Shown here piece by piece: positions 1 through 45,675 of a DNA stretch of 45,675 nt. The notes below the pieces were generated by a model, which was given only the letters and a program-made list of their open reading frames with translations, was not told where the DNA came from and made no database searches. Location: positions 1 to 45,675 of the forward strand of contig JAKVAX010000027.1 of assembly GCA_022447625.1 (NCBI GenBank). Direction: 5' to 3'. This DNA is from Flavobacteriales bacterium. GTDB taxonomy: Bacteria > Bacteroidota > Bacteroidia > Flavobacteriales_D > Sanyastnellaceae. The position numbers were made by a program, and so were the translations under genes. The first letter of the stretch is position 1. Every line of letters begins with the position of its first letter.

Positions 1-77
1 CTTAGGGAATCCAATGCTGTGGCGAGGTCTTGTAAACTGTTCCCTTGAACGGGACGGGTGGCCCCCGCAGAGGCACC
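1..77. repeat. terminal direct overlap, copy 1
   Basis: Bases 1-77 are identical to 45599-45675. Joining the copies gives a circle of 45,598 bp and restores an uninterrupted minus-strand gene. A length of 77 is a common assembler k-mer overlap, and the repeat lies inside coding sequence, so it is probably not the packaged terminal repeat. Confidence 0.95.
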
Positions 78-131
78 TCCAGAAAACCCACCAGATCTAA
101 TCCCCTCAGGGCTTATGATTGGTCGTCGCAT
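1..131 (-). CDS. gp15-like internal virion protein, N-terminal part (continues at 45675)
   Basis: This is the 5' end of the gene that continues at the other end of the window (43522-45675). Reading minus from an ATG at 131, the frame stays open through 1-77 and continues in phase at 45598 once the 77-bp duplicate is merged. The first residues are MRRPIISPEGIRSGG, followed by a Gly/Ser/Ala-rich stretch. The start lies one base after the stop codon of the gp14-like gene (TAA at 133-135), the tight spacing expected of the T7 14-15-16 block. The full product is 735 residues, close to T7 gp15 (747). Confidence 0.85.
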   Translation of the reverse strand, partial: MRRPIISPEGIRSGGFSGGASAGATRPVQGNSLQDLATALDSL

Positions 132-132
132 A

Positions 133-666
133 TTAGGCTGCTTTCATCATCTTGTAGTCGGAATATCCACCAGCGGCGGCCGCAGCGAGATTAGCGCCCA
201 GGCCGATAAGGCTAGGACCACGGGATCTCGGGGCTGACCGAATGGCAGCGGTTCGTTGGTTGGTTGCGGCACGGCCAGACATACGGGTCCGGCTAGTGTC
301 GAGTTCTTGGTTGCGGTTGATCGAGGCGATAGCTTCGCCCTCTTGGAAACCAAAGCTTTGCTCAATGGCTCTGAGGGAGAACCCACCGATGCCTCGTTCG
401 GCAGCAGCAGCTACGGCTGACCCACGAGCTGCAACACCTTCTCGGCTGGCTTGAACGCGGCGCTGGGTAGCAGCTTCGTCGTTCGCCATGGCGTTGAGGT
501 TGTTAGCTTCGATGTCGTCAGTATAGGCCGCGAGCTGTGCTCGGTTGTTCTCACGGAAGGCTCTGTTGGTATCTTTGGCAGCTTGTCGCTGACCCATATA
601 TCCAACTACGGAGCCGACCGCAGAGGCACCAGCGGACACAGCCGCGATGGTTACTGGGTCACACAC
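133..666 (-). CDS. gp14-like internal virion protein
   Basis: A 177-residue protein in the position of T7 gp14 (196 residues), an inner-core protein ejected into the cell envelope during infection. I chose a GTG start at 666 because AAGGAG lies 10 bases upstream and the product then begins MCDPVTIAAVSAGASA, the usual N-terminus of this family. An upstream in-frame ATG at 723 lies well inside the preceding gene. Residues about 5-25 are an Ala/Gly/Val-rich hydrophobic segment, the middle is helical and Ala/Arg/Glu-rich, and the C-terminus has another Ala/Gly-rich segment. It overlaps the gp13-like gene by 8 bases. Assignment rests on order, length and N-terminus. Confidence 0.8.
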   Translation of the reverse strand: MCDPVTIAAVSAGASAVGSVVGYMGQRQAAKDTNRAFRENNRAQLAAYTDDIEANNLNAMANDEAATQRRVQASREGVAARGSAVAAAAERGIGGFSLRAIEQSFGFQEGEAIASINRNQELDTSRTRMSGRAATNQRTAAIRSAPRSRGPSLIGLGANLAAAAAGGYSDYKMMKAA

Positions 667-1117
667 TGTATGTAAACTCCTTGAATGGGGAGCGCCTCGG
701 TCCAACGTGAATGATCTCGTCACTCAGGTCGGCCCCAAGGGCTCGGATGAACTTGTGGTGGAGGTGGTTGTGGGCGTAGGTTAGATTTCGCAGACACATG
801 TAACGCTCGGCCCATGCTTGGAAGAACATTCGACCGAAGGTGACCATGGCGTAAGCCACTCGCATTCCTTCGAGTTCTTCGGTGCCCATGAGCCACGGGG
901 CTCCATAGGGACCAGCGTCAGCACACCCAAACACGGCTACAGGCTTATCACCGATGAAGGCCGTGTATTGGGCTGACTTGGCCAGATGCGGGACGAAGTA
1001 CTCCTCGGGATCTCTCCCAGTTGAGGCAATGAACTCCGCCCGGTCTGCGGGACGAAGGCGAACCGAGATCTCTACTAGATCCGCCTTCTTCGTTGGTTGA
1101 ATTGTAATGCTAGACAC
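659..1117 (-). CDS. gp13-like virion assembly protein (DUF2833 type)
   Basis: A 152-residue protein between tail tubular protein B and the gp14-like gene, exactly where T7 gene 13 lies (138 residues). The sequence has the look of the Gp13-like DUF2833 family, which resembles an acetyltransferase-like fold. Features include a LRPADRAEF segment near residue 21, FVPHLAKSAQYTAFIGDKP in the middle and a His-rich NHLHHKFIRALGA segment near the C-terminus. T7 gp13 is needed for internal core assembly. It overlaps the upstream gene by 8 bases, consistent with coupled translation. Acetyltransferase activity cannot be claimed from the sequence. Confidence 0.75.
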   Translation of the reverse strand: MSSITIQPTKKADLVEISVRLRPADRAEFIASTGRDPEEYFVPHLAKSAQYTAFIGDKPVAVFGCADAGPYGAPWLMGTEELEGMRVAYAMVTFGRMFFQAWAERYMCLRNLTYAHNHLHHKFIRALGADLSDEIIHVGPRRSPFKEFTYSV

Positions 1118-3464
1118 GTCTGCTCTTGCTTTCCACGAGGCCCCTCCACGAGGCCGCTAGGAAGCGAGAAGGGAAAGGACTGTCGTTGCTGATTGTTAGG
1201 TTGAAGTATTTGTTCCGACACGGTGTCTTGATGCCGAACTGGCCATCCTGAAGGTTCGGGATGTCGGTCGGCGTGGACGATACGATGTCCCCTGCGAAGA
1301 TCTTGGTGTAGGTCTCGCGGTATTGAGGAGCGAACGTCACATCGAAGTATCCACTTCCAACATAGTCGAGTTGGTAGTCGCGGACCTTCACAATGGCACG
1401 AGTGTTTGCAACACGGTTCGAGCCTGAGGTTGTCTGAGTGAGATACGGAGCTGTCACCTTGAAGCTCATGGCGTACTTAACGCCACCGATAACTGTGTAG
1501 GTAGACACGTCACCATCCACGGTAACAACGTTGGCTGCCGTCTTGGTTCCAAGCTTCACCCCAGGAGCATGTTGATCGGACGGAGACGCAACTGTGCGGA
1601 TCTCCAGTTCATCAGCGCTACTGTAGGGGAACGTGAAGTAGGTCTTGTTGGCTACGCCATCGTAAGCGACCATCATGTCTTCTTTAGGAAGCCTACGGTC
1701 CAGCAGAGTGAAGTACTCAAGGTTCGTATCGACGAGACCAGGACGCAAACGCATACGCTCAAGGGTAACCTCGGAGCCTCGCTTGATCACGAAGTACGCG
1801 GTGTTGTCGAAGAACGACCCACCGAGGACCTGTGCGTCAGAGCCGAAGTCCCAGCGACCGAAGCCAGACTGAGCTTTCTCCTGGCCTGACCAGAAGTACT
1901 CGTACTTGTAGACGTATCGGGATCCCGACTTGATGAACAACATGATGTTCTCAAGGGTTGTCCCGATGATCTGAGTGAGACCTGGAGGGATGTAGGTTGG
2001 GCAGTGCGCCGTGATCTCTTCAGCATCTTCAGTCTGCGTTACGCCATCCACGTACATCTCACGGATGCCAGAGGCTCCGTCTCGATCAAACGGGAAGTAG
2101 ACATAACGGCCAGCCACGCCAGGACGGCAGGCGGCTGAGGCAGCGAAGGAAGTCACAGGGTCAACTGCGATGGTCAACGGGGAGAGTACTTGGCCACCGC
2201 TATCGACCACGAACTGTGCGTTGTCAGAGAATAGCAGGAGGCGCTTGTCGAACGCTACAGCGTGACGGAGGACAGACACAGAGCTTCCAGCACCGGACAC
2301 GTCCTGGACAGCTACGTCGATCACGTCGTTGTCTAAGAGCTGGGTCACAGTGGTTCGGAAGAATTGGAAGTAGTCTCCGGTGGCACTGAGGATCAGGTTC
2401 TCGTCAGCGATGAACCCTAGGCGATTTCGGAAGTACAGAACGCCGTTAAGCTTCTGACCTACGAAGGACGGGAATGGGTTACTGTCGTCGTCACCAACTG
2501 CTCGGTCTACCCATGGGAGCGCCTGGACAACGAAGGTGTCGTCAGGGTTCCTCACGAGGCCCAGAGGCAGTGAGTCAGAGTTCATGCGGTATTGGATGCC
2601 GGGTTTGACGGTCTCGCTCCAAACACCTTCCTCGTACTTCACGAAGTAGTTGTCGAAGGCTGAGCTGTTGTCGCCAGCGACTTCAAGGACAAGCCCTTCA
2701 ACGCCCTTCTCAGGGAGATCGCTGAAGCGTTGGACTTTGCCTTTGTAGCCTTTCATGGCTTCACCGCCCTGCCCGTCTTCAACCTCGAAGTAGAAGTCGT
2801 CAGCAGTGTCACGCGTATAGCGGATCAGAGAACCTTCAACGGTCACAGTGAACCCGGCCACAGTGGAGCCAAGGAACGACGCGATGTACGCGGTGTCCAC
2901 CTGGGTCGCTTGGTTAGCGTTGTCGCCGTTCGGTGTTGTGTACGTTCTGGTGAACAGCGGGTTGTTCGTAGCGCGATCCTTACAGACGATCTTGTAGGTT
3001 CGACCGTAGTTACCCGCACGGACCCACACAAAGCCCACGTTCTCCGTGGCAGTGATGACGTCGCTTGATGCGGTTACGGTGACCTCAGAGTTCACCAGGA
3101 AGGTGTAGTCGGCCACGGTCAGCGCCTTGATTGATGTCGAAGGCGTTGCGGTACTTAGATATGCAGGGGAGTTGTTCGAGACAGTCTTTTCGTTACCGTC
3201 GAGATCGAACACTCGGACCCTGCCGTTTTGCACGATAGCCACGAAGCGGTTCAGTGCGTCACGTTCAATTGGAATGATAGCGGCGTCAGCAGTCCCCAAG
3301 GAGTCCAGAAGCTTTAGGAACTCCAGAGGTGGACGTTTCCGCAGACCTTCAACGGGATCGGCCAGACAGTTGTCCTCGATCTCCAGTTGGTTCAGGAAGC
3401 GCGCTTGTGGGGGCTGTTGGGAGACACCGCCGAACAGGTTAGGGATCGGCTGGTCGATAAGCAT
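1110..3464 (-). CDS. tail tubular protein B (T7 gp12-like nozzle)
   Basis: A 784-residue protein, near the length of T7 gp12 (794), that forms the tail nozzle below the gp11-type adaptor ring. It opens with LIDQPIPNLFGGVSQQPP, a typical start for this family, and continues with NQLEIEDNCLADPVEGLRKRPP. The rest is rich in beta-strand sequence, as expected for nozzle domains. The ATG at 3464 shares its A with the stop codon of tail tubular protein A (TAATG), indicating translational coupling. Order and N-terminus make the call firm. Confidence 0.93.
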   Translation of the reverse strand: MLIDQPIPNLFGGVSQQPPQARFLNQLEIEDNCLADPVEGLRKRPPLEFLKLLDSLGTADAAIIPIERDALNRFVAIVQNGRVRVFDLDGNEKTVSNNSPAYLSTATPSTSIKALTVADYTFLVNSEVTVTASSDVITATENVGFVWVRAGNYGRTYKIVCKDRATNNPLFTRTYTTPNGDNANQATQVDTAYIASFLGSTVAGFTVTVEGSLIRYTRDTADDFYFEVEDGQGGEAMKGYKGKVQRFSDLPEKGVEGLVLEVAGDNSSAFDNYFVKYEEGVWSETVKPGIQYRMNSDSLPLGLVRNPDDTFVVQALPWVDRAVGDDDSNPFPSFVGQKLNGVLYFRNRLGFIADENLILSATGDYFQFFRTTVTQLLDNDVIDVAVQDVSGAGSSVSVLRHAVAFDKRLLLFSDNAQFVVDSGGQVLSPLTIAVDPVTSFAASAACRPGVAGRYVYFPFDRDGASGIREMYVDGVTQTEDAEEITAHCPTYIPPGLTQIIGTTLENIMLFIKSGSRYVYKYEYFWSGQEKAQSGFGRWDFGSDAQVLGGSFFDNTAYFVIKRGSEVTLERMRLRPGLVDTNLEYFTLLDRRLPKEDMMVAYDGVANKTYFTFPYSSADELEIRTVASPSDQHAPGVKLGTKTAANVVTVDGDVSTYTVIGGVKYAMSFKVTAPYLTQTTSGSNRVANTRAIVKVRDYQLDYVGSGYFDVTFAPQYRETYTKIFAGDIVSSTPTDIPNLQDGQFGIKTPCRNKYFNLTISNDSPFPSRFLAASWRGLVESKSRRV

Positions 3465-4048
3465 TAGAGAGGTCTCCGGGTGAGAAGACGGGCGTTCCTA
3501 GGGTTGCGGAAGAAACCACGAGGGTGAGCTTGGCGATCAGCGGATTTGAACACTGAGCGAGCTTCTACTTCTTCTTGACTTGTGAAGCCGTCTTGACTTG
3601 AGCTGCCTGTCGCTCGTGCTTGATACACGCGAGCAGCTCGGATTGTGATGTAGTCCCGTGCGGTCGAAGGAAGGTCTTCAAATGCGAGCATCTGGACGAT
3701 GTCGAGGTAGACCGGAGACGTGAACACAGCGGTGTTGTTCTGGACGTCATAGAGTTTTCGACCACGCTCTACGAGCCGAAGTTCTTCGCTCAAGTAGGTG
3801 GGTTTGATTTTCAGGGTGTTAGTTGGGAGGACGATTTCATCAGTGATCGTTGGCAGGAACTTGCGATCTCGATCTGTGTTGAATGCCCATCCACGAGATT
3901 GGACTGTGCGTGATACTTCTCGGAGTACCCTCTGAGCCTTTCCAGACTCGGAGAACCCGCTGTCGTCCAACGTGTTTACTGGAGCCTCTCCATCATTCTC
4001 AAGGATGATGTTTACAGCGTCCAGCTCCGTTTGCGGAGTTAGGATCAT
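3464..4048 (-). CDS. tail tubular protein A (T7 gp11-like adaptor)
   Basis: A 194-residue protein, matching T7 gp11 (196), that forms the ring joining the portal to the nozzle. The start at 4048 is preferred because AAAGGAAATCCCA precedes the ATG and the product then begins MILTPQTELDAVN, typical of gp11 homologues. An upstream in-frame ATG at 4078 has no better support. The segment RTVQSRGWAFNTDRD about 50 residues in is also characteristic. The gene follows the capsid gene after a strong terminator, so it may be expressed from read-through, as in T7. Confidence 0.92.
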   Translation of the reverse strand: MILTPQTELDAVNIILENDGEAPVNTLDDSGFSESGKAQRVLREVSRTVQSRGWAFNTDRDRKFLPTITDEIVLPTNTLKIKPTYLSEELRLVERGRKLYDVQNNTAVFTSPVYLDIVQMLAFEDLPSTARDYITIRAARVYQARATGSSSQDGFTSQEEVEARSVFKSADRQAHPRGFFRNPRNARLLTRRPL

Positions 4049-4095
4049 TGGGATTTCCTTTGTTGGTCTTGAGTTCACCCGACGTAAGTCAAGCT

Positions 4096-4128
4096 AAAAA
4101 AAGAGGGAGACCGAATGGCCCCCCTCTT
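4096..4128 (-). terminator. Rho-independent terminator after capsid gene
   Basis: Read on the minus strand, an AGAGGG-type stem pairs with CCCTCT around a short loop and is followed by seven T residues. It lies between the capsid and tail tubular A genes, the position of the T7 T-phi terminator that limits read-through from capsid into tail genes. Confidence 0.88.
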
Positions 4129-4145
4129 GGTGGTCGTTATTGTAC

Positions 4146-5126
4146 TTACGCAGGTGCGCCAGTACGGATAACTTGTGCCAGCTCAGGGCGCAGAACACCG
4201 TGACCAACCAGCATGCGGCTAGTGACGAGTGTCGCGTTGTGGGTGACTTTGTAGTCGTTGCCAGTCATGCCAACAGACAAGTCGCGGACTTTGAGTGTAC
4301 CCACAGCGTTCGGGTGCATGATCAGTGCAACCGTGTTACGGGCGTCAACGTCGTACTTGCCACCACCGTAGGTGCCAGTGACATCTTCGGTTGGCAGGTT
4401 GTTGGTCTTGACCAAGCTGAAGCCAGCAAGGCGTGGGACGCGGAGGTTGATGACGTCGCCCGCAGCACCGAAGTCGCGGTTCACGATGTCATTGTCAGCA
4501 GCCAACAGGTGGTACTGCGCAGGCTTGAAGAACGCGTTGCGGTCTGTCTCAGGCACGTCTTTCTCGTCGAACTCAGTCGCAGCTTTTACAAGCGCGCCTT
4601 TGAGGACAGCGGCGTCAGTGTCAGAGTTTGCAACGTCCCAGATCTTACCTACGGTCTTGGCTTCATAGATGTCGCCAGTGCCCGCGAAGCGAGATGTGGT
4701 TGTCTGCGCGGCTTGGATGCCAACACGTGCAATGTTCATGTCGTAGGCGCGAGCGATCGCACGGCCATCTTCACGAGAGAACGGGGCACGGTAGTCGAAG
4801 TGAGTCATCGCTTGGTCGATCTCAGCGATAGAGCTAGCAGACTCAAGGAAGTCGTCGATGGTCAGGATGGTCTCTGTGAGGTTACCAGGAGTACCTACAG
4901 ACATCTCCCCAGGCGTATGGTAGTACGCAACTTTACCGCCGATAGACGGGAACTGAGCAGACTTACCGGACGCAATCGTGCGGACCATAGACTTGTCACC
5001 GAAGACGTTGTTCTCTTCGAATGCAGTGAAAACCTCGCCGCCGAAGACTTTGAGGAACAGGGCGCGGTCGTCACCAGATTGGTTGATTTGACCACCACGC
5101 ACCAGTGTGAAATCAGGTTTAGCCAT
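4146..5126 (-). CDS. major capsid protein (T7 gp10-like)
   Basis: A 326-residue HK97-fold type capsid protein, close to T7 gp10A (345). The start at 5126 follows AAGGAAAGCCCA; an in-frame ATG eight codons upstream lacks such a site. Visible family features are LFLKVFGGEVFTAFEE near residue 24, the GKSAQFPSIGGKV segment near residue 54, and LTIDDFLESASSIAEID near residue 88. It follows a 332-bp non-coding leader and is followed by a strong terminator, giving a separately punctuated, highly expressed unit. No gp10B-type frameshift extension is evident, because the stop is close to the terminator. Confidence 0.95.
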   Translation of the reverse strand: MAKPDFTLVRGGQINQSGDDRALFLKVFGGEVFTAFEENNVFGDKSMVRTIASGKSAQFPSIGGKVAYYHTPGEMSVGTPGNLTETILTIDDFLESASSIAEIDQAMTHFDYRAPFSREDGRAIARAYDMNIARVGIQAAQTTTSRFAGTGDIYEAKTVGKIWDVANSDTDAAVLKGALVKAATEFDEKDVPETDRNAFFKPAQYHLLAADNDIVNRDFGAAGDVINLRVPRLAGFSLVKTNNLPTEDVTGTYGGGKYDVDARNTVALIMHPNAVGTLKVRDLSVGMTGNDYKVTHNATLVTSRMLVGHGVLRPELAQVIRTGAPA

Positions 5127-5458
5127 TGGGCTTTCCTTCCATTGGTTCATGTATTGAGGGTGATGGCCTCGTCCTCACTCGGTCACAGAAGGTTGTCCGC
5201 AGGGTCCCTACCTCGATAGGGAGATCCGTTGGGCCATCGCTCTGGAGATAAAGAGAGGGCCTCGCTGCCTCCTAATGAGGAGCGGAGCGATTACATGATG
5301 AATGGAATTGACTTCAGATTTGGTCGGGTTTGTTTAGCAAGGATTGCCCGAATCCTTCGTTCCTAGGGCGCTACCCTAGATGCCAGAGGGACCACCTCGT
5401 CTCTCAGGCGCGCTTAAGGCACCCGAGGGTCGCAACTCGTAAACAAGTTGGGAGGTGG
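5127..5458 (-). other. capsid leader, no gene seen
   Basis: This 332-bp stretch lies upstream of the capsid gene and I find no convincing gene in it. It holds an inverted repeat near 5366-5384 (minus CTAGGG, TAGCG, CCCTAG) that partly resembles one half of the candidate phage promoter but lacks the CTACYGTA core. Further imperfect hairpins lie near 5250-5290. The likely role is a structured 5' untranslated region, possibly with a degenerate promoter or RNA processing site. Confidence 0.4.
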
Positions 5459-5545
5459 TCAGTCTTCGTTCTTCTTCGGTGGAAGCAGGAAGGCGATTAC
5501 GCCGATTACAACAACACCGATGATTGAGTAGATAAGAGGTTCCAT
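5459..5545 (-). CDS. 28-residue single-span membrane microprotein
   Basis: A short gene beginning MEPLIYSIIGVVVIG and ending in a Lys/Glu tail (PPKKNED). AAGG precedes the ATG by six bases. Nearly the whole peptide from residue 4 to 21 is one hydrophobic span, with a charged C-terminus. It lies with four other membrane genes between scaffold and capsid. Function unknown; a role in lysis or envelope modification is inference from position. Confidence 0.6.
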   Translation of the reverse strand: MEPLIYSIIGVVVIGVIAFLLPPKKNED

Positions 5546-5584
5546 GGGGAGCCTTATAGAGTCCCCGATGAATCCGACAAGAGT

Positions 5585-5671
5585 CTATCGTTTGAAAGCG
5601 ATATAAAGACCCATGCCCGCGAGGATAGCGGCAATCACGTAGAACATTGGGTCGTCAGGAAGTGGAGCCAT
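5585..5671 (-). CDS. 28-residue single-span membrane microprotein
   Basis: Begins MAPLPDDPMFYVIAA and ends IAFKR. The strong ribosome-binding site AGGAGGGCCTC directly precedes the ATG and overlaps the end of the upstream 181-residue membrane gene. Residues about 9-25 form one hydrophobic span, flanked by an acidic N-terminus and a Lys-Arg C-terminus. It is the same length as the next gene, so the two may be a pair. Function unknown. Confidence 0.65.
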   Translation of the reverse strand: MAPLPDDPMFYVIAAILAGMGLYIAFKR

Positions 5672-5680
5672 GAGGCCCTC

Positions 5681-6226
5681 CTATAGTAAGAATTGAGAGA
5701 GGATCGCGGCAGTGCCGATGCCTAGTCCAGCACCAGCAGCTAGTTCAGCCACGAGACCCGGATTGACACCTGAGAGAGGTTCAGCCGGGGACTTGATCGT
5801 CTTCAGCCACGCGAGGTGGCCAGCAAGATAACCGAGGGCACCGAGGATACCTGTGATAACCCATAGGATACCAGCAAGGATCGGATCGACACCTTCGAAG
5901 TACCAAGCGTACGCGAAGATCGGAAAATAGAACATCTGCCGAGGAATCATCAGCAGGAAATCTTTGAGGGTTGTTTTCGTGGGGTCGTCCCAGAAGCCAG
6001 CGTTGTTGCGGCCCATATCAAGCAGGGCGTACCAGCCAGGGATACGATAGAAGATCCACGAAAGTGCGAGTGCGGCGGCCAGTTGCCAGCCGAAGAAAAG
6101 CCAGGAGACGGCACCTACAATGAGGACTACGCCGTAAATGTTACGACCTGGGAACCACTCGTCCATCCCTGCCCCTCGATTGAGGAGCGAGAACATTGGC
6201 ACCAAGGCCAAGAGTTTAAGTAGCAT
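5681..6226 (-). CDS. multi-span membrane protein, unknown
   Basis: A 181-residue protein with about five hydrophobic segments: residues 1-17, 30-60 (two close segments including WLFFGWQLAAALALSWIFY), 100-115, 120-145 and 160-180. It starts MLLKLLALVPMFSLLN; I chose the ATG at 6226, preceded by CGAGATCCCC, rather than an in-frame codon 66 bases upstream. I do not recognise the family. Its place between the holin-like genes and the capsid gene is not part of the standard T7 order and marks an inserted membrane module. Confidence 0.7.
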   Translation of the reverse strand: MLLKLLALVPMFSLLNRGAGMDEWFPGRNIYGVVLIVGAVSWLFFGWQLAAALALSWIFYRIPGWYALLDMGRNNAGFWDDPTKTTLKDFLLMIPRQMFYFPIFAYAWYFEGVDPILAGILWVITGILGALGYLAGHLAWLKTIKSPAEPLSGVNPGLVAELAAGAGLGIGTAAILSQFLL

Positions 6227-6309
6227 GGGGATCTCGGAAAGAATGACCCCCGCTCCGAAGAACGAGGGCCAAGTTTCACACACACGGTTCACACCGTGAA
6301 CGGAGGTAT

Positions 6310-6561
6310 TTACTCGGTAACTTCTTTCGTAGCAACCAGACGACCGATAAGGCCGTAGACGGTGCCAGCGATAGCTACCACGCTGAGCGTAGCTTCAACG
6401 ATTTCTTCTTGAAGAACTTCGCCAACGTTAAAGCCGACCATGTTCAGGACGATTGCGCCAGTTGTTACGAGAGCGCCGATGACGCCTTTAGACTCATACC
6501 AAGGCTTCGCGCCTGTGAGCTGGCCGTCAGTTGGTGGCTCTACAGGGAGTTGTTCAGGCAT
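6310..6561 (-). CDS. holin-like small membrane protein
   Basis: An 83-residue protein with a Pro-rich N-terminus (MPEQLPVEPPTDGQL) and two hydrophobic spans, about 27-47 and 57-76, separated by the acidic turn QEEIVEA. The C-terminus is short and charged. Two spans and this size fit class II holins, which make the membrane pore that releases the amidase. AAGGATACTTATT precedes the start. No specific family is recognised, and an adjacent three-gene membrane cluster could share the lysis task. Confidence 0.55.
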   Translation of the reverse strand: MPEQLPVEPPTDGQLTGAKPWYESKGVIGALVTTGAIVLNMVGFNVGEVLQEEIVEATLSVVAIAGTVYGLIGRLVATKEVTE

Positions 6562-6572
6562 AATAAGTATCC

Positions 6573-7004
6573 TTAGGATTGAGGTGGAATTGGGGTGGGC
6601 TTGCTCGGGGATCTCCCCGCCAACTTCTCGACGAACGGTTTGGCAAGAGCCTTGTAGCCAAAGCTGGCACTCACGGCGGTCGCTAGGAACGCCTTGTAGT
6701 AGTCCGGCATGGCATCGAGGTTCTGGAAGCCTTGTTCGACGTATGGCTGCAAATTAGGTACGAACGCCCCTACCAAGGGGAAACTAAGCAGGAGGACGAA
6801 CCACTCGTCCTTCCAAGATGACCCAGCGTTTTGCTGAGCGGTGTTATCCCAGTTGATCTCCGCCAGTTGGGCGTTTTGGATGAACTGTATGCGGCTTAGG
6901 ACCTCAGCTTCTTTAAGCTGTCGCTTGTGCTTGAGGCCGTCCGCGAAGATACCGATGACGTCCCGAAAGACGCCACCGATTACATCAAGTCCGAAGTATT
7001 TCAT
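6573..7004 (-). CDS. membrane protein resembling phage holins of gene-transfer-agent type
   Basis: A 143-residue protein. The first 30 residues hold a hydrophobic stretch (MKYFGLDVIGGVFRDVIGIF), followed by a charged helix and the segment SSWKDEWFVLLLSFPLVGAF, then a further hydrophobic span near residue 105-120 and a Pro/Ser-rich tail. The W-K-D-E-W and pair of spans are reminiscent of three-span holins of phages and gene transfer agents, but I am not certain of the family. It begins three bases after the scaffold stop codon, so it is expressed with the head genes. Confidence 0.55.
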   Translation of the reverse strand: MKYFGLDVIGGVFRDVIGIFADGLKHKRQLKEAEVLSRIQFIQNAQLAEINWDNTAQQNAGSSWKDEWFVLLLSFPLVGAFVPNLQPYVEQGFQNLDAMPDYYKAFLATAVSASFGYKALAKPFVEKLAGRSPSKPTPIPPQS

Positions 7005-7006
7005 TG

Positions 7007-7834
7007 CTAGATGTCCGATACGGCCAGACGAGCAACAACCTCCGCATTGTATTTGGGATCAGTAGAGTACCGCTTGTCCGCCATCGCCCGCTGCATTTCA
7101 GTGCGGTTGGCGAATGGTTTCACGGTGGACCCGGAAGTGTTCGACGTAGTCGCTTTGAGATACTTAGGCTCCGTACCACCCATCTGGGCTTTGATGCCCT
7201 TCACGATAGTGTTGAGGTCACGGTAGTCGCCCTGAAGGACGGCCTTATCGAGAGCGTCGTTGTACGAAGCGATGTCGTCTTCAGTGAGGTTCTTAGTACC
7301 CCAATCGACCATGGCCTTGTACTCGGCTTCACCGCCAGCGGCGTTATGAATCTCATGCATACGAAGCTGTTGATTTGCTTGTACGCCGGACATGAATGTG
7401 TCCACGATTTCCTTAGGCAGCTTATGGTTGTCAGCAAGCTCTTTGTAGCTCGCCTCGCTCAACTCACCGCTCTCGAAGAACTCGTTGGCGTATTTCACAA
7501 CGTCGATCTCAGGAGTATCTTCGGACGCCGGGGTGTCGTCACTGTTAGGTTCGTCAGTGCTTTCTTCCTCACCCTCTGCGTTATCACTAGGGGCGTCTTC
7601 GGTTTCCTCAGGAGTTTCCTCCTGGTCGGGCTGACCAAGTTTCTTCTCAAGCTCTTGGTAGGCTTTGAGAAGGTCGTCGTTGGTCTTGAACTTCCCGCCG
7701 ATCAATTCTTCGGCAGGGGTCTCTTCTGTTTGGACGTCTTCACGAGTAACTTCCACGAAGTCATTCGTTACGGTGTCGTCCAGGCTATCTAGCGTAGGGC
7801 CGATTTGCAGCCCTTGGTCGTTAGTGTCAGTCAT
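7007..7834 (-). CDS. capsid assembly scaffold (T7 gp9-like)
   Basis: A 275-residue, very acidic protein between portal and capsid genes, the T7 gene 9 position (307 residues). Residues about 70-115 are a run of Glu/Asp/Thr/Pro (for example EETPEETEDAPSDNAEGEEE), then a helical region ending in a more basic C-terminus, as expected for a scaffold whose C-terminus contacts capsid. The ATG shares its A with the portal stop (TAATG). The product acts in procapsid assembly and leaves the mature head. Confidence 0.88.
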   Translation of the reverse strand: MTDTNDQGLQIGPTLDSLDDTVTNDFVEVTREDVQTEETPAEELIGGKFKTNDDLLKAYQELEKKLGQPDQEETPEETEDAPSDNAEGEEESTDEPNSDDTPASEDTPEIDVVKYANEFFESGELSEASYKELADNHKLPKEIVDTFMSGVQANQQLRMHEIHNAAGGEAEYKAMVDWGTKNLTEDDIASYNDALDKAVLQGDYRDLNTIVKGIKAQMGGTEPKYLKATTSNTSGSTVKPFANRTEMQRAMADKRYSTDPKYNAEVVARLAVSDI

Positions 7835-9423
7835 TACTGGCCTTGGTTGTTCGCTACTGCTTGGATGGCTGGGGCTGTCCCCTTGTCCACCATGGATTGC
7901 GTCATCTGCGCTTGCTGTTGCTCAGCAACTTCAGCGGCAATCTGCTCATCTGTCTTGATCAATGCGGACACATCCACACCATGGCCGTTGGCCAATCGTT
8001 GAATGAGTTCACCTTCGTCGATCCGTTGCGCGATACTCGGGAGAGCTTGCGCGAGGGTCGTCAGGTCACTGATCAATCCACGTAGCTTGTTAAGGTCTTG
8101 CCCTCGTCCGAGTGCGTCGATGCCAGTTACGATCATCGGCTCCACGGAACCCGAAGGCAGCTTAGGAATGTCGCCCTTACCCTGCATCTTGTTGATCCAG
8201 CGGAAGGCGATAGGCAGTTGTAGCTCCTGCGAGAGAAGCGAGTAGTATCCACCCAGAGCATCATCTAGCTCTTGGGTAAGACGGTCGATCTCCGTGGCGG
8301 TCACACGCTCAGCTTGGCGCTGGACACTGGAGGTCAGAAGGAATGCTCGTTCAAGTCGGGCGATGATCTGTTGGAGGACAGCTTGAGCGACTTGGAAGTC
8401 ACCCATCTTGTCAGCCCGAAGAGCCTGTACGTCTTCGACACGTCCCTCAAGAATGTCCCCATTGGAGGCATCTTGGAGTTCGTCGGCATCGGTCATCCCG
8501 TTAGGGTTCACCAGCCAGAGCAGACGTGAGGAGATCATAGATCCCTGAACGATAGCTTTGGTAAGATCCTCAGATGACTGAAGGTCTCCGAAGAGTTCCT
8601 CAACGTACGAACGGGCGTAGTCTTCACCGTCGATTGGGATCATGCGCAAGCAGACCCACGGGAGGCTCTCATCCGTGTACGTCCCACGAGTGCTTTCAAT
8701 CACTTGATCGAACGCTTCCTGATAGGAGACCCAAGAGTCAGGGCCAGTGCGCTCCACCACAGTGTAAAGCTCGATGTTGTCACCGTCTTTGTGGGAGTCA
8801 TAGATCTCGCCACGTTTAGCTTCAGCCACGAGGTCCTGTGGAAGCGTCTTCTCGTCAACGCATTCGCGCACGATCAGCTTCATGAGGTTACCCGAAGGAT
8901 CTCGGACAGCTACAAACTTGTAGAGTTGGAAGCCCTTAATGTCGTCACCTAGGTACAATAGGTAGTTACCAGAGACCAGCAGGTGCTTCAAAGTTGTGAA
9001 CAGGTTCGTGCGCAGAGTGGACACTTCGATGTCGCGAACGACTTCGGCTTCCATGCGCTGCAAACCAGCTTCGATTTGGGATGCCAATTGGTCGGCCTGT
9101 TCAGGCTCCAAACCAGCAAGTTCAGATCGTTGCTTCCGGCTGATGGTGAGCTGGAAGAACGGAGTGTTAGGCGGGAGGATCGTTACCAGCAGCTTCGCCG
9201 CTAGAGTGTTGACCCCGGTGGACCCGATGGACTGCCACGGTTGCTCGATGTCTACATCTTCGTTCTTGCGCGATTGATCGTTCTCGAACGGGATAAGACT
9301 TGGGATCGTAAGCTTGGCACACTCGTGGGCACGAGAGAGAAACTGTTGTCGATCACGAGAGAGCTTTTGGTATTCAGCTTTGGCGGTCTCGGGTGAATGA
9401 GTTGTCTTTGTTTTGGCCGCCAT
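7834..9423 (-). CDS. portal (head-tail connector) protein, T7 gp8-like
   Basis: A 529-residue protein, like T7 gp8 (536), that forms the dodecameric portal through which DNA is packaged and ejected. It begins MAAKTKTTHSPETAKAEYQK and contains the typical segments LTIPSLIPF near residue 38, GVNTLAAKLL near residue 70 and PPNTPFFQLTIS near residue 84. QRQAERVTATEI near residue 365 is a well-conserved block. The C-terminus is Gln-rich. It begins four bases after the gp7.3-like gene. Confidence 0.95.
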   Translation of the reverse strand: MAAKTKTTHSPETAKAEYQKLSRDRQQFLSRAHECAKLTIPSLIPFENDQSRKNEDVDIEQPWQSIGSTGVNTLAAKLLVTILPPNTPFFQLTISRKQRSELAGLEPEQADQLASQIEAGLQRMEAEVVRDIEVSTLRTNLFTTLKHLLVSGNYLLYLGDDIKGFQLYKFVAVRDPSGNLMKLIVRECVDEKTLPQDLVAEAKRGEIYDSHKDGDNIELYTVVERTGPDSWVSYQEAFDQVIESTRGTYTDESLPWVCLRMIPIDGEDYARSYVEELFGDLQSSEDLTKAIVQGSMISSRLLWLVNPNGMTDADELQDASNGDILEGRVEDVQALRADKMGDFQVAQAVLQQIIARLERAFLLTSSVQRQAERVTATEIDRLTQELDDALGGYYSLLSQELQLPIAFRWINKMQGKGDIPKLPSGSVEPMIVTGIDALGRGQDLNKLRGLISDLTTLAQALPSIAQRIDEGELIQRLANGHGVDVSALIKTDEQIAAEVAEQQQAQMTQSMVDKGTAPAIQAVANNQGQ

Positions 9424-9426
9424 GGT

Positions 9427-9636
9427 TTACCCCATGCGGGCTATGTTTGCCCCGGCACTAACACCACCCATGTTCACATCAGTGCGTAGGGTGCGGCGTG
9501 AGCGGGCCGTGTTCGACTTAACCTCCCCCGTGGCTGAGCGAGGGCGCTCTTGCATACGGAGGTTTTCGGCAGTCTTCAGCGGCGCAGCAGGTGCGCGGGC
9601 AGGTGTCTTTGGCTCGGGGACGTCAACGTTACACAT
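9427..9636 (-). CDS. gp7.3-like tail/adsorption accessory protein
   Basis: A 69-residue basic protein immediately before the portal gene, the place of T7 gene 7.3. The N-terminus is Pro/Ala-rich (PEPKTPARAPAAPLK) and the C-terminus has SRRTLRTDVNMGGVSAG. Basic residues followed by a Gly-rich end resemble the conserved C-terminus of gp7.3 homologues, which act in tail maturation or adsorption. The ATG overlaps the end of the preceding 58-residue gene by 8 bases. The call is by position and C-terminal resemblance only. Confidence 0.6.
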   Translation of the reverse strand: MCNVDVPEPKTPARAPAAPLKTAENLRMQERPRSATGEVKSNTARSRRTLRTDVNMGGVSAGANIARMG

Positions 9637-9805
9637 GTTCCGTCTCCTGTTGTTTCTTGTAATGGTGCCGAAGGGTGTCTAGGACGTTCTGCTCGCCAGC
9701 CTTCACCCCAAAGACAAAAGACCCCACGTCATCACGCGGGGCCTTGTCGGGGAATTGCTTTTCGAGAGCGTCCAAGAGTACCTTCGGTATCTCTGGGAAT
9801 TTCAT
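9629..9805 (-). CDS. 58-residue protein, first late gene, unknown
   Basis: Begins MKFPEIPKVLLDALEKQFPD and ends in a charged helix with a basic stretch (LRHHYKKQQETEHV). AAAGGAAAACTAT precedes the ATG. It is the first gene after the candidate promoter at 9843 and overlaps the gp7.3-like gene by 8 bases, so it is probably co-transcribed with the head genes. I do not recognise the family; T7 has small genes (6.5-7) at this point. Confidence 0.65.
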   Translation of the reverse strand: MKFPEIPKVLLDALEKQFPDKAPRDDVGSFVFGVKAGEQNVLDTLRHHYKKQQETEHV

Positions 9806-9842
9806 ATAGTTTTCCTTTGGGTTACCTTAGGTAAACCTTCCT

Positions 9843-9876
9843 CACAATACAGTAGCTTTTAGGGGCTACCTAGCTC
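9843..9876 (-). promoter_or_regulatory. candidate phage RNA polymerase promoter, late
   Basis: One of four copies of a shared motif. On the minus strand it reads GCTAGGTAGC, CCCT, AAAAGCTACTGTATTGTG. The ACTGTA core compares with ACTATA of the T7 promoter. It overlaps the stop of the upstream gene and precedes the whole late cluster. Function is inferred from repetition and position. Confidence 0.6.
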
Positions 9877-10373
9877 TATTCAGGTTTAAAGCGATCATCA
9901 GTACCAACACCACGTCGCTGCCAGTTCATGAGGAACATGCAGTTGGTGGCCGCATGGGCGAGATGAGGCAGGCCAGACTCAGGGTCCAGATCTTCACCTT
10001 CGATCCATGCAAGCATGTGGCGCATAGCCGAAGCCATCCGCCGTTGATACGCTGTACCCTTTCGCCAGTTGTCGCGGGTATACTTCTCAGCACCCATGCC
10101 GAGAACCTTAGACAGCTCCAGGATGAACTGAGGATCCACCATGGTTGGGTCAGGTTTGTTGTCGCCATAGGAGACTGTCTCGTCACCATCGAACTCATTC
10201 ACGGGAGGCTCAACGAAGCCGGGAGGTGGCGGGAGGTTTTCATCACGATCCTTGGTTGCCGGTGTCCCAACTAGGTCAGGCTGTTGGCACCACTCGTAGG
10301 GATGCGCGCCGCACCACTCGCAGCTTTTGTCTGTAGGTGCGCAGGTGATCTTCTCACAAGTCACGGAGTCCAT
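9876..10373 (-). CDS. dATP/dGTP diphosphohydrolase-like protein (DUF5664, MazG-related)
   Basis: A 165-residue protein. The C-terminal half matches the DUF5664 pattern: LGMGAEKYTRDNW at about residue 92, RRMASAMRHMLAWIEGED at about 110, then DPESGLPHLAHAA and a final hydrophobic helix. Members of this family include the MazZ-type enzymes that hydrolyse dATP and dGTP. The N-terminus (residues 4-32) carries several Cys residues, including C-E-W-C, that could bind zinc. No PurZ-like partner is present, so replacement of adenine by 2-aminoadenine is not suggested. It overlaps the exonuclease gene by 13 bases. A role in nucleotide pool control is inference. Confidence 0.7.
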   Translation of the reverse strand: MDSVTCEKITCAPTDKSCEWCGAHPYEWCQQPDLVGTPATKDRDENLPPPPGFVEPPVNEFDGDETVSYGDNKPDPTMVDPQFILELSKVLGMGAEKYTRDNWRKGTAYQRRMASAMRHMLAWIEGEDLDPESGLPHLAHAATNCMFLMNWQRRGVGTDDRFKPE

Positions 10374-11122
10374 AGGGTCACCTCTCCAGTTTTCAGGTTG
10401 TAGTTTTCGAAGCGCATGATGTGAGCGACTTGGGCTTGGGCGAGCGCATAGTCCTCGTTGAGATCTCGCATAGCGAAAGTCGGCACGATGATGTCGTACC
10501 AGAAGTCTCGGAGTTCTTCGGACGGAACAGGGAAAGGAACCAGCTTCTCAGCTTTGGTCTTTCCAATGCCCCAGCAGCCCGGGTAGTTATCCGTGCGGTC
10601 GCCCTCAAGGGTCTGACGTAGGTGCCACATGTTGGCTTCAGCTTCAGAGATCGTGAAGAACTCATCCTTGCGGAAGTCGTAGTGATTTCCTGGGATGGTC
10701 TTCAGATCCTTGTCGATGGTGACGATGATTTGGTCAGCACCATTCTTCGGGTGGGTTGCGGCGATCCCCATCAAGTCGTCACCTTCCAGACGGTCGATGC
10801 GCTTACCTCGGGGGTCGTTCGCGATGTAGTCACGAAGGGGAGCAACCAGCATCGGCTTCACACTCTTCGAGCGATTGGCCTTGTAGTCTCCCCAGACGTC
10901 GAACCGCCAGTTGGTCTTAGGCGTCACCGCAAGCATACAGGTGTCGGCTTCAACCTTGTCCATGAGGGTCGCAATGGAATCCTCCAGGCGGACACGGGCT
11001 TCGTCGATGTGGGCATGGCGTGTCCATAGGACGTCGTCGTCGCCATAGGGCCAAGCGATAGAAGTCTCACAGAGTGAGGCCACTTCGTATATCAGGATGT
11101 CAGCGTCAATTAGCGCTCGCAT
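10361..11122 (-). CDS. 5'-3' exonuclease (T7 gp6-like)
   Basis: A 253-residue FEN/PIN-type exonuclease, comparable to T7 gp6 (300), which removes RNA primers and degrades host DNA. Acidic metal-binding residues are visible at D6 and D8 (LIDADIL), E113, D115 and D116 (LEGDDL), D137 and D139 (TIDKDL), and D175 and D178 (GDRTDN), followed by a helix-hairpin element at residues 182-191 (GCWGIGKTKA). Y80-K81 and N83-R84 form the usual basic patch. The ATG at 11122 follows AAGGAGAGCCCG; the frame is open further upstream but lacks such a site. Confidence 0.9.
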   Translation of the reverse strand: MRALIDADILIYEVASLCETSIAWPYGDDDVLWTRHAHIDEARVRLEDSIATLMDKVEADTCMLAVTPKTNWRFDVWGDYKANRSKSVKPMLVAPLRDYIANDPRGKRIDRLEGDDLMGIAATHPKNGADQIIVTIDKDLKTIPGNHYDFRKDEFFTISEAEANMWHLRQTLEGDRTDNYPGCWGIGKTKAEKLVPFPVPSEELRDFWYDIIVPTFAMRDLNEDYALAQAQVAHIMRFENYNLKTGEVTLWTP

Positions 11123-11291
11123 CGGGCTCTCCTTCGAATAGTTGTAGGGCTTCAACGATGGCCTTAGCGGCTTCGTCCTTTCGCCATTTGCGGTGGTGAT
11201 AGAGCCGAGCCTCCATGCCCTCACGGATATGCTTCAAGCGTTCGGTAAGGCGGAGGTTCTGCTCGGTCAGTTCTTGGAGTGTCAGCTCCAT
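11106..11291 (-). CDS. 61-residue coiled-coil protein, unknown
   Basis: Begins MELTLQELTEQNLRL and is dominated by a charged amphipathic helix (residues 1-50) with heptad-like Leu spacing. A basic patch (HHRKWRKDEAAK) lies near residues 33-44 and the C-terminus is acidic. The start overlaps the end of the 37-residue gene by 10 bases and the gene runs 17 bases into the exonuclease gene, so translation is probably coupled. Family not recognised. Confidence 0.6.
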   Translation of the reverse strand: MELTLQELTEQNLRLTERLKHIREGMEARLYHHRKWRKDEAAKAIVEALQLFEGEPDASAN

Positions 11292-11395
11292 GGGAGGCTC
11301 TGCGTCTGCACGAAGTGATCGTAGGCCGCGCAGAACGACACCCAGAACAACAGGCAGTAGCCCACTACGGTGAGCAGGATGGTGGATCGTTTCAC
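11282..11395 (-). CDS. 37-residue membrane microprotein
   Basis: A GTG-started gene overlapping the upstream stop (GTGA), with AAGGAGG six bases before the start. The product begins MKRSTILLTVVGYCLLFW and has a single hydrophobic span at about residues 5-25, followed by a polar tail. Its neighbours overlap on both sides, making it part of a coupled chain. It is too short for standard gene callers. Function unknown. Confidence 0.65.
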   Translation of the reverse strand: MKRSTILLTVVGYCLLFWVSFCAAYDHFVQTQSLPWS

Positions 11396-11988
11396 ACGGC
11401 ACCTCCTTCAGTCAGGGCGTCGACAAGCTCTCTGTGGTTGCCCATCAGTTCAGCACCGATGGTCTCAGCAAGCTCGCGGGTATGCGGGTGGTAATCGAAG
11501 TTCTCAGTTCGACCGATCGCTCGGACAAACTGGAGGTGTTGGATGATAGAACCTCGGAACACGCCTTGGGTCATTCGGGTCATAGGGAGAACCGAGATCG
11601 ACTGAGAGATGTTGCAGTTGGCATCCAACATGCGAGACGAAAGCTCGTTACCTCGGGCTTCGTTCTCCATCACGTCATGCTCGAAGTCTTCACTGTCCGG
11701 GTGGAACAGATCAACACGGGAGCGGAAGATGCCCTGCTCTTCTTCTTTCTCAAGAGCGTTGCCCATAAGCCAAGAGGAGGCAGACCAGCCTTGGAACACT
11801 CGGTCGGTCTCCAAGTACGCGAAGGCGGCCATAGGTTGAGCGAAGGTTAGGTGTACGCTTTCGAACGGAGACAAGTTGCGCCGTCTGGCTGCATCACGGA
11901 GAACCACTTGCAACCGAGGGATCGAAGGCATTTGGTCTTCGGACGTGATCAGGGAGTACGTCGTGCGCGTAAGCGTTGAAATTGTCAT
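11392..11988 (-). CDS. 198-residue protein, unknown
   Basis: Soluble protein with no recognised family. It begins MTISTLTRTTYSLITSEDQM and contains FQGWSASSWLMGNALEKEEE near residue 65, an acidic segment (HPDSEDFEHDVMENEARGNE) near residue 95, and the helix FRGSIIQHLQFVRAIG near residue 143. AAAGGAATTACTCA precedes the ATG, which overlaps the upstream stop (ATGA). Position between DNA polymerase and exonuclease suggests a role in replication or nucleotide metabolism. I looked for a flavin-dependent thymidylate synthase motif and did not find it. Confidence 0.7.
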   Translation of the reverse strand: MTISTLTRTTYSLITSEDQMPSIPRLQVVLRDAARRRNLSPFESVHLTFAQPMAAFAYLETDRVFQGWSASSWLMGNALEKEEEQGIFRSRVDLFHPDSEDFEHDVMENEARGNELSSRMLDANCNISQSISVLPMTRMTQGVFRGSIIQHLQFVRAIGRTENFDYHPHTRELAETIGAELMGNHRELVDALTEGGAV

Positions 11989-12215
11989 TGAGTAATTCCT
12001 TTGAGATTGAACAGGACGTCCAATCCCTTTGGTGTGATCAGGTGTTTGTTGCCGTAGGTGTTCGGCCCAACGCGGGTTGTGATCAGGCCCCTTTCGGTAG
12101 CCATGGCCACAACTTCGGCATTCTCGCGGTGCCAGTCAGAGCGGGCTGTGAACCCGCCCTGCCAAGCGTTATCAAGAGTATCGACGAGAGCGCCTAAGTG
12201 AGCGCCATCGACCAT
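11985..12215 (-). CDS. 76-residue putative winged-helix protein
   Basis: Begins MVDGAHLGALVDTLDNAWQG. The C-terminal half (ERGLITTRVGPNTYGNKHLI followed by TPKGLDVL) has the pattern of a recognition helix, wing strand and the T-P-K-G turn of small winged-helix proteins. The ATG shares its A with the stop of the 22-residue gene upstream and the stop overlaps the next ATG, so it is translated as part of a coupled chain below DNA polymerase. DNA binding is inference. Confidence 0.6.
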   Translation of the reverse strand: MVDGAHLGALVDTLDNAWQGGFTARSDWHRENAEVVAMATERGLITTRVGPNTYGNKHLITPKGLDVLFNLKGITQ

Positions 12216-12283
12216 TAGCGTTTAAAGGCTGGGATGCTGAAACGAGCCGCGAGGGCGTCGTCAATGCAGTAGTACCAAAGCAT
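12215..12283 (-). CDS. 22-residue coupled microprotein
   Basis: A tiny frame linking two genes: its ATG shares the A of the DNA polymerase stop (TAATG) and its own stop shares the A of the next ATG. AAGGA lies 12 bases before the start. The product starts MLWYYCIDDALAARF. The double coupling argues that it is translated; it may serve only to pass ribosomes to the next gene. Confidence 0.45.
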   Translation of the reverse strand: MLWYYCIDDALAARFSIPAFKR

Positions 12284-14268
12284 TAGTGAGTGTCCTTCCA
12301 GGATTGCCCAGCGTCCGCTTCCCCTTCGAGGGGACACAGGAAGCCGAGTTGCCGACCCGCTTCTGCGATTGACCAATTGGCCGCTTCACAGACGTAGTCA
12401 GCGTGTTCAGGTTTAACGGTGAGTTGCACTTCGTCGTGGACGTGAGCGACTTGAGCCCAGTCCTCGCCCCACACGTAGCCTTCCTCGGTCAACCTCTCAT
12501 AGAGGAGAACCGGGGCAAGCTTCATGGCGACGGCCCCTGCGTTTTGCAGGAGTGAGTTGAGTGCAGCATGGTTGTGACGAATAGGAACACGGCGACCGTC
12601 GATCCCCTTGATCCACCCCTTCTTCTTGGCAGCCGCTTTGACTGCCGTGATGAGACCTGTGAGGCCTGGGGTGTTCTTGAGGAACTTGTTCTTCAGCGCG
12701 CGACCAGCTTGTGGTCCCTTGCCGATGATCTCTCCGATCTTACCGTCACCCGCACCATACAAGAACGCGTAGATGAAGGTCTTTGCGTTGTCCCGAGACG
12801 GGAGGCTCGCAGCCTTCTGGTTCATGGTGTGGATGTCGGTGCCGTCTTCTTTCTTACCATCAAGGACGATCTTGGCGTATCTGCCACCGTCCTTCATGAA
12901 GTGAGCTAGGCACCGGAGTTCGAGGCCCGCCGCATCGCAGCCGACAAGTACGTGACCTTCGTCTGGGAGGAAGAGGGAACGACAGTCTGCTCCGTACGGA
13001 ACAACACCCTTCGCATTGTGGATGGAAGGGACTTGGGCGACATTAGGATTACTGTGAGTACAGCGCCCGGTAACCGCACCAAGGGTGTTAATGCGTCCAT
13101 GGATACGTCCGTCCTTTTGTTTCTTGAGCCACGCCTGCTTGCCGTCCGCGATCTGCCCCAGACGCTTGTCGAGCATGAAGTACTCAGCAAGCTTGGCGCA
13201 GGGTTCGTATGGGAGGGCTGACAGGATCTCGTCGTCGAGCTTCACTTGGCCGCTGTCAGTGAACTCTGTGGGCTGCCAGCCGTAGAGTTTCGTCAGGCGA
13301 TCCGCGATGTGGATACGACTTGTTGGATTGAAGATCCGAAGTTCGACCTTGGCGTACGGGCACTCTTCATCAGTGTGCTGAAAGTAACCCTTCTGGGTCA
13401 CTGTCTCTTTCACTTGGCGGACTTGCGTCTTGCCGTTCTTGAAGGTGTGAACGTAGGTTTCGCCAGTGGGGACAGCTTTCTCTCTAGTGCTGCCCCCGTG
13501 GTCGTAATCCTCAACGAATGTGGCCCCGGTGCGCTTGGGTTTCATAACCCCAACCTTCACCCACCACGGCTCGAAGAGGCCTAGTAGATCGTCATGTAGC
13601 TCAGTCTTTCGGACACGGATCTCTTGCTCAAGTTCTTCAGCTCTCGCTACGTCGAACCTAAAGCCATGTCGCTCCTGCTTAGATGTCAGATAGTAAAATC
13701 TTTGCTCAATATCTAAGGCACGTCCCCACTCTGTGAGATCGTTCTTAGCTACTAGCGTTTCATATAAGCGGGCGGTTACACGCACATCCTGCTCGTTGTA
13801 TTCCACCATTTCAGGAGTACAGGTTGACCAATCATCGGTGTCACCAAAGTCACCCTTGAGGAAACCCAAACGATAACCCCACGCCTTGAGCGAGTGGCTG
13901 CCTATTAGATTACCTGGGAGGCTTGGATCTTTCCCACGTTTGATTGCTCGATCACGGGCATCGAAGTCAGACCCTCGGAGGTTCGGGTAGAACAACCGGG
14001 ACATCACTAGGGTATCCGTGAGCTTTCCTTTAGGGCTCCAATCAGGATAGATCTTCTTGATCGCGTCCACGTCGAAACCCATGATGTTGTGGCCGATGAT
14101 TTCATCAGCGTTCTCAAGGCGCACAAGTCCTTCAGCGATCAGGCCATGACCAATCGTCGAGTAGGTAAACATCTCACCCGTATCGACATCTTGGAGAACC
14201 AAGGAGTGTATGCGGTCCATCTGAGGGATGAGACCGTTCGACTCTAGGTCGAAGTAGTATCTAGCCAT
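12283..14268 (-). CDS. T7-type DNA polymerase (family A, with proofreading exonuclease)
   Basis: A 661-residue protein, comparable to T7 gp5 (704), that replicates the phage DNA. The 3'-5' exonuclease domain shows D7 and E9 (FDLES), D66 (IMGFD), and Y157 with D161. Polymerase motif A is at D445 (GCDAAGLELRCLAHFM), motif B at about 492-504 (RDNAKTFIYAFLYGAGDGK) and motif C at H611-D612-E613. Residues about 250-310 form an insert before FNPTSR that corresponds to the thioredoxin-binding loop of T7, so a host processivity factor may be used. It ends in His, as T7 gp5 does. It overlaps the upstream 71-residue gene by 8 bases. Confidence 0.96.
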   Translation of the reverse strand: MARYYFDLESNGLIPQMDRIHSLVLQDVDTGEMFTYSTIGHGLIAEGLVRLENADEIIGHNIMGFDVDAIKKIYPDWSPKGKLTDTLVMSRLFYPNLRGSDFDARDRAIKRGKDPSLPGNLIGSHSLKAWGYRLGFLKGDFGDTDDWSTCTPEMVEYNEQDVRVTARLYETLVAKNDLTEWGRALDIEQRFYYLTSKQERHGFRFDVARAEELEQEIRVRKTELHDDLLGLFEPWWVKVGVMKPKRTGATFVEDYDHGGSTREKAVPTGETYVHTFKNGKTQVRQVKETVTQKGYFQHTDEECPYAKVELRIFNPTSRIHIADRLTKLYGWQPTEFTDSGQVKLDDEILSALPYEPCAKLAEYFMLDKRLGQIADGKQAWLKKQKDGRIHGRINTLGAVTGRCTHSNPNVAQVPSIHNAKGVVPYGADCRSLFLPDEGHVLVGCDAAGLELRCLAHFMKDGGRYAKIVLDGKKEDGTDIHTMNQKAASLPSRDNAKTFIYAFLYGAGDGKIGEIIGKGPQAGRALKNKFLKNTPGLTGLITAVKAAAKKKGWIKGIDGRRVPIRHNHAALNSLLQNAGAVAMKLAPVLLYERLTEEGYVWGEDWAQVAHVHDEVQLTVKPEHADYVCEAANWSIAEAGRQLGFLCPLEGEADAGQSWKDTH

Positions 14269-14476
14269 GCATCATTCCTCTCTGGTTTGCGTAGAAGTCT
14301 CCAATGTCCTTTGAAGACGCGATCCCCTCGTGAACGTGACCGCACCTGACGCACTTACGGCGCGCGTAGGTGGCCAGGCTATCCATCGAGCGGATCAATG
14401 TAGGAGGCCCAAACTCGTGGCCTTCACGGGCGCACTTGGACTTGAGCAAGCCACCTTGCAGCAGTCGTACTTTCAT
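14261..14476 (-). CDS. 71-residue putative zinc-binding protein
   Basis: Begins MKVRLLQGGLLKSKC, with a strong GGAGG six bases before the ATG at 14476. Cys and His residues fall in two groups, C-A-R-E-G-H near residue 15 and C-V-R-C-G-H near residue 43, suggesting one zinc site. The ATG lies within the stop region of the upstream 41-residue gene (ATGA). Function unknown; small zinc proteins in this position could modulate polymerase or host factors. Confidence 0.6.
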   Translation of the reverse strand: MKVRLLQGGLLKSKCAREGHEFGPPTLIRSMDSLATYARRKCVRCGHVHEGIASSKDIGDFYANQRGMMHG

Positions 14477-14598
14477 GTAGGGCCTCCTGGGGGTTTCGGT
14501 TTGTTGAGTTCGATGATGATCGCGATACACACGACGGCCCATGTGGTTCCCCACAGGACCTCGTTGGCGATGGTGTCAGGGGTAAATAAGGAAGCCAT
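14473..14598 (-). CDS. 41-residue membrane microprotein
   Basis: The ATG shares its A with the stop of the upstream gene (TAATG), and GAGGAGCTGTA supplies a strong ribosome-binding site. The product begins MASLFTPDTIANEVLWG, has one hydrophobic span (about residues 16-29, TTWAVVCIAIIIE) and a Lys/Pro-rich end. Its stop overlaps the next ATG. The chain of overlaps on both sides supports it as a real gene. Function unknown. Confidence 0.65.
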   Translation of the reverse strand: MASLFTPDTIANEVLWGTTWAVVCIAIIIELNKPKPPGGPT

Positions 14599-15137
14599 TA
14601 CAGCTCCTCTTCTTTGTAGTAGTAGCGCACCGCCAGGTCCTCGATGTCAGCGCTCATCCAGCACAAGTTTCGGAAATCCTTACGCTTCGCTAGGGTGTGC
14701 GCTAATTGCTCTAAGGCTACATGATCACCCTCTAGGCGCAGGATCTCGGGAACAATTTCACGTACACGTGAGGATCGCTCCATGGATCTCTTACGGTTGT
14801 GCCGTCTTTTTTGCGCTGCCGCCTTCTCAGGGTTGGCCTTTCTCCACTTTCGTTTCCGCTCTCGATGCTTCTCAGGGTTAGCTTTTGCCCACTTTCGGAA
14901 CCGCTCTCGATGCTTCTCAGGGTTGGCCTTTCTCCACTTTCGGCCATACTCTCGATGCTTCTCAGGGTTGGCCTTTCTCCACGCGGCCTTGTGCGCTTTC
15001 GTGCAGCTTTTACACCGAGGATCCAGCCCGTCCGACCTACTTCGGTCTTTGTAGAACTCACTGCGAGGCTTAACCTCGCCACACTTGTAGCACCTCTTAG
15101 TTTCCACTGCCTCGTCAAAATCCATAGTCATCTGCAT
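14598..15137 (-). CDS. zinc-ribbon protein with tandem basic repeats (degenerate HNH-like?)
   Basis: A 179-residue very basic protein. Residues 16-45 carry two CxxC pairs (CYKCG, CKSC) as in N-terminal zinc ribbons of phage HNH-type proteins. Residues 53-112 are four 15-residue repeats of the type W-R-K-A-N-P-E-K-H-R-E. The C-terminal 65 residues contain no evident HNH catalytic histidines. Proteins with this KANPEKHRE signature are often annotated as HNH endonucleases. Here catalytic residues are not visible, so it may be a DNA-binding remnant or a protein with another role. It overlaps the helicase gene end by 23 bases. Confidence 0.65.
   Translation of the reverse strand: MQMTMDFDEAVETKRCYKCGEVKPRSEFYKDRSRSDGLDPRCKSCTKAHKAAWRKANPEKHREYGRKWRKANPEKHRERFRKWAKANPEKHRERKRKWRKANPEKAAAQKRRHNRKRSMERSSRVREIVPEILRLEGDHVALEQLAHTLAKRKDFRNLCWMSADIEDLAVRYYYKEEEL
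14802..14981 (-). repeat. four 45-bp tandem repeats inside a gene
   Basis: Four in-frame 45-bp units encode 15-residue repeats starting at residues 53, 68, 83 and 98 of the zinc-ribbon protein. The first three are close copies (W-[RA]-K-A-N-P-E-K-H-R-E); the last diverges in its second half. Copy number is likely to vary between relatives. Confidence 0.9.
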
Positions 15138-16728
15138 TTACAGCTACCTCGCTCTCTTCTTGGGGCGCTTCGCACTCGAAGAGCCGTCCGTCGTTGTACT
15201 TCAGCCAGAACGTCTTCCCGGTCGATTGACCTGTCAGGCGATCCTTGAGGATTCGAAAGCAACTGAACTGCCGCATGTCTTCATCCTCGTGCTGAGTGTC
15301 TCGTTCCAAGCCCCACATGAGATCCGCATAACGCATGATCGCTCGTGAGCCTGTGAACTGCTTGGCTTGAACCTGCCCGCCTTCCTCGTGAGGAGTGCCG
15401 TCAGGTGTCGATAGGTGTGACAGGACGTGAATGGTGGCCTGTAGGTTGACCGCCATGGACTTCATGTCCTTCAGGAGGCTGTCCAGGAATCGCCGCTCGT
15501 CGTCAGCATCAGCCGCGAGTACCGTCAGATTATCAATGTAGATCTGAGAGGCACCGTAAGCTTTTGCAGCGAACCGAACGAACGCCTTGATGTCTCGCCA
15601 CTCGGTCGATCCAGCGTGATCGTAGATGTAACACTGGTCTAGGTAGGGCTCCATGACTTCCAAGAGTTCCTCTTCGGTGTACTCAAAGTCAGGACGGAAG
15701 AACGGCTTACCGCTCAGCTTGGTAGCTAGACGGCGTACAGTCTCTTCAGGAGATTGCTCAAGGTGGACAATGATATTCACCCGGCCCTCGCTGAGGTCAT
15801 GGGCTTCCATCTCTGTGAAGACATCGGTCTTACCGATACCAACACCAGCACCACCGATCCAAAGCTGTCCCGGCTTGGTGCCGAAAGACATCTCGTTGAG
15901 GGTCTCAAAGGGAACCGTGGCTCCCCACTCGACAGGCTTAGAGGCCCGCGAGATCAATTCACGCATCGAGAGAATGCTGTCAGGTCGGTAGGGTTGTGCG
16001 TTGAAGATCGCCTTCTGCACTTCAGCACCTTTACGAGCCATCAGGAGATCATTGGGATCAGTGCCATCAGGGAGGTGGGCTATGAAAGCCTTACCCGGTG
16101 ACAGGACAGAGGCACATTCCTTGGCCCCTTCCCTTCCTGGCTCGTCAGCGTCGAACATGAAGACGACGCGGTCGAAGCTTTCAAGGTAGTCGAGGTTCTT
16201 CTCGATAGAGCCTTTGCTCGATGTCGCTCCGTCTGGAACTGACACGACTGGCCACTTGTTGTCCTCGAGCTGGCTCACGGTCATCGCGTCGATCTCGCCT
16301 TCAGTGACGACGATCTCACGACCACCAGCACCCCAGACCTGTTGGCCCCAGAGCATCCAGCGGAGATCCTTGTCGCCAGCCCAACGGATATTCTTGTCGG
16401 GACGGCGGAGCTTTTGGGCGACCATCTTGCCGCCCTTGCTGTAGTATGGGGCGATGTGGACAGGAACGCCTTCGACTAGGGCGAGCTTGTAACCGAAGCG
16501 GCGTAGGGTGTCCGCTGTAAGGCCACGGCTGGCTAAGTCTTTGTATTCACCTTGAAGCATTCCTGGGGTCCTTTGTTTTTCACGCAAAGAAAAACCCCCT
16601 GACTGTTGGTCAGAGGGCTTTTCGTGGTATTGACATCCGAAGCAGTAGGCGGAGCCGTCATCGTATCGGGCTAGGTTATCCCGTGAGCCGCATGAGGGGC
16701 ACGGCTCGTGAGCTAGGAAGTTCGCCAT
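15115..16728 (-). CDS. primase-helicase (T7 gp4-like)
   Basis: A 537-residue bifunctional protein that primes lagging-strand synthesis and unwinds DNA at the fork (T7 gp4, 566). The primase zinc motif uses C10, C13, C29 and C32. The toprim domain shows E143 and E145 (VTEGEID) and D183 and D185 (FDADEPG). The helicase Walker A is at about 282-291 (GGAGVGIGKT, K290), Walker B at D399, and the conserved QAKQFTGSRAIMRYADL follows near residue 445. The acidic C-terminus ends in Phe, as in T7 gp4, where it contacts the polymerase. The start is preceded by AAGGAAGCGGG and overlaps the upstream small gene by 53 bases. Confidence 0.95.
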   Translation of the reverse strand: MANFLAHEPCPSCGSRDNLARYDDGSAYCFGCQYHEKPSDQQSGGFSLREKQRTPGMLQGEYKDLASRGLTADTLRRFGYKLALVEGVPVHIAPYYSKGGKMVAQKLRRPDKNIRWAGDKDLRWMLWGQQVWGAGGREIVVTEGEIDAMTVSQLEDNKWPVVSVPDGATSSKGSIEKNLDYLESFDRVVFMFDADEPGREGAKECASVLSPGKAFIAHLPDGTDPNDLLMARKGAEVQKAIFNAQPYRPDSILSMRELISRASKPVEWGATVPFETLNEMSFGTKPGQLWIGGAGVGIGKTDVFTEMEAHDLSEGRVNIIVHLEQSPEETVRRLATKLSGKPFFRPDFEYTEEELLEVMEPYLDQCYIYDHAGSTEWRDIKAFVRFAAKAYGASQIYIDNLTVLAADADDERRFLDSLLKDMKSMAVNLQATIHVLSHLSTPDGTPHEEGGQVQAKQFTGSRAIMRYADLMWGLERDTQHEDEDMRQFSCFRILKDRLTGQSTGKTFWLKYNDGRLFECEAPQEESEVAVNADDYGF

Positions 16729-16891
16729 CCCGCTTCCTTTCCATTTCGTTGATTACCCCTTCGGTGTCCAAGATTAGTTGAGCAATCGACTCACCCTCAC
16801 CGACGAGGACAGCCATCTGTTCATCAATCGAGTCCGCTCTTTCTTCCAAGGAAGCGAGTAGAGCGTATAGGTCATCGAGAGAGTGTTTCAT
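16676..16891 (-). CDS. 71-residue coiled-coil protein, unknown
   Basis: Begins MKHSLDDLYALLASLEERAD after AAGGACTATCAAAT. Residues 1-55 form an amphipathic, heptad-like acidic helix, and the short tail is basic. The last 53 bases overlap the helicase gene in another frame, an unusually long overlap, but the good ribosome-binding site and coiled coil support it. An in-frame upstream ATG at 16942 lacks a site. Function unknown. Confidence 0.6.
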   Translation of the reverse strand: MKHSLDDLYALLASLEERADSIDEQMAVLVGEGESIAQLILDTEGVINEMERKRDGELPSSRAVPLMRLTG

Positions 16892-16937
16892 ATTTGATAG
16901 TCCTTTCGACCCGCGTTTTACGCAGGTGAAATACTCA

Positions 16938-16952
16938 GACAATATAGTTGTC
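16938..16952. promoter_or_regulatory. candidate operator palindrome
   Basis: GACAA and TTGTC form perfect inverted arms around a five-base AT-rich spacer. It lies in the 109-bp gap between the winged-helix gene and the coiled-coil/helicase operon. Binding by the adjacent winged-helix protein is a guess. Confidence 0.3.
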
Positions 16953-17000
16953 GCTCATTTTGGGGCGTATTTAACCAAAGCAGTTTACACTACTTCCGTC

Positions 17001-17336
17001 TTAACTTGTGTAATTCTCCAAGAGTTTCACGAACTTATCGAACGTCTCTTGGTAAGGAGCATCCTCTGGGAGGAAGTAGCCCTGGTCTCTCTTAACTAAG
17101 AAACCTTTCTTCTCCATCGCTCGGAGGCGACGTCGTGCGGTCTCTTTTGGTAGGTGGTGGATCTTCGAGAGGGCAGCCGGGGTTAGACCTGACCGCCCTC
17201 CTGAGATTATCTCCCTCGCCCACACTTCATAGAGCACTGTGGAATACGAGGCGTCCTGTGGTTCCGCTTGGTATATTAACTCGTATAGCTCGTCGAAAAA
17301 CCTAACGGCCTTCATTCGTCTAGCTGTAGTGGGCAT
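17001..17336 (-). CDS. winged-helix DNA-binding protein
   Basis: A 111-residue protein with a helical N-terminus (KAVRFFDELYELIYQ) and a winged helix-turn-helix at about residues 50-95: GLTPAALSKIHHLPKETARR for the helices, followed by LRAMEKKGFLVKRDQGYFL as wing. It resembles small bacterial regulators in which this pattern is standard. No ribosome-binding site is obvious before the ATG at 17336. It sits between the amidase and the helicase operon, and an inverted repeat lies just downstream (16938-16952). Target unknown. Confidence 0.65.
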   Translation of the reverse strand: MPTTARRMKAVRFFDELYELIYQAEPQDASYSTVLYEVWAREIISGGRSGLTPAALSKIHHLPKETARRRLRAMEKKGFLVKRDQGYFLPEDAPYQETFDKFVKLLENYTS

Positions 17337-17408
17337 GGGGGATTACGCTGTGTTTTGTTATTATGGGAAACCGGCGTACTTATCGTTTACCGACGAGTCA
17401 ATACGTGG

Positions 17409-17801
17409 TTAATCTTCCGTAAAGAAAGCCTGCACATCGAACTGTGGACAAGCCTTTCCGGAGAACTCGTTATGGCCGTGGACTGTGGCGTTCGGATAGG
17501 TCTCTTCGAGGGTTTCCACGAGGTCCACGAGGACGTCCATTTGATCCAACGTGTAGTCGAAGCTGTCAGCTCCACCGATCAGGCAGATGCCAATTGAGTT
17601 GGTGTTCCGACCCTTAGTGTGGGCACCGGCTTGTTCGATTGGGCGACCGTCTTCAAGGGTTCCATCACGCCGAATGACGTAGTGGTAGCCGATGTCGCTC
17701 CAGCCACGGTCGATGTGCCAGTCCCGAATGTCGGAGGCAGTGATGTCCATGTCTGTAGGGGTCGCGGAGCAATGAATGATGATCTTGTCGATCTGTCTCA
17801 T
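17409..17801 (-). CDS. N-acetylmuramoyl-L-alanine amidase (T7 lysozyme, gp3.5-like)
   Basis: A 130-residue zinc amidase that cleaves the peptidoglycan amide bond during lysis. In T7 the same protein also inhibits the phage RNA polymerase. Zinc ligands are visible at H10, H110 and C118, and catalytic Y39 and K116 match T7 Y46 and K128. The block GYHYVIRRDGTLEDGR is typical of the family. I chose the ATG at 17801, preceded by AAGGACTGTCCGAT; the longer frame upstream overlaps endonuclease I extensively. It overlaps the endonuclease stop by 4 bases. RNA polymerase inhibition here is inferred from family and from the presence of a T7-type polymerase. Confidence 0.93.
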   Translation of the reverse strand: MRQIDKIIIHCSATPTDMDITASDIRDWHIDRGWSDIGYHYVIRRDGTLEDGRPIEQAGAHTKGRNTNSIGICLIGGADSFDYTLDQMDVLVDLVETLEETYPNATVHGHNEFSGKACPQFDVQAFFTED

Positions 17802-18268
17802 ATCGGACAGTCCTTTCCTGAGTTTTCGAAGAGGGCGCGAACGGCGGCGATCCGGCCCTCCTCTGGAGGTTCGGCAAGCCAAGGCCCCGGGATCGCTTTG
17901 TCAGCGTACTGAAAGCCCTTGGTGGTACACCATTTCGCGTAGGTGGTTTTGGAAGTCTTCGAGATCCTCGAAGCCGACCGGGAGAAGACGAAGCGGATGT
18001 CCAGTTCAGGATACTGCTTCTTGATAGCAAGGTGCTTCTGGCGATCTGCCGTAACGAAGCGGCCCTTGCTCTCAATGATGATTCCGTTGGGCAGAAGGAA
18101 GTCCGGCGTGTACTTGCGGAACTTGTGTTCTTCCCAAGGGATTACGAGTTCTTCATAGATGACACGGTGACCGCCCCTCTCCAATTGCTTGGAGATGTCC
18201 CCTTCGAGACCGGAGCGGAAACCGTACTTAAGGCCGACCGAGTGAGAGGTACGGGCCTTAGAACTCAT
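17798..18268 (-). CDS. endonuclease I, Holliday junction resolvase (T7 gp3-like)
   Basis: A 156-residue nuclease, as T7 gp3 (149), that cuts branched DNA and host DNA. Active-site residues are visible at E22 (RSGLE), D56 (YTPDF), E66 and K68 (ESKG), the same arrangement as T7 E20, D55, E65 and K67. The gene overlaps the ssDNA-binding protein by 11 bases and the amidase by 4, matching the T7 order 2.5-3-3.5. Confidence 0.93.
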   Translation of the reverse strand: MSSKARTSHSVGLKYGFRSGLEGDISKQLERGGHRVIYEELVIPWEEHKFRKYTPDFLLPNGIIIESKGRFVTADRQKHLAIKKQYPELDIRFVFSRSASRISKTSKTTYAKWCTTKGFQYADKAIPGPWLAEPPEEGRIAAVRALFENSGKDCPI

Positions 18269-18869
18269 ATTCGGCAGCGTCTTCCTCTGAAGTCTCGTCA
18301 GATGAAGCTACCTCGCTCTCATCTGTTGAAACAAAGCCACCTTCGACCGAACCAAAGGCGAAGTCAGAGGCGCTACGAGATCCACCGGCTGCGAGGTTGA
18401 CCACCTGGACAGCTTCAAGGCGGAGCGTGACGCCCACGCCGATTGATGCACTGTCGTAGGCTGAGGCTTCCATCGCGCAGATGATCTCAGAGCCGCCACC
18501 AACTTGGACGTTGGTTGGCTTGCCTGTCGAGTCGAACAAAGGAAGCTTACGCGTCCACGGATTGCCGGTCTTGTTGCTGACACCCGATGCTTTCATCTTG
18601 GTCTTCAGCTCATAGTCGCCGGTCTCATTACCGTCTTCGTCGTAGGCTGGTTGGATTGGGAGGTCCTGCTGCTTGACGCGCTTACCCTTCTTCTTCGCCT
18701 GGGCTTTCTTGACGGCCTCGGCTTGCATTGCTTCGAGTTTAGCGATCAACGGATCTGCGACCTCAGGAGAGAGGATCAGCTTGGTTGTGAAGATGCCTTC
18801 AGGGTTGAACTTGGTGTCTGGCTCGTTGAGCTTAGGGAACACCGCGCGTCCACGTGCTTGTAGTTTCAT
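18258..18869 (-). CDS. single-stranded DNA-binding protein (T7 gp2.5-like)
   Basis: A 203-residue protein with an OB-fold-like core and an acidic C-terminal tail ending in Phe (SSDETSEEDAAEYEF), the tail by which T7 gp2.5 contacts polymerase and helicase. Core segments EIICAMEASAYDSASIGVGV and LRLEAVQVVNLAAGG align well with T7 gp2.5. A Lys-rich stretch (KKAQAKKKGKRVKQQ) near residues 54-68 could contact DNA. It binds exposed single strands at the replication fork. Confidence 0.9.
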   Translation of the reverse strand: MKLQARGRAVFPKLNEPDTKFNPEGIFTTKLILSPEVADPLIAKLEAMQAEAVKKAQAKKKGKRVKQQDLPIQPAYDEDGNETGDYELKTKMKASGVSNKTGNPWTRKLPLFDSTGKPTNVQVGGGSEIICAMEASAYDSASIGVGVTLRLEAVQVVNLAAGGSRSASDFAFGSVEGGFVSTDESEVASSDETSEEDAAEYEF

Positions 18870-18878
18870 GTAGTTTCC

Positions 18879-19199
18879 TTAGTTAGGGATTTCGTCGCGT
18901 ACGAAAGTGCGAAGGGCCGTGACGTAGTTGTCGTCTGCTAGTCCTTGGGTCTTCAGCATGTTGTGGGCTGCGGTCATGACTTGCGTCGGGCTCAGATTCT
19001 TTTCCTGAACCAACGCTTCGAGGACCAAACCAAGAGCAGCGGCCATATATTCGAGGCTTTCGTCTTGCGTGGCGTGGAGGATGTTGAACGCCATGCGGGA
19101 AGCCTTGGAACGGTTGAGCATTCCAAGGTCGAGGGATCGAGGTTGTCTAGCTGGCACAGCGAACTCCCAAGGCCGTGCATACGGCACCGGTGCTGGCAT
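18879..19199 (-). CDS. 106-residue protein, unknown
   Basis: Starts MPAPVPYARPWEFAVPARQ at an ATG at 19199; a GTG at 19211 in the same frame is an alternative, and neither has a strong ribosome-binding site. The N-terminal 25 residues are Pro/Arg-rich and probably disordered. The remainder is helical (LNRSKASRMAFNILHATQDE and EYMAAALGLVLEALVQ). It overlaps the preceding HTH gene and directly precedes the ssDNA-binding protein gene, so a replication role is possible. Family not recognised. Confidence 0.65.
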   Translation of the reverse strand: MPAPVPYARPWEFAVPARQPRSLDLGMLNRSKASRMAFNILHATQDESLEYMAAALGLVLEALVQEKNLSPTQVMTAAHNMLKTQGLADDNYVTALRTFVRDEIPN

Positions 19200-19404
19200 T
19201 GAGCGCGTCACCGATCTCGCTGATGGTCAAACCACACTTGCGCAGGGCACGGGCGGCAGCTAGCTGCTCACCCGCCAAGCTACGAGGGCGACCACGAGTG
19301 ATGACCTCTTCGAGCGCGGGCTCACCGTTCTCTCCGAGGACAGCCTTGTAGGTTACGCCGATGTGAACCTGATCCAGGTCAGTGAGAAGATCAGGAAGCT
19401 GCAT
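19147..19404 (-). CDS. small resolvase-type HTH protein
   Basis: An 85-residue protein. The C-terminal half (residues about 38-80) contains GRPRSLAGEQLAAARALRKC followed by GLTISEIGDALNASTGAVCT, the helix-turn-helix pattern found in Hin/resolvase C-terminal domains, preceded by an R-G-R-P-R minor-groove motif. No recombinase catalytic domain is present. It overlaps both neighbours. Likely a sequence-specific DNA-binding protein; target unknown. Confidence 0.65.
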   Translation of the reverse strand: MQLPDLLTDLDQVHIGVTYKAVLGENGEPALEEVITRGRPRSLAGEQLAAARALRKCGLTISEIGDALNASTGAVCTALGVRCAS

Positions 19405-19684
19405 CAGCGTCCTCGTCTTCTTCGGTGTCCTCTTCGGTTTCCTGGGCCTTCTTCTCAGCAGCCTTCGCTTTGCGCTCAGCAGCCTTAGCAGCCTTCGCCG
19501 CCGCTTTTTCAGCCTTCTCGAACTCGTCAGCTTGCTCGGTCAACCAAGTAGAAAGGTCACGAAGACCGGCAATTCCCAAGGCAAAGCCGTTGGATACTGT
19601 CACAACGAAGCGTCGTGCAGGGTTCGGATTAGCGGAACGAATAGAGAGGTAGTCCCGACCACCCGGTGTACTAAAGTTTTTCAT
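19391..19684 (-). CDS. 97-residue Ala/Lys/Glu-rich protein, unknown
   Basis: Begins MKNFSTPGGRDYLSIRSANP after AAGGACAACCC. Residues 1-50 look globular (ARRFVVTVSNGFALGIAGL). Residues 50-80 are an Ala/Lys/Glu helix likely to form a coiled coil or bind nucleic acid, and the last 15 residues are acidic. It is the first gene after the terminator that follows the RNA polymerase gene, the position of T7 early-middle genes. Family not recognised. Confidence 0.65.
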   Translation of the reverse strand: MKNFSTPGGRDYLSIRSANPNPARRFVVTVSNGFALGIAGLRDLSTWLTEQADEFEKAEKAAAKAAKAAERKAKAAEKKAQETEEDTEEDEDADAAS

Positions 19685-19728
19685 GGGTTGTCCTTGTTTG
19701 GAGGATCAAAACGAAGAAAACCCCCAAG

Positions 19729-19747
19729 CGTTATGCTTAGGGGTTCT
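19729..19747 (-). terminator. early terminator after RNA polymerase gene
   Basis: On the minus strand ACCCCTAAGC pairs with GCTTGGGGGT, followed by TTTTC. It lies just past the RNA polymerase gene and its promoter-like motif, where T7 has the host-polymerase terminator TE. The stem resembles those of the early cassettes. Confidence 0.75.
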
Positions 19748-19749
19748 CC

Positions 19750-19782
19750 ACAGTACGGTAGCTTTAAACGCTACCTCGCTCC
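19750..19782 (-). promoter_or_regulatory. candidate phage RNA polymerase promoter, middle genes
   Basis: Minus-strand copy of the shared motif: GCGAGGTAGC, GTTT, AAAGCTACCGTACTGTGG. It begins two bases after the RNA polymerase stop and precedes the DNA metabolism cluster. The terminator at 19729-19747 lies immediately downstream, so transcripts from here would need to pass it. Confidence 0.6.
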
Positions 19783-19783
19783 T

Positions 19784-22270
19784 TTATGCGAAAAAGTACT
19801 GACTATCCAGCACTTTATCGAGGTTCAGGCTTCCCTTCGGTGGGATCGGGGGAAGCTCGGTGTCGTCCGGCAGTTTAGCTTTAACCTCTTCAGCGAAAGC
19901 CTCAAGAACATTGCACTCAGAGTACATGTCCAGGAAGGTCTCACGTAGAGCGGCAGCCAAGGCCGGAGCGTCAGAGGCGTGGCAGGCGTAGCTGTCATGC
20001 ACCATCGCGAGGTGACCAGTGTTACCCGTGGCTTCACGGAAGGCCTCTACTGTCAGCAGCATGTGTGCCGCGTCGAGAGAGTGAACGAAGTTAGGCGCTA
20101 CGGCGTTCTTCATCTTCTTCTTACGAAGCTTACCGTCTTGCTCGGCCATCTCCAGTGGGATGTTGACCTTCAAGCGCTGGCCCATGCAGGCCACGAAGAC
20201 CTGTCTGGTTTTAGCTTCACGATACTCCTGCATCACAGGGAAGCCTACAGGCGTCGTCCACTCAACAGTCTTAGCGTGGTCTACAGCGATACCAGCGACC
20301 TCTTGAAGCCACCCCATGGCATCCTTGGCAGCAACCACGACGTTACCAACAGCACCCCACACGAGCATCGCAAGATACCGTGCGGCTTCTGCGGAGTTCT
20401 CGAAGGGAGACTCGCCCGATGCCTCAAGTGGAGCAAGAGTGTCCTGCTTGATCTGGTCGATGAACGTGGTCTTGTTCGCACCATACGGTAGCGTCATGAC
20501 CGGGCGCTTCACCACCTTACGCTTCATGAGAGGAAGCCAATCGCGAGCGAGCTTCTCCCCTCTTTCGACTTCGGTCTTGAGCATACGCACCACCTCGTCG
20601 AGGACCTCTGTGTAGATGTCCTGAGGACGATCTTCGACGGTGAGGTTAGTTGCTCGACCACCAATAGGATCTCGAAGCATCGCTGAGAAGTGCTGCAAGC
20701 CATTGCATGAGCCATCCATAGCGACTGGGAGGTGTGACAACCACTCGTCCCCGTGCTTCGCGTAGCCAGCCCATTCCATGCACGAGGCGAGGAACTGGAA
20801 AGGCTCGTCGGCATCCATCCAGAACGAGCGATCGCTACCCAGTGGATTGTCACCGATGGCAACCAAGCGCTCCATGTTCTCATCGACCCAGGACACGCGG
20901 TCACCCAGCGGCTCCTTGTCGTTGCCGAAGCAGTTGGCCGTGTGGATAGCCAACCAGCGCCGCCCTTCGTCCGTCAGCGGTTTACCGTTGGCGAACTGTA
21001 GGAGACCCTTAGACAAGTCGTTGCCTTGTGGGTGGAGGAATGATGGGTAGTCATACACCCGACCACGGAAGTCCAGGTACTTAGGGAAGTAGATCGTTGG
21101 TTCGTCCTCTAGCTCCGTGGCAACCATGAGGGTCTTCTCGGTCGCTAGGATCTTACCTTTGATCTTGGCGTTGCGTGTGTGAACAGCACCCTTAGCTTTC
21201 GCATACTCACGACGTGCGTCTTCATTCGTGTCGATGTCGTGTGGCTTAGCTGGGAACGGCTCAAGCTCTGCCGGAGGGAGACCAGCGCGGCTGATGTTAC
21301 CCTCGCGGAGGTGACGAACAACCTTCAGGATGTCTTCATGCACCCGGAAAGGAACCGACTGGAGATAGTTCATTGGTGTGAACAGTTTCGGGGCGTCGAA
21401 CTGGTTGAGAGAGCAATCCCAATCCTTACCGACCGCGCGGTTGCTGATCATCCGACCGAACTTACCAGTACGCCAGTACCCTCCGTTTCCGTCATCCGTC
21501 CAGGGGGCTGGGGGGATCAGAGTCGGGAGTAAGTAGGGACGCATCTCGGATACGAGTTCGTTCGTCTTTGTGCAGGCACCGAAGGTCAGCTCGGATAACG
21601 AGTACTCTTTGACTGAGCGCTTGTTGCGCCGGAGGGTGTACGTGTCGAGGATGCCAAGGCGAACCATTGCCTCACACACGAAGATTCCGAGGCGGACCTT
21701 CTCGGTGGTTGTGAGGGGGTGTTGGATGTTCTCTCGATCCACAGCAGCATTGGTCAGCTCTTTCTGCAATTGCTGGAGCGAAGAGCTACGCTTTGCGACG
21801 TTCTTGATGATGCCGTTGTATAGGGAAGCGTTCTCGCCCTTCAGTTGGCGGGCCAACCACTCAGCTTCTATGTGGTTGCCGACACGGAATGCCATCTTCT
21901 GACTGGTCACTCGATTTGACGACAGACTGCACATGTCCAAGACGGACTTGAGAGCCAGCGCTGAGAGATCCTTCGCGGGGATGAGTTGCAGGCTCCTAAG
22001 TTCAGGGGGCTTGCGTTTCACCCGGCCACTTTCGAGGCGAGCGATTTCGTCCAGAACCAGCTCAGTCAGGGACATGGTCATCTTCGAGATCAACGCTCGG
22101 CCACCTGGGACGTTCGATGCAGATCCTCGGTTCTTCTCTCGTTCGACGTTGCGTTGGAACCGCTCGACCCCGCGAGCAATCATGTTGTCTTCATGGTCAA
22201 GCTCACGGTCCATCTGTTCGTCCGTGATGTCACCGTAAGCGAGCATAAGGTTGTAATTCGTGTCACGCAT
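19784..22270 (-). CDS. phage single-subunit RNA polymerase (T7 gp1-like)
   Basis: An 828-residue DNA-dependent RNA polymerase that transcribes middle and late genes. Catalytic residues are visible: D519 (AMDGSCNGLQHFSAMLRD, motif A), K588 and Y596 (VVKRPVMTLPYGANK, motif B), and H758-D759 (MVHDS, motif C). YLDFRGRVYDYPSFLHP near 398-414 and the C-terminal GSLNLDKVLDSQYFFA match T7, including the terminal Phe-Ala. The specificity loop region, about residues 675-715, differs from T7, consistent with a different promoter. The start at 22270 has a GGAG 11 bases upstream. The longer in-frame start at 22348 lies in the leader. Confidence 0.97.
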   Translation of the reverse strand: MRDTNYNLMLAYGDITDEQMDRELDHEDNMIARGVERFQRNVEREKNRGSASNVPGGRALISKMTMSLTELVLDEIARLESGRVKRKPPELRSLQLIPAKDLSALALKSVLDMCSLSSNRVTSQKMAFRVGNHIEAEWLARQLKGENASLYNGIIKNVAKRSSSLQQLQKELTNAAVDRENIQHPLTTTEKVRLGIFVCEAMVRLGILDTYTLRRNKRSVKEYSLSELTFGACTKTNELVSEMRPYLLPTLIPPAPWTDDGNGGYWRTGKFGRMISNRAVGKDWDCSLNQFDAPKLFTPMNYLQSVPFRVHEDILKVVRHLREGNISRAGLPPAELEPFPAKPHDIDTNEDARREYAKAKGAVHTRNAKIKGKILATEKTLMVATELEDEPTIYFPKYLDFRGRVYDYPSFLHPQGNDLSKGLLQFANGKPLTDEGRRWLAIHTANCFGNDKEPLGDRVSWVDENMERLVAIGDNPLGSDRSFWMDADEPFQFLASCMEWAGYAKHGDEWLSHLPVAMDGSCNGLQHFSAMLRDPIGGRATNLTVEDRPQDIYTEVLDEVVRMLKTEVERGEKLARDWLPLMKRKVVKRPVMTLPYGANKTTFIDQIKQDTLAPLEASGESPFENSAEAARYLAMLVWGAVGNVVVAAKDAMGWLQEVAGIAVDHAKTVEWTTPVGFPVMQEYREAKTRQVFVACMGQRLKVNIPLEMAEQDGKLRKKKMKNAVAPNFVHSLDAAHMLLTVEAFREATGNTGHLAMVHDSYACHASDAPALAAALRETFLDMYSECNVLEAFAEEVKAKLPDDTELPPIPPKGSLNLDKVLDSQYFFA

Positions 22271-22468
22271 TGTGTCACTTTCTCCGATGTATGTGAAATT
22301 AGTTACAGGTAGCTTCTGGCGCGATATGTGTACCACCCCCGTGAGCACTACAGCCTCAGAAGGTGGGTCACGGAATTACAAGCTAGGTAGCTCTATCAGC
22401 GATTTAGATTTTAAGTCCGACGGCATAAAAATAAATTCCTTTTTATTCAGAGGCTTGAGGTATTTCTT

Positions 22469-22528
22469 GGGTCACGTTCAGGTCACGTGGGTCACGGTTT
22501 GGGTCACGTGGGTCACGCTTGGGTCACG
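22469..22528. repeat. iteron-like GGTCACG array next to tRNA/attP candidate
   Basis: Six copies of GGTCACG start at 22470, 22481, 22490, 22502, 22511 and 22522. Spacing is 11, 9, 12, 9 and 11 bases, near one helical turn and symmetrical about the centre. All but the second are GGGTCACG. A seventh GGGTCACG lies at 22365-22372. The array sits in the leader between the tRNA and the RNA polymerase gene. It could bind integrase arm domains, an excision factor or a repressor. Confidence 0.75.
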
Positions 22529-22541
22529 GAGGTCTTGAAGG

Positions 22542-22628
22542 TGGTGCCGGTGGCCGGACTCGAACCGGCATGACCTTACAGATCGGGAGATTTTAAGTCT
22601 CCTGTGTATACCATTTCACCACACCGGC
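22542..22628 (-). tRNA. tRNA-Leu (anticodon UAA), candidate attP
   Basis: An intact 87-nt tRNA including encoded CCA. The acceptor arms GCCGGTG and CACCGGC pair, the anticodon stem GGAGA/TCTCC holds the loop CTTAAAA with anticodon TAA, the variable arm is long as in class II leucine tRNAs, and the T arm is GCCGGTTCGAGTCCGGC. It lies 40 bases from the integrase gene end, the usual place for the attachment site of tRNA-targeting integrases. If integration targets the host tRNA-Leu, the phage copy would preserve the gene. Confidence 0.92.
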
Positions 22629-22668
22629 ACGGCGCTCCCTATAGCACAGGAAACGACCTCTTCAATCA

Positions 22669-23721
22669 CTAGGCTGCTTGCAATAGATCGCGAGCCTTCT
22701 GGAGATCGTCAGGCATCAGCTTGGCGTATCTCAGGGTCATCTGGATGTTCTTGTGACCAAGCCACTTCTGGACAACCATCAGATCTCTCGTTCGGTCGTA
22801 CAGGCGTGTGGCGCAGGTGTGTCGAAGAGCGTAAGGGATGAACCCTTCGTCGTCCCCAAGTCCCATCTCGTCACGAGCCCATTCCCAGGCCTTGGAGTAG
22901 CTCCAGCGAGCCCATTCAAAGGGATTGTCCTCACGTTGAGCCGCCTGACGCACGAAGGCAGCCATAGCGCGCTCCGTGAGTGGGATTGTACGCGGGTTGT
23001 CGGTCTTGGTGAGCTTAACGTGCAGCAGGTCGCCAACGAGGTTCATTGGCTTGAGCTGGTAAGCTTCTGAGGGACGCAGTCCGGTGTCCATAAGGAACGT
23101 GAAGAAGTCCGCGAAGTCTTGGCCGGTGGCTGCATCAGCTCTGCGGCGAAACTTATCGAAGCTCTCAGTGAACAGGTCGATCAGTTCATCGAACTCTGCG
23201 TCAGTGATGACACGTGTACGCTCGTTGTTGCCCAGTTTAGGCGTCTCGAAGAACGGCGGGTTAGGCACGTTACCGCGCCGATGGAAGTGTCTGAACATCT
23301 TCGTCATCGGGTGGCATTTGAGTTTGATCGTACTAGACGCCCACCCTTGATGCTTACACCATTCGACATAGGCGTCAGCATCTTGGGTTGTGATCGTTCG
23401 GATATCTCGGTCTGCACCGAAGTACTCGATGCAGGTTTTCATGTTGGAGCGGACGGTTCTAGCCTGTCCACCCTCGCTCCAATAGCGTTCCCAAATAGTC
23501 TCCAGCGCCTTCTCTAGGAGAAGATCACTGGAGTAAGTTGGGCACACACTACCGGAGACGGTAGCTTGTTGGGGAAGTTCGTTGCCCTCTTTAAGGGCCT
23601 TACGGATCACGGCTTCGCGAACTTGCGCGTCTTCTAGTGTTCCGTGGAATATTTCTCGGTGGCGCGTTTGGCCAACCTTTACGTCTATTTGTAGTCCCTT
23701 GTGTCGTGAGCGAATTGCCAT
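22669..23721 (-). CDS. int: tyrosine-type integrase
   Basis: A 350-residue phage integrase. The N-terminal region (residues 1-70) resembles an arm-binding domain and residues 70-150 a SAM-like core-binding domain. The catalytic domain shows R216 (TGLRPSEA), K239 (LTKTDNPRTIPL), R300 in YALRHTCATR, H323 (WLGHKN) and the nucleophile Y332 (LRYAKL). The first His of the usual HxxR box is Tyr297, seen in other phage integrases. AAGGACTCACCC precedes the ATG. Its neighbours are a complete tRNA-Leu and a repeat array, suggesting site-specific integration, which is unusual in T7-like phages but known in some marine ones. Confidence 0.95.
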   Translation of the reverse strand: MAIRSRHKGLQIDVKVGQTRHREIFHGTLEDAQVREAVIRKALKEGNELPQQATVSGSVCPTYSSDLLLEKALETIWERYWSEGGQARTVRSNMKTCIEYFGADRDIRTITTQDADAYVEWCKHQGWASSTIKLKCHPMTKMFRHFHRRGNVPNPPFFETPKLGNNERTRVITDAEFDELIDLFTESFDKFRRRADAATGQDFADFFTFLMDTGLRPSEAYQLKPMNLVGDLLHVKLTKTDNPRTIPLTERAMAAFVRQAAQREDNPFEWARWSYSKAWEWARDEMGLGDDEGFIPYALRHTCATRLYDRTRDLMVVQKWLGHKNIQMTLRYAKLMPDDLQKARDLLQAA

Positions 23722-23746
23722 GGGTGAGTCCTTGTGCGTGTGAATG

Positions 23747-24127
23747 CTACTCGCTTATGTGTGAACTAATTCGTCTTAGGAGCGAGCTTCCCTTATTCGT
23801 TATATGAACCCGAACCATTCTCAAGTCAACAGGGTCCGGGCGTCTTTCTAGGAGACCCATAGCTTTGCGGCCTCCCTTAGCGCGGGCTTCACCAACCTTC
23901 TGTGTGCCTTTGCGCCGGTCTGACATTGCCAGGACGGTTCGTGACATAGAGGGCCTATGAATCCCGATAGCTTCAGCAATATCAGCAACGTTAGGCCCTT
24001 CCCCGTGTGTGGCCTCATGATGTGCCACGTACGCCAGCACCGCTAGGTAGCTCGCAGGGAAGTCTGCCTCGATTGCTCGAAGCTCGTTTGCTATGCTCTC
24101 GATTGCTCGAAGTTGTTTGGTTTTCAT
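23747..24127 (-). CDS. MarR-like winged-helix regulator
   Basis: A 126-residue protein starting MKTKQLRAIESIANELR; a second ATG immediately upstream (24130) is also possible after GGAGGGAC. Residues about 28-60 give a helical region (FPASYLAVLAYVAHHEATHG), followed by an HTH (VADIAEAIGIHRPSMSRTVL) and a wing with the MarR-type end D-x-R-M-V-R-V-H-I-T-N-K-G. It lies directly upstream of the integrase in the same orientation, separated by 25 bases, so it may control integrase or lysogeny genes. A candidate operator lies upstream at 24157-24179. Confidence 0.75.
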   Translation of the reverse strand: MKTKQLRAIESIANELRAIEADFPASYLAVLAYVAHHEATHGEGPNVADIAEAIGIHRPSMSRTVLAMSDRRKGTQKVGEARAKGGRKAMGLLERRPDPVDLRMVRVHITNKGSSLLRRISSHISE

Positions 24128-24156
24128 CATGTCCCTCCATATGATGCTAGGTCGCT

Positions 24157-24179
24157 TTGTGTGCAAATGGTTAACACAA
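24157..24179. promoter_or_regulatory. candidate operator upstream of MarR-like gene
   Basis: TTGTGT and ACACAA form inverted 6-base arms around an 11-base spacer, about 30 bases upstream of the regulator start. A GCTAGGTCGC element abuts it (24146-24155). Autoregulation is an inference from position. Confidence 0.35.
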
Positions 24180-24252
24180 CTACGACTCGCCCATAAGTGA
24201 ACGCAAAGAGAACACTGCAAATAAAGTTATCCACAGGGGTATCTAACCAAAA

Positions 24253-24278
24253 ACCCCCCAGGAAAATCCTGAGGGGTT
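24253..24278 (-). terminator. cassette hairpin 1
   Basis: Minus-strand stem CCCCTCAGGA/TCCTGGGGGG followed by TTTTTGG. It follows the 72-residue gene by 8 bases and closes the early cassette array before the MarR-like gene. Confidence 0.75.
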
Positions 24279-24285
24279 CAATGGG

Positions 24286-24504
24286 TTATCCGAAGGCGAT
24301 CTCTTCGCCGTACGGAGGTTTGACTAGGTGCAAGGTCCAGTATGGGTCCTTGTGTTTCCGAAGCTTCATCAGTCTGAAGCCTACTTTGCCCAACCACGCG
24401 GCGTGGCGTTGGTTGTATGCGTTCTTTGTCTGGTGGTGTGCCTCCCCATCCCAGAAGCGGACTTCGAAGATAGGTGTAGGGTTCTGAGGGTCGTACTGGT
24501 TCAC
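24286..24504 (-). CDS. 72-residue basic protein, unknown
   Basis: A GTG-started gene whose start overlaps the stop of the acidic gene upstream (GTGA). The product begins MNQYDPQNPTPIFEVRFWDG, is rich in Trp, His, Lys and Arg, and ends with PPYGEEIAFG. A basic small protein directly coupled to a strongly acidic one (24501-24704) suggests they might act together. Family not recognised. Confidence 0.6.
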   Translation of the reverse strand: MNQYDPQNPTPIFEVRFWDGEAHHQTKNAYNQRHAAWLGKVGFRLMKLRKHKDPYWTLHLVKPPYGEEIAFG

Positions 24505-24704
24505 GCGTTCCCCGCTTGGAGATCGCTAACTGTGAGTCCGTCGAGCATCGCGAAGTATGGCAGCTCTTCAGCCATCATCTCGTCCATTGCGCGCTGGCCG
24601 AAGTCAGTGGTGTCGAAGACTGGGGTGTCCTCGTCAGCACGGAGGTCAACCACGTCAACGACTGCGGCTGTGTTCGATGTGAGAAGTTCGGTGTGGTAGT
24701 TCAT
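24501..24704 (-). CDS. 67-residue strongly acidic protein, unknown
   Basis: Contains about 14 Asp/Glu, no Lys and only two Arg, giving an estimated net charge near -12. It begins MNYHTELLTSNTAAVVDVVD. The early position, small size and charge recall DNA-mimic proteins such as T7 Ocr, but there is no sequence identity I can point to. It has a CACACAC leader with GGA before the ATG, and the candidate promoter at 24757-24790 lies upstream. Confidence 0.6.
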   Translation of the reverse strand: MNYHTELLTSNTAAVVDVVDLRADEDTPVFDTTDFGQRAMDEMMAEELPYFAMLDGLTVSDLQAGNA

Positions 24705-24756
24705 GTGTGTGTTCCAATCTTAAAGGGTTCTAGGTGTAACTAGAAGCTAGGTCGCT

Positions 24757-24790
24757 CATGCTACGGTAGCTTTTAACGCTCGAAGCTACT
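24757..24790 (-). promoter_or_regulatory. candidate phage RNA polymerase promoter, early/middle boundary
   Basis: Shared motif with the core AAAAGCTACCGTAGCATG on the minus strand. The GCTACGGTAGC part is palindromic here, and a GCTAGGTCGC element lies next to it on the plus strand (24746-24755), so the site could be read in either direction. It overlaps the end of the 81-residue gene. Confidence 0.5.
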
Positions 24791-25031
24791 CAAGGGCCTC
24801 CTTTATGAGGATCTCAAGTTCTTCGTAGCACCACATATAGACGCTATCGGCATCCAGTGGCAGATCCGGCTTCCGGTCGAACTCGAACTCTTCAAGCACG
24901 GCTTCAACGACTGTGTCGCTTTCGACGTACTTAGGCCGCTGAGCGACCCACTTCGCGAGGTTGCAGGCTGTGTACCAGTACTCGTCGCGAAACCAAGTAC
25001 GGGCTTTTTCATAGTCATAGATATTCGTCAT
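24786..25031 (-). CDS. 81-residue acidic protein, unknown
   Basis: Begins MTNIYDYEKARTWFRDEYWY and is rich in Trp, Tyr, Glu and Asp with helical pattern throughout; the end is EELEILIKEALE. I chose the ATG at 25031, since the longer frame crosses the conserved leader/hairpin zone. The ribosome-binding site is weak (GAAAGACGTCAC). Family not recognised. Confidence 0.55.
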   Translation of the reverse strand: MTNIYDYEKARTWFRDEYWYTACNLAKWVAQRPKYVESDTVVEAVLEEFEFDRKPDLPLDADSVYMWCYEELEILIKEALE

Positions 25032-25105
25032 GTGACGTCTTTCGTTATCTGTGATTGATCCCACCACTCGGGGTTTGGCACGTCTTGCGCGCACCTACGC
25101 AAACA

Positions 25106-25130
25106 ACCCCCGGGAACATGTCCCGAGGGT
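25106..25130 (-). terminator. cassette hairpin 2
   Basis: Minus-strand stem ACCCTCGGGA/TCCCGGGGGT around CATGT, followed by TGTTTGCG. It follows the XRE-type gene by 8 bases. Same family as the other early hairpins, with a weak U-tract. Confidence 0.7.
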
Positions 25131-25138
25131 TCTAAGGG

Positions 25139-25408
25139 TTATGAGCCGATCAAACGCAGAGCCTGCGTCAGCAGTCTACTAAGCGGTTCGCGGAAGTGCT
25201 CCACCGCGTCTTCACTGCCGTACATCCCCAGAATGTCGTTGGGGGTGCAATCTAGCACGAGACTGGCGCGTCTAATTGTGCTGGATGTCATTTGAACTGC
25301 CCCCGTTTCCCACCGGGCTACGGTGGGCTGAGTGACGCTCATTGAGGATGCGAAGACCCGCTGACTCATTCCAGCGGCCTGTCGCATTAGAGCAAGGTTG
25401 TTCTGCAA
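25139..25408 (-). CDS. XRE/Cro-CI-type regulator
   Basis: An 89-residue protein whose residues 5-60 form a typical HTH_3 domain: LALMRQAAGMSQRVFASSMS, VTQPTVARWETGAVQMTSST and RASLVLDCTPNDIL. It uses a TTG start preceded by CGGAG eight bases upstream. The C-terminal 30 residues may mediate dimerisation. Together with the integrase and the MarR-like gene it is a candidate lysogeny repressor or Cro-like protein; direction of its effect cannot be told from the sequence. Confidence 0.82.
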   Translation of the reverse strand: MQNNLALMRQAAGMSQRVFASSMSVTQPTVARWETGAVQMTSSTIRRASLVLDCTPNDILGMYGSEDAVEHFREPLSRLLTQALRLIGS

Positions 25409-25488
25409 ATTTCTTCTCCGTATGTGTGTGAATGCTTAAGTGTCCCGTGGGAGGGGGCCGCCAGGGCTCCCCCGGACACACGCAAACA

Positions 25489-25512
25489 ACCCCCGGGAAT
25501 GCTCCCGAGGGT
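25489..25512 (-). terminator. cassette hairpin 3
   Basis: Stem ACCCTCGGGA/TCCCGGGGGT around GCAT, followed by TGTTTGCG. It closes the geneless cassette at 25513-25601. Confidence 0.7.
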
Positions 25513-25601
25513 CGAATGTGTGAGGATGTGTAGATAGACTTATTTAAGGGCCTTTCTTAGTCTGTTGAAGTAACAGGCGAACCATTTCGCCCTACCCCAA
25601 A
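25513..25601 (-). other. geneless cassette between two hairpins
   Basis: This 89-bp unit has the same hairpin punctuation as the gene cassettes but lacks a convincing gene and the CACACA leader. The only frame is a 13-codon one (MVRLLLQQTKKGP). A weak host-type promoter may lie on the minus strand (TTCAAC at 25569-25564, 17 bases, TAAATA at 25546-25541). It may encode a small RNA or be the scar of a deleted gene. Confidence 0.35.
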
Positions 25602-25627
25602 GCCCCCCGGGAGTTGTCCCGAGGGGT
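25602..25627 (-). terminator. cassette hairpin 4
   Basis: Stem CCCCTCGGGA/TCCCGGGGGG around CAAC, followed by CTTTGG. It lies 36 bases after the 249-residue membrane gene. Confidence 0.7.
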
Positions 25628-25662
25628 CTGCGCAGCTCTTGAGCGAGCTTGCTTAAAGGCCG

Positions 25663-26412
25663 CTAGTCGTTAGCGGGTCGAACTAGCTTCAGCTCTTGCT
25701 GAATTGGTTCGGGTTTGCTCTTGGGTTTCGCCTTGGGCTTGGCCTTGGGCTTACGCCCGGTAGGCTTCCGCTTGGTGCGAATAGCTTCCTTCTGGCGCTC
25801 CGTCACAGATGTGAGGAAAGCACGTCCGAAGAATGTTGCCGCTTGGATGAAAAGCAGGAAACCAGTGAGCGCCGCAATTGGCACCGAAGAGGCTTCCAGC
25901 TCTGCTAGGCGGTCCTCAGCAATGTTACGATCATCTAGGAGCGCCGCGCGGTCATCCTTGAGTCCTTCCCTGCGACTTGCGCAGTTCTGAGGTCCGTGAC
26001 CCTCGCACACCTCTTGCGAGGTCGGGAGGGCGTCAATCTTCGCCTGTATGTCCTTGATACGGTCGCGGCTGGCTGTGATGTCCTGTGACTTGGTAAGTCG
26101 CTCGCCTGACAACACGGCACCCGTTTGTGTGCCGGCGTCTAAGCTACAGAACGCCAGAGCGATCGCTAGGCCAATGACCTTGGAGAACCCCTTAGCGTTC
26201 GCCCATGCTGGCGCGAATAACACCGGCATCATGGCAACCGCGAAGGCGAACAATCCAGCCAATCCCATGGCAGGCTTTAGGACTACCTCAGGGAGCGGGA
26301 GAGTTGAGACGAAGAGAGCAGCGCCGCACATTGATACGGCACCGATTACGGCAGATAGAGCGAGTATCCCCGCATGAGCTAAGGGATACGTTTTCACGTC
26401 TTTGATATTCAT
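25663..26412 (-). CDS. multi-span membrane protein with Lys/Pro tail
   Basis: A 249-residue protein. Three or four hydrophobic segments lie within residues 12-110 (including AGILALSAVIGAVSMCGAAL, then MGLAGLFAFAVAMMPVLFAP). A charged coiled coil follows at about 105-165 (QDITASRDRIKDIQAKIDAL), with two Cys inside it. Another hydrophobic segment lies near 172-190, and the tail is Lys/Pro-rich with KPKAKPKAKPKSKPEP. The ATG at 26412 fits a GAG site after the CACACA leader. Function unknown; possibly an envelope or superinfection-exclusion protein by analogy with other early membrane proteins. Confidence 0.7.
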   Translation of the reverse strand: MNIKDVKTYPLAHAGILALSAVIGAVSMCGAALFVSTLPLPEVVLKPAMGLAGLFAFAVAMMPVLFAPAWANAKGFSKVIGLAIALAFCSLDAGTQTGAVLSGERLTKSQDITASRDRIKDIQAKIDALPTSQEVCEGHGPQNCASRREGLKDDRAALLDDRNIAEDRLAELEASSVPIAALTGFLLFIQAATFFGRAFLTSVTERQKEAIRTKRKPTGRKPKAKPKAKPKSKPEPIQQELKLVRPAND

Positions 26413-26500
26413 TGGAATGTCTCGTGTGTGTGTGAATGTGGTGCGGCCGAGTGTCATTGCTCGCCCTTGCGGGCTACGCGTCCCCAGCTCACACGCAGAA

Positions 26501-26526
26501 ACCCCCCGGGATGTGTCCCGAGGGGT
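26501..26526 (-). terminator. cassette hairpin 5
   Basis: Stem ACCCCTCGGGA/TCCCGGGGGGT around CACA, followed by TTCTGCG. It closes the 56-residue gene cassette. Confidence 0.72.
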
Positions 26527-26537
26527 CTGTAGGTCGC

Positions 26538-26708
26538 CTAGAAGCGAGCACCGCGTGTGTGCTTAAGCTCCACTAGCGCCAAGAACTCACGCCAAGCTTT
26601 CACGGCTGGCGGGTAGGTCTCAGGGCGGCGCAGTGTGTCGGCTTTAGACTGCTGAAAGGTTGCCTCTTGGCCCATGATCTGAGCCGCGCAAAGTAGGATG
26701 CTATCCAT
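26538..26708 (-). CDS. 56-residue protein, unknown
   Basis: Begins MDSILLCAAQIMGQEATFQQ and ends in a basic stretch. CGGAG in the CACACA leader lies 9 bases upstream of the ATG. It is largely helical. No family recognised. It is one of the punctuated single-gene cassettes. Confidence 0.6.
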   Translation of the reverse strand: MDSILLCAAQIMGQEATFQQSKADTLRRPETYPPAVKAWREFLALVELKHTRGARF

Positions 26709-26753
26709 GTGTTTTTCTCCGTGTGTGTGTTTGTGCGGAATGCACACGCAGAA

Positions 26754-26780
26754 GCCCCCCTAGGATTGCCTAGAGGGGTC
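26754..26780 (-). terminator. cassette hairpin 6
   Basis: Stem CCCCTCTAGGC/CCTAGGGGGG, followed by CTTCTGCG. The arms differ in sequence from the other hairpins but still pair, a sign of compensatory change and selection for structure. Confidence 0.72.
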
Positions 26781-26789
26781 TGTTGGTCG

Positions 26790-26897
26790 CTACAGGACGT
26801 GAGCGGCGGTGACCGCCCAACCTATCGCGTAGAGTGCGCAGATGACGGCGAAGAGAGGCAGGCCAAAAGCGTGTGCCACTTCCTTGAGGATGTGCAT
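26790..26897 (-). CDS. 35-residue membrane microprotein
   Basis: Begins MHILKEVAHAFGLPLFAVIC with GGAG seven bases before the ATG. One hydrophobic span covers residues 11-30. It lies alone in a cassette with its own leader and hairpin, which argues strongly that it is a gene despite its size. Function unknown. Confidence 0.65.
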   Translation of the reverse strand: MHILKEVAHAFGLPLFAVICALYAIGWAVTAAHVL

Positions 26898-26949
26898 GGT
26901 GTTGCTCCAAGTGTGTGTGTGGTTGTGGGTCTGTCGCCCACACGCCAAA

Positions 26950-26975
26950 GCCCCCCAAGCGTTGGCTTGAGGGGT
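26950..26975 (-). terminator. cassette hairpin 7
   Basis: Stem CCCCTCAAGCC/GCTTGGGGGG, followed by CTTTGGCG. It closes the 120-residue gene cassette; the arm differs from neighbours but stays paired. Confidence 0.72.
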
Positions 26976-26981
26976 CTAAGG

Positions 26982-27344
26982 TCAATTCGTCAGCTCTTTG
27001 AGAGGTACTACTGCGCGGCTGTCTAGAAACTCTGATACAGACTTGTATTTCGTCGGCATAGCGTCGCCGCTTGCCCAGTTAGGGCGAAACACAAAGGCGC
27101 GGTTAAGCTCAGAGGCGCTAGGCTTGTCCGGTAGCCCCTCTGCGATGTGGTAGCCAGATCCGTTGCCCCTGCTGGGCTTATGAACTGTGCTGATCACAAG
27201 CCCGCGCTGGTCGTTTTGCATATATGCAATCTGACCCTTCAGCTCGTAAAAGAGGTAAGTTTTCAACCCCGAAACAGGGACGAACACGCGGTAGCCTAAT
27301 GACCGTATGTGTGAGACTGTTTCGCTTGGTATGTAGTGTTGCAT
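26982..27344 (-). CDS. 120-residue protein, unknown
   Basis: Begins MQHYIPSETVSHIRSLGYRV after a GGAAG site in the CACACA leader. It looks globular with mixed strands and helices, for example VFVPVSGLKTYLFYELKG and GLVISTVHKPSRGNGSGYHI. No family recognised. The start at 27344 is chosen over an upstream in-frame codon because the upstream part crosses the hairpin and leader. Confidence 0.65.
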   Translation of the reverse strand: MQHYIPSETVSHIRSLGYRVFVPVSGLKTYLFYELKGQIAYMQNDQRGLVISTVHKPSRGNGSGYHIAEGLPDKPSASELNRAFVFRPNWASGDAMPTKYKSVSEFLDSRAVVPLKELTN

Positions 27345-27393
27345 GGTTTGTCTTCCGTGTGTGTGATCGTGGGCCTGTTGCCCACACGCCAAA

Positions 27394-27420
27394 GCCCCCC
27401 GGGAATGCTCCCGAGGGGTC
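27394..27420 (-). terminator. cassette hairpin 8
   Basis: Stem CCCCTCGGGA/TCCCGGGGGG around GCAT, followed by CTTTGGCG. It lies 5 bases after the GP88-like gene. Confidence 0.73.
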
Positions 27421-27425
27421 AGTGG

Positions 27426-28208
27426 TTAGGCTGCGCGAACGAAGCCTGAAGTGTCGCCAATGGCGTCACCCTTTGCACGAAGTCCGACGATTACGCCCTT
27501 AGGGTCGCTAGGTCGGAAGTCAGTCTCATCCCCGTCGATTACCTCGCGAAGCCACATGCCTGCTGGGAGGCGCTGGCCGCGCTTAGTGTCGAACACGCCC
27601 GCTACGTTGAAGCCGTTGTTTAGGGCTTCGTGGGCTTGCTCATCGTTACCCTCAGCTAGGCTAAAGGTCAGGTGATAGTTCGACGGCACCTTGCGGTTAG
27701 GGCGCTTGGTGTAATCGTAGAACGTGACGTCAGGAAACAGCGTCATTAGGGTGCTGTAGCGTACGCCGTCATGAATGAACCGTACGCGCTCCCATGGGAT
27801 GTCTGAGGTTGCATTGAGGCGAATTGCCGGGACCATGCCCGCCTTTTCGGCCTTGCGCACTAGCGCTTGAATCTCAGCGATTAGGACTGACATGAACAGC
27901 TCGCGGTTCTCAAAGTAGAGCCTGGTGCGGGCTACTCGTGCGCGTTGCTTCCCTTCCATATGTGCTGGGTTTCCAGCGGTATGAAGGCAGGCCTTGCGGC
28001 AACCAGCGGTGGCCATCGGGCAGACCTCGTAACCACTCAAGTCAGCGGGTGCGAGGTGAAGCGGTGCGGACATAACACCTTGCTTCATCCCCTTGGCGAG
28101 CTTCGGATTAGCATCCGGGCGCGCTAGGAGGCTCGTGACGCCAATGGCTTCCGTGAGGGTGCGCTTGGCTTGTGCGAGTGAGGCGAAGGTAACAGTTTGA
28201 ATAGTCAT
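27426..28208 (-). CDS. GP88-family phage protein, function unknown
   Basis: A 260-residue protein resembling the phage 'gene product 88' family best known from actinobacteriophages. The signature region is YEVCPMATAGCRKACLHTAG at about residues 60-79, with conserved Cys in a C-x6-C-x3-C arrangement. Further blocks are ARTRLYFENRELFMSVL near 95, VPAIRLNATSDIPWERV near 125 and FYDYTKRPNRK near 160. The conserved Cys may bind metal. Its function is not established to my knowledge. It is the largest protein of the punctuated early array and has GGAT before the start. Confidence 0.72.
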   Translation of the reverse strand: MTIQTVTFASLAQAKRTLTEAIGVTSLLARPDANPKLAKGMKQGVMSAPLHLAPADLSGYEVCPMATAGCRKACLHTAGNPAHMEGKQRARVARTRLYFENRELFMSVLIAEIQALVRKAEKAGMVPAIRLNATSDIPWERVRFIHDGVRYSTLMTLFPDVTFYDYTKRPNRKVPSNYHLTFSLAEGNDEQAHEALNNGFNVAGVFDTKRGQRLPAGMWLREVIDGDETDFRPSDPKGVIVGLRAKGDAIGDTSGFVRAA

Positions 28209-28283
28209 GTGTTGTCATCCGTGTGTGTGTGATTGTGGGCTCATGGCCCTTAGGGCTAGGTTGCTCCTAGTCCCTACGCAGAA

Positions 28284-28309
28284 ACCCCCTCAGCGCTGGC
28301 TGAAGGGGT
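28284..28309 (-). terminator. cassette hairpin 9
   Basis: Stem ACCCCTTCAGCC/GCTGAGGGGGT, followed by TTCTGCG. It lies 15 bases after the 58-residue gene. Confidence 0.72.
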
Positions 28310-28323
28310 CTGCTGGATGACTG

Positions 28324-28500
28324 CTAGGCGAAGCGGCGTCGGTATTCCGCAGCGGCTCGCTTAGCCATCTCATTGCGCACCGCCTCAATCTGCTGGGAGG
28401 CCCTTGATTGCGCTAGGAAGCTAGGGGCGTCCTGTAGCAACTGGCGGGCTCGGATCAGGTCAGTTTGAAGCTGGGCGTCTGAGAGGTGAGATACGTTCAT
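28324..28500 (-). CDS. 58-residue basic helical protein, unknown
   Basis: Begins MNVSHLSDAQLQTDLIRARQ and ends RRRFA. It is predicted to be all helix, with many Arg and Gln. The CACACAC leader with CGAG lies upstream of the ATG. The cassette is closed by hairpin 9. No family recognised; a nucleic-acid binding role is possible from its charge. Confidence 0.62.
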   Translation of the reverse strand: MNVSHLSDAQLQTDLIRARQLLQDAPSFLAQSRASQQIEAVRNEMAKRAAAEYRRRFA

Positions 28501-28562
28501 GTGAATGCTCGTGTGTGTGAGTGTCGGGAAGGCTTAAGGGGCTCCCCTTGCCCTACGCAGAA

Positions 28563-28588
28563 ACCCCCCAAGCGCTGGCTTGAGGGGT
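28563..28588 (-). terminator. cassette hairpin 10
   Basis: Stem ACCCCTCAAGCC/GCTTGGGGGGT, followed by TTCTGCG. It closes the two-gene cassette at 28599-28930. Confidence 0.73.
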
Positions 28589-28598
28589 CCTGTTGGTG

Positions 28599-28721
28599 TC
28601 ACTTGCCGAGTGCAGAGAGTATCGCGAAGAACACTCCCACCCCGGCGTAGTTGGGATGCACGAAGTATCCAGCCGCCGCGCCTATGGCGAGGAAGACTAG
28701 GGGCATGGCATAACGTTTCAT
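28599..28721 (-). CDS. 40-residue membrane microprotein
   Basis: Begins MKRYAMPLVFLAIGAAAGYF with GGAGG seven bases before the ATG. Two short hydrophobic segments (residues 6-20 and 26-38) are separated by HPNYAG. It starts two bases after the upstream gene's stop, so the two form one cassette. Function unknown. Confidence 0.65.
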   Translation of the reverse strand: MKRYAMPLVFLAIGAAAGYFVHPNYAGVGVFFAILSALGK

Positions 28722-28723
28722 CG

Positions 28724-28930
28724 CTAGGCCTCCCATGTCAGTGAGAACACGCCCGGGAAGTAACTCAGCACGTTATCCCCGCCCGGTTCCTTGGTGACGT
28801 ATACACGGCCCGTTGAGCTTGGCTTGTGGGGCTTCTCTGAGCTTCGGAGGTAGTAGGTTTCACCCCGGAAGCTGGTTAGCTGGTCACCGGGTTGAACCTC
28901 GTGGCCGAGGCGCTCGTGTACTAGTTGCAT
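28724..28930 (-). CDS. 68-residue protein, first early gene, unknown
   Basis: Begins MQLVHERLGHEVQPGDQLTS after CGGAG in a CACACA leader. It looks like a small beta-rich domain (FRGETYYLRSSEKPH, GRVYVTKEPGG). It is the first gene of the cassette array, so it may be the earliest expressed, the position of T7 0.3. No family recognised and no Ocr-like charge. Confidence 0.62.
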   Translation of the reverse strand: MQLVHERLGHEVQPGDQLTSFRGETYYLRSSEKPHKPSSTGRVYVTKEPGGDNVLSYFPGVFSLTWEA

Positions 28931-29505
28931 GTGATATGCTCCGTATGTGTGTGTTTGACTGCGTTTCGCCCATTCAGGGCTCATCAGGTGGCCTATGGTG
29001 ACCACGACGCAGTGGCCGGGAGTTGCCCCCCGGTCTGCTAAAGGCCCCTCATTGCAAGGGCACACACGCCCCCGGGACCTCGTTCCGCCTGGTTGTCAAA
29101 CATCGTGTGTGGGGCCTTCGCTCACCGCTTGCCAGCGGCCCCTTGGTGACTGTTGGGACCATATAGGCGCTAGGTCGCCCTAATGGCAACCCCGCATTCA
29201 ACATGACCTCGCGTCAACCTGACTCAAGGCGTTGTTATTGTTGAAGAAAAAAACAGTCGATTACATGCACAAGGATGGATCGACGCGAGGTTGACCTAGG
29301 GTCACCATGCGAATTAGATGTAATATCCAATGCTCAGCGCTCTAAGCCGTTGATTTCATTGGGTTTATAGGTGGGTACGTGACACAAAACGTGACAATTC
29401 CCCTACGTCAACCGGGCACCCCACGGGGGAACCTCGCGCGTCCGCTCATTACAAGAGGACCTCAGATTTTTCTGTCGAAATCCAAGGCCCCCAGGAGATA
29501 CACGA
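28931..29505. other. 575-bp non-coding region before the early genes
   Basis: I see no gene here. It contains a 10-base inverted repeat (ACCTCGCGTC near 29202-29211 and its complement GACGCGAGGT near 29282-29291) flanking an A-rich run near 29246, a GCTAGGTCGC element at 29169-29178, and two CGTGAC boxes 12 bases apart (29378, 29390). TTGTCA and TATAAA on the minus strand could belong to host-type promoters, but their spacing is poor. This is where host-polymerase promoters and possibly a genome end are expected. Confidence 0.5.
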
Positions 29506-29766
29506 TCACCGCCTTTCGTAGGCTCGGGGTTTCAACTCGCGGAGAACCTCAGGGAACTCGACGAGGAAGAAGTAAGGCCACAAGGACACTCCAAGCCAGA
29601 ACCGAGGGTCCACGATGCTGCGCAGGAAGTTGCGCTTGATCTCTTTCCACCGACTAGGGTTGATGGCTACGGCCACTGCGTTGAAGATCAACACACAAGT
29701 GAGCCCCAGGGCGTAGTAGGCTGCCAGCACAGCGGCAACCAGTTGAAGGTCAATGGTGACTTCCAT
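29506..29766 (-). CDS. 86-residue membrane protein, unknown
   Basis: Begins MEVTIDLQLVAAVLAAYYAL. Hydrophobic spans lie at about 6-32 and 52-68 (RFWLGVSLWPYFFLVEF), separated by a basic segment (NPSRWKEIKRNF), giving a two-span topology. The ATG overlaps the stop of a 12-codon frame that has the stronger ribosome-binding site, so it may be translated by coupling. It lies among the last genes after the terminase. Function unknown. Confidence 0.65.
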   Translation of the reverse strand: MEVTIDLQLVAAVLAAYYALGLTCVLIFNAVAVAINPSRWKEIKRNFLRSIVDPRFWLGVSLWPYFFLVEFPEVLRELKPRAYERR

Positions 29767-29804
29767 CAGTCGTAACCTTCAATCATTGTTTCTGTAGATC
29801 TCAT
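29766..29804 (-). CDS. 12-codon leader peptide
   Basis: ATG preceded by AAGGAGATCCCA, identical to the site of the gene at 29897. The peptide MRSTETMIEGYD ends in TGA, whose A is the first base of the next ATG. Its likely role is to deliver ribosomes to the 86-residue membrane gene. Confidence 0.4.
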   Translation of the reverse strand: MRSTETMIEGYD

Positions 29805-29814
29805 TGGGATCTCC

Positions 29815-29913
29815 TTAGGCTAACCAGAGGACCAGCCCGACGAAGGCCAGCAAGACCACCGCAATGGTGACTAGCTGACCCTGTGGGTTACTTCCCTTAC
29901 CAGGGGAGGTAAT
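29815..29913 (-). CDS. possible 32-residue membrane protein without a standard start
   Basis: The open frame ends in a clear hydrophobic span, LVTIAVVLLAFVGLVLWLA, with the stop just before the next ribosome-binding site. No ATG, GTG or TTG is placed plausibly; the best candidate is an ATT at 29913, which would give a Pro/Gly-rich N-terminus (TSPGKGSNPQGQ). Either a rare start is used or there is an error or mutation upstream. Confidence 0.3.
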   Translation of the reverse strand: MTSPGKGSNPQGQLVTIAVVLLAFVGLVLWLA

Positions 29914-29995
29914 AAGGGGGCTTTGCTTGGGTGGCGAAGTAAATCATCACACCGATGACGAGGACCATAAAGGCCCCACCTGCACGACTTTTCAT
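29897..29995 (-). CDS. 32-residue membrane microprotein
   Basis: AAGGAGATCCCA precedes the ATG. The product begins MKSRAGGAFMVLVIGVMIYF, with one span at residues 8-20 after a basic start, and ends PPYYLPW. It starts 10 bases after the stop of the 141-residue gene. Function unknown. Confidence 0.6.
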   Translation of the reverse strand: MKSRAGGAFMVLVIGVMIYFATQAKPPYYLPW

Positions 29996-30005
29996 TGGGA
30001 TCTCC

Positions 30006-30431
30006 TTAGGAGCTTGGGGTTGATTGCTGTTGGGCGTACGCGAGAGCCCGTTCCATCTGGGCAGCGGAAGGTCTACTTCCCGGCCACTGATCGCGGATAC
30101 TCTCCAGGTACTCTGTCGCGAGGGCCTGTTCGTCTGACTGACGGGCGGTGTTGCGCATCATGGCCCCTTGGCGAGCTACAGGGCTCGTGGGTTCTTTTGG
30201 TTTTGTAGGAGCATGAGCAAGATTGATCTTGGGTCTCTTACGCTCACCCATCCTCTGTTGGGCAATGAGCTGCTCGAACGATAGTTCACCTCTGGCCTTT
30301 GCATCGGCTTCGGCTTGGGCTGCCCTATAGGCTGCCCCTTGGTTTTTCTTCTGAGGCATAAGGGTCTCTTGTGTTGTGAGTGTGAGTGTTACCAGGAACA
30401 CCACACCTAAGAACAACCTGAGGTAGGCCAT
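30006..30431 (-). CDS. 141-residue protein with N-terminal hydrophobic segment, unknown
   Basis: Begins MAYLRLFLGVVFLVTLTLTT after a strong AGGAGGTCCCC. The hydrophobic first 20 residues could be a signal or anchor. A second in-frame ATG (30359, MPQKKNQGAAYRAAQAE) has a weaker AAGAGACCC site and would give a soluble 117-residue form. The rest is basic, helical and Gln/Ala-rich (SFEQLIAQQRMGERKRPK), ending AYAQQQSTPSS. It follows the terminase and the repeat array. Family not recognised. Confidence 0.6.
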   Translation of the reverse strand: MAYLRLFLGVVFLVTLTLTTQETLMPQKKNQGAAYRAAQAEADAKARGELSFEQLIAQQRMGERKRPKINLAHAPTKPKEPTSPVARQGAMMRNTARQSDEQALATEYLESIRDQWPGSRPSAAQMERALAYAQQQSTPSS

Positions 30432-30506
30432 GGGGACCTCCTATGGTTGTCTATGGAATCTGGTGGATATGTAGGAGCATAACCAGGGGGGTTACCCTGG
30501 GGTGTA

Positions 30507-30580
30507 CCTATGGATACCTAGGAGCATCTACAGGAGAGACTCCTAAGGTATCTTAAGGTTTATCTTAGGGTATCCTAAGG
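30507..30580. repeat. CCTAAGG-like heptamer array (candidate packaging-end repeats)
   Basis: Heptamer-like copies lie at 30507 (CCTATGG), 30517 (CCTAGG), 30542 (CCTAAGG), 30552 (CTTAAGG), 30564 (CTTAGGG) and 30574 (CCTAAGG). The last four are about 10 bases apart. T7 carries arrays of CCTAAAG next to its terminal repeats. Position just past the terminase gene fits a similar role. Confidence 0.6.
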
Positions 30581-30582
30581 GT

Positions 30583-30598
30583 TGGGGCTCCGCCCCCA
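30583..30598 (-). terminator. GC-rich hairpin after terminase gene
   Basis: TGGGGC and GCCCCCA pair around TCC. No U-tract follows, so it may be a 3'-end or processing hairpin rather than a classic terminator. It lies between the promoter-like motif and the heptamer array. Confidence 0.45.
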
Positions 30599-30630
30599 CA
30601 ATACAGTAGCTTTTGGAGCGACCTAGCGTC
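30598..30630 (-). promoter_or_regulatory. candidate phage RNA polymerase promoter near genome end
   Basis: Minus-strand copy of the shared motif: GCTAGGTCGC, TCC, AAAAGCTACTGTATTGTG. It overlaps the terminase stop codon. A phage promoter near the right end recalls T7 phi-OR, which lies close to the terminus and has been linked to packaging and replication. Confidence 0.58.
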
Positions 30631-32383
30631 TACCGAGGGAAGCGAAGCCTCGCTTGCGGCTCTTGCGGCGTGGTTTGGTGTGGTACTTCACTTGGTGAAC
30701 TTGGTTCCTGAAGTGAGCCTTCATGTCCGCATCGAAGTCCTTCTCATAGAGCTTCTCAGCAGCCTCTTGGGCGTCACGGGCCATAGCTTCCACCCAGTGG
30801 GCCACAGAGCCTGCTAGAGCGTCCAGACGGTCATCGTGGGCTAGTGCGCCCTTCTCGCGAGTGAGGCGGGTCATCTGGTGGAATAGGCGGTACTGCGTGG
30901 CTTTATCCGGGGTGTACCCTGCCACCTGTTCGTCATCCTCGATCACCACCTGCTCAGCAATAACCAATCGGTGTTGGTTCATGATTGGCTCAAGGGTGTC
31001 CGCGATGCGAGCTTCCTTCATCTTAGAGGAACGAACATTCTCCACGGCACACTTGTGACCGATCGCTCGGAGGTGCGGCATAAGAAGTCTCTCGAACATC
31101 CCCTGCCCGAAGTTCTCCTCGACCAGGATCAAGTTGACGTTCTGGTCCTTGGCATCCTTAGCGATACGCTGGAGGACCTCGTCCTCATAGCCACGCTTGT
31201 CAGCTCGAAGGAGCGTACAGAACACGGTCGCCAGAAGCATCTTCGTGACACACCAGCAGGTTTCATCGGTCCCTCGGCCTGAGGGGTCAACGAACATGAC
31301 ACTGCCCGTATAGTCAGCGAAGCGCTCGTCAGTGAACGCTGGGCGGTAGAAGGCGTCACCATCAAGCCCTGGCGTATGCAGGTCATGATAGAGGCCAGAA
31401 GGCTTCGGTCCCCACGCAACCGACGTAGGACCCTTCTTGGAATCCAGCGGCATCACGATGAGATCCTTGAGCCTCAGCGGGTAACGATCAGCATCGGAGA
31501 GCGAGGTATCCAATAGGAACTGCAAGGCATAACCAGAGCGGCCATAGGACAGCTTACGCTCCTGAAGGTCTTCCTTATCGAAGCGCTTAGGGTCGAGAGG
31601 TTCACCGAAGCCGATGCCAGCCTCGATCTTCTCATGAACGAACTTCGCCAGCTTAGGCTTAAGTCGATCATAGTACTCTTCATCAGGAACTTCAGAAGGC
31701 CAGATGCTGCTCTCATATCCACGAGCGTGAAGCTTGTTGTACAACGATTGTTCCGTTTGTGGTGTACCGAGATACATGATGCGCCCACCCGGGATCAGGA
31801 TGGAGTCGAACTCTTTCACAAGCTCAGCGATCTTATCGCGCATGTTCTGCGTCTCAGCGTTGCCTGGAACCTCAATGTCGTCAGCAACGATCAAGTTTGC
31901 CCGGGAGCCCGTAAGCTGCCCGGTGATGCCCACAGACTTCACCGAAGGCGAGTGCTTGGCTTTCGCAGGGCCAACGTCGAATGCGATGTTCGAGTCTCGT
32001 TGCCCAGGGGCAGCCTGTAGGTGTCTGAGTACGGACATCTCCGCGATCAGACGCTTTGTAAATGTTGAGAAGTCGTCAGAGCGGATCTTAGACGCTGAGA
32101 CAACCATGATAGCCATGTCGGGATCTCTGAGGAGATTCCAGCAGACGAAGGCCGAAGTGATGTAAGACTTCCCCACGCCACGGAAGCCCATGATGATGCC
32201 TCGACGTGGACCGTGCTGAAGGAAGTCAGCAATATCTAGTTGAACTGGGGTTGGCTCGGGGAGACCGAGGTGGTTCCATACCAACCGCAGGAAGACACTG
32301 AAGTCTTCATACATGGGCCAAACGCCCCGGTGTTCAGCGTACTCACGCCTCCACCATTTAAACTCTTGGTCTTTAAGTACCAT
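30623..32383 (-). CDS. large terminase subunit (T7 gp19-like)
   Basis: A 586-residue DNA packaging ATPase/nuclease, the same length as T7 gp19. Walker A is at residues 66-73 (GFRGVGKS), with LIVADDIEVPGNAETQ giving the Walker B acids at about D168-D169, and PGGRIMYLGTPQTEQSLYNK is the conserved coupling motif. The nuclease domain begins with VMFVDPSGRGTDETC (D366). I chose the ATG at 32383, preceded by AGAGGATACT. The longer frame to 32452 would run through a promoter-like element and lacks support. Confidence 0.96.
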   Translation of the reverse strand: MVLKDQEFKWWRREYAEHRGVWPMYEDFSVFLRLVWNHLGLPEPTPVQLDIADFLQHGPRRGIIMGFRGVGKSYITSAFVCWNLLRDPDMAIMVVSASKIRSDDFSTFTKRLIAEMSVLRHLQAAPGQRDSNIAFDVGPAKAKHSPSVKSVGITGQLTGSRANLIVADDIEVPGNAETQNMRDKIAELVKEFDSILIPGGRIMYLGTPQTEQSLYNKLHARGYESSIWPSEVPDEEYYDRLKPKLAKFVHEKIEAGIGFGEPLDPKRFDKEDLQERKLSYGRSGYALQFLLDTSLSDADRYPLRLKDLIVMPLDSKKGPTSVAWGPKPSGLYHDLHTPGLDGDAFYRPAFTDERFADYTGSVMFVDPSGRGTDETCWCVTKMLLATVFCTLLRADKRGYEDEVLQRIAKDAKDQNVNLILVEENFGQGMFERLLMPHLRAIGHKCAVENVRSSKMKEARIADTLEPIMNQHRLVIAEQVVIEDDEQVAGYTPDKATQYRLFHQMTRLTREKGALAHDDRLDALAGSVAHWVEAMARDAQEAAEKLYEKDFDADMKAHFRNQVHQVKYHTKPRRKSRKRGFASLGRR

Positions 32384-32419
32384 AGTATCCTCTGTAGAGC
32401 GCACAGGAGCGCACACAGA

Positions 32420-32440
32420 GCGACCTCGCTCTATCTGGTG
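32420..32440 (-). promoter_or_regulatory. partial promoter-like element upstream of large terminase
   Basis: GCGACCTCGC at 32420-32429 (GCGAGGTCGC on the minus strand), with CTCTATC beside it, matches the upstream half of the candidate phage promoter, but the CTACYGTA core is absent. It lies in the 105-bp gap between small and large terminase genes. It may be a weak promoter or a binding site. Confidence 0.35.
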
Positions 32441-32488
32441 TGAATGTACCAAACAGAACTAGACGCCTCTCTGTGGCGCTCTCTGAGC

Positions 32489-32722
32489 TTAGTTGAGGTA
32501 TTCTCCGGCTTGTTCCGGGGCGAGCTGTCCGATCTCGTCGGCCAATGCCTTCAAGGCAGAGTTCTCGACATCACGAGCAGGCTCGATGTTGTTGTCCTTC
32601 AAGAACTTGATAGCTTGCGCTAGATCCTGAGGAGAAGGGTCACCCTTGATGATCTCCTTTAGCTTCTTAGCGACAGACGCATGGAGTTCTTCAAGGATGT
32701 TCATAGATGCAGCTTTAGACAT
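32489..32722 (-). CDS. small terminase subunit (T7 gp18-like)
   Basis: A 77-residue protein, near T7 gp18 (89). LEELHASVAKKLKEIIKGDP followed by PQDLAQAIKFLKDNNIEPAR is the characteristic pattern of T7-type DNA maturase A. AAAGGAGCCCTAG precedes the ATG. It recognises phage DNA and feeds it to the large subunit. The gene lies upstream of the large subunit, as in T7, although separated by a longer gap. Confidence 0.88.
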   Translation of the reverse strand: MSKAASMNILEELHASVAKKLKEIIKGDPSPQDLAQAIKFLKDNNIEPARDVENSALKALADEIGQLAPEQAGEYLN

Positions 32723-32740
32723 CTAGGGCTCCTTTAGTTG

Positions 32741-35302
32741 TTAGAAGGGTGCTGGGGTTCCAGTCTTGAAGATTGCGATCTCGTCGATGTAGGCCCAGTT
32801 GTTCCAGTCCGCAGAGATAGCTAAGCGGACCTTGTCCTGGGTCGGAGTGAAGGTCACTTCGGTATCGCCAACGTTCGCAGCAGCTCCAGAGATAGTAGCG
32901 TAGACGCTGGCAAGAGCGATGTCGTAGACACGCCAAACAGCGCCGTTGCTGGTGAGAGGAATGCGGGTCTTGAGCGTGTACTCAACACCAGGATCGACGT
33001 CGATCTCCACGTACTGACCCCCAGTTTGGCCTGAGCTGCTACCTGCGTAGAAGCTAGCAGATCCGGCAGGCGTCCCCGGTCCAAGCGTGTTCCAGGTCAT
33101 CCCCTGGCCGAACCAGTAGGTGTAACCCGGATCAGGAGTATCGAAGCCATATGAGTACGCGATGTCAGGACCAGGAGGCGGAGGCGGAACCATCCGGCTG
33201 ATCTTGAGATCCTCAATGGTCACTGAAGATCCGGTATTGGATTGCAACACAAGACGAACGGCAGACGATCCTGGAGTGATCACGGCACCGAAGTAGCCTG
33301 TGATGTCAGAGCTTTGCCAGATCTCAGGAGATGCTGGGCTGGCGGAGCCAGGGTCAGTGTTCCCGTCGATCCACCGCAGGCCGTTGTAAGAGCCTGTGCT
33401 GGCGGTAACACGTCCGGTCACCAATAGAGGATCACCGGGTGTTACTGGGATCAGATCACTGTGAGCGAATAGAGCAACGCCAGTCTGACCTGAGAGAGTC
33501 ATGTCGTTCGCTGTAGGAACGAAGTCACCAGACCCGGTAGCGCCGAACATGGTGGCTCTCGCCGTCCAGTTCGCGTAGTCGTTCTGACCTGCGTAGATCT
33601 CTTCACGGTAGATGTCGCGAGCTTCCATAGCGTGAGCTTCAGCGGCTAGGAGAGTTGCCTCGTCATCCGGGAAGTGCGCTAGGTAGCCCACCTGCCCCAG
33701 GAAGTTATCCGTATCGACGCCAGTTTCCGAATGAAGGATACCGAGGTCTCCTCCAATACCCGAGAGGTTTAGCCCGGTGAAGCTGACAACGTGCCAGCGG
33801 TCATCCGTGAGAAGCCTGCGAAGCATATCACGAGTGATCTGAGGATACTCAACGCCGTCAATTCGAAGGCCGTCGAATCCACCAAACCCGTTCTCCGTGA
33901 TGTAGGACTGGCTAGTGTTGGCGAAGCCTGCATAACGAACGGAAGGGTTCGATCTGTCCGCGAGAATCCTGAAGCGGTCGTCGGACGTCTTCAAGGCAAT
34001 CACGAAGGTATGAGCTGTGGACGCTCGCATCTCAGCAGAGTCAGGAATCCAGTACCCTTCATCCTCAGGCGTTCCTTCGTAGTACGGAGGTGTTCCGTAA
34101 GGGTAGCCGTTAGCGTACTCGAAGGTGGTGTGATAGAAAGGCTCGTACGTTCCGGTAACCTGCATAAGGGGGTGTTTGGACGCCAGCGCTTCCGCGTTCA
34201 GACTAGCAAACGAGTTGCCAGCTTCCGTCCACTGCCTCCAGCTTAGGTCCGGTCTGTCGAAGAACGCTTTGTTGATAAACCCGGCTCTGGCTCCGCCACT
34301 AGGGGTCAGGTTGTTGGTCGTATAGGTCGATACGGAGTAACCTTCCATGATCGGGTAGTAACCAGCGAAGTTACCCGCCAGCGCTTGATCGTGGATGTAC
34401 TGCCACTCAGGGATGTCATGGCGAGGCATCTGGCAGTAGCCGTCAGCAGCGACTTGGTCGATCATGTAACGGAGCATCGTGCGCTCTGCTTCAGTCGGCA
34501 TGTAAGGCAGGACGATCAAACCGTAGAGGTCGCCGTCAGCCTTACTCGATCCTGAGAACAACGTACCGCCAACACGGATGGTTTCGATGTTGTAACTCGC
34601 TGGGTAGGTCCGAGCGTTACGCTCAGGCGATCTACCGTTCAGGGTGATGCCCCAAAGAGATCGCGTATGGAACGACTCCATGATTGTGATCTTGTCATCG
34701 CGGGTCTGGCTCTCGGTTTCAATGAACGCGTTACCACGCTGGACACGCCATCTATCTCCGGTTCCGCTTCGGAAGATCATTCGAACTGCGTCGGTAGCGG
34801 ACCCCGATTGAACACCAACACGCCCAGCGTCGAGAAGAGTTTGGTCGCTGATGATGTCGGAAGCGCTCTCTACTCGGTAGACTGCAATCGCGTAGATGTC
34901 GTCACCCGTGAAAGGGAACGCAGCGTCATAGATGGCGTCTCCTGCGAGGAATAGACCATCACGGTCCTCGATAAGGTTTCCATCGACCTTCCCGTTACCG
35001 CTGGTGCGCTCAAGGGTGAAGCCGTTTCCAGAGCGGTCCTTGTTCGACACAATGGAACTGCCACGGACAAGGTTGTTGTCTCCTGTGAGACCTGCACCGC
35101 TGTAAGAATATTCGCCACCGAAGGTATGGAACATGCCACCCTTGGATGCGACGAAAGCCTCAAGCTCGGAAGCGAGGCTATCACCGGAAGGACCTGAACC
35201 ACCTGTGCCACCACCGGGATTGAGGATAGGCCCCGCTCCCGCCACCAGGACGGCCATTTGCCCCCTGATGGCTGATGTAATTAGTAGGTGTCTCTTGTGC
35301 AT
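32741..35302 (-). CDS. large spike/fibre protein with carbohydrate-binding-like domains
   Basis: An 853-residue virion protein. The ATG at 35302 shares its A with the spike-base stop; a second ATG at 35257 (MAVLVAGAGPILNPGGG) is an alternative start. After a Gly/Ser-rich linker (about 28-42), residues 45-280 resemble a concanavalin-like sandwich (YAIAVYRVESASDI, VGVQSG). The middle is Tyr/Trp-rich. Residues 580-700 and 720-850 look like two beta-sandwich carbohydrate-binding modules separated by a Pro/Gly linker (PPPPPGPD). No catalytic residues are recognised. The partner spike-base gene suggests an adhesin for surface polysaccharide. Confidence 0.7.
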   Translation of the reverse strand: MHKRHLLITSAIRGQMAVLVAGAGPILNPGGGTGGSGPSGDSLASELEAFVASKGGMFHTFGGEYSYSGAGLTGDNNLVRGSSIVSNKDRSGNGFTLERTSGNGKVDGNLIEDRDGLFLAGDAIYDAAFPFTGDDIYAIAVYRVESASDIISDQTLLDAGRVGVQSGSATDAVRMIFRSGTGDRWRVQRGNAFIETESQTRDDKITIMESFHTRSLWGITLNGRSPERNARTYPASYNIETIRVGGTLFSGSSKADGDLYGLIVLPYMPTEAERTMLRYMIDQVAADGYCQMPRHDIPEWQYIHDQALAGNFAGYYPIMEGYSVSTYTTNNLTPSGGARAGFINKAFFDRPDLSWRQWTEAGNSFASLNAEALASKHPLMQVTGTYEPFYHTTFEYANGYPYGTPPYYEGTPEDEGYWIPDSAEMRASTAHTFVIALKTSDDRFRILADRSNPSVRYAGFANTSQSYITENGFGGFDGLRIDGVEYPQITRDMLRRLLTDDRWHVVSFTGLNLSGIGGDLGILHSETGVDTDNFLGQVGYLAHFPDDEATLLAAEAHAMEARDIYREEIYAGQNDYANWTARATMFGATGSGDFVPTANDMTLSGQTGVALFAHSDLIPVTPGDPLLVTGRVTASTGSYNGLRWIDGNTDPGSASPASPEIWQSSDITGYFGAVITPGSSAVRLVLQSNTGSSVTIEDLKISRMVPPPPPGPDIAYSYGFDTPDPGYTYWFGQGMTWNTLGPGTPAGSASFYAGSSSGQTGGQYVEIDVDPGVEYTLKTRIPLTSNGAVWRVYDIALASVYATISGAAANVGDTEVTFTPTQDKVRLAISADWNNWAYIDEIAIFKTGTPAPF

Positions 35303-35532
35303 TAGCTAAGGCCTTTGATGCCTGCAGCGGAAGTGCCTGTGGCTAGGACTTTGACGGCCACGATTGCGTACTGAACACCCGGCTGACACGCAGGGAGAGT
35401 GTTGACGTCGCCAGTAGGTGTTTCCACGGCCACGTCGCCAGCGGCAGAGACCATGATGAACTGCGTTTGAGGGATCTCGGCGTTGTCGTCTGGGGTGATG
35501 TCGAAGATGTGTTGAGGGAATGGTGCGGACAT
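35302..35532 (-). CDS. spike base protein (gene-transfer-agent type)
   Basis: A 76-residue beta-rich protein whose C-terminal half matches the pattern of the RCAP_rcc01079-type spike base proteins of gene transfer agents and alphaproteobacterial phages: a DDNAEIP start region, then VSAAGDVAVETPTGDV, and the closing VKVLATGTSAAGIKGL. Such proteins hold a spike on the head or tail. AGGAGACTTAA precedes the start. It overlaps the large spike gene (TAATG), so the two are made together. The family assignment is from memory of the pattern and should be confirmed. Confidence 0.7.
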   Translation of the reverse strand: MSAPFPQHIFDITPDDNAEIPQTQFIMVSAAGDVAVETPTGDVNTLPACQPGVQYAIVAVKVLATGTSAAGIKGLS

Positions 35533-35549
35533 TTAAGTCTCCTGTTGAA

Positions 35550-35771
35550 TTACTTGTTTTCCATGAGGAAGTCGGCCAGCGTATCGAGCCGGTTTCGGAG
35601 GTACTGGAGGTCCTCTTTGACCTCTGTCTTGTGGTCCTCTTGGTCCTTCTCAAGAGCGTCGAGACGGGTCTCAATGCGAACGACTTTGAGGGCGAAAATG
35701 GCGAGCCCTGAGGCTACGGCTGTTCCTGCGCTCCACACCGCTTCGGGTGCGTCGAGGATTGATGCGATCAT
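35550..35771 (-). CDS. membrane/coiled-coil protein (holin- or spanin-like)
   Basis: A 73-residue protein with one span near the N-terminus (residues 13-30, AGTAVASGLAIFALKVV) and a charged coiled coil to the end (RIETRLDALEKDQEDHKTEV). T7 has its holin 17.5 between fibre and terminase genes, the same region. The single span followed by a coiled coil also recalls an inner-membrane spanin, though it is shorter than T7 gp18.5. The start overlaps the protease stop (ATGA). The exact role is uncertain. Confidence 0.55.
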   Translation of the reverse strand: MIASILDAPEAVWSAGTAVASGLAIFALKVVRIETRLDALEKDQEDHKTEVKEDLQYLRNRLDTLADFLMENK

Positions 35772-36379
35772 AGGACTGACTCCATCTTTTGGCAGATAAC
35801 GTCAGCCGGTACGAAGGAAGCTTCAGGGGCCATGAGGCTGCCCGTTGAGATGATGCCGAGGAACTCGCCACCTCCTAAAGAAGTGACAGCTCCACCGGAG
35901 TATCCAGCGCGAACGTTGGGGATTGGGAATACGAATGTTTGGTTGCTGTAAGTCTGCAAGCCTGTGAGATCGGCCTTCATCGCAGTGATGTCCCGAGAGA
36001 CTTCTTCGACGGTTCCGATGGTTCTTTCGGGCACCCGTTGCTCCAGGAAGTTTCCTTGGAGATCCGTGCCGGGGTAACCCCAGAACTCCACCACCTCGTC
36101 CTCACGGGGAGCGCGGCAGTGTTCCATCTTGGCAGGCCGTAGGATCGCTAGGTCGATCTCGGGGAACTGGTAGGATTCTACCGGGTTCACGCAATGCTCA
36201 ACGACGTGGCTGGCGGTAAGGACGGCCTCACCGACTTTCGTCATTGTTCCAGCGCCTAGGCCCCTTTCGGTGACACAAGCAGCAGGAGCTACGCTGGCCG
36301 CTGGCTCTGTGGCCGAAGCGGGCAAGCATACAGCACCAAACGCGAGCGCAAGAGCGCACACGAGTTTCTTGATGAGCAT
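35768..36379 (-). CDS. secreted trypsin-like serine protease
   Basis: A 203-residue protein with a clear signal peptide (MLIKKLVCALALAFGAVC, cleavage likely after PASA near residue 23). The chymotrypsin-fold triad is visible as H58 (LTASHVV), D76 (EIDLAIL) and S161 (AGYSGGAV). Six Cys residues could form disulfides outside the cytoplasm. AGGAGAGCTTC precedes the start. It lies between tail fibre and spike genes and is not part of the T7 core set. Possible roles are virion protein processing, cleavage of a host envelope protein, or a benefit to a lysogen; none can be decided here. Confidence 0.82.
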   Translation of the reverse strand: MLIKKLVCALALAFGAVCLPASATEPAASVAPAACVTERGLGAGTMTKVGEAVLTASHVVEHCVNPVESYQFPEIDLAILRPAKMEHCRAPREDEVVEFWGYPGTDLQGNFLEQRVPERTIGTVEEVSRDITAMKADLTGLQTYSNQTFVFPIPNVRAGYSGGAVTSLGGGEFLGIISTGSLMAPEASFVPADVICQKMESVL

Positions 36380-36419
36380 GAAGCTCTCCTGATTAAATTG
36401 TTGGGGGAAGCCCCGGCGA

Positions 36420-39107
36420 CTAGCGCCGGAACTCGATTGCGGTCAGAACGCGGTTGCTGACCCTTCGGTAGCCTTGACCAAGGCTCCCGTTGTAGATGCG
36501 GATTTGATAGTTGTAGGTGTGGGTTCCAGCCGGAGGGTTATCCAGATCCTGGATGTCACCGTAGCCGATCATAGCGAAGTCGATCCCGCCACTCACAGGG
36601 ATAGCCGTCCAGTATCCACCAGCATTCCTACTGCGGATCGCGGTGCTTCCTCTGAGAAGCCGAGCTTCAGCATAGGGAGTACCTGACTGTCCTTTGTTGG
36701 CGTACGCGTTGAGATCGCTAGATCCGTGGAGATACACCTTGCCGCCCACAGTTGTGAGGGTGACAGAGGCGACCGTAGTCCACACTGCGTTGCCAGGAGT
36801 GATCTGGGTCGTGACGACATTACCGTTACCGTTGGAAGCAGCACCTTCAGCCAAGTTGTCAGCCGTGATCGAGCCGTTGACGATAACGTCACCGTTGAAC
36901 TCGAAGAGGCTAGCGCCGAACTTGATCTTAGATCCGTTCCACACGCCATCACCCGAAGCCGCGTAGGCCTCAAGGGTAGCTTCGTTGTTCCCGGTGTTTA
37001 CTCCAAGGAACAAGCGGGCACGCGAAGAGCTTCCGGTAGTGATCGCTTCTTTCAGCTCGGTCACATCAGCATCACCAGTTGAGGCAGGCGTGAGGGTCAC
37101 TTCGATCCAGTCGATTGTGATGTCACGTCCGCTGCTGTAGCCAGTGAACAAGGTCGCTTGGTTACCGCAGTACGGCACTAGGAATTGAGTACCAGCGGCA
37201 GCCGTGAAGACTTTCTCATAGGTCACCAAGCCACTGCGAGATGACGTAACCTGCCCTGAGGTGTCAGGGTCAGCTCGGAAGTCCAGGACAACGTTGCCCA
37301 GGTTTCCTCCGCTTGAGTTTCGCTGTTGAACGAACACACCAGCACCCGCCACAGTACCACTTCGAGCGTCTATGGTGACGCGGATTTTCCACTTCTTACC
37401 ACCAGCATTGGGAGCAGGCCCTACCTGGAAGAAAGCTTGGTTGGTTCCTGAGGTACGCCGGATGCGCCACGAGGTCGTCTCGTTGTTGATCGGACTGGTT
37501 ACGGCAGTGCTAGTCGTTGGGGTTGTCCCCCAGAGAGACCAGTTGTCGAACCCTTCTTCGAACCGAGAGTTCTTCAGGATACCACCACCGAGAGTGTCGA
37601 TGGAAGCTCGAAGTCTCTGGAACTCTACAGCAGTAGATCCGTCAGGCGTCGATGCCAGGATAAACGCTTGGTCAGCGCGAGCTTGCGCGGTCAACACGAG
37701 GTTGTTCAGCGTAGCATCAGCAGCCGTGAAGTCAGTCTCCAGACGTTGCACCTCGTTGATACGAGCGGTGGTCTCTGTGGCCGTTAGGTTGAGCGCCTGA
37801 GTAGCATCAGCTTGAGCGGTGTTCGTAGCAGCCGTGAGGACAGCAACGTCGTCAATGCGAGCTTGATCGTTGGCGTTCACCGTCTGCGTCAGATCGGTCA
37901 CGCTAGTTTCCACGTCATCCACACGAGTGTTCACGTTGGCGACCTGGAGGGTCCTTGCGCCACTCTCGTTGACGATAGCTTCGTCTAGGGAAACGATGTT
38001 AGCTTCAGCGGTGTCTATGCGCGCAGTAGCGGCGTCGACTTGCGTAGTGAGTGCGCTATCCGCTGCGGCACGAGCTGTTTGCTCAGCAGTGATGTCAGCT
38101 TCGTTCTGATCAACACGAGCGGTGAGCTGCGAGAGATCTGTAGCTTGTGACCCGCCCTCTTCGATGGTTGTCACCCGGGATTCCAGGGACGTCGCTCGGG
38201 CAGCTAGGCCAGTCGCGGGATCGTTGATTTGAGCGCTGAGTAGATCGACCGTCGAAGTCTGAGCGTAGTTACCCTCGACGTTCGTAACGCGATCTTCGAG
38301 AGCCGTAGCGCGAGCCTTCAAGCCAGTCGTTGGGTTATCTAGGTCAGCCTGTAGGACTGCGACGACGGACGCCTCAGCCTTGCTGTTTTCCAGATCCACC
38401 ACAACGGTCTCTAGGTTCGCAATGGAAGCCTCTAGGGCTGTCAGATCCAGACCACCGAAAGCAGCCTGCTCTAGGTTGTCCAGACGTTGACCAGCGTTCA
38501 AGTCCGCCTGCTCCAAGGCAAGCACAGCTTGAGCCCGGGCGTCAGCCTCAGCGGTGATGTCGGTGGCTCGTTGAGAAGCCTCGGCAGCGATAGCAGCAGT
38601 TCGGGCAGCGCCTTCGGCAGCTAGTTGCTGTGCAAAGGAAACCTCTTGGTCAACGATGCTTTGGATGAGGTCGATGTATTGTTGGGTATCCTCGAACGCA
38701 GATACGTCCAGGAGTTGCTCTAGCACCCATGCTTCAGTAGCGGTGCCAGGAGGAATTACGACAGTACCACCACCGCCTCCTCCTCCCCCGCCACCGTCGA
38801 TGATCTCTTGGATCAGGTAGAAGAGCTGGAGGTCAGAAGCGTTGAGGTCGCCGGAAAGTAGTGTAGTTCCGTCAGCGAAGTTCACGAGACGCGTGTTGCG
38901 CTCGGTGAACCTCTGGATACGCACGATCTGCCCTGGGTTCGGGACCAGTGTCACACGGATACGGGTGCCGTTTACCCAAGAGTATGAGGCAAGCGCGTCG
39001 TCCACGAAGACATACACGTGAGATCTTGAGAGGTATCCAAAGGTTAGGTCGAACTCCGACTGTACGCCGTCAGCCGTATAGGCAACGGACGATAACGTCT
39101 GTTCCAT
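36420..39107 (-). CDS. tail fibre protein, T7 gp17-type head with phage-J-like tail
   Basis: An 895-residue protein. Residues 1-100 match the T7 tail-fibre attachment domain (TADGVQSEFDLTFGYLSRSH, VRIQRFTERNTRLVNFADG). Then comes a run of ten Gly (105-114), and at about 150-480 a long coiled-coil region with repeated A-R-A-x-x-L-E and Q-A-x-I-N-D-P patterns. The region at about 520-680 is beta-rich, and IKFGASLFEFNGDVIVNG with SITADNLAEG matches the DUF1983-like C-terminal part of lambda-type J proteins. The final 130 residues probably bind the receptor. The combination suggests domain exchange. Confidence 0.85.
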   Translation of the reverse strand: MEQTLSSVAYTADGVQSEFDLTFGYLSRSHVYVFVDDALASYSWVNGTRIRVTLVPNPGQIVRIQRFTERNTRLVNFADGTTLLSGDLNASDLQLFYLIQEIIDGGGGGGGGGGTVVIPPGTATEAWVLEQLLDVSAFEDTQQYIDLIQSIVDQEVSFAQQLAAEGAARTAAIAAEASQRATDITAEADARAQAVLALEQADLNAGQRLDNLEQAAFGGLDLTALEASIANLETVVVDLENSKAEASVVAVLQADLDNPTTGLKARATALEDRVTNVEGNYAQTSTVDLLSAQINDPATGLAARATSLESRVTTIEEGGSQATDLSQLTARVDQNEADITAEQTARAAADSALTTQVDAATARIDTAEANIVSLDEAIVNESGARTLQVANVNTRVDDVETSVTDLTQTVNANDQARIDDVAVLTAATNTAQADATQALNLTATETTARINEVQRLETDFTAADATLNNLVLTAQARADQAFILASTPDGSTAVEFQRLRASIDTLGGGILKNSRFEEGFDNWSLWGTTPTTSTAVTSPINNETTSWRIRRTSGTNQAFFQVGPAPNAGGKKWKIRVTIDARSGTVAGAGVFVQQRNSSGGNLGNVVLDFRADPDTSGQVTSSRSGLVTYEKVFTAAAGTQFLVPYCGNQATLFTGYSSGRDITIDWIEVTLTPASTGDADVTELKEAITTGSSSRARLFLGVNTGNNEATLEAYAASGDGVWNGSKIKFGASLFEFNGDVIVNGSITADNLAEGAASNGNGNVVTTQITPGNAVWTTVASVTLTTVGGKVYLHGSSDLNAYANKGQSGTPYAEARLLRGSTAIRSRNAGGYWTAIPVSGGIDFAMIGYGDIQDLDNPPAGTHTYNYQIRIYNGSLGQGYRRVSNRVLTAIEFRR

Positions 39108-39147
39108 TGTTTTCCTTGGGAAGTTGTGGGGGCCGAAGCCCCCGAGG

Positions 39148-42100
39148 TTAGTTCACCTCTTCTTCTGGTAGTCCCGAGAGAAGCCATTCGCTGACCGCGA
39201 TGGAAGCTACGTGGTTGCCGAAAGGTAGCAACTTGATAGCCTTCTGCACGTCCTGCTTGGTTACTTCGTCATCATTGAAGAATGCGGGGATAACCTTAGA
39301 GAGGCGGTCGCCAGTGGCGACTGTGGGGTTACCAGTCAGGAAGCTCGAAGCGAGCCCTGAGTTACGGGTGAAGCCGAATGATAGTTCGTTTGGTAGAACC
39401 TCTTCGCCCACGAAGGATCGGGCTGTGCCGATAGCCGTGTCGTAGACGTTGGGGATCAGAGAGGCGTGGGCTGAGTAGTAGAAAGAACTCTTAGCCAACT
39501 CCAGTGGATTGAGGCGCTCTTCGAAGAACTTCGCACGTCGGTCGTCATCCTCGATAGAGATACCTTGGAGGTATGTACGAGCTTGAACACCGACCATCCC
39601 ACCAGTTGCCATCACGAGCATCTCAGCGAATGCACGGCCATCTTTGACTTGGCCCATGTATCCTGAGTGTTTCGTCCAGGCGTTGATCGGGAATGAGAGG
39701 AATTGGAACAGGAGGGAGGCCAAAGGCCTCTCACGGAGGAACCGTGGGGAATGCCCGATGTCACCTTCAAGGATCATACGACGGCTGTCGCGATCCACCC
39801 AGTTGACGAATGCTTCAGCAGCATCACGGTCTTTCCAATCCTGGTGGCGAAGCATTGGTACTTCACGTCCGGTGTCGGGAGAGACAACCTTTCCTGAAGC
39901 GTTCAGCTCAGCACTGATCCGGTTCCACATGTCCTCGTCGATGCCCATGGTTTCCATGCGGCGCTTCGAGAACGGCATCTGACCCTTGGCAGCTTTCTTG
40001 ACCAAGTGATCGGCCATTGCGGAGACGTAGGTCATACGCATGAATTGCTGGAGGGGTGCCATTGCGGAGAGACGCGAGACTGCGTTGGCAGACTTACGGG
40101 TCGCGGTGTCCACTAGGTTAGCGGCGTCACGTCCACGGTTGAAACCTGGGTCAGTCTCAGGGAAGTCGAAGTCGTACCGTTGGGTTCTTTGAGCCAGCTC
40201 AGCGCGGAGCATTCCAGTACCGTGTCCCATAACGATGTCAGCGGTTGCGAACACATCATCGGCCAGCGATAGGTCACCCTTACGGGCGCGCTTAAGGTAT
40301 CCACGGTAACGTGAGAATTGGCTCATGTAGTTGAACACACCAACCCGCATAGCGTGGCCAGCAAGCTCAGAGACAGCCGCAAAGGCTACGTTGGACATGT
40401 AGGCAGCAAAGTTCACTCGGCGGGCCTGTGAGGCCAACCAGGAGGTCTTAGGGCTCTTCGCTAGTTCTTCACTAGGAACACCTAGGATGCTGTCACGCCA
40501 GAACCGAAGTTCGTCGAGAGTGTCTTTCGTGGCCTTAATATCCACGTCCCTATCGAGTTCCTTGGCAGCTTGGCTGATCATCTTGTTCAGATCCGCGATT
40601 GAGTTGAACCCAACACGGTTGATCGCCGCGTAGCCAGCCATTGTTCGGCTGTAGTCGAGAGCGAGGTCTAGGGCGTCCTGTTCGAAGATCTCGTCGAGAC
40701 CTTTGGCCCACTGTGAGTCCAGGTCGATGGACATACGCTTCTTAGCGCGGTTACTCTCCGAGACTGCCCGCTGAATAGGAGCGAGTTGCTCCATCAGAAG
40801 CTCCATGGCTTCCTCAGCGATGTCGTCGGGCTTCTTCCCTTCCTTCGCTAGTATGTCGCGGACTTCCTGTCGGGCTGCTTCTCGATCTTGGAAGGTCTTC
40901 TTGGCGAAGCGAGGCCCGTCGTCTTGGCGGATGTAAACGTCCAGCACGGTTTCCCAGTAATGCTTGGCTACAGTTAAAGCCTTGTCAGTATCCTCACCAA
41001 ACCGCTCAGGGTTCGCACGAGCAATGGCAGCACCTAGTGTCTCGATGATCTCGTCTTCCGTACGGTTCTTGCGGTAGTTCTGGATGCCATCGACAGAGAA
41101 CCGGCGAGGCAAGTAGTCAGGACTGTGAACGAGGTTCTTCACCGCGTCGAAACCGTCATACTCAATGATCTCTTCAACGATCTGATCAACAGTCTCGTCG
41201 ATGTTCCGAGGTGGATTGTCTGGGTCGTTCAAACGAGTTCCGGTTGGGCGTTCGTCCACAGCGTCAGCAAGTCTACGCTCGACCGCTTCAGTGTTGGCGT
41301 TGGCGATCGTGCCGCGTAGCTGCGAGCCGTCACCTAAAGTTCCCTCTGAAACCGCAATGCCCTTGAGTTTGAACTGATGGCGAGGCTGGGTTTCGCTTCC
41401 GGGGTTGCGGCTTCGGAGAACCCAAGCGGTGCGGAGCCTTTGCTCCATTATACCTTTCATTGCCTGGCGATTAGCCCCGCTAGGTGCGTACCCAGCAGCG
41501 GCCTCTATAAGGCGCTTAAGGTCAGCACTCTTGAAGCGTTTGTCGGAGAATAGCTCATCAAGGATGGCGTCGTAGTTCTCGTCCGCGTTGCCTGCGGCGT
41601 TAAGCCTTTCAATGTACTCATTCAACTGGGCGTCAACTTCGTTCGGGGCCACAGCGGAGGGAACCTCTGCTTGTCCCTCCTCGATGCGTCGGAGCTTGTT
41701 ACCAGCACCAGCGTCTGAGACGGCTGAGTCGTAAGCCTTACGGACTGTGCGCTTCCGGTTCGGGATGACGCCTCTGACCATGGTGAGAAGGGTGTCCTTC
41801 TTCATGGACATGTTCGGCACAGCATCACCGCCCAACTCATTGTAGAGTTCGATCAGCTTTGCCTTGGTCATCTTAGAGAGTTCTTCAGGGCTCGGCATCT
41901 TTGCCTCAAGCTCTGCGATCTTAGCGAGCTGTTCGTCACGAGACTGTGCTGCTGCTAGGGATCTTTCGTCTACATCAGGGGTGTCTTCACGATGCGTACG
42001 GAAAGACTTTCGGCCTAGGTACTTGTTCTTCTTAGGCTCTTCGGTAGGTGTTCCACCCGCCTCTGGTGGGCCTTCTCCTTTGCCTTTTGCTTTCGCTTCC

Positions 42101-43518
42101 CGCTCCTTCGCCTCTTGTTGCAGGCGCTTGTGTACGCGGCCATTGATCTCCTTGGCGAGCTTAGCGTCACCACCGGAGTACGACTTGGATTGAGCGTAGG
42201 CGAGAGCTTCGAGCTGCATGTTGCTCAGAGCTTCAGCTGCTTGAATCACGTTCTTATCCGTGGACTTCTCAACGCCGTTGATATGACGCCAAACAATGCG
42301 TCCAAACTCGCGACGTTGCTCGGTGTTGGTTCCACCGAAGATCGAACGCTCACCCTCGTAGAAGGCCTTCTCAGCCTGCTTGTAGGGACGAGCGAAGCTA
42401 GAGGTTCCCTCGGTAATTCGACGGGAGATCTCGAAGGCTGTGGTGCCTTGAGTTCCTTTGAGCTGCGGGTTCCAGCTTAGGACCGATGCGAGCTTACGCA
42501 CAGCAGGGCTTTTGGATTGCTGCATCTTCTGTATAGGTACACCCCAGGCGAACCATGTGGACGGCGAAGACCACCGTGGGATTTGTTGGTCGGGAGCGTC
42601 AGCCGCTTCAACCGTACCATCGTCCAGTTCACGGAACAGAGGACCGAGTTGCTTAGCACCAACAGAGCTGTCGTAGCCCTGCTCGATGATCGAAGCCAAC
42701 TGCTGTTCCATCTCTTTTAGTTCGTCAGGAGACATGTTGCGGCCTAGGGCTCCACCAAGGGCAGCACTGAACAGGCCAGAAGCCATCACAGCCACGCCAG
42801 CTTGGAACGGAGTGACCTCAGGGTCATCCACAACGCGGAAGGATTCGAGCGGAGCATCGGCAGCTACAGCAGCACCGGAGGCTCTTAACGCGTTCCCCAT
42901 CCGGGTAGACGCTTGGCCTACCTTTAGGAGTGAACCAGTACCGAAGCCCGCAACAAGGAACGCTGGGTCTGACATCGCGGCTGAGAACTTCACCACCTCA
43001 GCGGCAAAGCCTCGGGTGTCGTCCAAAGCGCGCGAGCGGTCTGTGCGTTCTCTTGCGACCTTGGCGATTACTTCCAGGTCTTCGGGGCTCTTAGCTTCCC
43101 CTAGGCGGTTGAGCCATGAGTTGGGAAGCTGGTATCGATCAGCGACTTCAAGGATCGTCTTGGAGTCAGGGGTATATGAGTTGTCGTCGGAAACCGCTTC
43201 AAGGAATGATACGCCCTCACGGACACGTCCACGGGTGATCCCAAAGGACGTGCCACCCGTTATGTATTGGGCGAGAGCTGCGTCGAATAGCGGGCTCTCG
43301 ATGACTGGCGTCTGGGTCGTGGGGTATCCATTGAGGAACCTTTCGGCACCACGCGCGGCAAAGTTATCGGAGAGAGGGTTGTTAAAGCGTACTATAGGTA
43401 AGCCTTTACCCTTTTTCTCTTCGGTTTCATTGAGGACCCCAGATGTGAGGCCCTCAGAAGTGTCGTCGTTAGCACTACCCATAGCCTCAGCTATGCGGCG
43501 CAAGCGTTCTTCTTCCAT
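39148..43518 (-). CDS. gp16-like internal core protein
   Basis: A 1456-residue protein in the T7 gene 16 position (1318 residues). It is probably part of the ejected core that carries DNA across the envelope. No lytic transglycosylase domain is visible at the N-terminus, unlike T7 gp16. Residues 545-583 (MTKAKLIELYNELGGDAVPN then SMKKDTLLTMV) look like a SAP/Rho-N-type DNA-binding fold. A Lys/Glu/Gly/Pro-rich linker lies at 465-500. C-terminal segments FLRERPLASLLFQFLSFPIN and QVKDGRAFAEMLVMATGG are typical of gp16 ends. It starts three bases after the gp15-like gene. Confidence 0.85.
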   Translation of the reverse strand: MEEERLRRIAEAMGSANDDTSEGLTSGVLNETEEKKGKGLPIVRFNNPLSDNFAARGAERFLNGYPTTQTPVIESPLFDAALAQYITGGTSFGITRGRVREGVSFLEAVSDDNSYTPDSKTILEVADRYQLPNSWLNRLGEAKSPEDLEVIAKVARERTDRSRALDDTRGFAAEVVKFSAAMSDPAFLVAGFGTGSLLKVGQASTRMGNALRASGAAVAADAPLESFRVVDDPEVTPFQAGVAVMASGLFSAALGGALGRNMSPDELKEMEQQLASIIEQGYDSSVGAKQLGPLFRELDDGTVEAADAPDQQIPRWSSPSTWFAWGVPIQKMQQSKSPAVRKLASVLSWNPQLKGTQGTTAFEISRRITEGTSSFARPYKQAEKAFYEGERSIFGGTNTEQRREFGRIVWRHINGVEKSTDKNVIQAAEALSNMQLEALAYAQSKSYSGGDAKLAKEINGRVHKRLQQEAKEREAKAKGKGEGPPEAGGTPTEEPKKNKYLGRKSFRTHREDTPDVDERSLAAAQSRDEQLAKIAELEAKMPSPEELSKMTKAKLIELYNELGGDAVPNMSMKKDTLLTMVRGVIPNRKRTVRKAYDSAVSDAGAGNKLRRIEEGQAEVPSAVAPNEVDAQLNEYIERLNAAGNADENYDAILDELFSDKRFKSADLKRLIEAAAGYAPSGANRQAMKGIMEQRLRTAWVLRSRNPGSETQPRHQFKLKGIAVSEGTLGDGSQLRGTIANANTEAVERRLADAVDERPTGTRLNDPDNPPRNIDETVDQIVEEIIEYDGFDAVKNLVHSPDYLPRRFSVDGIQNYRKNRTEDEIIETLGAAIARANPERFGEDTDKALTVAKHYWETVLDVYIRQDDGPRFAKKTFQDREAARQEVRDILAKEGKKPDDIAEEAMELLMEQLAPIQRAVSESNRAKKRMSIDLDSQWAKGLDEIFEQDALDLALDYSRTMAGYAAINRVGFNSIADLNKMISQAAKELDRDVDIKATKDTLDELRFWRDSILGVPSEELAKSPKTSWLASQARRVNFAAYMSNVAFAAVSELAGHAMRVGVFNYMSQFSRYRGYLKRARKGDLSLADDVFATADIVMGHGTGMLRAELAQRTQRYDFDFPETDPGFNRGRDAANLVDTATRKSANAVSRLSAMAPLQQFMRMTYVSAMADHLVKKAAKGQMPFSKRRMETMGIDEDMWNRISAELNASGKVVSPDTGREVPMLRHQDWKDRDAAEAFVNWVDRDSRRMILEGDIGHSPRFLRERPLASLLFQFLSFPINAWTKHSGYMGQVKDGRAFAEMLVMATGGMVGVQARTYLQGISIEDDDRRAKFFEERLNPLELAKSSFYYSAHASLIPNVYDTAIGTARSFVGEEVLPNELSFGFTRNSGLASSFLTGNPTVATGDRLSKVIPAFFNDDEVTKQDVQKAIKLLPFGNHVASIAVSEWLLSGLPEEEVN

Positions 43519-43521
43519 GTT

Positions 43522-45675
43522 TTAGTTCCTTGCAGGCTGACCTCGCAGTCTCGCACCAGTGTCCTGTTGGGCGCGGCGGGCTAGGTCATTACTTTCTTGT
43601 CTTCGCTGCGCTTTTGCAGCAGCTTTGGATGCAGCATCTTCACGGGTGCGTTGCGCGTTCTCAGCAGCCTCAGCCGCAATAACACCAGCAACACGGTCGA
43701 TCATGGATGCGTAGATGAAGGTTGTGTCAAAGTCTTCGTCTTCTGGATCTTTGTAGATCAGACGGAGCCTTTCGGGATAGTTAGGGATAGCGCGTACTTG
43801 TACGTCAGTAGCGCCAGTAGGAATCGTTGGTAGGCCGAACTCTTCTTTGAGTTCTTCAGGCATCGCAGGGAGAGCTTCGAGCGTCGTGTTCACGGCGTCT
43901 CGATAGGCGTCCTTGTCCACGGGCAGACCGTTGGTTGCCGAAGGGATCGGGAGGATAGCGTCACCAACAAGCACGTGGGAGTTCTCAAAGTCGTCCTGGA
44001 GAGCCCTGCGGCGCCCGTCGTCGTCGAGGTACATCGCACCGTTCTCTTGGAGCCACGAACCAGCCCACGCTCTGAAGTACTGAGTACCGCCACTGTTAAG
44101 CGCTCGGTCGTCGAACATTCCCATGAAGCCGGAGCCGTCGTTCAGTTGAACGTTCTTAGCTGCCTTCTGGATGGTCTTACCGTAATCAAAGTCACTGAAG
44201 TCACCAGCGAACTGAGCTTGCTGCACAGCGTCCAGGATAGGAACACCAGCGTCTACTTGGCCGGAGAGATACTCCAGAAGACCTCGGTTCTCACCTTTGG
44301 CGTACATGCTGCGAAACTCGCGAGGCACTGCGCTCCACTGTTCAACTGTGGTCAGGATGTCCTGCTCTCGCTCACGCAGAGCGGCAGGGTCAAGATCCTT
44401 CAGGTTCCCCATGGCGTTGAACCTTCCTTCGAACACTGGGTCCACTAGGCGGTTCTCCTTGCCGGAGATGAACGAGATGTAGTTCGTTACGTCCTTCGTT
44501 GCTGGATTGGTTACATTGCCGTCCAACATGTCAGCACGGAAGGTACTGAAGATGAAGTTACGTTGGGCTTTGGTCAGATCGTTACGACCTACGATACCTA
44601 CGCGAGCTTGAGATGCCAGACGCATATTCGCGAGGAGTTCTTCGTTGTCCTTAGCGGCGTCCTTAGCTTTCCGTTCGGCTTCCGAAAGTCTCCAGTTGTC
44701 AGCCGCAATGGCCCACCCTTCCAATTGAAGTTGGGTGTCTTGGTGGAGAGCTTCGAACGCGGGGTCAGCACGGAGCTGGCGAAGCGTCATAGGGTTGTCG
44801 CGGTTCTTCAGAGCTTCCTGGAAGTGCATGACTGTTTCAGTCTCACCACGCTTACGGATCTCGATAGCTCGGTTGGTAGCCATACGCCGCTCTTTGGCGA
44901 CATCGGCCATGAAACTTGGGTTGGCTGCTAGGCCAGGAACACCGTCACTACCGGGGGCACTTACGATCTCATCGAATAGCTCAACGTCACCCATGTTACT
45001 CGCGATAACTGCGAGATCCATCTTGATCTGGTTGAAGCCTTTTCGAGGGAGACCGAAGCCGCTCTCTTTGTTCGACCACAGGTCCATCGTGAGCTTCAAA
45101 GCTTCTTCGACGGATGCACCTTCTGATCGGGCCAGTGAGAAGTTTCCAAGGGCAACAGTCTTCGCATCTTCGACTACGCTGTCTGCAAGTCGCCCTCGGG
45201 CTGCACTTTCAAACTGGCTCTCGAAGCGAGCGATCTCTGTGTTGTATCCTTTGGCAGCAAAAGCGTTATCGCTCCGTGCGCCGTTCTCCTGGAGCCACTC
45301 GCGGAATGCGCTTGGGTCGTTGGACTGAGGGTTCTCTTCTGTGAACCTAGCGAAGTCCTCTTGCGCCTGTTGGTATCCTTGGAAGTTCTGAAGGATCGGC
45401 AGGACGAAGGGACTGGCGTCTTTGAGACGCGGATCTGTGTCGATTGATGTTTGGATCTCGGACGCAGTGAGACCTTGGAAGCTCTGCTTGAATAGCTCGG
45501 CTTCTAGCTCTGCGTTCTCTTGATCTTGCTTCTGGGCTGCCGCTAGATCGCTCCGGTCTTTGTTGAACTTGTCACGAGCGTATCGGCGTCCAGTGCCACT
45601 TAGGGAATCCAATGCTGTGGCGAGGTCTTGTAAACTGTTCCCTTGAACGGGACGGGTGGCCCCCGCAGAGGCACC
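43522..45675 (-). CDS. gp15-like internal virion protein, main part (start lies at 131)
   Basis: Coding continues past the window end into 78-131 when the circle is closed, giving 735 residues (T7 gp15, 747). A TTG at 45612 could look like a start but has no ribosome-binding site, and the frame is open upstream of it. The protein is soluble and helical, with Gln/Ala/Glu-rich segments (RSDLAAAQKQDQENAELEAE, NAQRTREDAASKAAAKAQRR) and the middle motif LTKAQRNFIFSTFRADMLDG. As in T7, it probably forms a tube inside the head and envelope with gp14 and gp16. Confidence 0.85.
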   Translation of the reverse strand, partial: GASAGATRPVQGNSLQDLATALDSLSGTGRRYARDKFNKDRSDLAAAQKQDQENAELEAELFKQSFQGLTASEIQTSIDTDPRLKDASPFVLPILQNFQGYQQAQEDFARFTEENPQSNDPSAFREWLQENGARSDNAFAAKGYNTEIARFESQFESAARGRLADSVVEDAKTVALGNFSLARSEGASVEEALKLTMDLWSNKESGFGLPRKGFNQIKMDLAVIASNMGDVELFDEIVSAPGSDGVPGLAANPSFMADVAKERRMATNRAIEIRKRGETETVMHFQEALKNRDNPMTLRQLRADPAFEALHQDTQLQLEGWAIAADNWRLSEAERKAKDAAKDNEELLANMRLASQARVGIVGRNDLTKAQRNFIFSTFRADMLDGNVTNPATKDVTNYISFISGKENRLVDPVFEGRFNAMGNLKDLDPAALREREQDILTTVEQWSAVPREFRSMYAKGENRGLLEYLSGQVDAGVPILDAVQQAQFAGDFSDFDYGKTIQKAAKNVQLNDGSGFMGMFDDRALNSGGTQYFRAWAGSWLQENGAMYLDDDGRRRALQDDFENSHVLVGDAILPIPSATNGLPVDKDAYRDAVNTTLEALPAMPEELKEEFGLPTIPTGATDVQVRAIPNYPERLRLIYKDPEDEDFDTTFIYASMIDRVAGVIAAEAAENAQRTREDAASKAAAKAQRRQESNDLARRAQQDTGARLRGQPARN
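45599..45675. repeat. terminal direct overlap, copy 2
   Basis: Exact repeat of bases 1-77. It shows that the sequence was circular or circularly permuted when assembled. Confidence 0.95.

Follow-up and report, generated by a model that had tools for sequence, protein, structure and literature searches.

The GGTCACG array beside the integrase gene of this phage is very probably the integrase-side arm of its attachment site, attP, whose 12-bp core would copy the anticodon loop of the host tRNA-Leu(UAA) and whose phage-borne tRNA would replace the split host gene. The evidence, read from sequence, consists of: (i) the array itself, (ii) the match of the core to the host tRNA gene, (iii) agreement in isotype between core and phage tRNA, (iv) two-sided sites at conserved offsets and (v) split tRNA-Leu genes in related prophages.

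The window (the whole stretch of 45,675 nucleotides analysed) is contig C20 in a draft genome of 3.9 Mb. Its terminal repeat of 77 bp makes it read as a circle of 45,598 bp, and by its sequence it is the contig of a circular, temperate T7-like phage. Its genes specify a T7-like RNA polymerase (RNAP), a tyrosine integrase (int), MarR-like and XRE-like proteins and a T7-type terminase, with profile matches to phrog_414 (E 6.8e-238) and PF00940 for the RNAP and to PF00589 for the integrase. The T7-like RNAP gene with int upstream in a single direction places it with the Autographiviridae, and named relatives share this order; these are temperate T7-like phages, e.g., LUZ100, HTVC119P and Rhizobium phages, in which int lies upstream of the RNAP gene and is mostly adjacent to it. 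An RNA polymerase scan of GTDB contigs yielded 143 relatives, of which 80 were kept and 68 of those examined. With the window integrase as sole query there was no confirmed match in the GTDB contigs and one short match in IMG/VR, and in the related genomes (98 of 150 matching, its own included) just weak recombinase matches were found beyond the phage itself.

A word search of the window placed six copies of GGTCACG, all on the plus strand, at 22470, 22481, 22490, 22502, 22511 and 22522, and a seventh on the same strand at 22366. These are the six copies plus one of the original prediction, whose coordinates agree to within one base; its 22469 and 22365 are starts of the 8-mer GGGTCACG, and in array copy 2 an A replaces the first G. 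Its spacings of 11, 9, 12, 9 and 11 hold as start-to-start steps (mean 10.4 bp) but not as the gaps they were called, the gaps between heptamers being 4, 2, 5, 2 and 4. Because int, the phage tRNA gene and the RNAP gene lie on the minus strand, the coding-strand form of the repeat, read in the direction from int to RNAP, is CGTGACC. The heptamer GGTCACG alone is mildly enriched (14 copies in the window against a shuffle mean of 8.4; 6 of 100 shuffles reach 14), and its clustering amounts to 6 per 60 bp, against at most 3 for any heptamer in 60 dinucleotide shuffles. The symmetry of the array derives in part from an internal 16-bp exact repeat with copies 21 bp apart. A helical turn of 10.4 bp, the best among five periods tried, fits the steps with a Rayleigh R of 0.94 for the six sites and 0.93 when three RNAP-side sites are added. 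Two of the latter, at 22278 and 22266, are GTGAC words around the RNAP start codon that the original prediction had not listed. Measured from the core, the window sites lie at -112, -101, -92, -80, -71, -60, +44, +137 and +149, with a further GTGAC at +182 (Table 1). Elsewhere in the window there is no GTGAC run longer than two; the next heptamer cluster after the array is CAGCCTT at 19459, with four copies in 60 bp.

Table 1 Coordinates of the proposed attP and neighbouring genes in the window.
Feature	Position	Strand	Remarks
T7-like RNA polymerase	19784..22270	-	Proposed ATG 22270-22268 between two distal GTGAC words
GTGAC pair (22278-22274, 22266-22262)	22262..22278	-	Proposed distal P' arm pair, +137/+149; straddles RNAP start codon 22270-22268
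Seventh copy	22366..22372	-	Proposed first P' arm site on RNAP side; at +44, as in L193
Proposed att core GGACTTAAAATC	22407..22418	-	12-bp identity to host tRNA-Leu(UAA) anticodon stem-loop
Six direct repeats, coding-strand CGTGACC(C)	22470..22528	-	Proposed integrase-side (P) arm of attP, 60-112 bp off core
Intact phage tRNA-Leu(UAA)	22542..22628	-	Proposed replacement for host gene, which integration would split
Tyrosine integrase, 350 aa	22669..23721	-	Predicted N-terminal three strands + helix (residues 3-45), then core-binding and catalytic domains
MarR-like winged-helix protein adjoining int	23747..24127	-	Rival binder; possible repressor or excision factor

The proposed core, likewise absent from the original prediction, lies between the six-copy array and the copies at 22366 and 22278/22266. 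When the int–RNAP region, with the phage tRNA masked, was compared with 32 distinct host tRNAs, the longest word in common was 12 bp, in the anticodon loop of tRNA-Leu(UAA), and the runner-up was 9 bp. A 12-bp match arose in 3 of 400 first-order Markov sequences compared with tRNA-Leu(UAA) and in 16 of 400 random sequences compared with any host tRNA. The phage tRNA gene itself was considered as attP and rejected: the tRNA-Leu(UAA) genes of phage and host are unlike over most of their length, and a separate core is present. The original prediction had treated the tRNA as a neighbouring attachment feature. The core appears to be distinct from it, a 12-bp copy of the anticodon loop, and the tRNA appears to be a replacement gene. 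Among the tRNAs found in the host draft genome, tRNA-Leu(UAA) occurs as a single copy, in addition to the phage copy. The host gene is intact and the phage contig circular, and thus no integration is seen here. A 12-bp core would be too short to rebuild the tRNA at the junction.

In the mechanism that we propose, the N-terminal domain of the tyrosine integrase would bind the CGTGACC(C) words, of which one side of the core has six in a row, spaced by one helical turn, and the other side three; the remaining integrase domains would act on the core that copies the host anticodon loop. Recombination at the core would split the only tRNA-Leu(UAA) gene of the host without rebuilding it, and the intact phage tRNA-Leu(UAA), located between int and the array, would take its place (tRNA-dependent lysogeny). 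We infer binding by the integrase, integration of this phage in this host and a need for the phage tRNA. The integrase is similar to lambda Int in its core-binding and catalytic domains: it has a profile match to lambda Int (E 6.8e-13), and its structural model aligns with residues 75-356 of lambda Int with a Z score of 17.1 and an rmsd of 5.5 over 261 residues, an alignment dominated by residues 64-350 that barely covers the N-terminal domain. The predicted N-terminus has the order strand-strand-strand-helix (E3-6, E9-16, E19-25, H29-45; model pTM 0.55, 10 sequences). An arm-binding domain is expected to have three strands followed by a helix.

The original prediction named, among the findings that would count against it, a lack of conservation in relatives having the same integrase; no such lack was seen. 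The closest integrases, those of L193, L168 and L169, are 46-55% identical to that of the window, and GTGAC-type direct repeats lie between int and RNAP in all three. At k=6, none of 300 shuffles reaches the repeat count of the window, L193 or Mesorhizobium phage L186; the count in L168 is hardly above shuffles (137 of 300 at k=6, 9 of 300 at k=7) and that in L169 is not above them. In L193 the tRNA-Leu has six sites on its integrase side and three toward RNAP, whereas the six sites of the window lie on the RNAP side of the tRNA. The offsets in L193 are -180 (inside int), -158, -146, -139, -126, -115, -106, +44, +135 and +147, and on the RNAP side +44, +137 and +149 in the window thus compare with +44, +135 and +147 in L193. 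With sites and core removed, the RNAP-side stretches of the two are 26% identical over 118 positions, which is chance level.

The same strand preference extends to the wider family. In 24 int–RNAP regions (7,963 bp), the coding strand carries 49 GTGAC words and the opposite strand 9, against a background in the same loci of 1.14 and 1.00 per kb. Counted at 21 attP sites, the coding and other strands carry 38 and 1 at -180 to -60, 21 and 5 at +120 to +180, and 15 and 21 elsewhere. GTGAC clusters are found in 13 of the 21 sites, two-sided in 11 and one-sided in L192 and G151, and are lacking in eight (L074, L171, L198, L075, G152, G155, G156 and G158), among which L171 seems to use TGGCACA instead. 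In the pelagiphage-type L073 and L189, pairs at about -88/-76 and +117/+130 lie inside the ends of int and RNAP. Twelve loci without a phage tRNA-Leu (L168, L170, L076, L187, L188, L190, L191, L196 and L199-L202) enter the count of 24 regions but not that of 21 attP sites, and L097/L121 enter neither. The loci are not independent: over the match, the integrases of G151 and L192 are 100% identical, those of G157 and L197 81%, and those of G153 and L186 55%. Helical phasing, strong in the window at 10.4 bp, is only fair in L193 (at 10.5) and is weak for L186, G150 and G153; we do not claim it for the family as a whole. In the window, repeated short sites occupy both sides of the crossover core, six on one and three on the other, an arrangement of the arm type. 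Taken together, the flanking of the core, the orientation of the sites, their conserved offsets in a relative and the family-wide pattern argue for the arm-type integrase sites that had been one of the readings first put forward.

The literal three-copy pattern was also searched in IMG/VR regardless of genes, and all 91 stretches obtained were checked for an integrase and a T7-like RNAP. Two of them, L097 and L121, carry a related integrase together with a T7-like RNAP and are one phage, identical over 1,450 bp; L130 has a weak integrase match only, and the other 88 have neither. Regular steps of 6, 9, 11 or 12, like those of coding tandem repeats, are seen in many of the 91. In L097/L121, CGTGACC stands at -147, -136, -125, +117 and +128 around the anticodon loop of a tRNA-Leu(TAA) of which the 5' half is present: an array of three with steps of 11 begins directly after the int match, and a pair on the RNAP side also has a step of 11. 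No whole tRNA was found at this locus, which suggests that the phage may rebuild the tRNA rather than replace it.

An intact tRNA-Leu lies near int in 12 loci, and in every one of them its isotype agrees with that of the core. The core is CTTAAA in 7 of 7 tRNA-Leu(TAA) loci, none of which contains GATTTAGGTT (in L075 the core is on the other strand, like its tRNA); in the tRNA-Leu(TAG) loci it is GATTTAGGTT in 5 of 5, none of which contains CTTAAA. Arithmetically, the chance of a perfect 7/5 split is 1 in 792, a figure that is optimistic because the loci are related. Shorter forms of either core do stray: TTTAGGT, lacking the GA, is present in 3 of the 7 TAA loci, and CTTAAA also in 3 of the 12 loci that have no phage tRNA. 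The stretch searched in this comparison was 3.3 kb for L186 and 2.8 kb for L198.

Split tRNA genes are seen in related prophages. In ten genomes a tRNA-Leu is cut at its anticodon loop and its 5' half abuts the RNAP end, with no whole tRNA there, and a related int is present in each. Joining the two host flanks restores a whole tRNA-Leu in nine of the ten prophages, with no candidate in G159. Eight of these nine have, beside int, a second, intact tRNA-Leu of matching isotype; in G153, the ninth, the tRNA-Leu(TAA) seems to be rebuilt on the integrase side. In G150 there are two joins, one at the loop of the phage tRNA itself, which gives a tRNA-Phe, and another that gives a tRNA-Leu. The joining test covered the ten loci with a lone 5' half beside RNAP and left out L269 and L272, in which the half lies further away, and the 3'-half cases L204, L207 and L262. 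Patterns for a whole tRNA-Leu gave a single copy in each of seven genomes, beside int in six (G151, G152 and G154-G157) and some 2 kb from an int gene in G159. They gave no copy in G150, G153 and G158 and two copies in the genome of the window (host and phage); these patterns are not exhaustive, having missed a host tRNA-Leu(TAG) in G000 and intact ARAGORN copies in G150, G153 and G158. Rebuilding (L287/L228, which are G153, and L097/L121, with the 5' half only) and replacing appear side by side as strategies within one phage family.

The MarR-like protein encoded beside int might instead bind the repeats as operators and repress the RNAP gene in lysogeny, a reading that we consider improbable. 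The sites do lie in the RNAP leader, two of them straddling the start codon, and a weak sigma-70-like match at 22297-22269 (9/12) overlaps the distal GTGAC pair. A MarR-like gene is found by tblastn in 24 of 32 loci, and the available text of the LUZ100 paper, citing earlier work, gives as a hypothesis that MarR sites flank the RNAP promoter (PMC10134795). However, the sites do not co-occur with the MarR-like gene as operators would: in L168/L195, one related contig, GTGAC sites are present and the stretch examined gives no MarR-like match at E 1e-3, and in the pelagiphages HTVC201P, Bylgja and HTVC021P (L199-L201) the gene is present and the coding strand lacks GTGAC between 150 bp ahead of the int stop codon and 60 bp into RNAP. 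The clusters flank the core at a kept distance and in L193 and L097 lie directly after int, and the words are direct repeats rather than palindromes, confined in runs longer than two to this part of the window. The repressor site first proposed for the array keeps its position in the RNAP leader and is weakened by the lack of co-occurrence between gene and sites, and the MarR-like protein is a less good candidate binder than the integrase.

A second alternative, which we find very unlikely, is that the repeats are Xis/RDF sites, with a winged-helix protein bound head-to-tail along one-turn direct repeats and steering the integrase to excision. RDF sites usually lie on one arm, but here the same word stands on both sides of the core, and the sites of L168/L195 occur with no MarR-like match in the stretch examined. 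The MarR-like protein beside int is of the predicted winged-helix type. The winged-helix regulator BldC, which binds direct repeats of 9 bp, forms filaments in which each molecule makes up one turn, and this model has also been proposed for the RDF RdfS; in the available text of the same source, however, RdfS had no consensus motif (PMC11963761). That the array is a functionless product of chance or of decaying tandem duplication is scarcely credible, for although the 16-bp exact repeat forms part of it, the shuffle control, the offsets shared with a relative and the recurrence of the word around the core in a phage of unrelated sequence, found blind, all stand against this.

The coupling of integration to polymerase shut-off put forward in the original prediction is possible, since the distal GTGAC pair straddles the RNAP start codon. 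Integration itself may be part of lytic shut-off, a suggestion that we make only tentatively and with more doubt than belief. The core lies between the MarR-like and int genes and the RNAP gene, so integration would part the polymerase gene from the phage promoters upstream of int and leave it behind a truncated host tRNA-Leu gene. In addition, the distal arm pair straddles the polymerase start codon in the window and sits inside the polymerase gene, 3 and 16 bp in, in two pelagiphage-type genomes, and integrase bound to attP could therefore hinder its transcription. Of 21 core–RNAP segments from phages and prophages, 14 have a terminator-like hairpin toward RNAP, where shuffles would give 2.1, and in 11 of the 14 it lies 35-67 bp past the core. 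The opposite strand has 7, and no such hairpin was found in the window segment. Where relatives have a hairpin past the core, it would protect the polymerase from the promoter of the host tRNA.

The attP of lambda has arm sites on both sides of its core and an arm word that contains GTCAC/GTGAC, and its core is not in a tRNA gene. The putative attP of the window resembles it in the two-sided sites and may do so in this word, and differs in that the lambda core lies outside a tRNA gene. The kind of strategy is already known as tRNA-dependent lysogeny, T7-like phages included, and the docking array here is unusually long. The term was introduced for the actinobacteriophages Fionnbharth, LeBron and Gaia, whose authors, in the text available, expect it to occur more widely (PMC10865867). 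Much as proposed for the window, these phages are described there as having a tyrosine integrase, a core of ~8-17 bp in a host tRNA gene that is not rebuilt, a phage tRNA of the same isotype and putative arm-type sites flanking the core. In contrast, the window is from a T7-like phage with tRNA-Leu(UAA) and a long array in a single orientation, and its tRNA has a putative replacement role.

Further precedents come from T7-like phages and marine genomes, as far as the available text of each source goes. In Rhizobium T7-like vTRX32-1 and RHEph01, a 12-bp CAGATTTAGGTT core in tRNA-Leu and a replacement tRNA-Leu have already been reported (PMC8631192); the isotype in RHEph01 (L192) is UAG, whereas the tRNA of the window is UAA and lies between int and the array, and the words 'arm' and 'direct repeat' are absent from the text of that paper. 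The Pelagiphage/Fonsiphage group of freshwater SAR11 phages integrates in tRNA-Leu (TAG) and brings its own tRNA-Leu (PMC6811365), with another host clade and isotype than the window and no arm sites met in the text available. Integration at tRNA-Leu has been shown for a T7-like cyanophage (PMC8776855), and a 46-bp tRNA-Leu match was taken as attP in a group-G8 marine genome (PMC3861242). Since L189 is a G8 genome, its attachment site may be the tRNA itself, a point against the reading favoured here. The attP of ICEMlSym(R7A) likewise has several arm-type motifs, five IntS motifs in 283 bp, but differs in motif (TGKTGGTATC), integrase and element (PMC11963761). The tRNA-Leu beside int in LUZ100 was read by its authors as perhaps recruited by imprecise excision (PMC10134795); the TAA tRNA and CTTAAA core in its int–RNAP gap fit a replacement tRNA. 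A six-site arm, a two-sided GTGAC pattern and near-constant offsets were not met in the available text of the literature examined, and Boeckman 2022 and Zhao 2019 may describe arm sites. The result is a proposed attP map, with core, both arms and replacement tRNA, for a T7-like temperate phage. It suggests that in phages of this type repeats close to the polymerase gene can serve the integrase as arm sites instead of acting as repressor operators.

Several further observations were made along the way. In the Roseobacter phages L190, L076 and L196, three GTGAC words run across the int stop codon with steps of 11 and 8-9, and no tRNA-Leu was found there. In Nitrincola sp. A-D6 (L270:6533-6610), seven GTGAC words lie upstream of a T7-like RNAP gene, near intact tRNA-Arg, tRNA-His and tRNA-Leu genes. 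A 14-bp word of the phage tRNA, TTTAAGTCTCCTGT, recurs at window position 35532, at the start of the ORF 35302-35532, with a ribosome-binding-like AGGAGA on the minus strand, probably by chance. Finally, Mesorhizobium phage Lo5R7ANS (L186:5961-7230) has annotated BglII-like restriction enzyme and methyltransferase genes between int and tRNA-Leu.
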